Under the pieces are notes generated by a model. It saw nothing but the letters and a program-made list of their open reading frames with translations, was not told where the DNA came from and ran no database searches. From assembly GCA_028753945.1 (NCBI GenBank), contig JAPNXP010000003.1:3844001-3908000 (forward strand): 64,000 nucleotides of DNA, in the 5' to 3' direction. Position 1 is the first letter of the stretch. Each line of letters starts with the position of its first letter. Positions 1-64,000 of this stretch are shown in pieces. A program made the translations under genes and the position numbers. Origin of the DNA: Hexactinellida sp. DTS-2022. Taxonomy: Eukaryota > Porifera > Hexactinellida.

Positions 1-7
1 ACGGCCT

Positions 8-231
8 TTTAAATTCGTCCAATCAACTAGGGGAAGATACAAGTTGTCAGAAAAAGGGTTTTCTATGACAAACAAAGAATAGTAGGAGATACTATTCACT
101 GGAAATGTGAACAAAGAGGTAATTGCCGAGCAAGGATATTTACCAAAGATTTTGAAATTTTAGGTGTAACGAATATTTGCTTGGCCCAGATGAGCAGAAA
201 ATAAGCTGCTATGAAACAATAATCAGGATAA
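8..231 (+). pseudogene. FLYWCH zinc-finger part of a MULE transposase (broken)
   Basis: Reading the plus strand gives a start like RPFKFVQSTRGRYKLSEKG and, after a one-base frame slip near 60, FYDKQRIVGDTIHWKCEQRG followed by NCRARIF. The spacing W-K-C then C-R-A-R is that of the FLYWCH zinc finger found at the N-terminus of many Mutator-like (MULE) transposases and some host regulators. A second slip near 165 restores a frame reading LLGPDEQKISCYETIIRIKR, which fits the stretch after FLYWCH in these transposases. Coding then stops at the foldback element that begins at 240 and seems to resume at 2789. The left part lies outside the window. The domain is clear; the exact limits are not. Confidence 0.7.
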
Positions 232-340
232 AAAGAAATAGTGGGGCAGCATAGCAATAAAATTGTTCAATTTTGATACAAGCATGAAAATGGCACAGAC
301 ATAGATAAATATATTATAAAAAGATATGGATATGGACATA

Positions 341-490
341 GGCGTCGGAAATGGGCCCGCCGGCCCTTCGGGCCGCCCGGCCCGAAGGCTCCGGGGCCGC
401 TACATTCACGGCATCACTAACACAACTATGGGCCGGGTAGACCCTTCGGGCCACCCGGCCCATGCCGGGTGGCCGGGTGGGTCCGACGCC
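341..490. mobile_element. GC-rich 150-bp palindromic MITE
   Basis: The ends GGCGTCGGA and TCCGACGCC are inverted repeats flanked by TA on both sides, and the sequence is absent from the otherwise matching right arm of the foldback element, so it is a clean insertion. It is far richer in G+C than the surrounding AT-rich DNA and contains repeated motifs such as GGGCCGCCCGGCCCGAAGG. A TA duplication would fit the Tc1/mariner group, but no coding part is present to confirm this. Confidence 0.6.
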
Positions 491-1156
491 TATGGATATG
501 GAGGCATCACGAAATTTTAATATTTTCAAGATGGCGGCCAAAAAGAGTCGGACAAAAGCCCGCTCTCGCGATTACTTGTCAAATGACCTCGTAGAGTGTT
601 TATATGCACATAGTGTTTATATGCACCTTCATCGCACAGTCATCTCAAATGACTGTGCGATGAAGAAAGAGGGGTCACTCGATTGGGTAGAAACTATATT
701 TGAGAATGGAATGTGTCACATTCCAGCGTTGTCAAGGAATGTCCTCCCTCCAAAACATGGTCATGTGACCCCTATAATGACTGGAAATCTTATGCTGATT
801 ACGAATATTAGCATGAACATTTACTAAACTTCAATTGACAGAGTTAATTTGCTTTTGTATACAGTATAACTCGGTTAATACGTACTTCGGCTTAGTAGGT
901 ACTAGTTTTTTTAACCATTTAGTAAATTTATATTACGTATCTCAATATAATGTAAAGTCAGTTAGTACTGTATAAATCAAATAATCACTTTTCGTGTCTT
1001 CTATTTTGGCTATTTTGCCCTAGTCTATTTGCACGTTCATGATAACAAATTGGTATCAACCGGTGTTATTCGAATTGAAGATACTTTGAAGCGTCCAAAA
1101 ATTGTGTTCATAGTATCTGGAAATTCGCATTATCCGTGTTCGTACTAATGTATATA

Positions 1157-1485
1157 CGAGATAGAAACAAACTTCCAAATGTTATAATAGGTAAACAAGT
1201 ACGTATGCTGATTTCAAATTTCTCATTTTTTAATTTTAATATGAATATTATTGTTGTTGTTGTTGTTTACAAAAAAGGTAACAAATTAGTGAAAATTCAA
1301 AATCACCCTAGAAGTTTGCTTTGACGGGTATTGTAGCTAATCAAGTTAAAGGTATGGAAATGGTAGGAAGGGATGTTTTACTAACTCTATCATCAATGGT
1401 TTAGTGGGGAGTAAGGCCGCATAGCGGCAGTTAACTTGAGGTGCGTAGCACCGATCCGTCGCAAAGCGACCGAGACCGTTGGCTC
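1157..1485 (+). repeat. Triple-hairpin repeat, copy A
   Basis: Shares its whole length with copies near 10250-10920 and 27055-27450. It begins with GAGATAGAAAC and CTTCCAAATGTTATAATAGG, has a GTT-rich run (about 1250-1268), and ends with three consecutive short hairpins: GCCGC-ATA-GCGGC (1416-1428), GTGC-GTA-GCAC (1441-1451) and GTCGC-AAA-GCGAC (1458-1470). No open frame. Probably the end of a non-coding transposon; the class is unknown. Confidence 0.65.
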
Positions 1486-1897
1486 CTATTAATAAATAAC
1501 GACTTAGAAGAGTTTATAAGTTATAACTGCAACTATTAATAATCGATGTTCACTGGGTAACTCGAATGGCAGGGGCGTATCGAGCCATTCACCTGGAGGA
1601 TGTAGTCCTCAATCAGCGCAGACTTCTACAATATTTTTCTTATAGTATAAGATCCACTATTTTCAGTAAATAGTATATACTATATACAAAAGCAAATTAA
1701 CTCTGTCAATTGAAGTTAATCAATGTTTAAGATTTCCAGTCATTATAGGGGTCACATGGCCATGTTTGGGAGGGAGGACATTCCTTGACAACGATGAAAT
1801 GTAACACATTCCATTCTCAAAAATTGTTTCTACCCTATCGAGTGACCCCTCTTTCTTCATCGCACAGTCATTTGAAAATAACTATGTGCATATAAAC

Positions 1898-2574
1898 CAG
1901 GGTTGGGTTCAAGTACATTTGAAAGTACTTAAGTACAAGTACTACTACTTTTCATATATTCAAGTACAATACAAGTACAGGTAAACTTGAAGTACTTAAG
2001 TACAAGTACAATGAAAAAATTAGGAAAATACTTAAGTACAAGTACAAGTACTTCCCAAGCTCTTATGATAAATCTCTCGTAATAATAGTAGAAATTGCTA
2101 AATAGTCTAAATACATAGTTTATATAGTATCATCCAAATCTATTTAATTGATTTACCCAGTAGTCCTTGACACGAACACAATTCCTAATATACTAAGTAT
2201 TAACCCTCGGCTGGCTTGGGGTAAAAGGTATAAATAGAAAAACCCCACTTTCACTTTCAATTGAAATTCAATTAACTTTCGGTTTCAATTTTACATTCCT
2301 GGCCAGACAAGGGTTAAGTAACACTACTTTATTTGAGATGGGATTTGAGGAACATCAATGATGTGTGTTGGAAATATATTGAATGATAAAAAAGTCACGA
2401 GTAACAAGTACTCAAGTACAAGTGCAAGTACTTTAGAAAAATGAGGAAAGTAATTAAGTACAAGTACAAGTACAACGGATAAATGGTGAAAGTACTTAAG
2501 TACAAGTACAAGTACTCAAAAAATGTACTTAATTACAGAAGTACTTAAGTAAATTGTACTTGAACCCAACCCTG
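1898..2574. mobile_element. hAT-type MITE (CAGGGTTGGGTTCAAG family)
   Basis: The terminal inverted repeats begin CAGGGTTGGGTTCAAGTAC and the element is flanked by the exact 8-bp duplication ATATAAAC (1890-1897 and 2575-2582), the hallmark of hAT insertion. The ends are built from many AAGTACAAGTACTT units; the middle (about 2060-2390) is unique AT-rich DNA without coding capacity. A second, 564-bp copy lies at 17697-18260 in the opposite orientation. Confidence 0.92.
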
Positions 2575-2788
2575 ATATAAACACTCTACGAGGTCATTTA
2601 ACAAGTAATCGCGAGAGCGGGTTTTTGTCAGACACTTTCCGACAATTTTTGGCCGCCATCTTGAAAATATTAAAATTTCGTGATCTATATCTTTTTAAAT
2701 ATATTTATCTAGTATGTCTGTGCCAATTTTCATGCTTGTATCAAAAATTGAACAATCCACTCCAATATGACTGTTATGCTGCCCCACT

Positions 2789-3115
2789 AAAAGGCAGTGG
2801 TTACACAGAGTCTCCCAACAGTTTCAGAGGGCACAGCTGCAAAGTTATCAAAATTGACAGTTTAAAAAGAACAATTCAACGGCAACGTCAACGAGTGCTT
2901 GTAGCCCCCATACAACCGTTCAGTCTTGTTGAACTCGAGATTCCAATGGAATACAGGAGTACAACTAAAGGAGAGATGTTTCTACTTTACGATTCGGGTC
3001 CAAATCCAGTAGGGATTCTCATTTTGGGACGTGCCAAAATAGAGATGTTAAAATGTTCACAACACTGGTTAGCCGATGGCACATTTAAGACAGCTCCCGT
3101 TATATTCCAGCAGGT
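2789..3115 (+). pseudogene. MULE transposase segment with the DGTFK motif
   Basis: The open frame runs through KRTIQRQRQR to HWLADGTFKTAPVIFQQ. The W-x-x-DGTFK-x-x-P-x-x-F-Q pattern is the first catalytic aspartate block of MULE-family DDE transposases. It probably continues the FLYWCH fragment at 8-231, from which the foldback element separates it. The coding ends at CAG followed by GTATAAGT, a plausible splice donor, but no downstream exon with the second aspartate or glutamate is recognisable before 4375. The copy is therefore truncated. Confidence 0.75.
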
Positions 3116-3175
3116 ATAAGTAAACACGCACTACGTGGTGGGCCAAGTCCCTTACAAGATGGCTTATGGGGAAAC

Positions 3176-3310
3176 CTGAATAAGACCGAATGGAATAAGA
3201 CCGAAAGAAAATCAGTACTGGAATAAGACCGAATGGAATAAGACCGAAAGAAAATCAGTACTGGAATAAGACCGAATGGAATAAGACCGAAAAAAATCAA
3301 TACTGGAATA
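3176..3310 (+). repeat. 43-bp minisatellite, three copies
   Basis: About three tandem units, each made of two GGAATAAGACCGAA half-units plus a spacer with AAAATCAGTACT. The last unit is slightly decayed. Confidence 0.85.
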
Positions 3311-3362
3311 AGTGGAAACTTCACGTGGAAACTCTTTACCCGACTTCCCTTGCTTCCAGAGT

Positions 3363-3659
3363 CAGAGGCGGATCCAGGGGGGGGGGGGGGGGGCAGGGGG
3401 CCTGGGCCCCCTGGGCCGTCCAAACTGAAATTGACTGAAATAAGTGAAATTTAGGCTGAAATTGGCAAAATATTAAAAATACTTCAGCTTCAAGTTTGAA
3501 CTATGGCTCCTTATAAATAAATTAGCGTTTAAAATGACTTCTGAGTGTATATAACTCAACAAAAAATCTGGGGGTTATCACCCAGACCCCCTTATAAGTT
3601 GCTCGCTACGCTCGCATTTTTCTTGGGCCCCCCCTTTTCAACATGTCTGGATCCGCCAC
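3363..3659. mobile_element. hAT-like MITE (CAGAGGCGGATCC family)
   Basis: The ends are CAGAGGCGGATCC and GGATCCGCCAC, with flanking 8-mers TCCAGAGT and TGCAGAGT (one mismatch). A 20-base G run sits just inside the left end. Related copies are at 54706-54966 and 56364-56499; the last has a perfect 8-bp duplication, which supports the hAT assignment. Confidence 0.7.
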
Positions 3660-3661
3660 TG

Positions 3662-4375
3662 CAGAGTAACCACATAAATCATAATTATCACTACCTTTCC
3701 TTACACAGATTTTCCATAGTCGTAAAATTTGTCAAGCTAAATAATTGTTAGAAGTCACTTCTACCTAGTAGAATTCAATATGCCTGTAGTTGCGCAATAG
3801 TTATAGGAATATAACCTATGACTATAGCTACCGCAATTTGATACTTCTATTATTCAACAGTCCTGTTAATTATAGGACAACCCTTTGTAATTTACCTGAA
3901 GTACAAATAGAAATGGAATTATACCTACGGGGTAGCTACCTGGGTCATATGTGTGGTACCTCATACCTCCCAAGTTTGAGATGGTCCAATGCGGGTCACC
4001 CCCCCCCCCCCGCTACATACATTTCAGGGGGTGTGGACTCGTTTTGTACATTATTTATGGTAGTTTCTATAGAAAAGACAAGTCTTACTACCTATTTACT
4101 GAATAAGTGTAACTAAAATGAAAAATGGAACTATTTGGGTGTTTTAAGCGTGCTTAGTCTTAATACTGATCTGATTTTAGAGAATTGAGTTCCTGGAAAA
4201 TAATTTCTCCAATGCGGGGTTTTTCGCCATCAATGCGGGTCAGCGGGTTTCGATGCTCAAATGCGGGTCACCTCTTCGTATTCATTTGTAAGGCTAGGAG
4301 AATTGAATCCTGTTCTCCTTAACTATATTTCGCCCTTCCGTATTCGTTTGTCCGGATCGTATTATAGCGATGGAG
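3662..4375. other. Inter-element stretch, no gene seen
   Basis: No convincing coding. Contains a C run near 4000 and three copies of an AATGCGGGTCA motif (about 3990, 4235, 4260). Its last 60 bases (TTTGTCCGGATCGTATTATAG) match the left part of the triple-hairpin repeat at 27060, so the P element that follows was inserted into a copy of that repeat. Confidence 0.5.
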
Positions 4376-4809
4376 CATAGCAATCTATATACTAAGGCAA
4401 TGGCACTCTAGTGAATTACTGGACCATGGATGGCAATTACCATGGGTTTTCCAAGTTTCTACTAATTGTCATAAAGCCTTTCAGTGGTATTTTAATGTGT
4501 AACAAATGTTATATTTTAAATTCTAAGACTACCCAGCCCCAATTCTCATAATATTTGGATATTAATTTAGAAATAAATACGTTATTTTTAATGAATTAAA
4601 TGCAACACAAACAATACAGCATTATACTATATGAACAAACACATAGAATCAAGAAATGGTACATAAGCAGCATGTGAATCCTTTAACTGTTCGACTGACT
4701 GTGGACACGCATCGCTCTCTCTAAGGCTCGTAGACACATCGCTCTCTCTAACGCTCGTAGACACACTCAATACGTAGTAGAATAACCTATAACAAAACAA
4801 GCAAGAAAA

Positions 4810-7800
4810 TTAGTTGTATTTATTTAGTTTAGTGTTATCTTTATTTAAAACCATGGCATTATAATTGCGAACCCTCTTTGATAAGATAATGTTTGACCAA
4901 GTTAAACACATTTTCTTTAATATATCCCAATTCCAAACACCACAGAAACACCAATCTTTCCAGACATCACTGTATCTCTCTGCAATAAAGTTCATAGAGA
5001 TACTCATCAACAGGCTACGGGATGGTCCAGAATAGAATTCCTTACTTAAAGATTCACAGTTGTCAATTTTGAGGAAGTTTCATATAATATGCAAACACAT
5101 TTTACCACATAACGAGATGATATTTAAGAGAGCCCCTATCCACTAAATCAATCAAAGTATATTGGGAGCCAACGTCATTGTTAACTTCCAGGAGTTTATC
5201 TGATGTTAAAAGATTATGACAAGATAGACAGCCATTAGACTTCTTAAAGTAAGAGAAGACTGCGTATCCTGCTATATAAACGAGACATTCCATTTGAGAA
5301 ACCTCTATTTCAGGGACTGAAATTTCATTCAATGTGGTTAGATAATGTTCTACATCGTGTTGCTCCTCATTACAACTATCAAAATCGTCAGCAAATTTAT
5401 GAAGGTATTCTTTAAGAGAAATACTGTCTTCACAAGAGATAGCACCGTATTTTAGAGCGAACACTTTTAGAATGTTTGAAAGTTGGAGTCTGCGTTCGCT
5501 TTCCAAAATTTGGTTAAATGAAATCTGGTAGTGAGACCCTGACATCTGTCTATATAAACCAAAGTGGTGCTCCAGCGCATCATTTTGAATTCTTGCAGTT
5601 AGAAGGTACTGGTATCCGCAGTTCTCGGTAAGTTGTTTGACCAGCAGTGGTAACGCCTCGCATGTGTGTCTGAAACTGGTAAAGGTTTGTGGTGTTAAAT
5701 TTCCATATAAAGATGGCAGATTATAAACGAACATTGAGTGGATAATTATCAGTACACACAGCTTCAACAAACAGATCACAAGCTTCGATGTCACAAATAG
5801 TAGATTTAACAATTGGATATAATGATTCTGCAGATGAAGAACCCAAAGGTATTAATCGCACAATGGTGGAAAACTTGGCCGATAAACTAGAAACCATCAT
5901 ATAAAAAACTGTAGTATGTGGATCAACCGGATTATGAATCGACCCAATTACCCTTCCTCCCTTATAGGATGCATCACTACGAATGTGAACTTCATCCATT
6001 TGAAGAATCACATGGCGCTCTAGATCATTAAACGTGGTAGAAATTTCTTGAAGAATTTTAGTATACTCACTCTCTAGGCCAATACTATTTTTGATCTTCA
6101 ACAAATTACGTTCGTGTGGAAGTATTATACAGTTAGAGCTTTGGATAAGCCGATAACAAGCTGGTGAAATTCCGTGAACTTTTAGACAAAAGACCTGAGT
6201 GAGAATATTATAACGACGAGCATGTTTATCAACAATTAAGTATTTCAGCTGATCGAGCAAAAAAATTAAGACGAATTAGCATAGAATCATTCTCGGCTTC
6301 GAAATGAAATGTGGAATGGGTAGGATCTAGTGTATCAATAGCACTAGAAAGATTATGAATGGCATTCTCCACATGTTTTTTCAAAGGGGTCGCTGTGGAA
6401 ATTGAGCAATCTTTTTGACTCATTTCAAATATTTCAACTTCATGAATAATATTTTCTAACAATCTGATATCGTTGAACGAATTACAAGATAGTTTGATTC
6501 TATTATTTTCTTTATAAAAAGCCTTACAATCTAATTTTTCATCAACAATTATTGAACTTTCGATCGTAGAAATTTCATTATGATAGTGAATCTTAAGGAG
6601 ATACAATGGAGCATTTTCGACACCCGATAACCCCCAATTTTTATTGCGTTTTTAGACATGACTTTTTGATAGGAACAAATTACAGTATTGTCACAATTCT
6701 CTAAAATGGAAATTTGAATTAGATATTGTTAGTTTAAAATAGCCTAATAGTGAATCCATACTAGTCAATATAAATTCTAGCTATTTACTCTATTAGGCGC
6801 AAGTTCTGTTATAGTGCAAGTTTCACTCTACTACATTAGTACAAGGGATTATGCCACACAGAATTTGCGATATCGATTTGATTCTTTTTTTCTATCGATT
6901 TTCAAATAATCACTCGATTTTATCAGAAATTTGGCATTATATAATTATTAACTCTATAACTTTGTATTAAAGTTGAAAATCGACACGGCATAATTTCAAG
7001 AACAACTGACAAGGATCATTTTTGAGGGATAATTTTTTTCTCTCCGACTTATACTTTTTGAGATATGCGAGCTATACAAAGGTCACTATCCGGAAATCTT
7101 GAGATTTTTTTTTTTACAAAATGACGGTGACTTTGACCTTTAGTGAAGTGAAAAAGGTCAAAATAGTTACAAATTTCGAATTTTGCTTTCAGAATCAGAA
7201 ACCCGGCATATCAATGTAGATTTGGAAATGCTAATACATTAAATATGGTATTTATGTATTTTTGTATAAATGCTCCATTGTATCTCCTTAAGAAATAGAA
7301 TGATTGTAGAATTGGGTCGATGAAGAAGCCAACCGTTAGGTAGTTCAATTAGATGTAACTTAGAAATAATACAATTAAGAGTAGAAAGAATAAACTTAGA
7401 TTCAGTTTCTTTGAAATCTGCGCGGCTCTTCTGGTAGGCTTCCTGTACCCTCTTCTCCTCCTTAACACCAAAAGATAGTCTTTGACATCTATCAGCAGCA
7501 TCTGTCAGATAGCTAGGACAGTTTGGAAAGATGCTAGGGACTGCACACTTCTTCAGAGCCACTTTCTTCCTGATCGTCTCAATCATCTCCATTCCATTGA
7601 AGTATTGAATGGTCCTCTCTATGTCTTCTTCATGGAAATGGTGTATGCAGACCTTCAAAACAAAAGACATAGAATACAATATAAAAGTAAACATATTATA
7701 ACAAAGTACGTACCTTCAATCGTTTATTCATCTCGTAGTCTTCTCTCTGCCTAGGTATTGCTCGGAACCACTTCTCACGAGTTTCAACATTAGTGGGGAA

Positions 7801-7869
7801 AGAGAAAACAGGTACATATTCATCTTTGTCAGAATAGTTTGACTTACAACCAGGTACGAGGCAAGTCAT
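4810..7869 (-). pseudogene. P-element-type transposase with N-terminal THAP domain
   Basis: Start chosen at the methionine of MTCLVPGCKSNYSDK (7869). The THAP zinc finger shows C-x4-C, then a W, then C-x2-H. A 61-bp GT-AG intron (7713-7653, minus strand) falls between RLK and VCIHHFHEEDI and restores the THAP cysteine-histidine pair. Exon 2 runs to TIILFLK, where the TTAA MITE 6597-7287 is inserted, and continues in frame as IHYHNEISTIES. Downstream, LQMDEVHIRSD carries the first catalytic aspartate and CTDNYPLNV the second. The segment QNDALEHHFGLYRQMSG is the P-element C-terminal block. A one-base slip near 6265, a deletion between TDNYPLNV and VYNLPSLYG near 5735, and a slip near 5110 break it. 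The product cannot be active, though the copy is fairly young in codon quality. Confidence 0.85.
6597..7287. mobile_element. TTAA-flanked MITE (piggyBac-like) inside the P transposase
   Basis: The inverted ends GGAGATACAATGGAGCATT are flanked on both sides by TTAA (6593-6596 and 7288-7291), the target of piggyBac elements. Removing it restores an uninterrupted reading frame across the site (FLK then IHYHNE), so the insertion is real. A related fragment lies reversed at about 8985 bases into the 50-kb half, at 58985-59185, sharing ACTTATACTTTTTGAGATAT. There is no coding capacity inside. Assignment to piggyBac rests on TTAA alone. Confidence 0.8.
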
Positions 7870-8342
7870 GTTGAAATTTGAATACGCAAAGTGAAAATTA
7901 TAAAGTTTAGCAAGTAACAATGCAATTAAAATCATTATTGAATATCGTAAAAATTTTGAGTGTAAAAATTATGGGTGGTTATTATGTGGTTAGTGAAATT
8001 CGTACTCTCACTACTCTGACGTTTATTGGGCAGAATGTAGAAATTAGTCAGCTACTCAAGTGTTTATAACTTCTATAATCATTCAGTACTTGATTTCTTG
8101 AACGTGAATATGATCTAAACGAATTTTAATCGTTCTATAGGGATGAATTCAAACAATTGTTACCGCTAGATTAATATAGTGAATATCCCTGAAAATCAAG
8201 TTTATATTATCGCAGTTATTCCAAAAATAAGTTCTAAGGGGCATAAAGTAGGTGAATTCACCATAAATACTCAAATCATCTTTAAATTTCAAGTTATTGT
8301 ATAGAATAATCCCATGGTCCAGTAATTCACTAGAGTGCCATT

Positions 8343-9130
8343 CAGGGCCGTCGAGAGGGGGGGGTAGCCGGGGTAATTACCCCGGGGCCCGGGGCCCGAA
8401 GGGGCCCGGGAAATTCTGTCTGTGTAGGTATGCTCGGGCTTTATTGGCTGTATTAATTAAGCAGACAAGTCAAGGGGGAAATAAAGACATCGCTGGGTAG
8501 AGTAATACCTTAGTTATTTAATCCTTCCTAGAAAACCAAGCCAGACTTACTTTGTAACAGTTATTTAATTTTCCATAACTAACTCAGTTACGGGATCCGA
8601 TCCAAACGACAGCAACGCATAAATAGGCTAACACAGGCTTTCATCCAGGAAAATTTTTCTGCGCGCCTAGATTAAGTTTGAGCTCGCTCACAAGCGCCTA
8701 AAATACTTAATTTGTATAACGCTATGGTAGCACCTCTCGATTTTCGCGCACCTAGAAAATTTCTCTTTCAAAATTTCGCGCCTAGAGGCGCGTCGCGCAC
8801 ACCTGGATGATACCCTGGCTAACAACCTTTTTGTTTCTTTGACTGTTTAGAATAATAAGTCACAACCTGCGATGTCCTCTTATTAACATAGATATGGTGC
8901 AAAAAAAATAGTATATCCTAAACTCTATAGCTATATAGCTAAAGGTTATTTGAAAATTCATAAAAAATAAGAGTAAATAGGATTTAATTTATTTAATAAT
9001 TAAAATATATATAATCGAATACGATAGTTTGCGTTTAGTTTATTCACTTCACGATAACGGAACTAAATATCAGAGGGGGCCCGATTCCAAAATTTTGACC
9101 CGGGGCCCGCTCGCGCTCTCGACGGCCCTG
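8343..9130. mobile_element. hAT MITE (CAGGGCCGTCGAG family) in the P-element right terminus
   Basis: The ends are CAGGGCCGTCGAGAGGGG and CTCTCGACGGCCCTG, with the exact 8-bp duplication GTGCCATT (8335-8342 and 9131-9138). It splits the right terminal repeat of the P element and is itself interrupted by another hAT MITE at 8634-8817. A sister copy is at 14879-15457. Confidence 0.92.
8634..8817. mobile_element. hAT-like MITE (CAGG..TTCATCCAGG family), innermost of three nested elements
   Basis: The ends CAGGCTTTCATCCAGG and CCTGGATGATACCCTG are flanked by GCTAACA (8627-8633 and 8818-8824). It contains repeated GCGCCTA motifs. Family members at 35757-35947 and 36841-37054 have perfect 8-bp duplications, and a partial copy ends near 31916. 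Confidence 0.85.
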
Positions 9131-9256
9131 GTGCCATTGCCTTAGTATATAGATTGCTATGGATGGAGGAATAGAAACCGCGTTTATGATTGAGATATAA
9201 ACTAATTTCCAAATGTTATTGTCTACGACTGTGGAAGCACGGATCTTACACGCGCC

Positions 9257-10042
9257 CATGGCCTACTTAATTAATATACGGCTAGATATGTATGTCACCG
9301 AGAAGGCCATAAAACGAGAAGGCCAGTTTCTAAATTTAATTCTAAGCTAAACTATACATCCTATTGTTGTTAGTTGGGTTGTATATGGGGTAATCAACCA
9401 TTGCGAGTCCAATGGAACCACTTTTGAGAATCTCAGATTTGTGGTTAAGCTGTTTAGGCGCCATTTAATGATGACACCACAAAAATATAAAATTCGAGTC
9501 TAAAGAACTGCTAGAAAATGAAAATAATTTGCTAATATACTTAGAATACATTTTCCGAATATATTATGAGAATTAATATATATAAACCAGCAATTATATA
9601 CGTATTATGTACGAAAATAGTAAGTTTTAATTCGGATACTACTTGTATTTTATAGCATGTGGTTGCTTTATATTTTTAATTTTTTTTTAGAATGTCACTA
9701 TTTTGTCATTTAGTAGCCTTTGGGGTATGAAATATATCCTATTTTACTATTCCTATTATAAAATTATTAGAAAGTAGGAAGAAACTGAAATTTGTGATAT
9801 TTGAAAAAAAATTCATTTTACCATAAATTGTTACCGTCACCACGAAATGGCGCCTAAACAGCTTAACCACAATTCTGAGATTCTCAAAAGTGGTTCTAAT
9901 GGACTCGCAATGGTTGATTCCATATTCAACCCAAATAATAACAATAGGAGGCATAGTTTAGCTTAGAATGAATTTAGAAACTGGCCTTCTCATTTTATGG
10001 CCTTCTCAGTGACATATCTAGCCGTATATTAAGTAGGCCATG
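9257..10042. mobile_element. CATGGCCTAC-ended MITE with 7-bp duplication (P-like)
   Basis: About 210-bp inverted arms start CATGGCCTACTTAA and end in the mirror image. The flanking repeat ACGCGCC is exact (9250-9256 and 10043-10049). Relatives at 40125-40914 and 55393-56159 also have 7-bp duplications. The P transposon at 4376-9161 likewise starts with CA and makes a 7-bp duplication, so a P-superfamily origin is inferred, not proven. No coding capacity. Confidence 0.8.
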
Positions 10043-10249
10043 ACGCGCCCGTCAAACCCGTTGGGGCTGTCAATCGGTAGGTTTCGTCCCATTGCAGGGA
10101 CTCATCAGGAGGGTAAACCTCTACTTATACTATGCGGATCACACACCGCTGGTTACCAGGACACTCGCTCACTAGTCGTATAGTCCCTACCCGACGTGCC
10201 CACGCCAGGTAGTCCTGAATCTATGTCACTCATGACACTATAATTGGTA

Positions 10250-10560
10250 AACAAGTATGCTGAACACGAATTTCACATTTACAAATTTATAATATTAATA
10301 TTAATTCTTGTTGTTTACAAAAACAGGTAAACAAATTAAGCAAATTCAAAATGAACCTAGAGGCTAGCTTCCAATAGGTATTATAGGTAAACAAGTATGC
10401 TGAACACGAATTTCGCATTTATAAATTTATAATATTTATATTTATTATTGTTGTTGATAAAAATAGGTAAACAAATAATAAAAATTCAAAATTAACCTAG
10501 AAGTTAGCTTTCATCAGATTATTGGTAAACTAGTTAGAACTATGGAAAATGGTAGAAAGG
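10250..10560 (+). repeat. Triple-hairpin repeat, copy C (first part, partly duplicated)
   Basis: Two tandem versions of the block GGTAAACAAGTATGCTGAAC (about 10250 and 10385), each followed by a TTGTTGTT-type run. Interrupted by the TA-flanked MITE 10567-10807 and continued at 10810-10920. The preceding 10050-10240 is GC-richer unique sequence without recognisable coding or tRNA structure. Confidence 0.6.
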
Positions 10561-10566
10561 GATGTA

Positions 10567-10807
10567 CCGTATTTCCCCGAATAAGCGCCCCGGCGCTTAT
10601 TGTTTTCGTGGGCCAAAATTATCCTGAAATTTTTGTGAAAAATCCAGAATATAATATTTAGGTCGATTCTAATGGTTTCCACCAACAGTATACCTACCGA
10701 AGTTGCCAAAATCAATGGAATTACATTGCAGTGATCAACTAATGTGTATAAATTTTAACATTACAATGTCATTTTTATTGACCCGGCGCTTATTCGGGGA
10801 AATACGG
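10567..10807. mobile_element. pogo/Tigger-like MITE (CCGTATTTCCCCGAATAAG)
   Basis: The inverted ends CCGTATTTCCCCGAATAAG and CTTATTCGGGGAAATACGG are flanked by TA. 241 bp, non-coding. A decayed right end of the same family lies at about 25470-25541. Confidence 0.88.
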
Positions 10808-10809
10808 TA

Positions 10810-10925
10810 TATAACATCCTCCATGGTCGAAAGGGTGAGAGGTAAGGCCGCATAGCGGCCGTTAACTTGAGATGTGTAGCACCGATCCGTCACAAAGCGA
10901 CCGAATTCGAAGGGCTCGTTAAACA
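10810..10925 (+). repeat. Triple-hairpin repeat, copy C (hairpin end)
   Basis: Contains GGCCGCATAGCGGCC (10846-10860) followed by the GTAGCACC and CAAAGCGACCG hairpin blocks and GGGCTCGTTA, as in copies A and D. The middle and last hairpins are decayed by single changes. Confidence 0.65.
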
Positions 10926-11092
10926 TAAATCTTAGATTAATTGAAACTAAAAACGTAATACGCTTAATCTAACTCTTCAATCTGGTATCTTGTCTCTATT
11001 AGGCTGATTGTCCACATCTATTTCAGCTGAATTTATTGAACTCTTATGTTTATTTTATTTATTTTATTGTCTGTTGATAAGAATTTCAAGAG

Positions 11093-12268
11093 ATGGCCAC
11101 TGAGAAAGAAGAGGACTATTTCCTAAATCAGTTAGATACGGTTCGAGATAAGTTTATCAAAACTATCAAAGAATATCGAGAGGCGCTTGATACACGTGAA
11201 GGAGAAGTGTTGAATGAGCTGGAGCAGATCAAGAATATTTACAAGTGTCAGGACTCTGTCGATAAATTATATCGTTTAAGGAAGAAAGGTGCAGTGGGAG
11301 ATGATCAGGACATGAGAGAGTTAAAATCTGAAATCGATAATACTAGATCTAGGTTCAGGGATGTTATGTTGGAGTGGGATGAAAATCTGAAAGGAACGCT
11401 ATTGAAAACAGGTTTTATTCGTGTAGTGGCTGTCCCTGATTTCAAGAATAAAGGGAAACCTGTAATTATAGCTTGTAAACACAGTTATGAGACATCCGCT
11501 GCAACTGAAGTGTTCAGATATCCTCGTTCAATCGCAATCGACTCTTTTACGAATAATATCTTTATCTGCGACAATGGAAATGATCGAGTGCAAGTATTTG
11601 ATGAATCATTGAAATACTTGTTCAAAATCAGTGATAAACTAAAACAACCATTTGGTATTTGTATCAATCTTAATAACTTATACGTCACACAATCAGTTGC
11701 GAATACTCTCAGTATATATTGTACTGATGGAAGTTACATACATTCAGTTGGAGCGAAAGGCAATGGCAAACTTCAGTTTGACCATCCAAGAGGAGTTGAC
11801 GCTTTGAAAGAGAAAGATGCAATCTGCGTTTGTGACTGGGACAATAATCGTGTGCAATGTCTGGATTTGAATCTTGGATTTCGTTTCTTTATTTCGGGTA
11901 TTAACCATCCTTTCGACATCAAACTGACACAACAGGAACTTGTTGTGTTGGTTGAAGATAATCCTTGCCTTAGGTTTTATGATTATTCTTGTAATTTAAT
12001 TCGGATGATTATTTCTCGTGGAGATGAAGGGCAAGTGAATAGTTCATTTCAATTCTGTCTTGACATAGATTCTAACGTTTTTATGACGGATAAATTTGGG
12101 AAATTTGGGGTAATGATTTTCTCCAAAACAGGAGAGTTGTTGTGTAAATTCGGAGAAAGTGGAGAAGAAGAAGGAGAGTTTATTCAACCGGTAGGCATTG
12201 CAATAGACTACAAAGGAAGGATTATTGTAGGTTCTTCCAACTCTAAACGTTGTATTCAGATGTTTTAA
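11093..12268 (+). CDS. Coiled-coil NHL-repeat beta-propeller protein (TRIM-NHL-like, without RING or B-box)
   Basis: Single-exon 391-residue protein. Residues 1-100 are charged and helical (LDTVRDKFIKTIKEYREAL and LRKKGAVGDDQDMRELKSEI), consistent with a coiled coil. From about residue 135 to the end there are NHL-type blades: YPRSIAIDSFTNNIFICDNG with NDRVQVFD, HPRGVDALKEKDAICVCDWD with NNRVQCLD, and QPVGIAIDYKGRIIVG at the C-terminus. This is the C-terminal half of a TRIM-NHL protein such as TRIM2/3/71 or LIN-41, but RING and B-box are missing, so ubiquitin-ligase activity is not implied. NHL propellers bind RNA or protein partners. The ATG is the first in an open frame after an in-frame stop region. 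Repeats flank it on both sides. The family call is firm; the role is unknown. Confidence 0.85.
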   Translation: MATEKEEDYFLNQLDTVRDKFIKTIKEYREALDTREGEVLNELEQIKNIYKCQDSVDKLYRLRKKGAVGDDQDMRELKSEIDNTRSRFRDVMLEWDENLKGTLLKTGFIRVVAVPDFKNKGKPVIIACKHSYETSAATEVFRYPRSIAIDSFTNNIFICDNGNDRVQVFDESLKYLFKISDKLKQPFGICINLNNLYVTQSVANTLSIYCTDGSYIHSVGAKGNGKLQFDHPRGVDALKEKDAICVCDWDNNRVQCLDLNLGFRFFISGINHPFDIKLTQQELVVLVEDNPCLRFYDYSCNLIRMIISRGDEGQVNSSFQFCLDIDSNVFMTDKFGKFGVMIFSKTGELLCKFGESGEEEGEFIQPVGIAIDYKGRIIVGSSNSKRCIQMF

Positions 12269-14404
12269 TTCCTGCTATTAGAGTTTCATTTTTAGAATAT
12301 TTGTATAAAATTATTTATTATTTTAGTTACTAGTAATCTTGTGAATTTCCTTTTTGAACAACACGTATTTGTGATATAATATTTGTTATTTTATATGATG
12401 CTTATTTGTATTGAGTAAAAAGGAACAGTTATCTGTGTTACGGAACATATTGGCGATTGGAAGATGGTGGACATCTCCCGCGGAATATGTTGGTGATTAC
12501 ATATACATTGCTTCTTTCAGCATAATATGGATTATATTGTGGAGGTATTCCTTGGCCTTGATTTATCATTATAGGCTTGCATCAGTAATACTAATGCAAA
12601 GCATTTTATTGTCTTTTTGTTACATTTATCTACATGAGTGCAAAATCGGTCATTTGAAGAATTTGCAGGGTTGATTAAATCATGATTTTTATAAAATCAG
12701 ATTTTTCATGTTTTTATTTAAGTACGTATTTAAATATTAGTACCTATCTTGTTTCCTACATACCCTAGCAAGTTATTAACGCTAAGAGGTATTAATAAAA
12801 AATACCAGTAAGCAGTGGCGGCGCTAGCTCGGCGCCACTGGTGGGACATGTGGGGCACAGCCTACCTCAAGGCTCGACCCACACCATAAAAATTATTTTC
12901 CATTCTTATCCATTGTTATATCATTACTGATAACAAATACACTATCAAAATTTATTTATACTAATATTCGCACGAGTGATTGATTATATGTAGTTCCAAA
13001 TTGCGTAATATTGAATTCCTATACTGACTGAAATATGTGCGCCATAGAATCAAACCACAGAGTTTAAGCGCTGCATTTGAATCTTTATTTATTCAATACA
13101 ATATACTATGTACTAGTGTAAAACCGACGCCAGTTTCTAAATCAATTTCAGTGCATACTATAATAATTATTAGTCATTAAAGTTAAACCTAGACAATGAT
13201 TCGTGATTATTTTGCATTATTACTGTGCCGACTATACTATATAGTGGTCCAGTTCTAATCTTACTAATAGTACTACTTTGGCTAAACTTCCAGACCCTAG
13301 CCCTTCCCCACCCCCCCCACCCCCCCCCTCACGAATTACCAAGACTTAACGAATTTATTGATTTTGTACCCCTACACCCATTCAGTATTCGCCACAAGTG
13401 ACACTCTGGAGTTGTCACCTGTGTCAGATTAACATAAATTGAGACGAAGTTAGTTACATCTGGTCCCTGATGTCCTCCTATGAGCATTTTTACCAAAAAC
13501 ACACACTTTTTTAATTTTTTTTACAATTTTAATTAGTCAGCAATTCTCACCTTTTGGTGTGATAAGATTTAAAAAAATTACCCTTAGTCTAAATTCTTGA
13601 TAATTTGCTGCAACATTTCGCAATACTATTGATTCGTACCATCCATGAAGTACCAGGTACTTCATGGGTGTATCTTTCAAAATGGGACCCACCGCCTGGC
13701 TATGGTTCAAGTATCTGCCGATTGATCCCCCCCTGAGTCGTCCAGGAATGAAAGTGATTTACATTGGAATAATTTTAATTGCTCTAGAGGGATGAGTAAT
13801 TATCAGAATCAATTGAAACTTGAAACAGAGCTACTATATATAGATCTCAAAGCTGGCGGGGGAAAGTGAAAGTGAAAATTAATTGAATTTCATTTGAAAG
13901 TGAAATGGAAGTGGGTTTTTTAATTTTTTTCTATTTATACTTTTAGCCTACATCCAGGTTCGGGCTATAGCTATCATAGTTGTGTTGGGAGTGAATCTAT
14001 TTTTCAAATCTAACTGGCCTGGAGACCTCATACGAGGGGTAACTAAGCACATTTTTTGGAAAAAACTTACAACATGTTGTAGGTTGGCAGTATAAGTCTA
14101 ACTTCAAAGGGCTGTAATATTGAAAGTTTGTATTGTAATTGTGGAAATGTAGGTTCACTCCTAAGTGACATATGTTAACAGCTACAATATTAATTCCAGC
14201 CTTATTGCTAGCAAATAAAGACAGTTATGCTCCATAAACTTTTCTGAGCTTTGAAAAAATGACCTTTCACGATGACTAAGCCATTCCTAAACTTTCAACA
14301 GATTACTTATATGGAGCTCAGTTACTGGTAACTGAACTGCCATATAAGGAAGTTTTTGAATTCTAAAAGTACCATAACCTCAGGAATGAAATTTAGACAT
14401 AAAT
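12269..14404. other. 2.1 kb without a gene
   Basis: Mostly unique AT-rich sequence. A one-sided hAT-like end CAGTGGCGGCGCTAGC begins near 12813 (relative of 32369). A single copy of the 35-bp palindromic unit ACTGTGCCGACTATAC is at about 13225. A C-rich run is at about 13308-13330. The 87-codon open frame at 12411 lacks family resemblance and a normal start. Confidence 0.5.
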
Positions 14405-14632
14405 AATTAACAAATGGTTCTTGACTCCCTGAGGCGTTGGTGACTTGGCGAAAAAAAATCCAAAATTGCAGCCTGTGCCGACGCATATTCCTCTGGTGGC
14501 ACTATATTTTGATTGTGGTTTATTGATAGTGCCTCCAAAGGGACATGCTGTCGGCACAGGCTGCAATTTTTGGATTTTTTTTCGCCAAGTCACCAACGCC
14601 TCAGGGAGTCACGAACAATTTGTTAATTTGTC
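14405..14632. repeat. Foldback module of the composite repeat
   Basis: Near-perfect inverted repeat about 228 bp long. The inner core (14451-14582) has AAATTGCAGCCTGTGCCGAC and GTGGCACTATA on one side and the mirror image with GTCGGCACAGGCTGCAAT on the other. The same core recurs at 22262, 24720, 45599, 46207, 49290, 56554 and 59195. Here the arms extend outward with a distinct TTGACTCCCTGAGGCGTTGG sequence. Confidence 0.85.
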
Positions 14633-14849
14633 GAGTCACAAGGAAATGTAGATAAATTTGAAGTTTGTTTCTATCATAAACCATCTAGAGTTTAATGCCA
14701 TTCATTCATTATGTATTGATAATAAATTATATTATTAGTTATTTATTTTAGCAATGTTATCCACGGTGAGTGAGTTAAGTCAACAAATTCCTTATATTAT
14801 ATTCTTATATTTAATCCATTGTATAGTAATACTACAATTAAATAGAAGC

Positions 14850-16330
14850 CAGCTGGAATTTATAAGTTCAGGGCCGCCAAGAGGGGGGTGGCAGGGGGGA
14901 CAGTTGCCCCGGGGCCCGTGGGTCTAGGAGGGCCCGTAAAAATTCCTAAACAAAGTTATTAGTTTAAGAATGTAAGTATAATGTTACCGCCAAATGCTGC
15001 CTTCAGATAATAAAATTGAATAATATATAGTTAACTTAAACTTTAATTATAAAGAGATAAAGGAATCGTGTAAAATGAACATTTGGGTTTGGGAAAGGTT
15101 CCAGAGGGGCTTGTCAATGGAAATTGATCTCCGAAAAAACTGGTCCTAAGACCATTTTCCCTGGAATTTTGTTCCAGGATCAATTTTTGGGCCCAATTTT
15201 CCAGTGACAGACTTATTCATAAAAATTTTTGGGTCCCTATATGGCGACAAATCGCCTAGGCTACTATTCTAGTAAATACGGTAACTAAATAAACACTAAC
15301 CTCAGAGGGACCAATTTTCCACAGAAGGACCAGATTTCCATGAAAATTTGGTCCTCCCGGACCAATTTCCCAAGGGGACCAAATTTTTCGTGACAGGCGG
15401 GCACAGGCCCATCATTATTGTTTGCCCTGGGGCCCGAAAAACCTCTCGGCGGCCCTGTATAAGTTAAATCAATATAATTATCGCGAGTTGAATCAATAGA
15501 GTAAGATTTAACAAGTTAAATCAATATAATTATTACAAGTTGAAACAATAGAATTAGATTTAACAGTTTTACTGAATCTGAAGTGTGAGGAAACACAGGA
15601 GATTGGTACCCCAATTATTGCACAAACCTAGGCCAAATTGAACATTTGTGATTTGCCAAAAGGTGTAGAATTTAATTCTCTATCGAATGCATATAAATTG
15701 AATATTCGGGTACTATTTATTGTTTCTGTTTTAATTTTAAACAGGTGCAAAAATGTGTCCAAATAATGTAATAAAAAATCGTGACCCCAGGTGCACATCT
15801 GTAACCCATGAAACACATATCCTCAAAATTTGGGCTCTTAGTTAATAAAACTCTGTTCTGTGGACAGCATACGGAAGAATAATCGGTAACCAAAGCACTA
15901 AGATTAGAACTGGGCCACTATAGTCTAGTGTAGTCGGCACAGTAATAATAAAAATAAAGGAAGTGATTCCAATACTGGGCCACTATACTATAGTATAGTC
16001 GGCACAGTAAAAACCACTTCAGTTACCAGTAACTCAGCTCCATATAAGTATTTTGAACTTTCAAATGGTCGCTGCATCAAAAGTAAGGTCAGATTGATCT
16101 GAAATTTTCTGTGTAGCTATACTTTATAGGGTACTATCCAAAAATATTATAATCTCATTTTGACTGAGGAGTTCAGTTGGGCCTGTCAAAACAGGAACAA
16201 TAAGTAGTGCCCGAATATTCAATTTATATGCATTCGATAGAAAATTTAATTCTACACATTTTCACAGTGCACGAATTTCTAAATTGGTCTTCGTTTGTGC
16301 CACCAGGGCTCCACAACTTCAGCTCCGTCG
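14850..16330 (-). repeat. Composite repeat copy, reverse orientation
   Basis: Shares blocks with 44576-45850 and 48320-48760 in mirror order: AAGTTGAAACAATAGAATTAG, TCGAATGCATATAAATTGAA, CAGGTGCACATCTGTAACCC, TTAATAAAACTCTGTTCTG, then two 35-bp palindromic units (about 15914 and 15975). A hAT MITE (14879-15457) is inserted at its left end. No coding capacity. Confidence 0.75.
14879..15457. mobile_element. hAT MITE (CAGGGCCGCCAAG family)
   Basis: The ends CAGGGCCGCCAAGAGGGG and CTCTCGGCGGCCCTG are flanked by the exact duplication TATAAGTT (14871-14878 and 15458-15465). It is 579 bp and a sister of 8343-9130. The inside contains repeated GGACCAATTTTCC-type motifs in both orientations. Confidence 0.92.
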
Positions 16331-16599
16331 AGTTTATATTAATCCAACCTAACTAATGATTACTAAAAAACATAATAATTAATAAAGGTTACATAATCGA
16401 GTTTTACTAACCAAACCTATTCAAAATATATTGTGTACTTAACACATTTCAAATGATATAAATGTTTAATACATTAACATATTTTAACGGTTTTTATGAT
16501 GTGAAAATGAGTTGATGAGGTCACCTATTAGATTTTCAATGATGAATTCAGTAATATTCCTTTAAATATATATTCAGAATTGTAGTGTTTAGACTATTT

Positions 16600-17140
16600 A
16601 TCAAAAAGATCAAATTGATAATGAGATTATTAGCACTTAATTCTTTATATGATAATACACTCATTATCTCAAAGATTATTGAAGTTAGGCCTAGAAAATG
16701 TATTATCAATGAATAGGAAGTTACCAATTGCGGATAGATCAGTACTAGCATAGTTTACATAAATAGATAGTTTTTGAGTTATGGCTCATTTTAAGAAATA
16801 TACATTTCCCTGGCAACCGATGAATGTGTTAATTTCCATTTATAATTTCGATATATTTCATTCAACTAGTTATGGACATCCTCATGTTCCAATTTTGAAC
16901 ATTTATAACGCGTTTAACTATGTTAAAAGTAGGCTATAAAACACGAAAATTCCCACGAAAAATATCGATTAAGTAATCAAATGGTGATATATCATAATTC
17001 TAAAGGGTGTTATGTATGCCTTGATATCATGTTCCTAACTTCCTATACAATTATAATGCATTTCTCAGGTCTGTCAATAGTTATTGAGATAAAGATATGT
17101 TAGCTAATAATCAATGGACTTAAGTAATCCATGGTCCAGC
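16600..17140 (+). repeat. Internal copy of the 55393-56159 MITE
   Basis: Matches the inside of the CATGGCC-ended element at 55440-56120 over about 500 bp (shared GTATTATCAATGAATAGGAA, TTCCCTGGCAACCGA, TTATAATTTCGATATATTT). Recognisable terminal repeats are missing, so this copy is truncated or its ends have decayed. 16330-16600 shows nothing else. Confidence 0.7.
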
Positions 17141-17696
17141 AAAATCTACTCAGTAGTAAGGCTTTACATAACGAAGGTCACGATTGGATTATTCTCTGAT
17201 GAACATCAAATTGATGAATTGATCCTTATGCCACGTAACACCTCTACAAATGGGTCTTGACACCTTGAGGTGATGATGACATCGTCTATAAAATGTGTTT
17301 TCAAATTTTGTGAATTACAGTCGAAATCGGGTTTTTTTGCCCCCCAAAATGCACGACAAAAGGAGGCAAAAAAACCCAATAAGCAAAAAAACACGATGGA
17401 AAACACATTAAGATATCACATTTTTGCACGACAAAAGGAGGCAAAAAAAACCCAATAAGCAAAAAAACCCGTGGCAAAAAAACCCGATTTCGAATGGGCT
17501 GGTTGGTATTGGGTGAACTCCCAACACGCACATAAAAATGCTGACTCATCACCTCTTATATTCTACTGAAACTTGAATATCTCTGAAATGAACTGAGCTA
17601 AAGGGTTGCATTCCGCAACACCTTCCTGAAATAGTTTAACACCTTCATACTGATGATGACATTGCGAAGAAAACCCAAAATTGCAGCTGTGCTGAC

Positions 17697-18260
17697 CAGG
17701 GTTGGGTTCAAGTACAATTTACTTAAGTACTTCTGTAATTAAGTACATTTTCTGAGTACTTGTACTTGTACTTAAGTACTTTCACCATTTTTCCGTTGTA
17801 CTTGTACTTGTACTTAATTACTTTCCTCATTTTTCTAAAGTACTTGCACTTGTACTTGAGTACTTGTTACTCGTGACTTTTTTATCATTCAATATATTTC
17901 CAACACACATCATTGATGTTCCTCAAATCCCATCTCAAATAAAGTAGTGTTACTTAATACTTAGTATATTAGGAATTGTGTTCGTGTCAAGGACTACTGC
18001 TAAATCAATTAAATAGATTTGGATGATACTATATAAACTATGTATTTAGCAATTTCTACTATTAGTACGAGAGATTTATCATAAGAGCTTGGGAAGTACT
18101 TGTACTTGTACTTAAGTATTTTCCTAATTTTTTCATTGTACTTGTACTTGTACTTAAGTACTTTAAGTTACCTGTACTTGTACTTGTATTGTACTTGAAT
18201 ATCTGAAAAGTAGTAGTACTTGTACTTAAGTACTTTCAAATGTACTTGAACCCAACCCTG
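17697..18260. mobile_element. hAT MITE, second copy of the 1898-2574 family
   Basis: CAGGGTTGGGTTCAAGTAC ends with exact duplication GTGCTGAC (17689-17696 and 18261-18268). It is inserted into a foldback module, whose GTGCTGAC sequence supplied the target. 564 bp, opposite in orientation to the first copy. Confidence 0.93.
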
Positions 18261-19634
18261 GTGCTGACACCATTTTCCTTTGGAGGCACTATCAATTTAC
18301 CAATCATCAAAATATAGTTCCTCCAAAGCAGACCCGGGGCTGATTACTAGTGAGTTATTACGATAACGAATACTGTAAATGTTGTAATCGTAATCAACCC
18401 CAAGCCTAGGTTTGGGCTGATTTCTAGTGAATGATTACTATTACGATTACAATTACAGGGAATGTTGTAATCGTAATCAGCCCCAAGCCTGCTCCAGAGG
18501 AACATGTGTCGGAACATCTGTAATTTTTGATTTTTCTAATTGAAATCTTAGTTTTCAATTAGAAAATAGAAGCCTACTCGATCTCACAAGTTGAATCAAA
18601 ATAATTATTACAAGTTGAAACAATAGAATTAGGTTTTACAGTTTTACTGTATCTGAAGTGTGAGGAAATAGAGGATATTGGCACTCCAATTATGGCACAA
18701 ACCTTGGCCAATTGAACATTTGTGATTTTCCAAAAGCTGTAGAACTTAATTCTCTATTCAAATATGTAAATTTTATCAAGTTCACTACTAATCATTTCAT
18801 ATTATGTGCCATAATTAGCTTAATAGGTGTTAAAATTATTTGATCAAAAATCTTAATCCCAGGTGTAATTTAGACGGTCACTCCGCACCTACATGCCAAG
18901 TTTCAGTCAGTTATGAATAAAGGTGTTGCCAGGGCACCGTCTACGGAGAAATATAGGCAGTGATTTCAATACTGGCCCACTATACTATAGTATAGTCGGC
19001 ACTGTAATAAAAAAATTGCAGCCTGTGCCGAAGGTATTTCCCTTTGGAGGCACTACCTTTGTTGTTTTGCCTAACTACTAACTAGTGCCTCCAAAGGGAA
19101 ATATTTTTGTTAGACTAAGAGTGAAACAGTAAAGCATATATTATCTTATTACTGTGCCGACTATGCTATAGTATAGTGGCCCAGTTCTAATCTTACTGTT
19201 TTGGTTACCGATTATTAGTCCATAGATCTTCCACAGAACAGATTTTTATTAACTAAGAACTGAAATTTTCAGGATAGGTGTCTCATGGGTTACAGATGTG
19301 CACGTGGGCACACAATTTTTAATAACATTTCTTGGGTGACATTTTTACACCTGTTTAATGTTCCAACCGGAACCTTAAATGGTGATTGAATATTCAATTT
19401 ATATGCATTCGATAGATAAATTAATTATACGCCCTTTCACAGTGCACGAATCTTCAAATTCCGCTAGTTTGTGCCACAATTGGGTCGAAAATCTCCTTTG
19501 TTTACTAACACTTCAGTTCATTTGAAAGTGTTAAATCTAATTCTATTGATTCAACTTGTGACTTCATGTAGGCTTCTATTTTCTAATTGAAAACTATGAT
19601 TCTACATTCCATAACGACAGATTAAGTGAATATA

Positions 19635-19808
19635 CAGTCAACATCCGGTAACTCGAATGCCCGTTAACTCGAACATTCGTTATCTCGAACGAATTTTCAT
19701 TTCCCCTTAGTCAACATCCGGTAACTCGAATGCCCGTTAACTCGAACATTCTTTATCTCGAACGGATTTTTCATTCCCCTGAGGGTTCGAGTTACCGGAT
19801 GTTGACTG
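19635..19808. mobile_element. pogo/Tigger-like MITE (CAGTCAACATCCGGTAACTCG)
   Basis: The ends CAGTCAACATCCGG and CCGGATGTTGACTG are flanked by TA. The left arm is tandemly repeated inside (GTAACTCGAATGCCCGTTAA occurs twice). A smaller relative is at 33423-33506. Confidence 0.88.
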
Positions 19809-20554
19809 TATTTCATTTTGCAAGAATACTCTTGTACTTTTAATATACTGACTTAATTAAATTAAAATTAATTCAGTCTGTATTTAACATATAGAGATGC
19901 TTCCAATTTGTTTATACATCGAGTGTGCGGAATTGAAATTTGGTAGCCAAATTCATCTAAATTACTGTTTATTACAAATAATTGAACTCAATAAATTTAA
20001 GTTGACATTGAAATAGGTGTTATAAATTATTTATTAATAATTATAATAATTATCTATGCTAATTTGCTAAATTCGATTAATCTCAGGGATGATTACAAGA
20101 TAGAAACAAAATTCCAATTTATCAATTGATCTTTATGCCACGTACCACCTCTACAGTGGGTCTTGACCCCTTGAGGTGATGATGACTTTGTCAAAAAATG
20201 TGTTTTTTGAATTTTGTGAATTATAATTCGAATGGGTTGGTTTTGGTATTGGGTAAACACCCAACACGCACATAAAAAATGCTGACTCTTCACCTTTTAT
20301 ATTCTACTGAAACTTGAATATGTCTAAAATGAAGTAAGCTAAAAGGAAACTTCCACCACTCCAAAGGGTCGTTGCCTTCAGAAACACATTTCTGAATTGG
20401 TTTAACACCTTCGTAATGATGATGATGATGATGATAAGGCGATTTGGTGCAGTGCATGATGACTTCAAGCACATATTAGTAACAGTGTGTTATTTAAGCA
20501 AATTCGTTTGCGCACGACCTTTAAAAACCCATAGTTGCATTATTCGTAACGTAT

Positions 20555-20705
20555 AACGTATATATGGTACCATTATACGATATGTGAACGTATAATGCCA
20601 TCATACATTAACGTATAATCACCATACAACGTATAACGTATAACGATTTTAACGTATATATGGTCCATTATACGCTCCCCGAACGTATAACGTATAAACG
20701 TATAA
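20555..20705. repeat. AACGTATA-rich repeat
   Basis: Dense short units AACGTATAACGTATA and ATTATACGTT in both senses. A reverse-complement copy with the same order of variants is at 32862-33005, about 12 kb away. It may be a small dispersed element rather than a simple microsatellite. No gene in 20460-21020. Confidence 0.7.
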
Positions 20706-21019
20706 AAACCAATAAAAGTAGTGAAGTTATTTTAACTTTGAAAGATATTTTTGTTATATATGGCCAACCAGAAACATTACAACATAACCAGGTCCAGAAT
20801 TTACTAGTAAGGTAAAACCTTATTATACAGATCTGATTAATTCTGCTGATTCTTACCTTTTGACAACCTCTCTTACTGGAATATCCTTTGAAAAGATCAA
20901 AATTATAAGCCTTATTTTATTTATTATTTATGTTCTGACTAAAATGCTAAGTGATCAGATGATTTGATTTGTGTTGAATTCTATTAATGCTCCAACTCAA
21001 ATCGATTTAATAGTAAGCA

Positions 21020-21480
21020 AGTCTTCTATTAGGAATTCAAGAATTTCGTTCAAGCTCTTAAAATCGACAATCGCTCGACTACTGCGTATCATCCTCAAGC
21101 TAACGGCTTAGTCGAAGCTCATAATAAAGTCTTAAAAGGTAATTTTGATATTATGCACATAGTTAAATCTTGACAAAAATTATAGCTCAGTTTGGACAAG
21201 ATTGGACATCAATTATTCAACCTACTGTCTTAAAGATGAATTCCACTCTTAAGCGTTCCATTGGAACAAACCCTTTCAATATCATGTTTGGAAGAGAATC
21301 TCCATATATTAATCTACTTGAGTATGTCCAGTTTCCTATTAAAGAAAATTTCGAAATTGAAGACAAACTAGATGATGCACAAACCACAAATAACTTTCAT
21401 GATCGTATGGACAGTCAGATTCTTGAATTTAATAAAGAAATGGAAGATTCATGGGATGCGGCTCGTGAAAGTATTTGATG
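21020..21480 (+). pseudogene. Retroelement integrase fossil (Ty3/Gypsy-like)
   Basis: Fragment of an LTR-type integrase core. The plus strand reads TTAYHPQANGLVEAHNKVLK, the conserved region around the last catalytic glutamate, followed by a stretch with SIGTNPFNIMFGRESPY that is typical of the segment after the core. No reverse transcriptase, protease or LTR is recognisable nearby. It is a broken remnant and, from its AT-rich drift, looks older than the element at 60-64 kb. Confidence 0.75.
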
Positions 21481-21556
21481 AGAAGGTGCATGAAAAGAGG
21501 ATATTTTCGAGGATTGAATGACGAAATTGTTATACGTATATTATCACTTTATCAGG

Positions 21557-21640
21557 GTTGCCAACCCTCCCGCTTTTTGCCTTTTTTCTCCCATCCTCCC
21601 GACCTCCCTCAAACTTTTCAAACTCCCACTTTTTTGGCAA
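21557..21640 (+). mobile_element. Left end of the CAGGGTTGCCAACC hAT family
   Basis: Starts CAGGGTTGCCAACCCTCCCG and continues with TTCAAACTCCCACTTTTTTG; matches the right end of the 27982-28849 element in reverse. Only one terminus is present. Confidence 0.6.
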
Positions 21641-21681
21641 TTGTTTCTATAATTATTTGTATGATATATTAATATAATAAC

Positions 21682-22150
21682 ACGAGTGTAAAGTTAGCAG
21701 CGAGAAATTTAGCACACTATAAGACACTATACGTCAGGAACCAACCGGTCAATCTAGATGCCAGTTGTATTATTATAATACTAACCTAGGTACTTTTTGT
21801 CAATTTAATTTAATCCTGATCTGCCACCTGTGTGGCATACAGTGACTTTGCAAAAAATGTTATAATTTTTCCAAAAATTTCAAATTCTTAAAATCGAGCA
21901 CAGTTTGGCACGCCATTTTTGTGTATCTCCAGTATATGCAGAACTGCCATTTGGAATATAGTAATACTAGCCTAGGTACTTTCTGTCAATTTAATTTTAT
22001 CTTGTTCTGACACCTGTGTGGCATACAGACTGATACAGTGACTTTTTAATAATCGTTATAATTTTCCAAAAAGCTTCAAATTATTAAAATCGAGCACAGT
22101 TTGGCATGGCACTTTAGAATTATTTAATCAGTTAATATTTACATTTGAAT
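21682..22150 (+). mobile_element. Non-coding relative of the MULE terminus, with internal tandem duplication
   Basis: Begins ACGAGTGTAAAGTTAGCAGC, nearly identical to the terminus of the MULE at 49453. It contains a direct duplication: the block CTAGGTACTTTTTGTCAATT to GAGCACAGTTTGGCA at about 21785-21912 recurs at about 21972-22105. No mirror terminus found before the composite-repeat piece at 22155, so the copy may be truncated. Confidence 0.6.
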
Positions 22151-22154
22151 ATGA

Positions 22155-22430
22155 CTAATTTATGCATTTTACTGTGCCGACTATACTATAGTATAGTGGT
22201 CCAGTTCTAATCTCACTGCCTTGGTTAGTTTTTGTAGGTCCGTGTCCTCTCCACAGAACGGAAATCCAAAATTGCAGCTGTGTCGACAGCATTTTCCTTT
22301 GGAGGCACTATCAATTAACCAGCCATCAAATATAGTGCCTCCAAAGGAAAATTCTGTCGGCACAGCTGCAATTTGGGATTTTCTTTCGGGTAGGTCAGGC
22401 TATGGTCGTTGGCGACGAATTTTTTAAACT
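22155..22430 (+). repeat. Composite repeat: palindromic unit plus foldback module
   Basis: A 35-bp palindromic unit (ACTGTGCCGACTATAC, about 22171) is followed by GTTCTAATCTCACTGCCTTG and the foldback module 22262-22384 (GCAGCTGTGTCGACAGC mirrored by GTCGGCACAGCTGC). Confidence 0.8.
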
Positions 22431-22924
22431 ATATTATCCACCTGGACTCACCAGCAATTTTTTTCTTTCTCATTAATATTTCAGCAAAAATTCAATTCAT
22501 CTCTAAACCGAAACCATTTTCGGCGTATTAGTTTTCTTGATTGCAGTATCAGAATATTGAATTAATAATGCTATCATAAATGTTTTAGTAAGTATATTAC
22601 CTTACAAGTTTCTGATGATTTAAATAATTGATAATTTATCCCAAATTATTCTTCCAAGGTGGTTTGTAAGCATTAGTAATTCATTTATATTAGCTTACTC
22701 CAATTACCTAGAAACACAATATCTATTATGTAGATGAAATGATATGAACAAGATACATCCCTTTATAAACAGTTTATTAATGCTAAGGATAAATACCTTT
22801 GGATTAGTTTCAGATGATTAATCGTTGGTGAAGCAATTAGTTAAGTTTTATAGTAATTTCTTAATCGCCGGCGATACAAATAAATATAAATGATTCGAAC
22901 AACAGTAGAAATATATTTCACAAG

Positions 22925-24046
22925 ATGGAGTCGTTAGACAGCATAGCTATTCACGAATTACTTGGAATCAAATACACCTTCATTCCTTTCATATTATGTA
23001 CGCTCTTCATCTTCTTGTACTACATATATTATAGGAATTCATTGACTAATCAGATCTCGCATATATCTCGCACCGATTCTCATGACCTCACACAACATAA
23101 CTTACATAAAAATCTTACATTCAAACTATTTGTAACAAATTTTATTATAGTGTTGTTGTTTCTGGAAATGGTCTTGAGCCTTATAAAGACAATAACATTT
23201 TTCATTCCATTGCCAAAAGTTCTAGAGGTTTATAATTTAACTGAAGATTGCCAAATATATGATTCTACAACGCTGATCGCACTCAATTACCCGTTTTACT
23301 GGCTGTGGCATTTGCCATTAGCGTTGATGATTTCTTGTCAGCTTTCCTTACTTCCTACCATATACTTATTGTTAGCAGTGCTCAGAGAGAGATTTCTAAA
23401 CTCTCCATATATGAAACTGTTAAAAATAGGATCTGGCATGATTATAATTCGATACATTGTTTGCGCTATATTTATGTTGACTTTTTCAACCCACATCTTA
23501 TTTTACATTATTTACGTGATAATTTTCCTCATTGACTTCTTACTATATGTGTATTATGCACGCGCTTTACATCTAGTGATATTACAGCGTCGGAATGAGT
23601 CTAGAATACACAAATCCTTCGATCAGAATCTTTTCAAAGAGCGGTCAATAGTCCTTGTTCAATACAGAGTTACGACGGTGTACTCAATATGTGTTGTGTC
23701 CCTGCGCCTAATTCTAGACATCCTCAATAAAATATCTATATTTATCTTATTTCTTGTAATTAACCCCTGTTATTTCAATTTTGTAACTCTAGGATACATT
23801 CCTATGTTTCAATTCAGTACACAGGTTCAACTGAGAGTACTAGAAGTGTATACAAGTGTGAGTTTTTTATCCATGCTGCTTCTGTACATATATCAATTGC
23901 TGTTGTTTGTGGCTTATTTCCTAGTTAGTATCGCTATTATTGTGAAGCGTATATCATTTACAAGAAAACAGAAACTTATTTCAAAAGCAATAGCTCCTAT
24001 CGTCCAGGAATACCACAAAAAATTCACTGCTTACAATACTAATTAA
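22925..24046 (+). CDS. Multi-pass membrane protein, about eight transmembrane segments, unknown family
   Basis: Intact single-exon 373-residue protein starting at an ATG (22925) after several upstream stops. Hydrophobic segments of membrane length lie at about residues 17-37, 68-92, 120-150, 168-188, 190-215, 245-268, 272-298 and 318-348, separated by short charged loops such as LQRRNESRIHKSFDQN and VKRISFTRKQK. There is no signal-peptide cleavage pattern; an N-glycosylation site occurs in the loop containing YNLTED. The layout resembles a receptor- or transporter-type protein, but I see no rhodopsin-GPCR motif (no DRY or NPxxY), no ion-channel pore and no known family signature. Codon use and lack of disruption indicate a functional gene. 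It stands alone between repeats. Confidence 0.8.
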   Translation: MESLDSIAIHELLGIKYTFIPFILCTLFIFLYYIYYRNSLTNQISHISRTDSHDLTQHNLHKNLTFKLFVTNFIIVLLFLEMVLSLIKTITFFIPLPKVLEVYNLTEDCQIYDSTTLIALNYPFYWLWHLPLALMISCQLSLLPTIYLLLAVLRERFLNSPYMKLLKIGSGMIIIRYIVCAIFMLTFSTHILFYIIYVIIFLIDFLLYVYYARALHLVILQRRNESRIHKSFDQNLFKERSIVLVQYRVTTVYSICVVSLRLILDILNKISIFILFLVINPCYFNFVTLGYIPMFQFSTQVQLRVLEVYTSVSFLSMLLLYIYQLLLFVAYFLVSIAIIVKRISFTRKQKLISKAIAPIVQEYHKKFTAYNTN

Positions 24047-24690
24047 AAAGCTCCTATAATATTATGTATTATTTTATCTCTAGTTCTTTGTTGTATTGAA
24101 AAAATAGGTGTAATAGTTAAATCTAAAATCCGAAATTGAACAGAACCGACATTTTTCCTTATCCATGAGCGTCGGACTATGCATTAGAGCCTCCATAATC
24201 CGACAATTTGGCAATGACACTATTTTCCCTATCGTAACGGGTGTCGGATTATACAGGTTCTACTATATTAATTTTCTTTGTTAGTGATTGTTCATTACAT
24301 TAAATCATCTCTTGTTTCGATTTGGTATAGTAATTAAGCTACATATTTGTAGATATGTATTATGTATGACTAATTAAGACTTCTGTTTACTATATAAACT
24401 TAATCAACAAGAGCCGGTCTACTTTATTCAAGTTTGTTATTGCTTATTCGGGCATATGACAGGGTTAACATTTAAAACAACATCTAATGAATTTAGTTTG
24501 AAATTTACCAGAAGCAAAGAACGAATTAACCGAATAAATTCAATAAGCATAATAGCTACATAACTGATATCCTCATTCAAATACTAGTAACTAAGTATTC
24601 ACCTCAAAAACATAATCTTCCAAAAGTTAATTTGGAAGATTTTCTTCTAATATTATCCTAATCTACTTAAATTAATTAATTTTGGAAATA
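24047..24690. other. Downstream spacer with a decayed MITE
   Basis: About 24120-24273 looks like a small pogo-like MITE: right end GTCGGATTATACAGG, internal GTCGGACTAT and ATAATCCGACAATTTG, and a decayed left end. The rest is unique AT-rich DNA. Confidence 0.45.
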
Positions 24691-25460
24691 ACTGCAGTAC
24701 ACGTATAACATCCTTGAATAAAATCCAAAATTTCAGCTGTGCCGACGCATTTCCCTTGGGTGGCACTATCCTTGGGTGCGTTCTGGTTGGGTAATTGATA
24801 GTGCCTCCAAGGAAAATGCTGTCGGCACAGCTGCAATTTTGGATTTTTTTCCAATGTCATCATCACTATGAAGGTGTTAAATTATTTCAGAAAGGTGTTT
24901 CAGAAGTCAACGACCCTTAGAGTGGTGGAAGTTTAGTTTTAGCTCACTTCATTTCAAAGGTATTCAAGTTTCAGTAGAATATAATATGTGATGAGTCACC
25001 ATTTTTTATGTGCGTGTTGGGTGATCACCCAACACCAACCAACCCATTCGAAATATAGAATTCACAAAATTGTAAAAACACATTTTTTTCACGATGTCAT
25101 CATCACCTCAAGGTGTCAAGACCCATTTGTAGAGGTTTTACGTGGCATAAAGATCAATTGGTAAATTTGAAATTTGTTTCTATCTTCTATAATCTCTGAG
25201 ATTAATAATATTTTGTTAATTAATTAGTATAAATAATTATTTATATATTTTATAATTTAACACCAATTTCAATGTCAACTTACATTTATTAAGTTAAATT
25301 ATTTTGTCATAAATAATTAAGAAATTAATTTGGCTATCAAATTTAAATTCCGCACACTCGATAACCCCTAATAAACAAATTGGAAGCATCTATATAAGTC
25401 AAATACAGACTGAATTAATTATAATTAATTACGTTAGTATATTAATTTATCAACTAATGT
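24690..25460 (-). repeat. Composite repeat copy with foldback module
   Basis: Foldback module 24720-24851, then TCACTATGAAGGTGTTAAAT, TTGGGTGATCACCCAACACC, CACCTCAAGGTGTCAAGACC, ending near AATTAATTACGTTAGTATAT. Same block order as 47640-48280 and 59195-59700. Confidence 0.8.
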
Positions 25461-26261
25461 GTTTTCATTCTATCATAACATTGTAATTTTTATTGACCCG
25501 CAGCTTATTCAAGCCACCGGCGAATACTCGGGGAAATACGGTACCTATAATAGTTAACAAACGCTTTGAACAGATGGACACATTTTACTTTTATGTATAG
25601 CTGGCATCTTGATTGATAAAGGAGTGCGTTAAGCCTTTTTCCTTCAACTTCTTCAAAGTTCATTATGTAATCATGTAACAATTCTTTTGACTTTTATTGA
25701 ATATAATATATGAGTAAACATACAATATAGTGTTATTGTAAATAAGTAATGTTGAAAAATAACAACCTAATTTATCGAATTAGATGAGAAATAACAAAAT
25801 GTATTCACCTTTGTTGACTACATTTTAGTATGGGTGCACTGTTTCAATACTAAATCTACGTATTTTTGTTTATTAATTGTTAAAAACGTTGGTCTAATTC
25901 CTAACTTTAAAAAATACGTTGGTCTAATTCCTACCACTGCATTGGTGTAATACCTACCTCAAACATTGATAAAATCCTACCTCGATGATGGTCTTATCCC
26001 GCCGTAGCATTGAAATCGATAACTATTTGTTAACTATTTTAGTGAGAATTTTGTTTAGCAAAATATAGTAAATGCACAATTGAATCATGAAAAATAAATT
26101 TAATATTTCACACCTAGGGGCTGACTTCTTCATTCCCGCCTCTGGCGGAATTTGTTCACGGTCCGCCGCTGGTTGAATTGCCTATTAAAATGCCCCTAAG
26201 TGACATGTATCTGTAGAGACATTACTTTGGAAGGCAAGTTAATTTGTTAAAGGATTTATGG
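25461..26261. other. 800 bp without a gene
   Basis: The right end of a CCGTATTTCCCCG-type MITE is at 25470-25541. A repeated GTTGGTCTAATTCCTA motif occurs near 25890 and 25918. Around 26116-26203, GGGGCTGACTTC to GCCCCTAAGTG has GGCGG-rich inner repeats resembling the end of a hAT element. Nothing else. Confidence 0.45.
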
Positions 26262-27010
26262 GATCATTCTTTATCATTTTGGTCCAATTCAATTAAATCT
26301 ACAGCACAGCATGATAAATTAAACAATTTGACAGGAGAGACTCTACTACCAATCAGGAAGAAGCTACCGACTGCCCAGTCTACTTCATCTGTCGGCTTCA
26401 GAGAGTAGTCTCTCTCTATTGTGGTGGATTCTTGATAAGAAACGCGTGCATCCATTTATCAGATTTTCGAATCTTAGCACTGACCATCCACTTGCCGTCC
26501 TTCGTCTCCGGGTCTATTTTCCGCCCCTTAAATGTGACCCAGAAGAGACCATCTGGACAGTCTACCTCCCACTTCTCCCTCAACTCTCGGATCTTGTAGC
26601 TGAGCATGGTAGTGAGGATGTACCAGACCTAATGGGGCTCATCAGGAACATCGTGGTACTCCTTGTCCATTAGCGCCCAGAGATCTTCCTTCTTGGAAGG
26701 CTTTTCAGCTTTTGGGCGGGGAAACACCTCACAGTCTTTTGGGATTAGTTTCATAAGACGGTCCCATTTGGTGATCTCAATCGGTCTCGGAATTGGTACT
26801 TCCTTATTAGCTCCGCAAATAGAAGGAGGTCGGAATGAGATGATTGGAGTGGATGCAGGTCTGGACTCTGGAGCCAGTATTGGGGCTCTTTGTGACAGAA
26901 CGAGTCGGGATTCTTGGTGGATTCCGATTTACAGGCGGATTAGATTTGGTTCTATCTGGAGTAGAACGAGATGTCTTACTGCTGCTATTAGCCGTTTTAT
27001 TACTTGTTAA
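26262..27010 (-). pseudogene. Decayed coding stretch of unknown family
   Basis: On the minus strand a protein-like text can be read in three overlapping frames: a Ser/Thr/Pro/Arg/Asn-rich start (KTSRSTPDRTKSNPPVNRNP), then ITKWDRLMKLIPKDCEVFPR and KKEDLWALMDKEYHDVPDEP, a stop, then LREKWEVDCPDGLFWVTFKG and KIRKSDKWMHAFLI, and after a slip RDYSLKPTDEVDWAVGSFFL. Composition is higher in GC and more codon-like than the flanks. Homology is not recognised. It could be a retrocopy, a transposon accessory gene or a dying host gene. It directly abuts the triple-hairpin repeat at 27055. Confidence 0.5.
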
Positions 27011-27054
27011 CGTACATATCTATATTATTAAATCTCGATTGTTGTTTGTGTGTG

Positions 27055-27450
27055 TGTGTGTTTGTCCGAATTGTATTAAAGTGATGGGGGAATATAAACC
27101 GCATTTATATATGAGATAGAAACTAACTTCCAAATGTTATAATAGGTAAACAAGTATGCTGAACACGAATTTCGCATTTATAAATTTTAAAATTTATAAT
27201 ATGAATAATAAATTATTTATATTTGTTGTTGTTGTTGACACAAATAAGTAAACAAATTAATGAAAATTCAAAATCAACCTAGAAGTTTGCTTTCAACGGG
27301 TATTATAAGTCTATAACTATGACAAATATTCCTAACTATGTAATCAATTGTTTAGTGAGGAGAGGAGTAAGGCCGCGTAGCGGCCGTTAACTTGAGATGC
27401 GTAGCACCGATCTGTCGCAAAGCGACCGAGACCGAAGGGCTCGTTGTTGA
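27055..27450 (+). repeat. Triple-hairpin repeat, copy D (most complete)
   Basis: Starts after a (TG)n run with TTTGTCCGAATTGTATTAAA and GTGATGGGGGAATATAAACC, then the GAGATAGAAACTAAC block, a TTGTTGTTG run, and the three hairpins GGCCGC-GTA-GCGGCC (27371-27385), TGC-GTA-GCA and GTCGC-AAA-GCGAC, ending GGGCTCGTTG. It serves as the empty site for the P-element insertion at 4376-9161. Confidence 0.75.
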
Positions 27451-27981
27451 TAAATTTTAATGTTCTTGAATTTATACTTTTGTGCCTAACAATGATATTT
27501 GCATTAATTTATTCTACATTGTTGTAATTAGAGCTAATGTCTAGATACTAACACAATTTTACACATGTTGTTAGCTCATTGAATCATCGATGACTGAATA
27601 ATTCAATGTATCGCGTAAATGTATGTTAAACCTGGAACAAAAATGAATCTATAAAGCAATATCTTCTATCAACATAAAATTGCGTATAGTGTGTATCATT
27701 ATACTCCATTAAGTTTAAACTATTACTTGTGTATACTAGCAGTATATTTTGTTGATGATATGATATTCAAGAGATTGTCAAAGAAATCATAACCTATATG
27801 CAATTTATACTTTAAAATGTTATTAATTACTAAATGGAAGTATTGTGCTGCTGAACTAATTGTTTCAACTTGCGATAATTAAATTGAATCTACTTGTGAA
27901 TTCGAACTGGCTTCTATTTAATAATAGTATTAATATACAATTGATTAAATTAAATTAAATTAAATTAAGCAATATGTTTAG
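27451..27981. other. 530 bp, no feature seen
   Basis: Unique AT-rich sequence with a short (TTAAA)n run at about 27950-27965. It has no coding resemblance. Confidence 0.5.
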
Positions 27982-28849
27982 CAGGGTTGCCAACCTCTGA
28001 AATAAAAAAAGCGGGAGATTTTGCCAATTTTAGCGGGAGTTTACCAAAAAGCGGGAGGTCGAAGATGAAAAAACGGGAGAAAAGCGGGAGACCCAAAAAT
28101 ATGCCATTTCTTTGAATCTATCATGAATAGAACGATACAATATGATAATATTTTATGTTTGGATATCTAGTATTAGAAAAAGCTTATTTTTCTAGTTCTA
28201 TCTATTAAATTTCTTCCCGCGTATCTAGTATTCACCCAATCTATGCAATAATACAACAAAAACGAAATACCTAGATTAATGAATTAGAAAATTTTACAAA
28301 TTATGTTTCTTTTTATCAGATATACGTAGATGTAGCAGTTTAAATTTCTTCGAAAGTTCTCGTAATTTATGGACATTTTTCTTGAGATTTTGAGGAATTT
28401 CATGACGATTAGGCCATCAAATTTGTAAAATGTGTTGTAAAGCTTATCCCACCCGTTGTTTCACAGAATGACATATAAACTAAAGGATACAAAAATTCAG
28501 CATCGTATCTAGTATAACAAATTTCTGGAGGATGTAGCGCAAGGCCATCCAGGATATTTTTAAGAATTTCTTCCAAATTCGAATTAAAACATAATGGTAC
28601 AAATAAGGGGCTAAAGAATCTTGACTTGACTAACTTACAAGTATATGAGTAGAACAAACCTTGGTACTCAAATCTTGACTTATTTTATCAAAAAATCCAG
28701 TTGTTTACTTGTATATCATAAAATAATAATATAGAAACAATTTCCAAAATATCGGGAGTTTGAAAAGTTTGGCGGGAGGTCGGGAGGATGGCAGAAAAAA
28801 GGCAAAAAAGCGGGAGACTCCCGCCAAAGCGGAAGGGTTGGCAACCCTG
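27982..28849. mobile_element. hAT-like MITE (CAGGGTTGCCAACC family)
   Basis: The ends CAGGGTTGCCAACC and GGTTGGCAACCCTG are flanked by TGTTTAG on both sides (27975-27981 and 28850-28856). Inside the ends are GCGGGAG repeats. The middle 28100-28740 is AT-rich; the minus-strand open frame at 28409-28657 shows no family resemblance. A shorter copy lies at 49100-49278. Confidence 0.82.
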
Positions 28850-29339
28850 TGTTTAGACGTAATTATATTATGTTTAGACGTATCAATCGATTTGTCTGTA
28901 AATTGCTGTGTACAATCTACTAGCAAGTCTTTACTTTTCTCAAAATCTTAGACCAATCGGTAGAGTGCTTTTTGACTTATGACATCACAAAATTTCATTT
29001 ATTTGTTGATTATCCAAACATTTTTCAAAATGTTGAAGCACCATCTCACTTCAAACTCGTATAACTTTTGATATAATTATTCAATTCTTTCTCTAATTGC
29101 TATCCTTATGTTTTAACATATGGAGAATTCAAATCAGATGAATATATTAAGTAAGCAGTTGCTTTTATTAGTGAAAATTATAACTGAAACCAATACCGGA
29201 AGTAGAACCGGAACCATGACGTAGCAAAAATGTATATTTTCAGATCTCTTTTATTTTTTGGTAATTTATTGTATGTAGTCTTAAGTCATTGTGTAGAAAA
29301 TTTCACTATGGTTCCCATATCTTTCCAATTAGTTATTCA
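28850..29339. other. 490 bp, no feature seen
   Basis: Unique AT-rich sequence with no coding or repeat signal that I can support. Confidence 0.45.
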
Positions 29340-31360
29340 CATTTTTGTTCCTCTAAACGCTTTTTATGTGATGCAACTTATTATTGTTTTTTTATAAAAA
29401 TAAAATACTGGCTAGAACCATACATACTCTATTTCTATCATATTGATAAATATTTCATATTTTATAATTATTATCACCAGTATATTAACAGCCATTTGTA
29501 AATAGGCTCCTAATCCTGGTCTGATCCAATTTTATACGCCTAAATCACAAATCAATGTTACCGTAAAGGAGAGGATTCCAAAATTTCGCACTCCTAAATT
29601 CAAATTTTCCAAAAATCATACACCAAAAGGAGCGTCTCGCTCTCCTGAATAATTCGTGATTATCACTAATTCCAACAGCATAATACAATTGGTATGTGTA
29701 TCAGAAATTTGTGGTTTGTGGTATGTTTTACCTCAGATACACTACACATGTTCTTAAGTGCATTAGTATTGTAGCTATGTATAATAGGAATTCAATAGAT
29801 TAAACTAATGAGCTGTGAAGTTAATATTACAGATACAGGATAAAGTGTTTTAGTTTGATTGATTATTATCTATTTATTTGCATCACATCGAATCTGAAAT
29901 TTGAAATCAATTTTTTTCGCTACCTCCCACGGAAAATCAACTTGTGATGGCATTGAAGGTACAGTAAAAAGAGTTACCGCCCGAGCAAGTTTACAGCGAC
30001 CAAAAGGTAATATATTATCACCTATTCAAATGTTTAACTTTTGTTCGACAACTCCAAGTCTATCTTCCATCAAAAAAAATTTCATTTCCAAACATCAAGT
30101 GTCACATTTGCGAGAGACATTTAAAACAAAATGAGTTAAATGCTTAATAGATAAAGCTCTTAAATTATATTGTAGTACACTTAATTAAGTTTTACATAAG
30201 ATAACATCAAATTATACCATGGACATGTACTTACCATAAATACACTCCAATAAGTGCATCTTTTTTAGGAGCAAAGCGAATTAGTGACCAGTTAGATTAC
30301 ACAATAACATAGGAATTCAAAGGAAATCGCGTGACAAACTCTATATAATCTACACAGCTGCCTTACTAACTAGTATAGGTCATTATGTCGCATGTATGTA
30401 TGACAAAGATTGGTATATTGGTGTGATAAAGGTCAGCTTTATGCATCCAAAAGGAGTAGGGCGTCCTGAAAATACTTTCTATTGGCCTTCAACTGAACAT
30501 GTTTGTTATGTCCCTCAAAATAATGTGATAGGCTGTATATCCACTCCAAAACCTTCTTCAAAACGTGCAAGGAAGTTCAAAAATCTCATTACTGTTTTTC
30601 AAATGTATCAAGAGATTAAATTGTATATAAATAACGTACGTAATCCATTTGGAAATATATATGAATATTACATCAAATACAATTATCAAATCATTAATTA
30701 TAAGCAATCTTAATTATTTGAATAATCATGTAAATAACAAATACATTGGTATTAAAGTAGGCCCAAAAAACAGTGTGACAACGACTAATAGTTATCGTAA
30801 GTAAGTTCACAGCTCATTAGTTCAATCAATTGCATTCCTATTAAACATAGCAACAATACTAATTAACTTAATTTACATGTGTAGTGTTAGTATCGGAGGT
30901 CAAACATACATCAAACCACAAATTTCTGATGCAATAATCAATTGTATAATTCTGTTGGAATGAGTGTATGATAACAAATAACTATGGTCATTAGGACCTG
31001 GAAAATACATACAAGTGAATATAAAATTAGTATCATTTTCAGAAGTACATATTAAAGGGAAATGACTGATTCCGAGGTAACTCTAATAAGCGGAGTCGAT
31101 AATAACAGCAGGTCTGTTATAAAGTGGTGACTGGTGAGGTCATGGCCTGACCGGCCTGACTGCTTCCGCCGCCCCTGAAATTTATAACAGTATATATGTA
31201 AGTATATATCACCCCTTAAACCGGATCACTATAAGACTATTGGTAAATAATTATTTTAAAATATGAAATATTTATCAATATGATAGAAATATGGTTCTAG
31301 CCAGTATTTTATTTTTATAAAAAACAATAATAAGTTGCATCACATAAAAAGCGTTCAGAG
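29340..31360. mobile_element. DNA transposon remnant with two nested pairs of inverted arms
   Basis: An outer pair: 29352-29470 (GCTTTTTATGTGATGCAACT) mirrors 31236-31360. An inner pair: about 29690-29845 (TTTGTGGTTTG, AATGAGCTGTGAA) mirrors about 30785-30985. The interval between holds two coding fragments (29870-30715). The outer right arm ends exactly where a hAT end begins (31361). Terminal details and target duplication could not be fixed. Confidence 0.6.
29870..30715 (+). pseudogene. Transposon-borne protein remnant (ATSHGK...CDG...GTVKR type)
   Basis: The first piece reads FFATSHGKSTCDGIEGTVKR followed by VTARASLQRP. The second reads HYVACMYDKDWYIGVIKVSF followed by MHPKGVGRP and FYWPSTEHVCYVP. 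From memory, both blocks occur together at the C-terminus of a large uncharacterised protein family spread by transposons in many invertebrates; I cannot assign the superfamily. The segment between IGVI and KVSFMHPKG is shorter than I would expect, so there is an internal deletion, and stops separate the two pieces. It is a decayed copy inside inverted arms. Confidence 0.55.
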
Positions 31361-31500
31361 CAGTGGTTCTCAAACTTTAAAAAATAAATGGGGTTTTTGG
31401 TCTATGTAATTTGGAAACTTCTTGCGGTCCCCCAAGAATTTCTGCACAAAAATCTCTAATGCAGTATTCGTAAAACTATGAAGGATAACAGCAAAAAAGA
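31361..31500 (+). mobile_element. Left end of a hAT (Charlie-like) element
   Basis: Starts CAGTGGTTCTCAAACTTT, the widely seen terminus of Charlie-group hAT transposons, followed by GCGGTCCCCCAAGAATTTC. No mirror end found. It abuts half of a foldback module at 31521-31585. Confidence 0.65.
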
Positions 31501-32238
31501 GCAAAAGCTACATTTATGTTACATATAAAATCCAAAATTGCAGCCTGTGCCGAAAGTATTTGCCTTTGGAGACACTATTAGTTACCCCACCAAGTGGCGC
31601 AAACAGGGGGGGAGGGCGCGGGGGGGCGTGCGCCTCCCCGTAAAAAGTTGAAGGGGGACAACAACAATGGTGCGGGTGTTACCGTGCCCTCTGGATAAAA
31701 AATAAAATGTTCAATATGATTTAGGATAGTAAAATACACGTATAATTCATTAAAAAAATGTCATTTGTTGCAATCAATTTTTATTTTTTTTGCGCCTAAA
31801 ATACTCCATTTGTATTAAGTCTATGGGAGCATCTCTCGATTTTCCCGCGCCTAAAAAAGTTTCCTTTTGAAATTACGCGCCTGGAGGCGCGTCGCATACG
31901 CCTGGATGAAACCCTGACAAAATTTGTCAGATTCTGAAATGAAATATTTTGACACTTTCTCCTTGAAATTCCATTTAACTTGGCGGGAAAAAATTCTGGG
32001 TAATCGCCCTTCCTTAGGAAATTTACGATTCGTTGATAGTATTCAGTTTGATTCATTACAAATATACCTGTATTAGACTATTAGTGGAACACAGTTTTCA
32101 TTATTTACATTCTAGTACATAATAATCATTAGTAAATGTCCTAAAATTCTACGCCAGTACAGCATCCATGGTACACTAATACAATGTCTGAAAATTATAT
32201 GCAACAGTCCTTAGAATAGTCTATATACTATACCACGC
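31501..32238. other. Repeat debris, no gene
   Basis: Half of a foldback module (31521-31585), a GC-rich patch GGGGGGAGGGCGCGGGGGGG (about 31606), and a truncated member of the CAGGG..TCATCCAGG hAT family ending near 31916. The minus-strand open frame through this family reflects the repeat, not a gene. Confidence 0.55.
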
Positions 32239-32610
32239 CAGGGGCGTCCTGGCCAGGAGGGGCCCATCGGGGAACTTTCTGTGCTTTTGTACAAATAGAA
32301 TAGCTTGATAAAGGGCCCTTATCAAACTAGAAGCCTAAATTAGGAACCCCCCAAGGGGGGCCACTGTTCAGTGGCGGCGCTAGCGCGGTACCACTGGTGG
32401 GGCACAGCCTGCCTCAGGTGGGGCATAGCTTACCTCAGGTGGGGCACACTAACATTAATTTAGGCCTGTTCCCAAACTCAGTTGGGGCATGAGGTGGGGC
32501 ACGCTCAAATTCAGGTGGGGCACAGGTCCCACCTGGCCCCACCCTCCCGCCGCTCCTGAGGGGGGCCCAGCGGGGATTCCCCGCTGACTTGTATGACCAG
32601 GACGCCCCTG
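32239..32610. mobile_element. hAT MITE (CAGGGGCGTCCTGG family) with a nested element
   Basis: The ends CAGGGGCGTCCTGG and CCAGGACGCCCCTG are flanked by the exact duplication TACCACGC (32231-32238 and 32611-32618). Inside lies 32369-32558, which begins CAGTGGCGGCGCTAGC and has repeated AGGTGGGGCA motifs, a second hAT-like insertion related to the one-sided end near 12813. Confidence 0.9.
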
Positions 32611-32764
32611 TACCACGCTCTAAATTGTTCAGCGATTAAATACTAATTAAAACCAACTTACTATTAATAAAGTAGCGTATAAAAACACTAAACGCACAGT
32701 TGAAGTATTAAAGGTAAAATTATGGGGACAAGTCCCCAAATCCCCCCTTGAATAAGATTCTCTT

Positions 32765-32830
32765 ATTACGAGCCCTTCAGTCTCGGTCGCTTCGCGACGG
32801 ATAACTCAACCACTACGCTGTCTCGATCTT
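32765..32830 (-). repeat. Hairpin end of the triple-hairpin repeat
   Basis: ACGAGCCCTTCAGTCTCGGT and CGCTTCGCGACGG are the mirror of the end of copies A and D. Only the terminal part is present. Confidence 0.6.
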
Positions 32831-32861
32831 AATAGTATAGAGTCATAAATTCCATAGATGC

Positions 32862-33005
32862 ATTATACGATTATAAGTTATACGCGTTAAAATCGTTATA
32901 CGTTATACGTTGTATGATGATTATACGTTACGTATGATGGCATTATACGTTCACCTATCGTATAATGGTACCATATATACGTTATACGTTACGTATAATG
33001 CAACT
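32862..33005. repeat. AACGTATA-rich repeat, inverted copy
   Basis: Reverse complement of 20555-20690, sharing GTACCATATATACGTTATAC and the flanking ATAATGCAACTAT. Confidence 0.7.
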
Positions 33006-33017
33006 ATGATAAATTCC

Positions 33018-33236
33018 ATATATGGGTATGCATATTTGATTACGTCATTGTGGTTAAATCCGATGTGAAATCATTCTCAAAACTATTTTAGATGTTTCTA
33101 GCGTATTTGAAAACCTAAGTTTAGTTTATTCCATGACAATAAGTAATTCATTTTACGAGCAATCAGAAGTAAACACTGACTTGGAAATGAAATGAGCAAA
33201 TACTTGACTTATCCAGCCGTATAATATAGTAGGTCA
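33018..33236 (-). repeat. Single arm of the CATGGCC-ended MITE
   Basis: Matches the right arm of 40125-40914 (GATTACGTCATTGTGGTTAA to GCCGTATAATATAGTAGGTC). Only one arm remains. Confidence 0.75.
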
Positions 33237-33312
33237 TGTTTAGAAGCAAAGATAACTTATAAGAATGCAATTCAGTTCCCAATTACTGTCTATTTCTCGG
33301 ACGTTATATATA

Positions 33313-33412
33313 CAGGTAAACCTCCCAAAGCGGCACCTCCGAGAAGCGGCAACCTCCGAGAAGCGGCACAAAATCATTCTCCCGTTGGGTGCCGCTTTGG
33401 GAGGTTTACCTG
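33313..33412. mobile_element. 100-bp pogo-like MITE (CAGGTAAACCTCCC)
   Basis: CAGGTAAACCTCCCAAAGCG is mirrored at the right end (GGGAGGTTTACCTG) and flanked by TA. It contains tandem GAGAAGCGGCA units. Confidence 0.9.
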
Positions 33413-33422
33413 TAGTATGTTA

Positions 33423-33506
33423 CAGTCAACATCTGTTAATTCGAACATTCGCTAATTCTACTTAATTTTCCCTTGAGAGTTCGGCTTAATTAACGGATGT
33501 TGATTG
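33423..33506. mobile_element. 84-bp pogo-like MITE (CAGTCAACATCTG)
   Basis: The inverted ends CAGTCAACATCTGTTAATTC and TTAACGGATGTTGATTG are flanked by TA, 10 bp from the previous MITE. Relative of 19635-19808. Confidence 0.85.
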
Positions 33507-33667
33507 TATATTCAATCAGTGAAACGAAGTTTGTTCGTTTTAATTATTTTCTTATTTATTAAATCTTCAGATTAGAACAAGATTGGTTTTACAATATCTG
33601 AATTGAGTTTCCATTTACTTATTTATTCACTTCCATTTACTTATTATATTCACTTTAATCGAACTGA

Positions 33668-34609
33668 ATGGATAATCGCAGCTTATTGAATAAGTCACAT
33701 TGCTTTTCTTTCTCCGGCGCCTCTACCTCTACCTCAGATACTAAAATCCGGGCTTACAGTCACATAGTAGTATCACAACTCTATAACAAGGTGTATATAG
33801 TACATCCACATATCGAGGCGATACTTGTATTCGATCTACAAGGCAATTATCTAGATTCGATCTTTATTACTATCCAGGGTTTCAGAGTGGGTAAGCTCTG
33901 TATTATATCAGAAGATGTGTTATGTATTTGTCACATTCGCCCATCCTCTGCACATGTCTTTTACTTCGTAACGAATGAAGGTATTATTATCACCAGATTC
34001 ACTACGACCAGATCACAAAATGTTCCACGAAGAAGAAATAATTTTATCGATTGTATTTCTTCGGAAGAACACAATGCCTTCTACATTGTAACTACTGAAA
34101 TGGTGTATTCATTTGGAAAAGAAGGGATGTTAACAGTGCCAGGAATAGAAAGAAGTAATTGGTATTTCCCTTCAATTCAAAGCTTAAGGATAATTGATAA
34201 GGACATGAATCTACTCGTTGGCTACAACAGTTCTATTTACACTTATTCTTCACAGGAAAACAAGTTAAGTTTGCTAGTTAATAACTTGCAAAGAGTTACA
34301 AATTTTGAAGTATTTAATGGTTATGTATTTTGCTTTAGTGGATTTCAGAAGTTATTGATAATATCCTTAGACACGAAAAAGGTCGTAACAATAGATAACA
34401 ATAGTAATTGGCCAATTGTACCTAATGGTAAAGCGTGTTATTCCTGTATTCATGATCTATCTCGCAAGATATATATAGGGCATAGAAATAATATAGTGTC
34501 TGTTTACAGCATAGACAACCTCATAGACTCGTTTCACAAAAATAACATCAGAAGTAAAATAATTAAAGAACAAGAAACTCCTGAAGATTATTATGAAATA
34601 TTCAAATAA
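33668..34609 (+). CDS. Propeller-like protein of unknown function
   Basis: Intact single-exon 313-residue protein from the first ATG (33668). A poly-A signal AATAAA follows at 34617-34622, only 8 bp after the stop. The N-terminus is Ser/Thr-rich (SFSGASTSTSDTK). From about residue 28 onward it shows repeated short hydrophobic strands with turn residues, for example SQLYNKVYIVHPHIEAILVF followed by DLQGNYLDS, and RKIYIGHRNNIVSVYSIDN near the end. This is typical of a six-bladed NHL- or WD-like propeller, but no canonical blade motif is preserved. The N-terminal coiled coil of the 11093 protein is absent. It may be a divergent relative of that gene; this is inference from pattern, not proven homology. 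Confidence 0.75.
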   Translation: MDNRSLLNKSHCFSFSGASTSTSDTKIRAYSHIVVSQLYNKVYIVHPHIEAILVFDLQGNYLDSIFITIQGFRVGKLCIISEDVLCICHIRPSSAHVFYFVTNEGIIITRFTTTRSQNVPRRRNNFIDCISSEEHNAFYIVTTEMVYSFGKEGMLTVPGIERSNWYFPSIQSLRIIDKDMNLLVGYNSSIYTYSSQENKLSLLVNNLQRVTNFEVFNGYVFCFSGFQKLLIISLDTKKVVTIDNNSNWPIVPNGKACYSCIHDLSRKIYIGHRNNIVSVYSIDNLIDSFHKNNIRSKIIKEQETPEDYYEIFK

Positions 34610-34819
34610 ATGCTGTAATAAATTTCCTGTGAGTGTAGTAGTAGTTATATAACTTATTGATCAGACTGTATAATTATAGAAGAAATTTAGAAATGTTTAC
34701 AATAAGTACAGCTTCAATTTTCACAAGTTCTCACCTGTAGATAATTATCCACAGTACTTGATTATTATGCAATGTATACGATATTTGATTTATTTTATTG
34801 GATGATGAATTTATTTATA

Positions 34820-35060
34820 TTGAGCCCTTCGATCTCGGCTCTCGTCTATTTCAAATATGCTTGCCGTTTCTTTTCCCTAGGTATCACTTTAATACAATTT
34901 GGGAAAACAAACAAACAAACAAACATACAACAATCAAATTGTAATAATAAGAGTTATCTGCTCTCTTTCCCTTCGCGACGGATCACTCTCTCACAAAGTC
35001 CGCTCTGCTCTACTAACCTTTGCTCTTTCGGTTCGGCACTTCGCGCCTTTTCTCTCATAA
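34820..35060 (-). repeat. Triple-hairpin repeat relative, reverse orientation
   Basis: GAGCCCTTCGATCTCGG at the left, an (ACAA)n run at 34908-34925 and TACAATTTGGGAAAACAAAC mirror the TTTGTCCGAATTGTA end of copy D; TTCGCGACGGATCACTC mirrors the hairpin end. The order is rearranged. Confidence 0.5.
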
Positions 35061-35119
35061 TATAATAAACATTCTAACTTGTGACTAGTAAATTATACTT
35101 GTTTTATTCTTTTTCTGGA

Positions 35120-35600
35120 ACCTAGTTTTGTGCATCTGGTGAAAGACGGTTCCGATTGATTTTCATATGTACATTAAAACTCAGAAGAACGTATTCCCCT
35201 TGGAAACAAGAAAAAGTACGTACTAATCGAGGTACGACTTATCCGTATGCATAATCCACAAGTCGAAATACTGACTTGGTCAATAATATCAATACGATGT
35301 AGGGTATACAAGTCTTTAACATTCTTAACGATGAGATTAAAGTATTTAGTTGTCACCTACTCACTTAAACCAACTCTGTTGATAGTTTTTAGAGACGTAC
35401 TAACCGAATTAAAATAAATACATTTTATTCACTTGGGAATAGAAGTTGGTACGTCTTATCCAAGGTACGTATTAACCGAAACATTTTATAATGAATCATA
35501 TTGGAAGAAAAAATCAGTAATTAGAGAACAGTACGTATTATACGAGAGTATGTCTTGAGCCGAGTACGTACTAAACGAGTACCACTGTAGCTCATTATAT
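35120..35600. repeat. GTACGTACTAA-rich MITE-like stretch
   Basis: Repeated motifs in both senses: GTACGTACTAATCGAGGTAC, ACGTACTAACCGAATTAA, AAGGTACGTATTAACCG and GAGTACGTACTAAACGAG, ending CCACTGTA. The motifs resemble pogo/Tigger terminal repeats, as does a stretch at 860-1145 and one at 47100-47190. Limits are uncertain. Confidence 0.5.
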
Positions 35601-35756
35601 ATATTCGTATATATTATATCTACTTGATTGCTTATTTTGAGGAATGTTATAAGACACTCAAATATTATCTAGGGTAATTTACTATCTTTATATTAAAATG
35701 TACGCATTTGCATGGAGGGGTAATTTTACACACTGACAACGATCTATTGATCCGCC

Positions 35757-35947
35757 CAGGGTTTATCCAGGAGCGCGCTATACGCCTAGAGGCGTATAAA
35801 TTGTGATATGTTTGCGTTTAGGAGCGCGAAAATTGCCGAAAGTCCCCATAGAGAATACAAAAATAAACTTTTAGGCGTACATAATTCATACTTTAGTGAC
35901 CTTAGGACAGTTAGGAGTGTTCAATTCTACTCCTGTATAATACCCTG
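35757..35947. mobile_element. hAT MITE (CAGGGTTTATCCAGG)
   Basis: Ends with TACCCTG; the exact 8-bp duplication GATCCGCC flanks it (35749-35756 and 35948-35955). The internal motif TAGGCGTA/TACGCCTA appears in both senses. The open frame at 35808-35999 overlaps the element and is not a gene. Confidence 0.9.
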
Positions 35948-36097
35948 GATCCGCCCCCAATATTCGATGACAAGACAACTTAAAATGAGACGCACGTAAA
36001 ACGATTTGTGTGTTTATGACGTAATATAGTAATTAATTTTGGCTCAGCTATCCAATTTTGATTCGCGGATAATACTCTCATTATAAAATATATTGTA

Positions 36098-36291
36098 CAG
36101 TCAGGTCTGCTTATTATGAACAAGATTTCGTCTGCTTAATGTGAAGATTTCTTATTATGAACAAGCCCTATGGTCCCAATTTAACAACTTACATAGGGTT
36201 TGTATTATGTTGAGTTCGCTTATTATGAAGTCTCTCTATTATGAACACAATTTTTGGTCCCTTGAATGTTCATAATAAAAGAACCTGACTG
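36098..36291. mobile_element. pogo-like MITE (CAGTCAGGTCTGCTTATT)
   Basis: CAGTCAGGTCTGCTTATTAT and ATAAAAGAACCTGACTG are flanked by TA. Several TTATTATGAACAAG units inside. 194 bp. Confidence 0.87.
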
Positions 36292-36840
36292 TATTTACAT
36301 GTTTTTTCAAAAATTTTAATTTTCACCGTTAATCTCGCTAGTTATTAACAAAAATGAACTTCCTACTGCTGCTTCATTGCACAATTGAGGTGGTTTGGTT
36401 ATTTAATTGTCTACTAACATGATATCCAGATTACATTATTGGATTAATATATCCTCTCATCAGCATTATCATTATTAGCTTCATGCTTCAATCACATAAG
36501 TACTATAATATACAGACACAGTACTGTCAGTACACCCTCGCTAATCTTTACAGAGGTGTTCCGATTCAAAAAAATTATGTTCCGATTCGTGAATTCGTCG
36601 GATTAGTTAAGTAATACATTTTCTATAGGCCTCTAAAAATGAGAACGCGATAATCCGAACCTAAACTAAACATACAGTATAGTACTACCTAACAGTGCTC
36701 GACAAAGTCAAAATATGTTGGTGATTATACTAAGCCACCACTTTTTTTCTGGTGACTATAAGCCACTGCATTCTCCCGTTAATTGTAAGGAGATATACGC
36801 ATATAATTTACTTTTCAACTGAGAGACTGTCATTATCAGC

Positions 36841-37054
36841 CAGGGTGTTATCCAGGCGTATTGAGCGCTCCTAAAGGAGCGTAATTTGGATGGATTTTAA
36901 TCTAGGCGTACAAAAATCGTGTCTAGGCGTAGAATATCGAGAGATACTCCCATAGACTTAATACAAAATGTGCAAACTAGGCGTACAAAATTAAAAATGA
37001 ACGAGCTCAAACTAAATCTAGGCGCGCAGAAATTTTTGTCTGGATGAAAGCCTG
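36841..37054. mobile_element. hAT MITE (CAGGGTGTTATCCAGG)
   Basis: Perfect 8-bp duplication TTATCAGC (36833-36840 and 37055-37062). Right end CTGGATGAAAGCCTG. Contains several CTAGGCGTA and TAGGCGCGC motifs. The short minus-strand open frame here is part of the repeat. Confidence 0.92.
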
Positions 37055-37062
37055 TTATCAGC

Positions 37063-40000
37063 CCCATAAAAACTAGCGGCTTAGTCTCATTAGTGATGGG
37101 CGATAGTGCCATCTTTGAAGGCACTACAATTGAACCTCATATTTAATTGTTTAACTGCTACCGTGCTACGACCTGCATAATATTAATCCAGATTTATCAT
37201 TACTTAAATATTTTTTGCTGGTTGGGGAAGTACTGTAATTGCTATATTCAAAATAGTTGATTTTATTAATGTAACACAAAAGATAATGTATGGTAAATAG
37301 TTCAAACAAAACAAAATGTAATATTAAGATAATTAAATGACACTTTCCGAACTAGAAAATTCGGAGTACTCGTCACTATCTGAACTAATTTTCGAACCTA
37401 CTAATTCATTCACTTGGGTTTCCTCACTTTTATACCCATGTACGTGCCTTCTCTTTGTGCTGCTGCCCACCATAACTCTAGGGCTTATCCGGGGAGAAAT
37501 TATTAAGGGAAAGACCCTTTACGGATACAGTACTTGCATCAAATCATCCATAGTCACTTTTTGTAAATAAAGTCTGTGAGAGGTTTTTATGACATTTACG
37601 TCTGAAAAGCCACGCTCACAACCACTAGTGCTCCAGGGCATTACTAGAGATTTTCGACTATTGCCGAAATGTAGGGAAATTTATTTCGGTTTTGGAATAC
37701 AAACTTACAGAAAACTGTCTGATCAATCGTGTTGCAATCTTTACATATAACAGGCCCGTAGCATGCCAACATTTATTGGTGCGGCAGTGACTTCACCAAG
37801 CAGACATTAAAGTTTTGTACTTTATACGTGCTCTTACTCTATATTTTAAGTTACTCAACTAAGGGAAATACAAAAGAATATATAATACTAATAAAATTTT
37901 ATATAGTCTTTATTAAAGTGTAGCAAGAGTTGCTACTTGCTAAATAATCTAATCGTTGCAAATGAGATATAATATAATGGTACCGAACAGTTTGGCGGTT
38001 GAGCAGCACCTATGCCACACTTGAAGCAGTTGTGTTTACCAATACCATTATGCCGCTCCTATAGTTGTCGGTGAAAAATGTGTCCCGAATGTTTGTGTGG
38101 TCACCAAAATTATTTTGGTGCGGCCATGGCCGCACCTGTTCCTACGGCCCTGTATAGCAAATTATGGCTTTAATCTGTCCACTCTTCCAATACAATTTTT
38201 ATTGAACACTCTGATGGTAAACTCTTTTGAAATGATTTGCTGACAACTTAACTTCAAGTTCCCCATAACTAGCCAGTTATGTGATATCTCTAGGGTTGTC
38301 ACGAAATATTTGGTCCGGGCGGACCAAATATTAACCGGACTAAATATTTACATTTGATCCCCCCGAACAAATATTTCAGACGTTTTGGTCCGGCTGTACA
38401 TTTTCAACATTCATATTGGGCTTATTTGTAGTGACCGTCGTGCCAATAGTATACCAAATCAATGTTGTTGTTAATAAGGAATTTTCCATCTCTATGGGAA
38501 TATTATAATCTGAAATTATGCCACAACAATTGTGATAAAAATTTATTTTGAAAGTATATTCTATGTAAAACGCGAGATTATTTTAAAAATAGAATAAGAG
38601 CGCCTATATATAACATAGTTTATATGTTTTCGCTAACTAAGATTATACTTGTTCTAGAATGTTCCAATTCACTACAGAGCTTCTATTATGCCTATTGTAA
38701 TTACTTATAGTCCTCGATTTTTGAATAATCACTTCTACGAGTCAGGATTTAATTATACATTGTCCGAACCTAGATTTTGTGGATAATTTAACAGAATTTT
38801 TTGTTTTTTTGGCCACTGTTCTGCTAATACTTGATTATTGGAAAAAAAATCCCGGTAAGTGTCATATATTGTGTCAAAATTTTCAAGCCTTCAACTACTA
38901 TGGTGTCGCCACCATAATCAACCACATTCACTGCTTCTGCTCAAATACAATATTCTTTGAAAAATGCCATTGAGCAAACGAATTTATATGGAAAATTGTT
39001 TTAAAGCATTTTAAACTACTGTATACTTCTAACTCGAAATGGATTATTGATGTTACTAGGAGGTTAGAGCTAAGCTCTCGCTTCTTAATTAATTTCAAGG
39101 TGTATGGTCAAATCACTGTAATGACACCACCATATATGGGTATGTGAATTTATAGAATTGTAACCATTTGGATAATGGTCTCATTTGTCTTCCAATGAGT
39201 TTGTAATGGGATATTGATGTGATTAGATTGTTAGAGCTAAGCTCTAGACTCGAGTTTATACTTTAGGAGATATAAATTTGCTGCGTCATCAATCTATGCC
39301 CATATAAGGTCATTTTGAAAACGGTGGGTATTAGATCACAAAATGTATTATGGACGGATAGGAAGTCGGGTATTGCGAGCATTTCGCACACGTATATTTT
39401 AATTCTAGCTGCTCGGGTGTCAGAAAAAAATTGACAAGAAAACGTACCCTCGAATGAGGTTATAGGGCAATATAGGCCATAAAGTTTCAAATTTTCACTT
39501 TTTAATTTTAAAAAAAATAAATTGTTGATTATTTTCGTCAGTGATTGCTTGGATAATGATAGTTATCACCAATCTTACCAATGTTGAGGAATACAGCACT
39601 GAGAATCGTTCAAAGTGGTGAAACCAATGATCCGCTGTACAAAATATCTCATAACTCTGAAAATACGCTTGGAAGAGACTCAACACCATGTACAAACGTT
39701 AGATATGGTGCTTCTGTAGTGATTGGCCCAAATAAATGGGTTATGATTGTGTTTTGAATTTTTTCATGTTAAGGACACCGCTAACTAGCCTTGTCCTGCT
39801 CCTAGTTACACGACTACTGGATATCACAATGTTCATAGTGGTATTCTTATATTTCACATTCTTTCAGGTCTGCAAGTGATAGTTCAGAAATGGAAACGGT
39901 TTATGCATAGAGATGGTAGTTTTTCAGTATTTATTTGATGACCTCACTATTAATTAATTAAACATGGAATTTATCAGCAGCTTCGAAACCAAAGATGATC

Positions 40001-40124
40001 TTTATCTCAGCCATCCTGAGAATTTTGATTTCAAACATTATTTGTGTTTTTCCTGAATTCAGACACAACTCCCCCTCCTTAAACTCGATAATGAAGAGTG
40101 CGAAGACTTTGTTATTGAGTGGAT
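37063..40124. other. 3 kb without a supportable gene
   Basis: A 77-codon open frame at 37337-37570 (MTLSELENSEYSSLSELIFE start) has an acidic beginning and one hydrophobic segment but no family resemblance. 37751-38151 looks like a decayed hAT MITE: it begins CAGGCCCGTAGC, ends CCTACGGCCCTG and has GGTGCGGC motifs in both senses. 38295-38400 has TTTGGTCCGG-type inverted motifs. Two AGAGCTAAGCTCT palindromes sit at about 39066 and 39233. Confidence 0.5.
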
Positions 40125-40914
40125 CATGGCCTACTATATTATACGGCTTGATAAGTCAAGTATTTGCTCATTTCATTTCCAGGCCAGTGTTTACTTTCTA
40201 ATTGCTCGTAAAATGAATTACCTATCTTCATAAACTTAGGTTTTCATATACGCCAGAAACATCTAAAATACTTTTGAGAATGATTTCTCATCGGATTTAA
40301 CCACAATGACGTAATCAAATATACATACCCATATATGGCAATGATGTTAAATAAATGTTAATTTTTTAGATAATTTGAGAATCTAACTTTGCCGTTTTTA
40401 TCCTAATGCATTTTTCTTGTTAAAAACTAACTACAGTAACAAATTATGTCATTCTTTTCAACGTCAATGCAAGTAAATAATTATACTATTGTTATCAAAC
40501 CATATGTTTTGTATTTTTTGAAATGTATAGTTAGATTTTAATCTACGTCTTAATTAAAAAGTGCTGTTTGACGATGTACATTTTGCCCAGTCAGTTTAAT
40601 GACCTTTCTTGTGACTTATTTAGCTAATGTTCACTGAATCTTTACTTCAATCTCTACTTCAAATCTCTACTTCATAATTAGTCTTGATTACCATATATGG
40701 GTATGCATATATGATTACGTCATTGTGGTTAAATCCGATGAGAAATCATTATCAAAAGTGTTTTAGATGTTTCTGGCGTATTTGAAAACCTAAGTTTAGT
40801 TTATTCCATGACGATAGGTAATTCATTTTACGAGCAATTAGAAAGTAAACACTGGCCTGGAAATGAAATGAGCAAATACTTGACTTATCTAGCCGTATTA
40901 TATATTAGGCCATG
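40125..40914. mobile_element. CATGGCCTAC-ended MITE with long arms
   Basis: Inverted arms of about 230 bp (CATGGCCTACTATATTATAC mirrored at the right end); flanking 7-mers AGTGGAT and AGTAGAT differ by one base. The inner part has no coding capacity. Family of 9257-10042 and 55393-56159. Confidence 0.85.
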
Positions 40915-41204
40915 AGTAGATATATTGTTGCACTGAAGGAAAAGCAATTTATTTCTTTAAATTTTAACAATGGTAGCTAATTGTTACTTAACCACAACAA
41001 GGCAAAGAACCATAATGTTCCTACTACCTGCCCCAAAAAGTCATAATAAATTTCTCCAAATAATTGCTTAGTTTTCATACTTCTACTATCTAGTTTGCAT
41101 GTATAATAATATACCTGAGCTTTAATTTTTGTTGGGAGACAACTAGTTATTGAACCAGACATATGTACTACTTTGATATGTTGTAGTTGATATAATGAGT
41201 TTAG

Positions 41205-41715
41205 TATAATAAGACTAGCGCGCTTCGCTTGCTAATGTCGCTTCGCGGCAGAACACAACCACACACACCAACTGCTTCGCGGTTGGTGTGTGGTTTATAT
41301 ACGTCTAACATTTATTATAAAACGTAAAATAGGCCTAAAATAATCAAATTTAATAATGTGAAATTTTTGTGATTACGTCATCATGCGACAATGAGTAAGC
41401 ATAGTGGCAATCTGGTGTGACCAACGTGTCCGCATCATTAATGTCCATTTTATATTAAATTTTCAGATTTTATCTCTTAGAGGGCGCGAATTATGTGCGA
41501 TTAAGTGATTTTTCAGGGTTCTCGAAATGTGACAATGACGTCATAACTTGTCGAGGTGTGAGAAATCTTGAGTGAAAACCTCAAATGTTGGCGGGTGCCA
41601 AAAGTTACCCCTATATGCCAAAAATCACATTTGGAAACCGTCCACTTTCTTCAATCAACTCGTAACATACAAACAAATATATATATATACACCCAGCCTT
41701 GTGTTTTAATAGTAT
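41205..41715. repeat. TTCG-hairpin repeat, copy 1
   Basis: Begins with GCGCGCTTCGCTTGC, GTCGCTTCGCGGC and a long hairpin ACCAACTGCTTCGCGGTTGGT, then about 400 bp shared with 46590-47100 (GTGATTACGTCATCATGC, TGGTGTGACCAACGTGTCCG, ATGACGTCATAACTTGTCGA) and ends at an ATATATATACACCC run and TTTTAATAGTATAGATG. Non-coding. The hairpins use TTCG loops, and the layout parallels the triple-hairpin repeat. Confidence 0.75.
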
Positions 41716-42025
41716 AGATGTAACAAAACCATTAATATTCATACTTTGTACGCACTAGGCACTTAACACTACTTATTGCTTATTTTTAGTAATTTACTAT
41801 GTACATGTTGGCGAGATATTAATAAAAATAAATATTAGGATGTCAGGGGATGCTAAACAAACAATTTATTCTTTAAAACTTGATAATTAATTTTATTTCT
41901 TTGAAATTTAGTATAGAGAATTACAGCAGACTGAGATAGGATATAAATCATATTACATTAGTGGCAGTTGATTCGTATTTTCTTTTATTGTTTGTTTACT
42001 AAACTATAACATATAGAAAATAACC

Positions 42026-43893
42026 ATGCAGCGCGTTAAGTTCGAATGTCTGAAATATCTAGGAGAATATATCAAAACGGCCGATATTATAAGATCTTAT
42101 TTGACAAAGAAACATAGTACGGACTCTGAGAAACTGACTTATAATAATAATAATGTTTTCGAGAGTTACTTTGAATCTGTACAAGAAAGTGGGTTACAGA
42201 AGCTTGAGGAAAATAGTCAGTTGGAATATTGTAATTCTGATGAAGAATATTGTGATGCGTTAGATGTGATTTCGGATGTGGAACCCACTTCAACTAACAA
42301 CATAGCAAACTTACCATCGCTCGGTATGTCTTCATACCTGCTTACAGAACGAAATCCGAAAACTTTTAGAATCAAGGATAATGGAACTAATTGTACAATG
42401 AAGAAATTTCCATCACTTTCATATGATATTATTCCTATATGCTCCGAGAGCACAACTCACGGAGTCTATATAGACATCTTAGAACCTAAAGAAAACTTCA
42501 AGCTAACAGATATTGAGCTAACATCATCAGATAATGAAGCATTATCTTCACTTAGCGATATACCTATGGAAGAAAATATGGATCCTTATTATTGCTCTGA
42601 TTGTGGTAAAGGGCTAGGATATTCTCTTAAATCCTTCAATGCTCATGTTCGCAATAAAGAGTTTTGTAAACAGTATAATTCTGGGGAAATGATATATACC
42701 TGTCAGTACTGTAAGACTGATTATTCTCGTCTTCATACTCTCAAAAAACATAACAGAAAGTTCGGTGACAGCTGTAAGACCAGGCAGATCTCTTTGAATA
42801 GAGAAAAACTCCTATCCAAACCAGGTAAGTACAATGTATTAAATTAAATCTAACTCACTGGAGAACTTTAATTTCCATTTTTTTATGAGAATTTTTTAAG
42901 GTGCAGAGATTCCACAACGAGTAGTACCACACTTCGAATCTAAAGATACTGAATCTACAAGAAATAATTCTAAACTACACTCACCTAGACATTTGACCAC
43001 TGAAGAAGAGAGCAATCCTTATTATTGTCCTGACTGTGGTAGAGGATTAGGATATTCATTTACATCTTTCCAGAATCATATCGCAAGGTATACAGGGCAC
43101 TGCAGAGAGAAATTTTCTGGAAAAAGAGTGTATGGGTGTAGATATTGCAAGCATGAATTTCTTACTCTCTCTGCACTTAAGAAACATAGCAAATATTTTC
43201 GTGACACTTGTAAGACCAGGCAGCTCTCAATGAATACAAAGAGCATCATACATAATTTCAGTAAGATTGTTAATCAGATTAATTCACTTTTTGTGAGAAT
43301 CATTTCGCCCGAAACTATTGGTTTTCGTAACATAGATAATGTAGATAACGTTTGAACTTTGAATGATCAACTTTTCAAAATTTGATACTTATTATTATAC
43401 CACTCAGTTTCAGGTACATATTATGTATGTTTCCTCAGATGGAGAGGTGAGAGAGTCTATAAGAAATGAATCTGAATCTCTAGAAGGGGACTCGCTGACT
43501 AATGATGAATTGCTGTCTTTATGTAACAATGCAAAAAGAGTACAAAAGAATGGTCCTTATTCATGCCCACTTTGCGGAAGAAAAGTGGGATTTACTATTT
43601 TACACCTCAAAAGGCATATCTTCATCTACAAAGGAAATTGTAAAGAAGCTTGTCCAAGCAAGTATTACCCCTGTCAGTATTGTGGTGCAGATTTCCTATC
43701 TCTATACACAGTGAGAAGTCACAACAAAATGTTTGGAGACAAATGTAAACATTGGCACAAGAGAATTTATCCTGCTAAGAAGAGAACAAAGTTGGACCAC
43801 ACAGGATCCGAAACTGAGGAGATACACTCAGATGGGAATTACATACATCAACCATCTCCATTTGTTAACAATACTACTGATTTGAATCTGTAA
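42026..43893 (+). CDS. Three-exon gene for a six-finger C2HC zinc-finger protein
   Basis: Exon 1 42026-42824, intron 42825-42900 (GTAAGTA to TTTTAAG), exon 2 42901-43260, intron 43261-43438 (GTAAGATT to TTTCCTCAG), exon 3 43439-43893; the frame is kept through both junctions and gives 537 residues. The acidic N-terminal 185 residues have no domain. Then come three finger pairs starting near residues 190, 309 and 429. Each pair has finger A (for example CPDCGRGLGYSFTSFQNH ending in C) and finger B (CRYCKHEFLTLSALKKH ending in C). Spacing is C-x2-C-x12/13-H-x6/7-C, so the last ligand is Cys, not His. A TCKTRQ-type basic tail follows the first two pairs. Probably a nuclear nucleic-acid- or protein-binding factor. 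Family not recognised; the intact introns and frames argue for a real gene. Confidence 0.85.
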
Positions 43894-44040
43894 TTTGATT
43901 TCTTCCAATTTTAGTTTGTTTGTTTTCACTTGTACAAAAGCCTAATGTGCAAACAGATACACTAACCGGCCAAAAGTAATTGAACAAGAGAAATATTAAT
44001 GCAATAATTTTATTCTTCTGGAAGCATATAACTACTGTTT

Positions 44041-44575
44041 TTACTGTGCCGACTATACTATAGTATAGTGGCCCAGTTCTAGTCTTACTGCCTTTATTAC
44101 TGTGCCGACTATACTATAGTATAGTGGCCCAGTTCTAATCTTACTCTGCCTTTAATATTATCATTATTATTTTATTATTATTACTGTGCCGACTATACTA
44201 TAGTATAGTGACCCAGTATTGGTCTTAGTGCTTTGGTATATTATTATTACTGTGCCGACTATACTATAGTATAGTGGCCCAGTATTGGAATCACTGCCTT
44301 TATTATTATTATTATTATTACTGTGCCGACTATACTATAGTATAGTGGCCCAGTTCTAATCTTACTGCCTTGGTTATTATTACTGTGCCGACTATACTAT
44401 AGTATAGTGGCCCAGTATTGGTCTTAGTGCTTTGGTATATTATTACTGTGCCGACTATACTATAGTATAGTGGCCCAGTTCTAATCTTACTGCCTTGGTT
44501 ATTACTGTGCCGACTATACTATAGTATAGTGGCCCAGTTCTAATCTTACTGCCTTGGTTATTATTATTATTATTA
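44041..44575 (+). repeat. Array of eight palindromic units
   Basis: Eight copies of ACTGTGCCGACTATACTATA with its mirror GTATAGTGGCCCAGT, spaced about 57-84 bp. The centre CTATACTATAGTATAG is a perfect 16-bp palindrome in every copy. Spacers come in two kinds, TTCTAATCTTACTGCCTTGG and ATTGGTCTTAGTGCTTTGG (or ATTGGAATCACTGCC), with (TTA)n runs of varying length. It lies at the left end of the composite repeat 44576-45850. Confidence 0.9.
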
Positions 44576-45850
44576 TTATTGGTCCGTATCGTCTCCACAG
44601 ATCAGAGTTATAATTACTAAGAACTAAAATTTTCATGACAGGTGTCTCATGGGTTACAGATGTGCACATGAGGTCACGATTTTTGATTCCATATTTTTGG
44701 AGACATTTTTACACCTGTTTAATACTTGAAAAAGAACAATAAATAGTGCGCGAATATTTAATTTATATGCATTCGATAGAAAATTTAATTCTACACCTTT
44801 TCACAGTACACGAATTTTTAAATTGGGTTTCGTTTGTGCCACAATTGAGTTGCAAGTTTCCTTTCTTTACTAACACTTCAGTTCAATTGAAAGTGTTAAA
44901 TCTAATTCTATTGTTTCAACTCGTTACTATTATATTTATTCAACTTGTGAGATCGAGTAGGCTTCTATTTTTCAATTGAAAACTAAGATTTTACATTCCA
45001 TAACAACAATAGATTATGTAATTATATTTACTTATGCGTTAATATTCTGCACAATGGATACACTGACATAATTAATCGCTCTGTCTTTAACTTGATAGAG
45101 ACAGTTCCAATTAGATTATTGGGGTTATCGAGTGTGCGGATTGAAATTTTATAGTCAAATTAATTTATTTATTATTTATGACAAAGGTGTTATATTATAA
45201 ATAATATTAATAATTCTTTATACTAATTAATTAAATAGCATAAATCTCAGAGATTATAGAAGATAAAAACAAATTTCAAATTTATCAATTGATCCTTATG
45301 CCACATAACACCTCTACAAATGGGTCTTGACACCTTGAGGTGATGATGACAACGTCAAAAAAATGTGTTTTTACAATTTTGTGAATTCTATATGTCGAAT
45401 GGGTTGGTTGGTGTTGGGTGATCACCCAACAAGCACATAAAAAATGCTGAGTCATCACAGATTATATTCTACTGAAACTTGAATATCTCTCAAATGAAGT
45501 GAGCTAAATGGAAACTTCCAACTCACTAAGGGTTGTTGACTTTTGAAACACCATTCTGATATAATTTAGCACCTTCATAGTGATGATGACATGGCGAAAA
45601 AAATTGCAGCCTGTGCCGACAGCATGTTCCATTGGAGGCACTATCAATAGACCACCACCAAAATATAGTGCCACCAAAGGAACATGCGTCGGCACAGGCT
45701 GCAAATTTGGATTTTTTTTCTTTCTCCGTAGACGGTGCCCTGGCCACACCTTTATACATAGAGAGCTGAAACTTGTCATGTATGTGCGGAGTGCCCTTCT
45801 AATTTGCACCTGGGGTTACGATTTATGATCAAATAATTTTAACACCTATT
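44576..45850 (+). repeat. Composite repeat, long forward copy
   Basis: After the palindrome array, block A (GGTGTCTCATGGGTTACAGA, TATATGCATTCGATAGAAAA, CTTCTATTTTTCAATTGAAA), a spacer, block B (ATTGATCCTTATGCCAC, GACACCTTGAGGTGATGATG, GTTGGGTGATCACCCAAC), the foldback module 45599-45720 and a tail (CCGTAGACGGTGCCCTGGCC, CACCTGGGGTTACGATTTAT). It is the longest uninterrupted copy and useful as reference. No coding capacity, so the element is non-autonomous; class undetermined. Confidence 0.8.
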
Positions 45851-46159
45851 TATTCCAATTATGGCTTAGCCAATTAAATTCGAGGGTTGTCCCAGTATGG
45901 ATTAGCAGCTAGCATCCAATTAGTATAAAAGGATTTTATATCAATTGTTAGTGTGCATATAGAATGCCTAACCGAAGCTGTAATTTAATTGGTCGAGAGT
46001 AAGAAGTCTTTAATTCACTGCACATAGTGAGTTTTAGTCATTACTTGCATGTCTCCACCTGCATCATTTCAGTTTAGCTAATTCTATTGAAGTACAAATT
46101 AGTTCTAGCGAAGTATAAATTAAAATATAAATTATATAATTGTTATCTTTTTCATTATT

Positions 46160-46345
46160 TCACTTTCTGAAATGGTTTAACACCTTCATAGTGATGATGG
46201 CATGGCGAAAAAAAATCCAAAATTGCAGCTGTGCCGACAGTATTTTCTTTGGAGGCACTATCAATTACCCAACAGGTAGCCACCAATAGATAGTGCCACC
46301 AAAGGGAAATACGTCGGCACATCTGCAATTTTGGATTTTAAAAAC
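46160..46345. repeat. Foldback module with short composite-repeat flank
   Basis: AAATTGCAGCTGTGCCGAC core at 46207-46340 with its mirror; preceded by TTTAACACCTTCATAGTGAT. Confidence 0.8.
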
Positions 46346-46589
46346 TACTCTGAGTGAGTTTAAATATCTTGCTATACAGATATAAATTTTATAATATTTT
46401 TTAGGTTATTTTGGAATACTTCTGGTCGGGTTGTGTATTTTGAACCTATTAATTAGAGCGAAACTCAATAATTTATCTAAATGATTTTACATCAATTATA
46501 CAATTCTTAATTCCAGATTCTAATTCGAAATTTATTCCAATGTAATTATCTAACCTGCTTACTTATATGGGAGTATTCTTTATTATTAA

Positions 46590-47100
46590 ATACTAGCACG
46601 CTTCGCTTGCTAGGTCGCTTCGCGGCAGAAGACAACCACACACCAACCGCTTCGCGGTTGATGTTTGGTTTATACATATACACCTCTAACATTTGATTAT
46701 AAAGCGTAAATAGGCCTAAATAGTCAATTTTAACATTTTGAAATTTTTGTGATTACGTCATCATGCAATAATGACTCAGCATATTTCCAATCTGGTGTGA
46801 CCAACGTGTCCGCATCATTAATGTGCATGTTCTATTAAATTATCAGATTTTTATCTCTTAGAGGGCAGGAATTATGTGCGATTAAGTGAATTTTCATGGT
46901 TCACGAAATGTGACAATGATGTCATAACTTGTCGAGGTGTGAGAAATTTTGAGTGGAAACCTCAACTTGTTGACGGGTGCAAAAAGTTACCCCTATATGC
47001 CAAAATCACATTTGGAAACCGTCCAGTTTCTTCAATCAACTCGGAACATACAAACAAATATATATATACACCCACCTACCCACCCACCCTTGTGTTTTAA
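46590..47100. repeat. TTCG-hairpin repeat, copy 2
   Basis: Same order as 41205-41715: AGCACGCTTCGCTTGCT, GGTCGCTTCGCGGC, CCAACCGCTTCGCGGTTG, then GATTACGTCATCATGC and a TATATATACACCC run. Open frames here are repeat-derived. Confidence 0.75.
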
Positions 47101-47639
47101 TACGTACACCAAGGGACCTTGAAAATGTGTACTCATTATCTGAAATTTGTATTAACCGGTGTCGTTTGTATTGAATAAGCGTAGTATACGTATTAATAAA
47201 GTTTTCTTCCAGTAATTTAATCCAAAACACAAAAAAACAAATTTTAATTAGAAAATTAGATAGCTAATTCAATTAGAAATTGAAAGCTAATTCAAAAGTA
47301 TATCAGAGAATAATTAATGATACTATTATGCTATTCTCGGAAAAATATATGATATCCACAAATATATACTATGGATTCAACACTGTTTGTATATTTAACT
47401 ATTAACAAGTCCGTGGCTTCATTATAATGGATCAGTAAATAGGGTATTCAATAATTCAAAATAATCGCATCATATATGCCCGATATGCATATGCAGATAA
47501 AATATTTATGATATATAGTAAATTCATTGGGGGGCAGGCCCCCCCCAGTGTTGGATGTTGGGGGGGCCACGGCTCCCCCCCCCATTCCTACGCCCCGTCT
47601 AAAAGAATATGCTTTAATTTTAGATTTGTTTGTAATGTC
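47101..47639. other. 540 bp without a gene
   Basis: Contains a GTACACCAAGGGACC stretch of pogo-like character (47100-47190) and a GC-rich MITE-like patch at 47528-47600 (GGGGGGCAGGCCCCCCC to CCATTCCTACGCCCC). Confidence 0.45.
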
Positions 47640-48766
47640 ATCATCACTATAAAGTTGTTAAACCATTTCAGAAAGGTGCTTCGGGAGGCAACGACCCTTA
47701 GACTGGTGGAAGTTTCCATTTAGCTCAATTCATTTCAGAGATATTCAAGTTTCAGTAGAATAAAATAGGTGATGACTCAGCTTTTTTTATGTACATGTTG
47801 GGTGATCACCCAACACCAACCAACCCATTCTAATTATTTAATTCACAAAATTGTGAAAACACATTTTTTTGACGATTTCATCATCACCTCAAGGTGTCAA
47901 GAGCCATTTGTAGAGGTGTTACGTGGCATAAGGATCAATTGATAAATTGGAAGTTTGTTTTTATTTTGTATCATCTCTGAGATTAATACCATTTAGCAAA
48001 TTAGTATAAATAATTATAAATATTATTAATAATTTAACACCAATTTCGATGTCAACTTAAATTTATTAAGTTAATTATTTGTCATAAATAGTAATTTAAA
48101 TTAATTTGGAAACAAATTTCAATTCTGCTCACTCTATGACCCCTAATACCCTAATAAACAAATTGGAAGCATCTATATAATATATGTCAAATATGACTCA
48201 TTTAGATATAATGAATTACGTCAGTATATTAACAGTGCAAGAGTATTCTTGCAGAAGGAAATATAATCACATAATATGTCGTTGTTATGGAATATACGTA
48301 TAATCTTAATTTTCATTTAGAAAATAGAAGCCTTCTCGATCTCACAAGTTGAATCAATATAATTATTACAAGTTGAAACAATAGAATTAGATTTAACACT
48401 TTTAACTGAACTGAAGTGTGAGTAAACAAAGAAATTTCAACACCCATTTATGGCATGAATTAAGCGCTTTATTAAATTCTTTCTCCTCGCATCAGAAGCA
48501 GAATTTCATGGTGAATCCAATGGTGAAATAAAAATTACGGGTTTAGTATAACATTTTTTGAGTTATGGACCAGACAAATTTTCAAAGGTGTCAAAGTGGT
48601 ATTTAAAAAATGGTTTATCTAAAATTTGGCTCGAGATGCACATCTGTAACATATGGGACACCGATGCTAAAAATTTGAGCTCCGGAGAAATCTAACTCTG
48701 GCCTGTAGAGCGGAAACGGACTAAAAAAAGAAAAACTAACTAACAAACCAAGGCAGTAAGATTAGA

Positions 48767-49096
48767 ACTGGGCCACTATACTATAGTATAGTCGGCACAG
48801 TATATAAAGGAAGTCATTTCAATACTGGGCCACTATACTATAGTATAGTCGGCACAGTAATAAAGGCAGTGATTCAATACTGGGCCACTATACTATAGTA
48901 TAGTCGGCACAGTAAAAATATTAATAATATTAAAGGCAGTAAGATTAGAACTGGGCCACTATAGTATAGTCGGCACAGTAATAAAGGCAGTGATTTTCAA
49001 TACTGGGCCACTATACTATGGTATAGTCGGCATAGTTAAAAAAAATATTAAGGGCAGTCATTTCAATACTGGGCCACTATACTAAAGTATAGTCGG
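48767..49096 (-). repeat. Array of six palindromic units, opposite orientation
   Basis: Six copies of ACTGGGCCACTATACTATA with its mirror, three of them decayed in the centre. The TTCTAATC and ATTG-type spacers are found here too. It is the mirror of the 44041 array. Confidence 0.85.
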
Positions 49097-49099
49097 CAC

Positions 49100-49278
49100 C
49101 AGGGTTGCCAACTTTTTGTAAGCACAAAGCGTGATATTTTGTCCTTTTTTTGAAAAAAGCGTGAGATTTTGACTAAAAAGCGTGGAATACAATATTTCAC
49201 CTCAAAAAGCAGTATATTGAGGGTTTTGTTTAACGTCCACCACTTAATTCGCCTAAAGCGTGATAGTTGGCAACCCTG
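49100..49278. mobile_element. 179-bp hAT MITE (CAGGGTTGCCAAC)
   Basis: CAGGGTTGCCAACTTTTTG and GATAGTTGGCAACCCTG; flanks GTCGGCAC and GTCGGAAC (one mismatch). It is inserted into a palindromic unit. GCGTGA motifs inside. Confidence 0.85.
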
Positions 49279-49452
49279 GTCGGAACAGTAATAATAAAAA
49301 ATTGCAACTGTGCCGACAGCATTTTCCTTGGAGGCACTATCAATTACCCAACCGGTAGCCACCAGAAGATAGCGCCACCATAGGGAAATGCGTCGGCACA
49401 GCTGCAATTTGGATTTTATTATTATTTTTGGTCCGTAGATCGTCCACAGAAC

Positions 49453-50151
49453 ACGAGTGTGAAGTTAGCAGCGTAATCAGCAGCGAAATCCGAGCACACT
49501 TCTGTAGCTAATAAAATGGAAACTAAGACAAATATCAATTAGTCCTTCAAGATTAATAGAGCCTACTTGTGGTACATTGGCCCATTAAATTTTCAAAACA
49601 TTTGGAGATTGGGTCACCCCATGATGAGTTTGCAAAAAAGGTAATTTTTACGAATTTTGGCATTTAAGTTCTATACTGAGCACACTTGTTAACGTTATAC
49701 AATGCAAACCAAGTCACTTATATAGTTCTCCTTTGGCAGACTTTGAGACTAGTAGCGGTATATTAGCTCAGGAAATTTTCAAACTTATCCGAGATCTGCT
49801 TATGCCATGATTACTTTGCATAAAATGTATATATTCATAAAACTTTGGCATTTAAGTTCTATACTGAGCACACTTGTCAACGTTATACAATGCAAACCAA
49901 GTCACTTATATAGTTCTCCTTTGGCAGACTTTGAGACTAGTAGCGGTATATTAGCTCAGGAAATTTTCAAACTTATCCGAGATCTGCTTATGCCATGATG
50001 ACTTTGCTGACACATGTCTGATTCCCTCTTCCAAACTTACATTTTGTTTATTAATATTCTAATACTACAGAAATGTTAATTCTAAAAGTTTCTAATATAC
50101 TTCTTTCTAAAACTAAACTGTGTTCTATTCTATTCTACTGTTGCTCCATTT
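49453..50151. repeat. MULE left terminal inverted repeat with internal duplication
   Basis: Mirror of 54140-54648. The 155-bp block 49656-49810 recurs apparently unchanged at 49844-49998; the right repeat has it once, so the duplication arose on this side. Confidence 0.9.
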
Positions 50152-50219
50152 AAAAACGCGGTCATCATGTTTCATATTGACAACCTTAATTAGATATTCT
50201 TTCTTTATGTGATTTTTAT

Positions 50220-50700
50220 TATTATTATTTTTTTTTTCTCCGTACAGGTGCCCTGGCCATACCTGTATACATTATGGGCTGAAACTTGGCATGTAGGTGC
50301 GGAGTTACCGTCTAATTTGTACCTGGGGTTACGATTTTTGATTAACACATTTTGGACACAGTTTTGACACCTTTCAAAATTTGTCTGGCCCATAACTCAA
50401 AAAATGTTTACTAAACCCCCAATTTTTATTGCACCATTGGATTCACCATAAAATTCTGCGTCTGATGGGAGAAGACAAATTTTCACAATGGATTTAATTC
50501 ATGCCACAAATGGGGGTTGAAATTTCTTTGTTTACTCACACTTCTGTTCTATTGAAAGTGTTAACTATAATTTTATTGTTTCAACTTGTAATAAGTATAT
50601 TGATATAACTTGTTAAATCTTACTCTATTGATTCAACTTGCGATAATTATATTGATTCACTTGTGAATTCGAGCTGGCTTCTATTCAATCGCAGAAATAC
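50220..50700 (-). repeat. Composite-repeat fragment inside the MULE
   Basis: TTTTCTCCGTACAGGTGCCC, ACCTGGGGTTACGATTTTTG, CATTGGATTCACCATAAAAT, then GAATTCGAGCTGGCTTCTATT; matches 54985-55370 and 45720-45830. The MULE sits inside a composite repeat and also contains one. Confidence 0.75.
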
Positions 50701-50916
50701 TATACAATAGATTGAAACAAATTAATTATTCTGTCTAGTCATATGTATATTGTGACACTAAGTTATTCGATTGTCCTAATTTATATTAGGCCCTTCATAA
50801 TTTTTCCATAAATTTGCATCTTGAGTGTTGCATCTCGAATTATTTATAAGACCAGAATTATGTAGTCAATAAAGTGCTTCTGTGATATTTGTTGTTTTAT
50901 TTATAATTGCGTCCCT

Positions 50917-51615
50917 TTGCCCGAGATCATGGGCGGATATTTTTCTGAGAGATTCGAGCAGGCAATCTCAAGATTGGATTTACCATGGTCTGAAATCCGA
51001 CCCAAACTCAGTTATTGTAATTGGCGCGATTCTTTCTCAATTTGGGGTATGTTATCTAAAATAATATTTAATAGGAATCGAACAACTATGAGGAAAAAGC
51101 TAATGCATTTTTGGCATAACAACAATTGTAATATTCAGGACAAAGTAAATGCGAAGTACGATTCTATGGATTTAGATCAGGATAAAATTCAATTAATTGT
51201 TAGTTTTGATCGATCAAACTTGGGTAGTATTTTTATTTCGACAATCCAACAATCAAATGACTCAATTCTGATCTCTACAAGTCCACAAAATAGTCCTCCA
51301 TCACCGGTTATTAATGAAAAAGGATCTGGTATCATTGAAGCTGATGATAATTTATTTTCTTTCAATTCTGAAACTCAACAACCTAACCGATTTATACTCA
51401 CTCCTCAAGAATGGATATCTATTAAGCCAAAAATTGGATGCAACAAATTACTTTCAAATTGGACCTATATTTTCAACCAGAAGCTCAGCGTTTTTTTCCC
51501 CTATTGTGTAATCAAATTTGTATACCACAGAATTAATGTGAATTCGAGTTTTCGCGAATGTCGTTTTATTGTAGCTCAAGCAGTTTGCAAATTTGCTGAA
51601 TGTGTTAAATTTTAA
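50917..51615 (+). CDS. MULE transposase, N-terminal part
   Basis: 232-codon open frame; the real start could be this ATG (MPEIMGGYFSERFEQAISRL). It holds an aromatic/basic N-terminal block (SKIIFNRNRTTMRKKLMHFW) and then a conserved-looking segment FILTPQEWISIKPKIGCNKL followed by LSNWTYIFNQKLSVFFPYCV. As I recall, such FTLTPxEW blocks precede the LDATGS catalytic block in a MULE-type family of uncharacterised proteins found in arthropods, cnidarians and fish. A stop at 51613 is followed by further transposase coding from 51642 in another frame, so this is one piece of a broken gene. Confidence 0.6.
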   Translation: MPEIMGGYFSERFEQAISRLDLPWSEIRPKLSYCNWRDSFSIWGMLSKIIFNRNRTTMRKKLMHFWHNNNCNIQDKVNAKYDSMDLDQDKIQLIVSFDRSNLGSIFISTIQQSNDSILISTSPQNSPPSPVINEKGSGIIEADDNLFSFNSETQQPNRFILTPQEWISIKPKIGCNKLLSNWTYIFNQKLSVFFPYCVIKFVYHRINVNSSFRECRFIVAQAVCKFAECVKF

Positions 51616-51641
51616 CTTTGGATTGAGCGCCTCAATTTGAA

Positions 51642-53260
51642 TTGGATTATTTGACAGTTAATTTTTTTGCAGAAGGTGTTCTTTCAAATGAACACTTTGA
51701 TAATAGAACTGCATACAGTCGAAAAATATCAGGGCAACAGCGAGAATCAATAGGCGAAAATATGTCAAGCATTTCAGCTATTAATTATCATTATGACCTT
51801 TTCAAGAACTCAGATGCTTTAGAAACTGCCAAGCACGGAAATATGAACCAGTTGCATTCAACGCATGTACTACGAAAAATTAAGTCTCAACATTTTTCAA
51901 AACGTCGGTTCGATGATGATATGTGGGAGGATATTATTATTACAAAGAAAACATATGACAGTGCAATAAAAGGGAAAGTTATTGATGGGTACCTACAAAG
52001 ATATCAAGATATCCTATTGTCATACACATGTATAGTGAGGAACAATTGCTTATCTTAAAGTCAATTGACAAGACTAAATTATCTCTACATTTGGATGCCA
52101 CAGGTTCTGTTGTTAGAAAGATAGATAGAGACCAAAAAATTTTCTATACTATGCTCTAACATTAAAGCACCCAATAATGAAAATGAGCCCTATATCCCTT
52201 GCTGAGATGCTGAGTAGCAGCCATACTAATGTAGAAATTACACACTTTTTACACAAATGGAGCTATGATGTGAAGTTGGTATTGAACCATGAAATCTGCC
52301 CCGCTCACATCGAAGTGGATTTTAGTTGGGTAATGCTGCATAGTATCTGCAGGATTTTTAATAAAGAACAACTTGAAGATTATCTTGATGCTTGTTGGGA
52401 TTTTATTCACAATTCACCACAGAAATTTGAGAAAAATAGAAGTGTACTACATATATGCTCAGCTCATTTGATGCACCGCATCAGCTATAAACTAGAACGT
52501 AGTATGAGAACTAGTAAAGTTGTCAAAAGATGCATTATGTTTGTAATGGCTAGGCTAGTATCGTCAACAAAATTTGAAAAATTTGAACAACTTTTCATTG
52601 CTCTATGTATGCTGTGTTTGTCGAGAAGAAAATTTCCAGAAATAAACCTTCATGTGAATACAATTGAAAATGCACTGAGATTTCGAGAGGAAGAAGTTAC
52701 TAATGAATTTGATTATTTAGATGAAATAGATGAAGAACTTCCCAATGACTTTGGAGATGGTAAAAGTTACAAAGATAGATCTCCATTTGGTAGATATTTT
52801 GATACTCTACTAAGAAAATGTCAAGAACGAATTAATGAATTAGAAATTAGATATAAGACCACATATTTTGAGGAAAACAAGAACTATTATCTACCAGCGT
52901 TACCTGAATTTTTAGTCATACATTATATGCCAATATGTCCTATTTGGAGTAGTCTGATTTTAGGTCCAGTTATGTCACCAGGTGAAATCAATGTAAGCAT
53001 AGTAATGCAATCGTGAAAATTGGATGAGAATTCTTAACAACGAGAATAAACTTAGACCAAGTGATTTCTTAAGAAAATTGCGAGGAGGTCTAGAAGGGAG
53101 AATAAATGCTTTCAAATTTGGATTTGAGCCTATAAGTGACAAAGTTTTTAAGAGAACAAAGGATTTTTCTACATTTCAAGATACTACATTAGTAGAAGAG
53201 ATCTGGCAAAAGCGAAAGAATACATATTTTGATAAAAGTATCCCCAAAACATTAGCTTGA
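51642..53260 (+). pseudogene. MULE transposase, catalytic part in several frames
   Basis: Pieces in order: 51642-52045 (AYSRKISGQQRESIGENMSS and LHSTHVLRKIKSQHFSKRRF); after a slip near 52015, SIDKTKLSLHLDATGSVVRK with the first catalytic Asp (about 52106); a stop near 52158; 52177-53016 with ISLAEMLSSSHTNVEITHFL, the second Asp in IEVDFSWVMLHSICR, and HICSAHLMHRISYKL with the C-x2-H pair typical of MULEs; then SNAIV, a one-base slip near 53010, and NWMRILNNENKLRPSDFLRK (53024-53260). The catalytic Glu expected after SNA-IV falls at the slip. At least three breaks, so inactive. These belong to the DDE superfamily that cuts and joins transposon ends. Confidence 0.75.
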
Positions 53261-53415
53261 ATTTTCTACACAAATCCGAAGGTGTTAAAACTATCAGTGA
53301 CAAGAGAATCTATAAACAGACTTTTGAATGTAAAAAAACTCATCCAAATTCTAAAATTAAGAACAAGCCTAATAGCAAAAAAATGTTTAAGGACAATATA
53401 GCAACAAAAAATTGA

Positions 53416-54132
53416 ATGAGCAATTCTCTTATACCAGATTTTAGTGCAGAAATATCAAGCGATGACAGTGTTGTGATAAATGATAATCCTCAAGGTGTTA
53501 GATTATATAATAATGGTCAATTTTGTCCAGTAGATCAAATTTGGCAAAGGAAGAAATGCAAGACTTTGAAACTATCTTATGTCAGTGGAATATTATATAC
53601 TAATGAATCAAAAGACAGAAGTTTGGAAATCCGAGAGCTAAAGCCTTCTAAAGAAAAGAGAATTTCCTCTGATGGAAACTGTCTCTTTAGCTCACTCTCT
53701 TATATAATCACTGGTAGCGATCATTTTCACAGAGAAGTTAGGGAACTGTTAGTAGAGAATATGAAAGGTGCTTACCGAGAAATATGCAGTGGTTACTGTC
53801 ACAGTAAAATAGATTTACTATTAGAAGTCCATTGCCATTCAATTGAACAATACATAAATGCAAGTATGATTGATCGAATGGGATCGTGGAGTACAGATAT
53901 GGAACTGTTTTTGGCCGCACAAATATTAAAAACAGACATATTTGTTTATCAAGAGGCTTATCACTGCTGGAATAAATTTTCTGGTTATGGATTCATAGAT
54001 AAACGCGATTCACATAAATTGACGGGAAAAATAATATATATTCGACTATTTATGAACCATTTCCAACCTATTATCAAAGTGAATTCAAAGGATGAAGTAC
54101 AATGCGAATCCGAAACCATACCGAGACTTTAG
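53416..54132 (+). CDS. OTU-type cysteine protease carried by the MULE
   Basis: 238 residues from an ATG directly preceded by an in-frame stop. OTU hallmarks: SSDGNCLFSSLSYIITG with Asp86 and Cys89, WSTDMELFLAAQILKTDIFV (residues 158-177), and NHFQPI with His215. Asp-Gly-Asn-Cys and Asn-His are the catalytic Cys/His elements of OTU deubiquitinases, so the enzyme appears intact. OTU proteases cleave ubiquitin or ubiquitin-like chains. The Lys-rich stretch just upstream (53264-53413) is open in the same frame up to that single stop, so the OTU domain may originally have been the C-terminus of a longer protein. The gene ends 8 bp before the right terminal repeat. Its frame is intact while the transposase is broken, which may be chance or selection. 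Confidence 0.85.
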   Translation: MSNSLIPDFSAEISSDDSVVINDNPQGVRLYNNGQFCPVDQIWQRKKCKTLKLSYVSGILYTNESKDRSLEIRELKPSKEKRISSDGNCLFSSLSYIITGSDHFHREVRELLVENMKGAYREICSGYCHSKIDLLLEVHCHSIEQYINASMIDRMGSWSTDMELFLAAQILKTDIFVYQEAYHCWNKFSGYGFIDKRDSHKLTGKIIYIRLFMNHFQPIIKVNSKDEVQCESETIPRL

Positions 54133-54139
54133 ATTAGAG

Positions 54140-54648
54140 AATGGAGCAACAGTAGAATAGAATAGAACACAGTTTAGTTTTAGAAAGAAGTATATTAGAA
54201 ACTTTTAGAATTAACATTTCTGTAGTATTAGAATATTAATAAACAAAATGTAAGTTTGGAAGAGGGAATCAGACATGTGTCAGCAAAGTCATCATGGCAT
54301 AAGCAGATCTCGGATAAGTTTGAAAATTTCCTGAGCTAATATACCGCTACTAGTCTCAAAGTCTGCCAAAGGAGAACTATATAAGTGACTTGGTTTGCAT
54401 TGTATAACGTTAACAAGTGTGCTCAGTATAGAACTTAAATGCCAAAATTCGTAAAAATTACCTTTTTTGCAAACTCATCATGGGGTGACCCAATCTCCAA
54501 ATGTTTTGAAAATTTAATGGGCCAATGTACCACAAGTAGGCTCTATTAATCTTGAAGGACTAATTGATATTTGTCTTAGTTTCCATTTTATTAGCTACAG
54601 AAGTGTGCTCGGATTTCGCTGCGATTTCGCTGCTAACTTCACACTCGT
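54140..54648. repeat. MULE right terminal inverted repeat
   Basis: Mirror of the left repeat, ending CTGCTAACTTCACACTCGT followed by the target copy CCACAGAAC. Confidence 0.92.
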
Positions 54649-54657
54649 CCACAGAAC

Positions 54658-55385
54658 AGAGTTTTATTAACTAAGAACTGAAATTTTCAGGATAAGTGTC
54701 TGATGCAGAGGCGGATCCAGGGGGGGCCGAGGGGGCCCCTTCGAAACCGAAATTGACTAAAATTTAGGCTGAAATTGACAAAATAATTAAGAAACTTCAG
54801 CCTCAAGTTTGAATTATGACTCATTATAAAGAAATTAGCGATTAAAATTACTTCTGAGTGTATATAACTTACCCCCCAGACCCCCTTATAAGTTGCTCGC
54901 TACGGTCGCATTATTTCTTGCCTCCCCCCCCTCCCCCCCTTTTCAACATGTCTGAATCCGCCACTGTGATGGGTTACAGATGTGCACCTGGGGTTACGAT
55001 TTTCATTAGAAATTTGGACACATTTTTAACACCTTTCAAAATTTGTCTGGTCTATATTTCTAAAAATGTTATATTAAAGCCACAATTTTTATTTCACCAT
55101 TGGATTCACGATAAAATTCTGCGTCTGATGGAAAAAGGCGAAATTTTATACTGGGTATAATTCATGCCACAAATGACAAATGGGTTTTGAAATTTCTTTA
55201 TTTACATTGTTTCAACTTGTAATAAAAGTAGTGATTAAACTTGTTGAATCTTACTCTATTGTTTCAAATTGCGATAATTATATTGATTCAACTTGTGAAT
55301 TATTGATTCAACTTGTGAATGTGTGAATTGCGATAATTATATTGATTCAACTTGTGAGGCTTCTATTTAATTGTAGTAATTATAC
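54658..55385 (-). repeat. Composite repeat, continuation after the MULE
   Basis: AGAGTTTTATTAACTAAGAA joins onto the part left of the MULE. A hAT-like MITE (54706-54966) is inserted at GTGTCTGATG. Ends near GGCTTCTATTTAATTG with a local duplication of TATTGATTCAACTTGTGAAT. Confidence 0.75.
54706..54966. mobile_element. hAT-like MITE (CAGAGGCGGATCCAGG family)
   Basis: CAGAGGCGGATCCAGGGGGG and GAATCCGCCACTG ends; the inside is about 85% like 3363-3659 by eye (GTGTATATAACT, CCCCTTATAAGTTGCTCGCT). The target repeat is imperfect. Confidence 0.75.
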
Positions 55386-55392
55386 AATGGAT

Positions 55393-56159
55393 CATGGCCT
55401 ACTATAATACGGCTATACATGCTAGCAAATAGCAAATAATTTTTCTAAGCTAATTATCTCATTATCTCAAAAGTTAATGAAGTTAAGTATAATTTATGTA
55501 TTATCAATGAATAGGAAGTTACCTATTCCGGATAGATCAGAACTAGCCCAGTTTACATAAAATCGATAGTTTTTGAGTTATGGCTCATTTTAGGAAATAT
55601 ACATTTCCCTGGCAACCGAGGAATGTGTCAACATTACATTTATAATTTCGATATATTTTATTCAACTAGTTATGGGCATCATCATGTTCCAATCTTGAAC
55701 ATCTATAACGAGTTTAACTATGGTAAAAGCAGGCTATAATAACACGATAATACCCACCAAAAATATCGATTACGTCATCATATGATGACATAGCACAATT
55801 CTGAAGGATGCTATGTATACCTTGATACCAAGTTCCTATATAGTTATACAGTAGAGCCTCTGAACAACGGACACCTTGGGACCGGAACCGTTGTCCGTTA
55901 TTTAGAGGTTGTCCGCTATTTAGAAGTTGCTTTTCTATTAGACATATGCTAAATAAATAAATCCGTGCCACGAGGGTTGTCCGTTATTTAGAGGTTGTCC
56001 GCTATTTGGAGTGTCCGTTATGGGAGGCTCCACTGTAGTACATTTATGACGTCTATCATTACTAGTTATGGAGATAAATATAAATAACCTATTTATCAAT
56101 GGACTCTTATTTCCTACTTTGATTCGGCAGCATGTATAGCCGTATTATAGTAGGCCATG
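55393..56159. mobile_element. CATGGCCTAC-ended MITE, 7-bp duplication
   Basis: CATGGCCTACTATAATACGG and mirror; exact flanking AATGGAT (55386-55392 and 56160-56166). The internal sequence matches 16600-17140. A TA-flanked MITE (55859-56035) is nested inside. Confidence 0.88.
55859..56035. mobile_element. pogo-like MITE (CAGTAGAGCCTC)
   Basis: CAGTAGAGCCTC and GAGGCTCCACTG are flanked by TA; the inside repeats GTTGTCCGTTATTTAGAGG. 177 bp. Confidence 0.88.
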
Positions 56160-56363
56160 AATGGATTAAAGTAAATCAAATTAATCAAATAAGGAATTTG
56201 TTGACTTAACCAACTCACCGTGGATAACATTGCTATAATATTTTACTATTTTTATAATATATTATCTATACATAATTAATGAACGGCATTAATTAAAGTC
56301 AAGATGCTTTAATTAAGATAGAAACAAATTTCCAATTTTGAAGTGTTCCATTGGCTCGTCAAC

Positions 56364-56499
56364 CAGAGGCGGAGCCAGGTTTTTTCGGCAGGGGGGGGGG
56401 GCAGAGGGGTTTCAGGAGAAACCTCTATGAGGATTTTATGCTCAGGGGGGGGCAGCCTCAAATTAGGGGGGGCTGATGCCCCCCCTGGATCCGCCTCTA
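56364..56499. mobile_element. 136-bp hAT MITE (CAGAGGCGGAGCC)
   Basis: CAGAGGCGGAGCCAGG and GGATCCGCCTCTA are flanked by exact TCGTCAAC (56356-56363 and 56500-56507). It sits inside a composite-repeat piece (56300-56705). Confidence 0.88.
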
Positions 56500-56519
56500 T
56501 CGTCAACACTTGATAAATG

Positions 56520-56705
56520 GGTCTAAACACCATGAAGCGTTCATGACATGGCGAAAAAAAATCCAAAATTGCAGCTGTTCCGACAGCATGTTCCTTTGGA
56601 AATTGGAGGCACTATCAATTAATAAGTTATCCCTCGAGTAGCCACCAAAAGATAGTGCCTCCAAAGGAACATGCGTCGCACAGCTGCAATTTTGGATTTT
56701 TAGTT
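56520..56705. repeat. Foldback module of the composite repeat
   Basis: Core 56554-56702, AAATTGCAGCTGTTCCGACAG with its mirror GTCGCACAGCTGCAATTTTG; one arm holds an extra AAATTGGAGG. The short flank is GAAGCGTTCATGACATGG. Confidence 0.8.
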
Positions 56706-56816
56706 CTGTTAATTTTGGTATATTACGATGAATTTCTGGAATTATTATTTAATGAGTTAATTTATATAAATTTGACAATACAATTATTAATTCGGGTAAT
56801 CTAGATGCATTATGAT

Positions 56817-57429
56817 TAGTGCTGCGAACTGAAACTGAATTAAAACTGAAATAGTTTTAGCGATTTTCTAAACTGTAACTGTAACTGTAACTGAAATTTA
56901 CTCGATTATAAAACTGTAACTGTAACTGTAACTGAAATGTATTTTTCTCCAACTGAAATTAAAACTGAAATTGAATTTCTTCAAATTCAATTCCGGTTTG
57001 CAGCACTAGTCAGGCGGCAAAAAATGAAATTAGAAAAAATGAAACTAGATTATGTTGTCTGCAGACCTTGGAACCTAGATTACACGATTACGATTATTTA
57101 TTGCATAGAGTATAATAAGGGTTAGTAATAATTAACTAAGGTTTAGTCGTAAAATAGGTGAAAGTTGTGAATACAAAACTAAGTACGAAATTGTACTGAC
57201 TGTGGTAAAATTGTAACCGAAATGAAAATTGTAACTGAAATGAAAACTGTAACTGAATTAAAACTGGAACTGAATTAAAACTGGAACTGAATTAAGACTG
57301 TAACTGAAATGAAAACTGTAACTGTAAAAGAATTAAAACTGTAACTGAAATGAAACTAAAACTGTAACTGTAACTGTAACTGTAACTGTAACTGAATTGA
57401 ATCAAATTTAATTCCAGTTCGCAGCACTA
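56817..57429. mobile_element. hAT MITE made of CTGTAA repeats (TAGTGCTGCGAACTG)
   Basis: TAGTGCTGCGAACTGAAACT and CCAGTTCGCAGCACTA are flanked by exact ATTATGAT (56809-56816 and 57430-57437). It consists largely of (TGTAAC)n and TGAATTAAAACTG units. A second TTTGCAGCACTAG near 56997 suggests an internal copy of the terminus or a nested insertion. Confidence 0.88.
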
Positions 57430-57551
57430 ATTATGATAGAAACAAATTTATTTCGTATAGAACCATAGAAGGGGCACAGGATGCTCAACACAATTACAAA
57501 TTCATAGGTGACAGCCAAGTCAATGAGTTGCTTCTTTAACAACAAATGTGA

Positions 57552-58175
57552 GGAAGGCAGTTTCGTTTTGCTAGAGGTGCTCAAAAGTTTACAGATGAAA
57601 GGGAGACAAACACAAGACAAATTCGGGATGAAGCGAATGATGATCTTGCTAGTTTTCGTGCACTTGTAACACATATCGAAAACACTAATTATTTCTGGGC
57701 TCAGCGTACCCTCTTGCTCGAGGTGGATTCAACTGAAGCCCAGCAGATGGCCGCTCCTATCAATGCTTACTGTGACTCAGTGGTGACTAAGGAAATTTCC
57801 AGGGAGAAAGACACACATAAATCTTATTACGCTGCAAAGTTTGGAGATGTTGGAGCTTGGCACCGTGGCAAAGTTATATACATCAACACGGGCGTCGCAC
57901 GGCTCTGAAAAATCTCCTACCAAATAGTTAAAGTGTTCCGCACAAAACCGGACCGTCTTATATAATATAGTAGAATAAATGAAAACTGGTCCGGCCATGG
58001 CCGGACCAGCCGGATCACGTGCTACGCCTATGATCAAAGAAGACCCTGCTGAGATACTGTATATTGACTATGGAAATACCTCCAGTGAGAGAATGAGTAA
58101 TCTTATTTCATTTCCGAAGAAATTCTGTGTGCCACCTCCTTGTCACAAGTATTGTTTGGAAGATAAATTAAATTA
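57552..58175 (+). pseudogene. Tudor-domain gene fragment, split by a MITE
   Basis: The plus strand reads SFRALVTHIENTNYFWAQ, then AAPINAYCDSVVTKE, GAWHRGKVIYIN, and after a 150-bp insertion (57885-58033) PAEILYIDYGNTSSERMSNL followed by FPKKFCVPPP. The FWAQ, WHRGKV and YIDYGN motifs are the core of extended Tudor (TDRD-type) domains, which bind methylated arginines of Piwi-class proteins in germ-line granules. A likely acceptor AG is at 57551-57552 and a donor GTAAGT at 58176-58181. No other Tudor exon was identified, so this is either one exon pair of a larger host gene or a relic. The inserted MITE keeps the frames on both sides but adds stops, so this copy is probably non-functional. Confidence 0.7.
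57885..58033. mobile_element. MITE inside the Tudor coding sequence
   Basis: The left part GGGCGTCGCACGGCTC and right part GGATCACGTGCTACGCC are loosely inverted; the internal palindrome GGTCCGGCCATGGCCGGACC is perfect (20 bp). Coding reads through to its left edge (VIYIN) and resumes at its right edge (KEDPAEILY). A short ATCAA repeat lies at both edges. Confidence 0.6.
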
Positions 58176-58197
58176 GTAAGTAGCGAACACCAATTGA

Positions 58198-58293
58198 TTT
58201 TCGTTAAGAATGTGAATGCTCTTTGCAAAATCAAGTGTGACTCTGCAGAGTTACACTTGATTTTGCAAAGAGCATTCACATTCTTAACGAAAA
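58198..58293. repeat. 96-bp near-perfect palindrome
   Basis: The 48-bp left half starts TTTTCGTTAAGAATGTG and is mirrored exactly at the right except for one pair; the centre is CTCTGCAGAG with no loop. It lies about 17 bp into the presumed intron that follows the Tudor exon. Confidence 0.95.
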
Positions 58294-58350
58294 ACATTTC
58301 ATCGCAATTCAGAACAGAGCTCTGTTCTGAATTGCGATGGAATGTTTTTC
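58289..58350. repeat. 62-bp palindrome abutting the previous one
   Basis: The halves meet at AGCT (centre 58319/58320) and mirror each other with one mismatch (GAAAAACATTTCATCGCAAT to the mirror ending GTTTTTC). It shares its first five bases with the end of the first palindrome. Confidence 0.93.
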
Positions 58351-58434
58351 AGCAAATCTGGTAAGAAAGATTTCCTGAAACACTCCATAATAGGGTAGGA
58401 ATGTTCTAGAATTTTTTTCTGCACCACAGTCATG

Positions 58435-58976
58435 TGATTTTTCCAAAAAACAAGTTTTGTTGGAAATTCTGCAAGGGCTAGTTGCTATTCATAGTTCTGG
58501 ACTTCATTGTCGGCGGTTAACCGAAACGGAGATCTTTGTGAATGATACTAATGTTGATTACTAGTATTGAACTCCTAACTGAGACTTAAGAGGAGGAATT
58601 GTATGAAAAACACCGAAGAGATCTATTTAACTTAAGTACTTTAATTCTTTCACTATTTCAGTGTTATGAAAGAAATATTCTTGATTCTCAGACGATTATT
58701 CTTAATATCGAAGATTTGTTAAGAAGATCTGACCTCCATGAGACTACCTTAAATTTCGTTTTACATATTTTAGAAGAAACTTTTACAGCATCAAGTATCG
58801 CCCAGCATGACTACTTTACTGAGCTATCTGTAATGAAACACGCTTCTTCTTTTGACAGAGAATCTCTTGGACTTTTGGATAATTTGATGTACATGGAAGA
58901 AGTCGGAGAAAATAACTATGAGGTAGAACAACTAATGAATTTGTCCAACAATAATGAATTAAGACTAATCCTTTAG
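58435..58976 (+). other. Two open stretches downstream of the Tudor fragment
   Basis: After a possible acceptor TTTTTTTCTGCACCACAG (ends 58434) the frame SCDFSKKQVLLEILQGL is open for about 57 codons. From about 58590, EEELYEKHRRDLFNLSTLIL and NIEDLLRRSDLHETTLNFVL are open to a stop at 58976. Both are plausible exons of the same gene, rich in helix-forming residues with an acidic end (MYMEEVGENNYEVEQL). No domain recognised. Confidence 0.4.
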
Positions 58977-58984
58977 GTCTACAA

Positions 58985-59185
58985 TATGTTAATTTATTAT
59001 CCTATTTTGTTAGTATTGAAAAAAATTATCTGCAATTTCCGGAAAGTGACCTTGTTTATGCAGAGGATATCTCAAAAAGTATAAGTCGGACAGATAAAAA
59101 CTTTTCTTCAAAAAAGATCCTTCATATCAGTAGAGCTACCAATTCCACCGCCTCGATTTTCAACTGTTCAACTGTAATACAAAGA
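58985..59185 (-). repeat. Fragment of the TTAA MITE family
   Basis: Mirror of 6955-7110 (GATATCTCAAAAAGTATAAG, ACTGTAATACAAAGATATAG). No termini retained. Confidence 0.65.
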
Positions 59186-59189
59186 TATA

Positions 59190-59720
59190 GAGTTAAAATC
59201 CAAAATTGCAGCTGTGCCGACGCATTTTCCTTTGGTGGCACTATCTTTTAGTGGTTACTAGTTGGGTAATTGATAGTGCCTCCAAGGAAAATAGTGTCGG
59301 TACAGCTGCAATTTTGGATTTTTTAGCCATGTCATAATCACTATGAAGGTGTTAAATTATTTCAGAGAGGTGTTTCAGAAGGCAACGGTCCTTAGTAAGT
59401 TTGAAGTTTCCATTTAGCTCACTTCATTTTAGTGAAATTCAAGTTTCAGTAGAATATAATAGGTGATGACTCAGCATTTTTTATGTGTGTGTTGGGTGAT
59501 CACCCAACACCAACCAAACCATTCGAATTATATAATTCACTAAATTGTAAAACACATTTTTTTATTGATGTGATCATCACCTCAAGGTGTCAAGACCCAT
59601 TTGTAGAGGTGTTACCTTGTATAAGGATCAATTGATAAATTGAAAGTTTGTTTCTATCTTATATCATTTCTGAGATTAATGAAATTTAGCTAATTAGTAT
59701 AAATATTTAATTATTCTATT
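59190..59720 (-). repeat. Composite repeat copy
   Basis: Foldback module 59195-59322, then TCACTATGAAGGTGTTAAAT, GTTGGGTGATCACCCAACAC, CACCTCAAGGTGTCAAGACC and TTGATAAATTGAAAGTTTGT; same order as 24690-25460. Confidence 0.8.
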
Positions 59721-59724
59721 ACAG

Positions 59725-59934
59725 TACACCCTCGCTAGTCCGAACCTCGCTAATCCGAACAGAAGATACCAAAATAATTTTCTATTAAAAGTGGGAAAAA
59801 ATCTTAAATTGCAATGGAAGTATCCAAAATAAGTCTCAGGCAAGTATTTTAAGGAGTACACTAGATGTTTAGTGCGAATTAACAAGGTTTGTACAAGTTT
59901 GGTTCGGATTATCGAGATTCTCATTTATAGAGAC
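59725..59934. mobile_element. pogo/Tigger-like MITE (CAGTACACCCTCGCTA)
   Basis: The left end CAGTACACCCTCGCTAGTCC after TA, with AACCTCGCTAATCCGAAC, is mirrored loosely by GGTTCGGATTATCGAGA and AGAGACTG at the right. A second, decayed member begins at about 36533 (AGTACACCCTCGCTAATC). The right boundary touches the retrotransposon LTR. Confidence 0.65.
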
Positions 59935-60090
59935 TGTCAAGCGCGAACTAATAAGTATACAAGTGAGATAAATAGAAATACAAATAAGTGAAGCTAAACT
60001 AGAAACTAAGTTACATGCCTAACACAGTACCTCGATGTAATTAACTAATAATACTATATGGGTGTATAACATAGCGTGATCGCTACATCA
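59935..60090 (-). repeat. Probable 3' LTR of the Gypsy element
   Basis: On the minus strand, a purine run GAGAGGGG immediately precedes TGATGTAGCGATCACGC, and about 156 bp later the sequence reaches CTTGACA. TG...CA ends and a purine tract placed just after the coding region are as expected for an LTR. Its partner lies outside the window, so the limits are inferred. Confidence 0.5.
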
Positions 60091-60096
60091 CCCCTC

Positions 60097-63000
60097 TCAA
60101 ATAAATATTGGCTTTCTTTTGCCCTCCACCCGCATTACATAGTCTTTGTAGTTTTTGGCCTTTCTGATGCGTAGAGGGTACCTCCTCTCGCTTGTTGTCC
60201 CATCCACCTGCTCCTCACTCTCTGCTTCTGTTTCTGACTGAATGGGCGTGGAGTCCTCGTTTGGCGCATCAGGACAAATGCTCGATTCTATCGGCGCCGC
60301 CAATTCGAGTCCTGGAGACTCCATCTCGTGACTTCCTATCTGTATAGGGACCTTGGAGCTAATAAACCCTCCGTCGACATCATGCCTTTTGCACCGGCTA
60401 GCATGTATCCATCTGGGTTTGTTCTTTCTCTGGATCTTAACGCTGGTATTCCGAACGTCCAAAACAAGGAAAGGCCCCTCGAACTTCTGATCAAGCGAAT
60501 CCTTTCGAAACTCGTTTCTCTCCATTACCCACTCCCCCTTCTTGAAAGCCGGGGGTTTGGATCCTCTGTTGCGCCACTCGTTTCTCTCAGACTTGCTCTG
60601 TTTATCGTTTTCGTGGGCTAGCCTTCTCAGTTCCGTTTTAGTTTCCAACAATATCTCGACGTGCTGAGAATGGTTAGACATCTCTGACCATTCCTTGTTA
60701 CCGATGCTAGCATCTATTGGCGAAGTAGGCTGTCTACCCATCATTAGCAATTGCGCTGAGAACTTTGTTGATGCATTTTCGGCATTATTGCAGTAAAAGG
60801 CCACTTCTGGTAATATATCAGGCCATGATTCTTTGGGCAACTTGCGGTCCAGGGTTAAGCACCTGGCCACCTGCTTTACCAACCCAATGCACCTTTCAAC
60901 CAGCCCATCCGCTTGCGGGTGATAGGGGGAAGAGTGGCGCTTTTCAATCCCCAATCTATTGCACAAATTTCTGATTTCTAAGCCATCGATATTATGCGCC
61001 TGATCTGTCAACAAACCCTTGGGTACCCCATGCCCGCGAAAAATCCATCCTCGTTCAAACTCCCGCACTAAAGAAGCCGCTGTCTGATCTTGTAAGGGGA
61101 TAAGTTCGATGTATCTTGTAAAGACGTCGACCATACATAAGAAATACCGATATTTGTTGTCGGCCCACGGTAATGTCGCCACATCCATTGCCACCAGGTC
61201 ACCCGGGCCTAGCCCATCGATCCTGAATTCCTGTAGGGGCACCTTTGCGTAGTTTGAAGGTTTAGCCTTTTGGCACACAAGACAACACTTGCAGAAGGTC
61301 CGCGCGTCCCTCGCCATCCCGAACCAAAAATAACTACGCCTCAAATTCTGTAGCGTCCTTCTCTGACCGAAATGTCCGGCGGAGTGCACCTTCCTCAACA
61401 CTCTATCCCTTGCACTCTCTGGGACCACTATGCGATCTTGGAAGTAGAGTACCCCCATTTTCGCCTTTAACTGCTCTGTTACACCGCGCATCTGACCCAA
61501 CGAAACCTCACCAGTATTAATGAGTTGCTCAATTGCCTCTTTAATCTCCGGATCTTGCTTCTGTTCATGCGCTAAGTCAGGCTCTGGAAGGGTCTCGACT
61601 ACGAAGATCTTGTCTTCGAACACACTTTCGTTTTGCACATCTGTGTCGTACTCAAGGTCGGGGACCCTGCTCAAATAATCTGGTAAGTGATTCTCACTGC
61701 CTGGGCGATGTTCAATGTGGTAGGTATACTCCTCAAGTTCCAAGATCCACCGCGCGAAGGTTTTGCGCGGGTCTCTTTGATTGCGAAGCCACTTTAGCGG
61801 ACAGTGGTCCGTGATTAACTCCACCTCACCCGTCGCCCTCAAGTAAGTACTCCATTTTCGACAAGCCGCGACCAGTGCCCATGCCTCTAGCTGACCTGCA
61901 CAATAATTCCCTTGAGTCTTGCTTAGTGATGATGAAAAGAAATCAATTGGATGCAGCCGCCCCGTAACTCCATCTCTCTGTGATAATACCGCGGCCACCG
62001 CCCTCGAACTAGCGTCTGCTTCAATGATGAAATTCTTTTCCCAGTCCGGAAAGGCTAACGTTACTGGTTCTTGGGTAAGCATGTGTCGCAGCGTGTCGAA
62101 TGCCTCGTCGTGTAGATGGGACCACCCAAATCTTGATCCCTTCCTTGTCAACTCGTACAGCGGGGCTGCCAGCTGTGCCATGTTGGGGATATACGATCGG
62201 TAAAAATTGACACTCCCTAAAAATCGCTGCAATTCTGCTACTGTTGTGGGTCTGGGGAACTTAGATAATTTCATTGCTGCGGACACTAGAGGTTTCCTTC
62301 CGTCTTTCGATACTAAATGTCCCAAGAATTCTACTTCGCGGCGGAAGAACTGACATTTCCTCATTTTGACGTGAAGATTTGCAGCCCGCAAGCGCTCGAA
62401 CAATGCCCGTAGGTCCTCCATGTGTTGTTCGAAATCCTGAGAGAATATAATACAGTCGTCAATGTACGCCTCCACGTGTTTGAGACCTCGGAGCGCGGTA
62501 TCCATCAGGCGCTGGAAAGTTGCTTGAGCGTTGACAAGGCCAAATGGCATTACAGTCATCTCAAATAAGCCTTTTGGCGTATTGAACGCCGTTTTCTCAA
62601 TGTCTTCGTTTCTGACTGGTACACCCCAATAGGCCGCCGATATATCTAATACTGAGAAGTGGCTAAAGCCATGTAGTCTGTCTAATATTGCCTGTATTTG
62701 TGGTATCCCATATGCATCCTTTTTTGTAACGCTATTCAACCGCCGATAATCTATGGCGAAGCGTTGGCGTCCGTCCTTTTTCATCACTAGTATCACATTG
62801 CTGGCCCACGGTGAGTTGGAGGTACGGCACAATCCCTGGTGCAGCATTTCATCAAGTTGTCTATTAATTTCTTCTTCCCAACGAGGCGGATTCCGGAACG
62901 GTCTGGATTTGATTGGCGCCGCGTTTCCAGTGTCTATCACATGCTCGCATTCTGATGTGCGGCCTGGTTTGTCATTAAACACGTCATCGAACTCATTCAG

Positions 63001-64000
63001 TAGTGTTGCGAATCTATCTCGCTGCTCCAATTCAATGTCCGTATCCAGAGAATTTAATAGCTTTTCCTCTTGATCCCTAATCAGTTTAACTGATCGGGCT
63101 CTGTCTAGTGGGCTTCCTCCGAATACCTCCTCTTCTATCTCAACCCTTGCTCTGCCCAGTGTGATGCTTCTATCATTCCAATTAAAGACCACTCGACCGA
63201 ATAGTTGGAGAAATTGCCGCCCCAGTAATAGTGATTGGTCCTCCCCAACTAAAACATGAACCCTTGTCCAACGTGTTCCCTCTCCAGGTACTTTGATGGG
63301 TAATTCGATGCTCCCGATCACTGATATAGGGGTACCTGATACTCCATATATGTGACTGACCTCCGGCTCTAGGTATTTTCTTAGCCCCATCTCATCCATT
63401 GTCTGTGTATCCATTACGTTTACTTTAGCGCCTGTGTCTAACAACGCATAAACTTGTCTGCCTCGAATTTGCACTACAATAGAAACAGATTTTTCGTCGC
63501 ATGCTCCAATCTTCTTTACGTAGTCACGGCTTTTCGCCTTGCTACCCCGCGTTGCAACCCAAACTCCGCTACGACAATCGGCCGCGTCATGGCCCTTAAT
63601 ATGACACTTCCCGCAAACGCGCTGCGGGCAATTTATGTAACCATGCCCCCTTCTTCCGCATGTGAAACATTCGAGGTTGTCGTATCTTCGTTTGGTACCT
63701 CCCCGATTAGGTGTCCAACGCGCTTTGCGACCCGTTTGTCGGATCTCGTAGACATCAGAATGTCGTTGCTCAGAGGCGGAGCCGCTGGAGCAAGAATCGC
63801 CAGGTGGATCCTGTTCGATCATCTTGCAGTGGTCAGTAACCCTCTCGTCTCTTTCTCGTTTCCCATAATCCAAAGCAATATCTGCCTGCCGCAGACTCTG
63901 TTGCACTACGGCTATAAACTCTCGCATCTGCACATCTGTCACTGGGTCATCTTCTCGCTCTTTGATCCACTTCTTCAAACCTGACTGTACCCTATTTGGT
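60097..64000 (-). mobile_element. Ty3/Gypsy LTR retrotransposon, Gag-Pol part
   Basis: A single long open frame on the minus strand, continuing past the right edge of the window. In order: Gag C-terminus with two CCHC knuckles (CFTCGRRGHGYINC and CGKCHIKGHDAADC), aspartic protease (ALLDTGAKVNVMD), reverse transcriptase (FSVLDISAAYWGVP, MPFGLVNAQATFQRL, YIDDCIIFS), RNase H (FIIEADASSRAVAAVLSQ), integrase with a H-x-H...C-x2-C finger, catalytic core (AMDVATLPW, SSPYHPQADGLVERCIG) and a basic tail. The visible part looks whole. GC content and codon use differ sharply from the AT-rich surroundings. The lack of drift suggests a young copy. Confidence 0.93.

Follow-up and report, generated by a model that had tools for sequence, protein, structure and literature searches.

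A transposon copy in the analyzed window, a 64,000-nucleotide stretch of the Hexactinellida sp. DTS-2022 genome (contig JAPNXP010000003.1), carries an open frame of the OTU cysteine protease family next to a decayed DDE transposase. We consider it probable that this is a dead cut-and-paste copy, and that the OTU is a selected C-terminal domain of the transposase that removes ubiquitin in cis. The features of the copy are collected in Table 1.

Table 1. Features of the transposon copy and its flanks (positions of the window)
Feature	Position	Strand	Basis or remark
Target site duplication, left copy, 9 bp CCACAGAAC	49444..49452	.	identical at 54649-54657
Left terminal inverted repeat, ~698 bp, containing tandem units of 186-188 bp	49453..50150	+	
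Genome-repeat-like stretch	50200..50729	.	elsewhere in the genome, several copies per place
Remains of N-terminal zinc-finger-like and DDE transposase parts	50866..53415	+	homology to L039, L049, L050, L052 and L054-L058 frames
DDE core	52080..53060	+	reading against invariant columns of aligned relatives
OTU domain tail of transposase, open, 238 codons	53416..54132	+	Cys89 codon 53680-53682; His215 codon 54058-54060
Right terminal inverted repeat, ~509 bp	54140..54648	-	
Target site duplication, right copy, 9 bp CCACAGAAC	54649..54657	.	perfect match to left copy

Results

The element spans 49453-54648. An earlier note on this DNA had delimited it by a perfect 9-bp target duplication and 0.5-0.7-kb terminal repeats, in agreement with CCACAGAAC on both sides and repeats of 698 and 509 bp. 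The inverted termini are 96%-100% complementary over in-register pieces, and the left terminus is the longer one, by roughly one unit of the 188-bp internal repeat. The terminal 12-mer is present twice in the window against none in 100 shuffles, and the genome-wide search for the terminus that had been proposed found it 144 + 145 times, compared with 16 + 11 times for the reversed control. Repeats like the stretch at 50200-50729, mostly 84%-87% identical and arranged as successive copies at, for example, C18:1975865-1979522, also lie inside close full-length copies of the element. Perfect 9-bp duplications flank the window copy, L041, L042, L051 and a 41-bp element in L003, and those of L039 and L045 have one mismatch. 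Perfect 8-bp duplications were found at L054, L055 and L056, and 8-bp duplications with one mismatch at L044 and, for one of two possible left ends, at L053. No target duplication was found for L050, and no direct duplication for a 2.8-kb derivative in L001/L002.

The transposase part of the window copy is indeed broken at several points, as had been claimed, by two in-frame stops (51613-51615 and 53413-53415) and about six frameshifts. Its DDE core shows the first D at 52094-52096, the second D at 52318-52320 and CxxH at 52456-52467, and a frameshift crosses the region of the DDE glutamate near 53010. The stop at 53413-53415, immediately before the OTU, severs the OTU from the transposase frame. 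In intact relatives, the OTU forms the C-terminal domain of a single transposase frame of 1,077-1,349 amino acids, seven of these long frames having been read directly (L049, L050 and L054-L058). Of the 25 loci whose frame reaches 1,000 amino acids or more without an internal stop, 22 have an OTU match in a frame of the same length; the frame at C2:947577, listed with 1,020 but contradicted by direct reading (L051, a 643-amino-acid frame with OTU), is not among them. The OTU taken earlier for a gene is thus an open frame, but it is a severed tail of a transposase frame rather than a gene of its own.

All nine aligned proteins, two of them nearly identical (L054 and L055), retain the D, D, C, H and E as well as the DGNC and His of the OTU. 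An N-terminal pattern, C-x4-C-x31-H-x6-H, is conserved except for the final His in one of eight proteins, and has no Pfam match. The linker before the OTU is variable, with a mean identity of 0.27 versus 0.45 for the DDE part. The DDE and OTU trees have four splits in common, and their conflict is confined to one subclade with mixed support. In the intact relatives, the transposase is thus one protein of three parts, in which a segment resembling C2H2 zinc fingers precedes the CxxH-bearing DDE core and the OTU forms the C-terminus. Across the genome, 81 transposase loci were derived from 87 matches (81 of 778 candidates scored) and paired with 143 OTU rows out of 151 matches (150 of 754 candidates scored), seven identified second split pieces being omitted. 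An OTU lies downstream of at least 72 of the 81 loci. Copies without OTU, named beforehand as a refuting case, do exist, but they are a minority of the copies seen: for 9 of 81 loci, two of which are listed with frames 965 and 989 amino acids long, the matches listed include no OTU within 3.5 kb.

As the earlier note had described, the OTU frame of the window copy is open in full (53416-54132) and has both the DGNC and NHF motifs. It matches Pfam PF02338 with E = 3.2e-9 and 37.8 bits, above the curated cut-off of 23.3. The predicted structure (pLDDT 79) has OTUD3 (4bou) as its top PDB match (E = 9.6e-7), and among 86 matches at E <= 0.001 the best 50 are all OTU domains. Sequence searching of solved structures gave weak OTU-domain matches plus one match to another protein, and one further search of this kind gave zero matches. 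By domain score and fold, the window OTU belongs to the OTU cysteine protease family. The Cys of DGNC is kept in 20 of 20 aligned OTUs and the His in 19 of 20. Many OTUs carry Asp or Asn two residues after the catalytic His; in the 20 aligned OTUs, Gln (16) or Glu (4) occupies this position, and thus catalysis is uncertain.

Private changes of the window OTU comprise eight nonsynonymous and one synonymous in 238 codons. Two of these changes hit conserved columns: 85, where the other 19 OTUs have P or G, and 159, where they have G or A. The rest of the window transposase has six nonsynonymous and no synonymous private changes, plus two stops. From the eight lesions that the transposase part has in 2.6 kb, the expectation for the 0.7-kb OTU is 2.2, and the chance of zero is 0.11. 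Over nine close copies (leaving out the partial copies L047 and L059, with 91% and 89% identity to the anchor), the single-copy ratio of nonsynonymous to synonymous changes does not differ between OTU and transposase part (P = 0.47). Frameshifts plus stops in these copies number 4 in the OTU versus 37 elsewhere, with a nominal P of 0.024 by length in a test excluding the hot-spot linker (anchor 2370-2579). For indels alone, the OTU deficit gives P = 0.07 when length is the reference and P = 0.35 when homopolymer runs are, the OTU being poorer in indel-prone runs than the rest. Pooled pN/pS is 0.36 for the Pfam OTU core, based on few changes, versus 0.68 for the transposase part, and six of the nine close copies have an OTU free of stops and frameshifts. 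The frameshift-plus-stop test and the core pN/pS lean to the reading of the earlier note.

In the comparison of nonsynonymous with synonymous change that had been suggested, the single-copy ratio thus does not differ between the OTU and transposase parts. Differential decay, earlier read as a sign of selection on the OTU in this copy, is poor evidence for it in view of the eight-to-one private changes and the nine-copy ratio; the close copies decay near-neutrally, and the frame looks to have stayed open mostly by chance. Between two intact lineages, L056 and L058, the only pair tested, the OTU is under purifying selection, with an omega of 0.149 compared with 0.212 for the DDE, 0.216 for the linker and 0.296 for the zinc finger. 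That OTU function matters is supported for intact lineages, on this one pair, but not for the reason first given. Intact relatives elsewhere in the genome point to a need of the transposon for its OTU.

MULEs have target duplications of 8-11 bp, usually 9 bp, long terminal inverted repeats and a DDE triad with CxxH between the second D and E; CxxH within a DDE layout also occurs in hAT and related superfamilies. The element shows a target duplication, long terminal inverted repeats and DDE/CxxH (nine of nine proteins). No Pfam transposase match, including PF10551, hAT and FLYWCH, was found in the window pieces, seven long relatives or isolated domains, nor an integrase match by Pfam in the window pieces and seven long relatives. 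By eye, the 81 transposase loci and the 150 PF10551 matches listed have none in common. Comparison by hhalign with three MULE transposases of the same genome, using thin profiles (Neff ~2.4 and 2), gave a probability of 0.1%-0.2%. A full-length model of L050 (pLDDT 45), with nothing in a PDB search at E <= 0.001, is uninformative on the transposase fold. The earlier MULE label is thus suggested by the duplications, long repeats and motif layout, but is not carried by sequence similarity, either to Pfam families or between profiles. hAT elements are marked by an 8-bp target duplication and a hAT domain; the window copy does not fit hAT, as its duplication has 9 bp (though 8 bp in L054-L056) and no hAT Pfam match was found. 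Nor does it fit Ginger1, as CCACAGAAC is not CCGG/CCGT-specific and no integrase match was found. An unlikely reading places the transposase in a DDE superfamily that is new and separate from both MULE and hAT. This superfamily would have an 8-bp and a 9-bp branch and an OTU module exchanged with Ginger1-type elements, such that unrelated transposons in one genome converged on carrying the same deubiquitinase. In viral contigs, two peptide patterns for relatives gave 21 matches, none of which was confirmed.

Discussion

In the reading that we propose, the stop just before the OTU, plus the other lesions, broke the protein of the window copy. In living lineages, purifying selection, as seen in one pair, keeps the OTU as a part of the transposase. 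There it may act in cis, taking ubiquitin off the transposase itself or off proteins located at the ends of the transposon, and deubiquitination would spare the transposase from degradation while it works. Most likely, then, the OTU would be a cis-acting deubiquitinase shielding the transposase or its complex. The proposal made for Helitron VTD proteins (PMC9741609) is counted as a precedent.

It is conceivable, though less than likely, that the OTU instead strips ubiquitin from host factors of chromatin, repair or silencing where the element inserts or excises, easing transposition or escape from silencing. For Ginger1, a role of the OTU and Ulp1 tails in activating factors of DNA repair once transposition has occurred has been suggested (PMC2836005). 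Moreover, a homologous OTU module adjoins integrase-like, Ginger-like pieces in the same genome (E = 5e-20), and therefore the benefit is not bound to one transposase fold; however, physical fusion to the DDE part and a history in common with it fit cis action at least as well. A non-catalytic ubiquitin-binding or structural tail would suit the Gln or Glu at His+2, but is quite unlikely given the DGNC Cys in all 20 OTUs, the His in 19 and the lowest omega of all parts. An independent OTU gene, selected in the window copy while the transposase decays, would explain the open frame, the six undamaged OTUs among nine close copies, the deficit of frameshifts and stops by length and the low core pN/pS. 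Nevertheless, this reading is very improbable and was rejected as unsupported: the private changes and the nine-copy ratio argue against it, the indel deficit vanishes by homopolymer runs, and relatives are fused in frame. The position of the OTU at the C-terminus of a long single frame, after a variable linker, would also fit a self-processing protease that cleaves the long protein into parts, a role made extremely improbable by the selectivity of OTU enzymes for ubiquitin-like tails. Counting against the favored reading as a whole are the Gln or Glu at His+2, the nine of 81 loci lacking an OTU among the matches listed, the low omega coming from one pair, and the frameshift-plus-stop and core pN/pS results.

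Several unrelated transposon types bear domains of ubiquitin-cleaving type. This genome holds several full-length transposase-OTU frames that are nearly identical, besides decayed relatives and copies without an OTU, and so suits testing whether the OTU aids transposition in cis; a seemingly spared frame in one dead copy may mislead.

OTU domains in DNA transposons, called unusual in the earlier note, have already been described. MuDR-6_HM (group 14, Cnidaria) is a MULE entry for which one ORF and an 'Ovarian Tumour Gene' are given (PMC6446971, Table 1); compared by description only, it resembles the present element in its OTU and single ORF but is listed without terminal repeats. Ginger1, whose integrase is Gypsy-like and whose target duplications are specific for CCGG or CCGT (PMC2836005), likewise has a C-terminal OTU on a DDE transposase, whereas the window element lacks such an integrase and duplication. 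Tm1, of the Phantom subclass of Mutator, has composite Foldback-like termini, mostly 9-bp (8-10) duplications and MITE-like short derivatives (PMC3169594), all in likeness to our element. Phantom transposases carry FLYWCH and MULE domains, in contrast to the window element, which has no Pfam match to either, and the available part of that description makes no mention of OTU. A term search of the main text of a 2026 arthropod MULE survey did not find 'OTU' (PMC13359780). The OTU and VTD domains of Helitrons and Helentrons also place a deubiquitinase-type domain within a transposition protein, there a RepHel protein of rolling-circle elements instead of a DDE transposase (PMC9741609, PMC6431247). 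For the VTD deubiquitinases carried by Helitrons, activity has been shown in vitro, and they have been proposed to stop the degradation of proteins that transposition requires, while the activity of transposon OTU domains was untested as of 2022 (PMC9741609). OTU-tailed transposases are already in print, and the present element adds another.

Results

The element occupies exactly the span that the earlier note had proposed for it. Both of its terminal inverted repeats contain tandem units of 186-188 bp, the left one with one extra unit. In the window, the terminal 12-mer is found at the two element ends only (0 in 100 shuffles), and in the 112-Mb genome it occurs 144+145 times, versus 16+11 for the reversed control. 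Perfect 8-bp duplications flank the related loci L054, L055 and L056, and perfect 9-bp ones flank the window copy, L041, L042 and L051 (other branch of related elements). A minimal element made up of nothing but the two terminal tips occurs genome-wide as a single exact copy. The internal repeat stretch is common to the close full-length copies and was thus probably acquired before they spread.

Coordinates and extents of features in the window and at other loci of the genome
Feature	Position or length	Remarks
Element	49453-54648	bounded by 9-bp duplication CCACAGAAC
Left terminal inverted repeat	about 698 bp	near-identical in register to the right one
Right terminal inverted repeat	about 509 bp	near-identical in register to the left one
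OTU frame	53416-54132	open, with DGNC and NHF; PF02338 match, 3.2e-9
Internal repeat stretch	50200-50729	similar to repeat elsewhere, several copies per place, mostly 84-87% identity
Further match of this repeat	54980-55301	just outside the element, 76%
Long NHL-repeat frame	11081-12268	PF01436, E = 1.7e-14
Two-tip element	L003:1501-1541 (C1:1843964-1844004)	41 bp; perfect 9-bp target duplication
L001/L002 derivative	C1:1756093-1758904	2.8 kb
227-aa OTU frame	L063:702-1385 and L064 (C11:6699700-6706500)	minus strand; downstream of integrase-like pieces

Protein searches of the genome yielded at least 151 OTU matches (a lower bound, with 150 of 754 candidates scored) and 81 transposase loci (81 of 778 candidates scored). 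In the intact relatives L049, L050 and L054-L058, the transposase runs unbroken into the OTU within single stop-to-stop frames of 1,077-1,349 aa. The close copy L039, whose OTU is 97% identical to that of the window, retains an open frame of 819 aa that extends from the DDE part across the OTU. Among 25 transposase loci with a listed stop-free frame of 1,000 aa or more, 22 have an identical frame length listed for their OTU, and one of the three exceptions (L051, C2:947577) actually has a 643-aa frame containing the OTU. Given these single frames, and an in-frame stop immediately 5' of the first OTU codon in the window, the OTU "gene" of the earlier note is, as the frames read, the severed tail of the transposase; its open frame and motifs hold, its separateness does not. 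Common to the aligned proteins are a C-x4-C-x31-H-x6-H segment (its final H absent in one of eight), the DDE core D, D, CxxH, E, and the OTU Cys and His. Trees of the DDE and OTU parts have four splits in common, with conflict confined to one subclade of mixed support, an agreement that fits an old fusion.

At 68 of the 81 transposase loci, pairing placed a same-strand OTU match no more than 3.5 kb downstream, and four more found by eye bring this to at least 72. The remaining nine include two loci whose frames are listed at 965 and 989 aa; neither has an OTU among the matches listed. Copies lacking an OTU, which the earlier note had named as evidence against its reading, do exist, as exemplified by the L001/L002 derivative, where a search for an OTU match found none. 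It carries the same 12-base tip as the window element, terminal repeats of 320 bp (99% identical) and degenerate transposase remnants reaching residue 945 of L054, with all frames at most 128 aa; its flanks are mutually inverted, without direct duplication. At least seven terminus pairs among the matches listed span 2,811-2,813 bp, this derivative being the one examined.

The earlier note had called the element a MULE. The 8-9-bp target duplications of the element and its relatives, the long composite repeats and the DDE/CxxH order fit, and the termini are of the same kind as those that PMC3169594 describes for Tm1, assigned there to the Phantom subclass. However, neither PF10551 nor any other transposase family matched the pieces or relatives tested, comparison by hhalign with three of the genome's own MULEs gave a probability of 0.1-0.2% with thin profiles, and the transposase fold model was too poor to inform on kinship. 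We describe the element as a DDE transposon whose ends resemble those of MULEs, and as a candidate rather than an established member of that group. The genome has at least 150 PF10551 MULE matches.

The structure model of the window OTU (pLDDT 79) adopts an OTU fold: its best match is OTUD3, and the best 50 of 86 matches at E <= 0.001 are OTU domains. The catalytic Cys is conserved in all 20 OTUs and the His in 19, with Gln (16) or Glu (4) two residues after the His. Catalytic activity is plausible, as judged from sequence and model. Between L056 and L058, both intact, the OTU is under purifying selection, with the lowest omega of all parts (0.149), compared with 0.212 for DDE, 0.216 for the linker, 0.296 for the zinc finger and 0.346 for the N-terminal part. 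On this one pair, the other four being saturated in most parts or near-identical, the OTU appears to matter in living lineages. The L056 branch has moved recently, since seven loci have stop-free frames of 1,255 aa and an eighth of 1,254 aa, with listed OTU identities to L056 of 100% after rounding.

Discussion

The earlier note treated the OTU of this copy as a gene of its own and took the unequal decay of OTU and transposase as a hint that OTU function may matter. Codon-by-codon comparison of nine close copies (the window and L039-L046, in the columns of L041) lends this some colour. The first 2,370 bp contain 37 frameshifts and stops, versus 4 in the 717-bp OTU (P = 0.024 by length), six of the nine OTUs are free of them, and pN/pS pooled across all pairs amounts to 0.36 in the OTU core versus 0.68 in the transposase part (0.67 in the whole OTU frame). 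However, single-copy nonsynonymous and synonymous changes show no difference between the parts in these copies (Fisher, 104:28 vs 21:8, P = 0.47): 104.5 to 27.5 in the transposase part (rate ratio 0.92, near neutral), 21 to 8 in the OTU frame (0.65), and 11 to 5 in the Pfam OTU core (0.53). Changes common to several copies number 13 to 8 (0.39) and 5 to 2 (0.62) in the transposase part and OTU, respectively. Changes private to the window copy comprise 8 nonsynonymous and 1 synonymous over the 238 OTU codons; over the 852 transposase codons there are 6 nonsynonymous, 0 synonymous and 2 stops. Conserved columns are hit by two of the OTU changes: the 19 other OTUs all have P or G at column 85, and G or A at column 159. 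Counting all indels gives 35 versus 5 in the OTU; P is 0.07 when scaled to length and 0.35 when scaled to the count of homopolymer runs of at least four, whose densities are 24.1 and 15.3 per kb, respectively. We read the lesion deficit as weak and partly mutational, giving no sound ground for selection in the dead copies. Differential decay thus survives as a leaning in lesions and core ratio, and an independently selected gene is very improbable; counting in the pooled core ratio raised it by a hair and slightly lowered our preferred explanation.

That explanation, which we hold with good though incomplete confidence, is a dead copy of a transposon whose OTU tail is, on the one pair compared, selected in living lineages and likely serves as a cis deubiquitinase. 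The OTU would cleave ubiquitin, with the transposase or its complex as the first-choice substrate. The chief alternative is that the OTU acts on repair or chromatin factors of the host; we favor action in cis because the OTU is fused to the transposase and shares its history.

An OTU homologous to that of the window element (E = 5e-20) lies at L063/L064, where the integrase core match upstream (PF00665, E = 1.3e-6) is below its cut-off; the locus resembles an intron-containing Ginger1 element. More than 20 OTU matches listed have the same 227-aa frame length, this locus being the one examined, and the genome has at least 150 OTU matches. In the open-licence PMC literature, we found no report of such an amount and diversity of OTU transposases in one genome, nor of homologous OTUs on this transposase and beside Ginger-like pieces in one genome. 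According to PMC9741609, Helitrons carry OTU and VTD domains and their VTDs cut ubiquitin, and transposon OTUs are described there as untested. Transposases with OTU are already in print for Ginger1, as a tail (PMC2836005), and for MuDR-6_HM (PMC6446971, Table 1); the architecture is thus a known kind, to which the window element adds another member.
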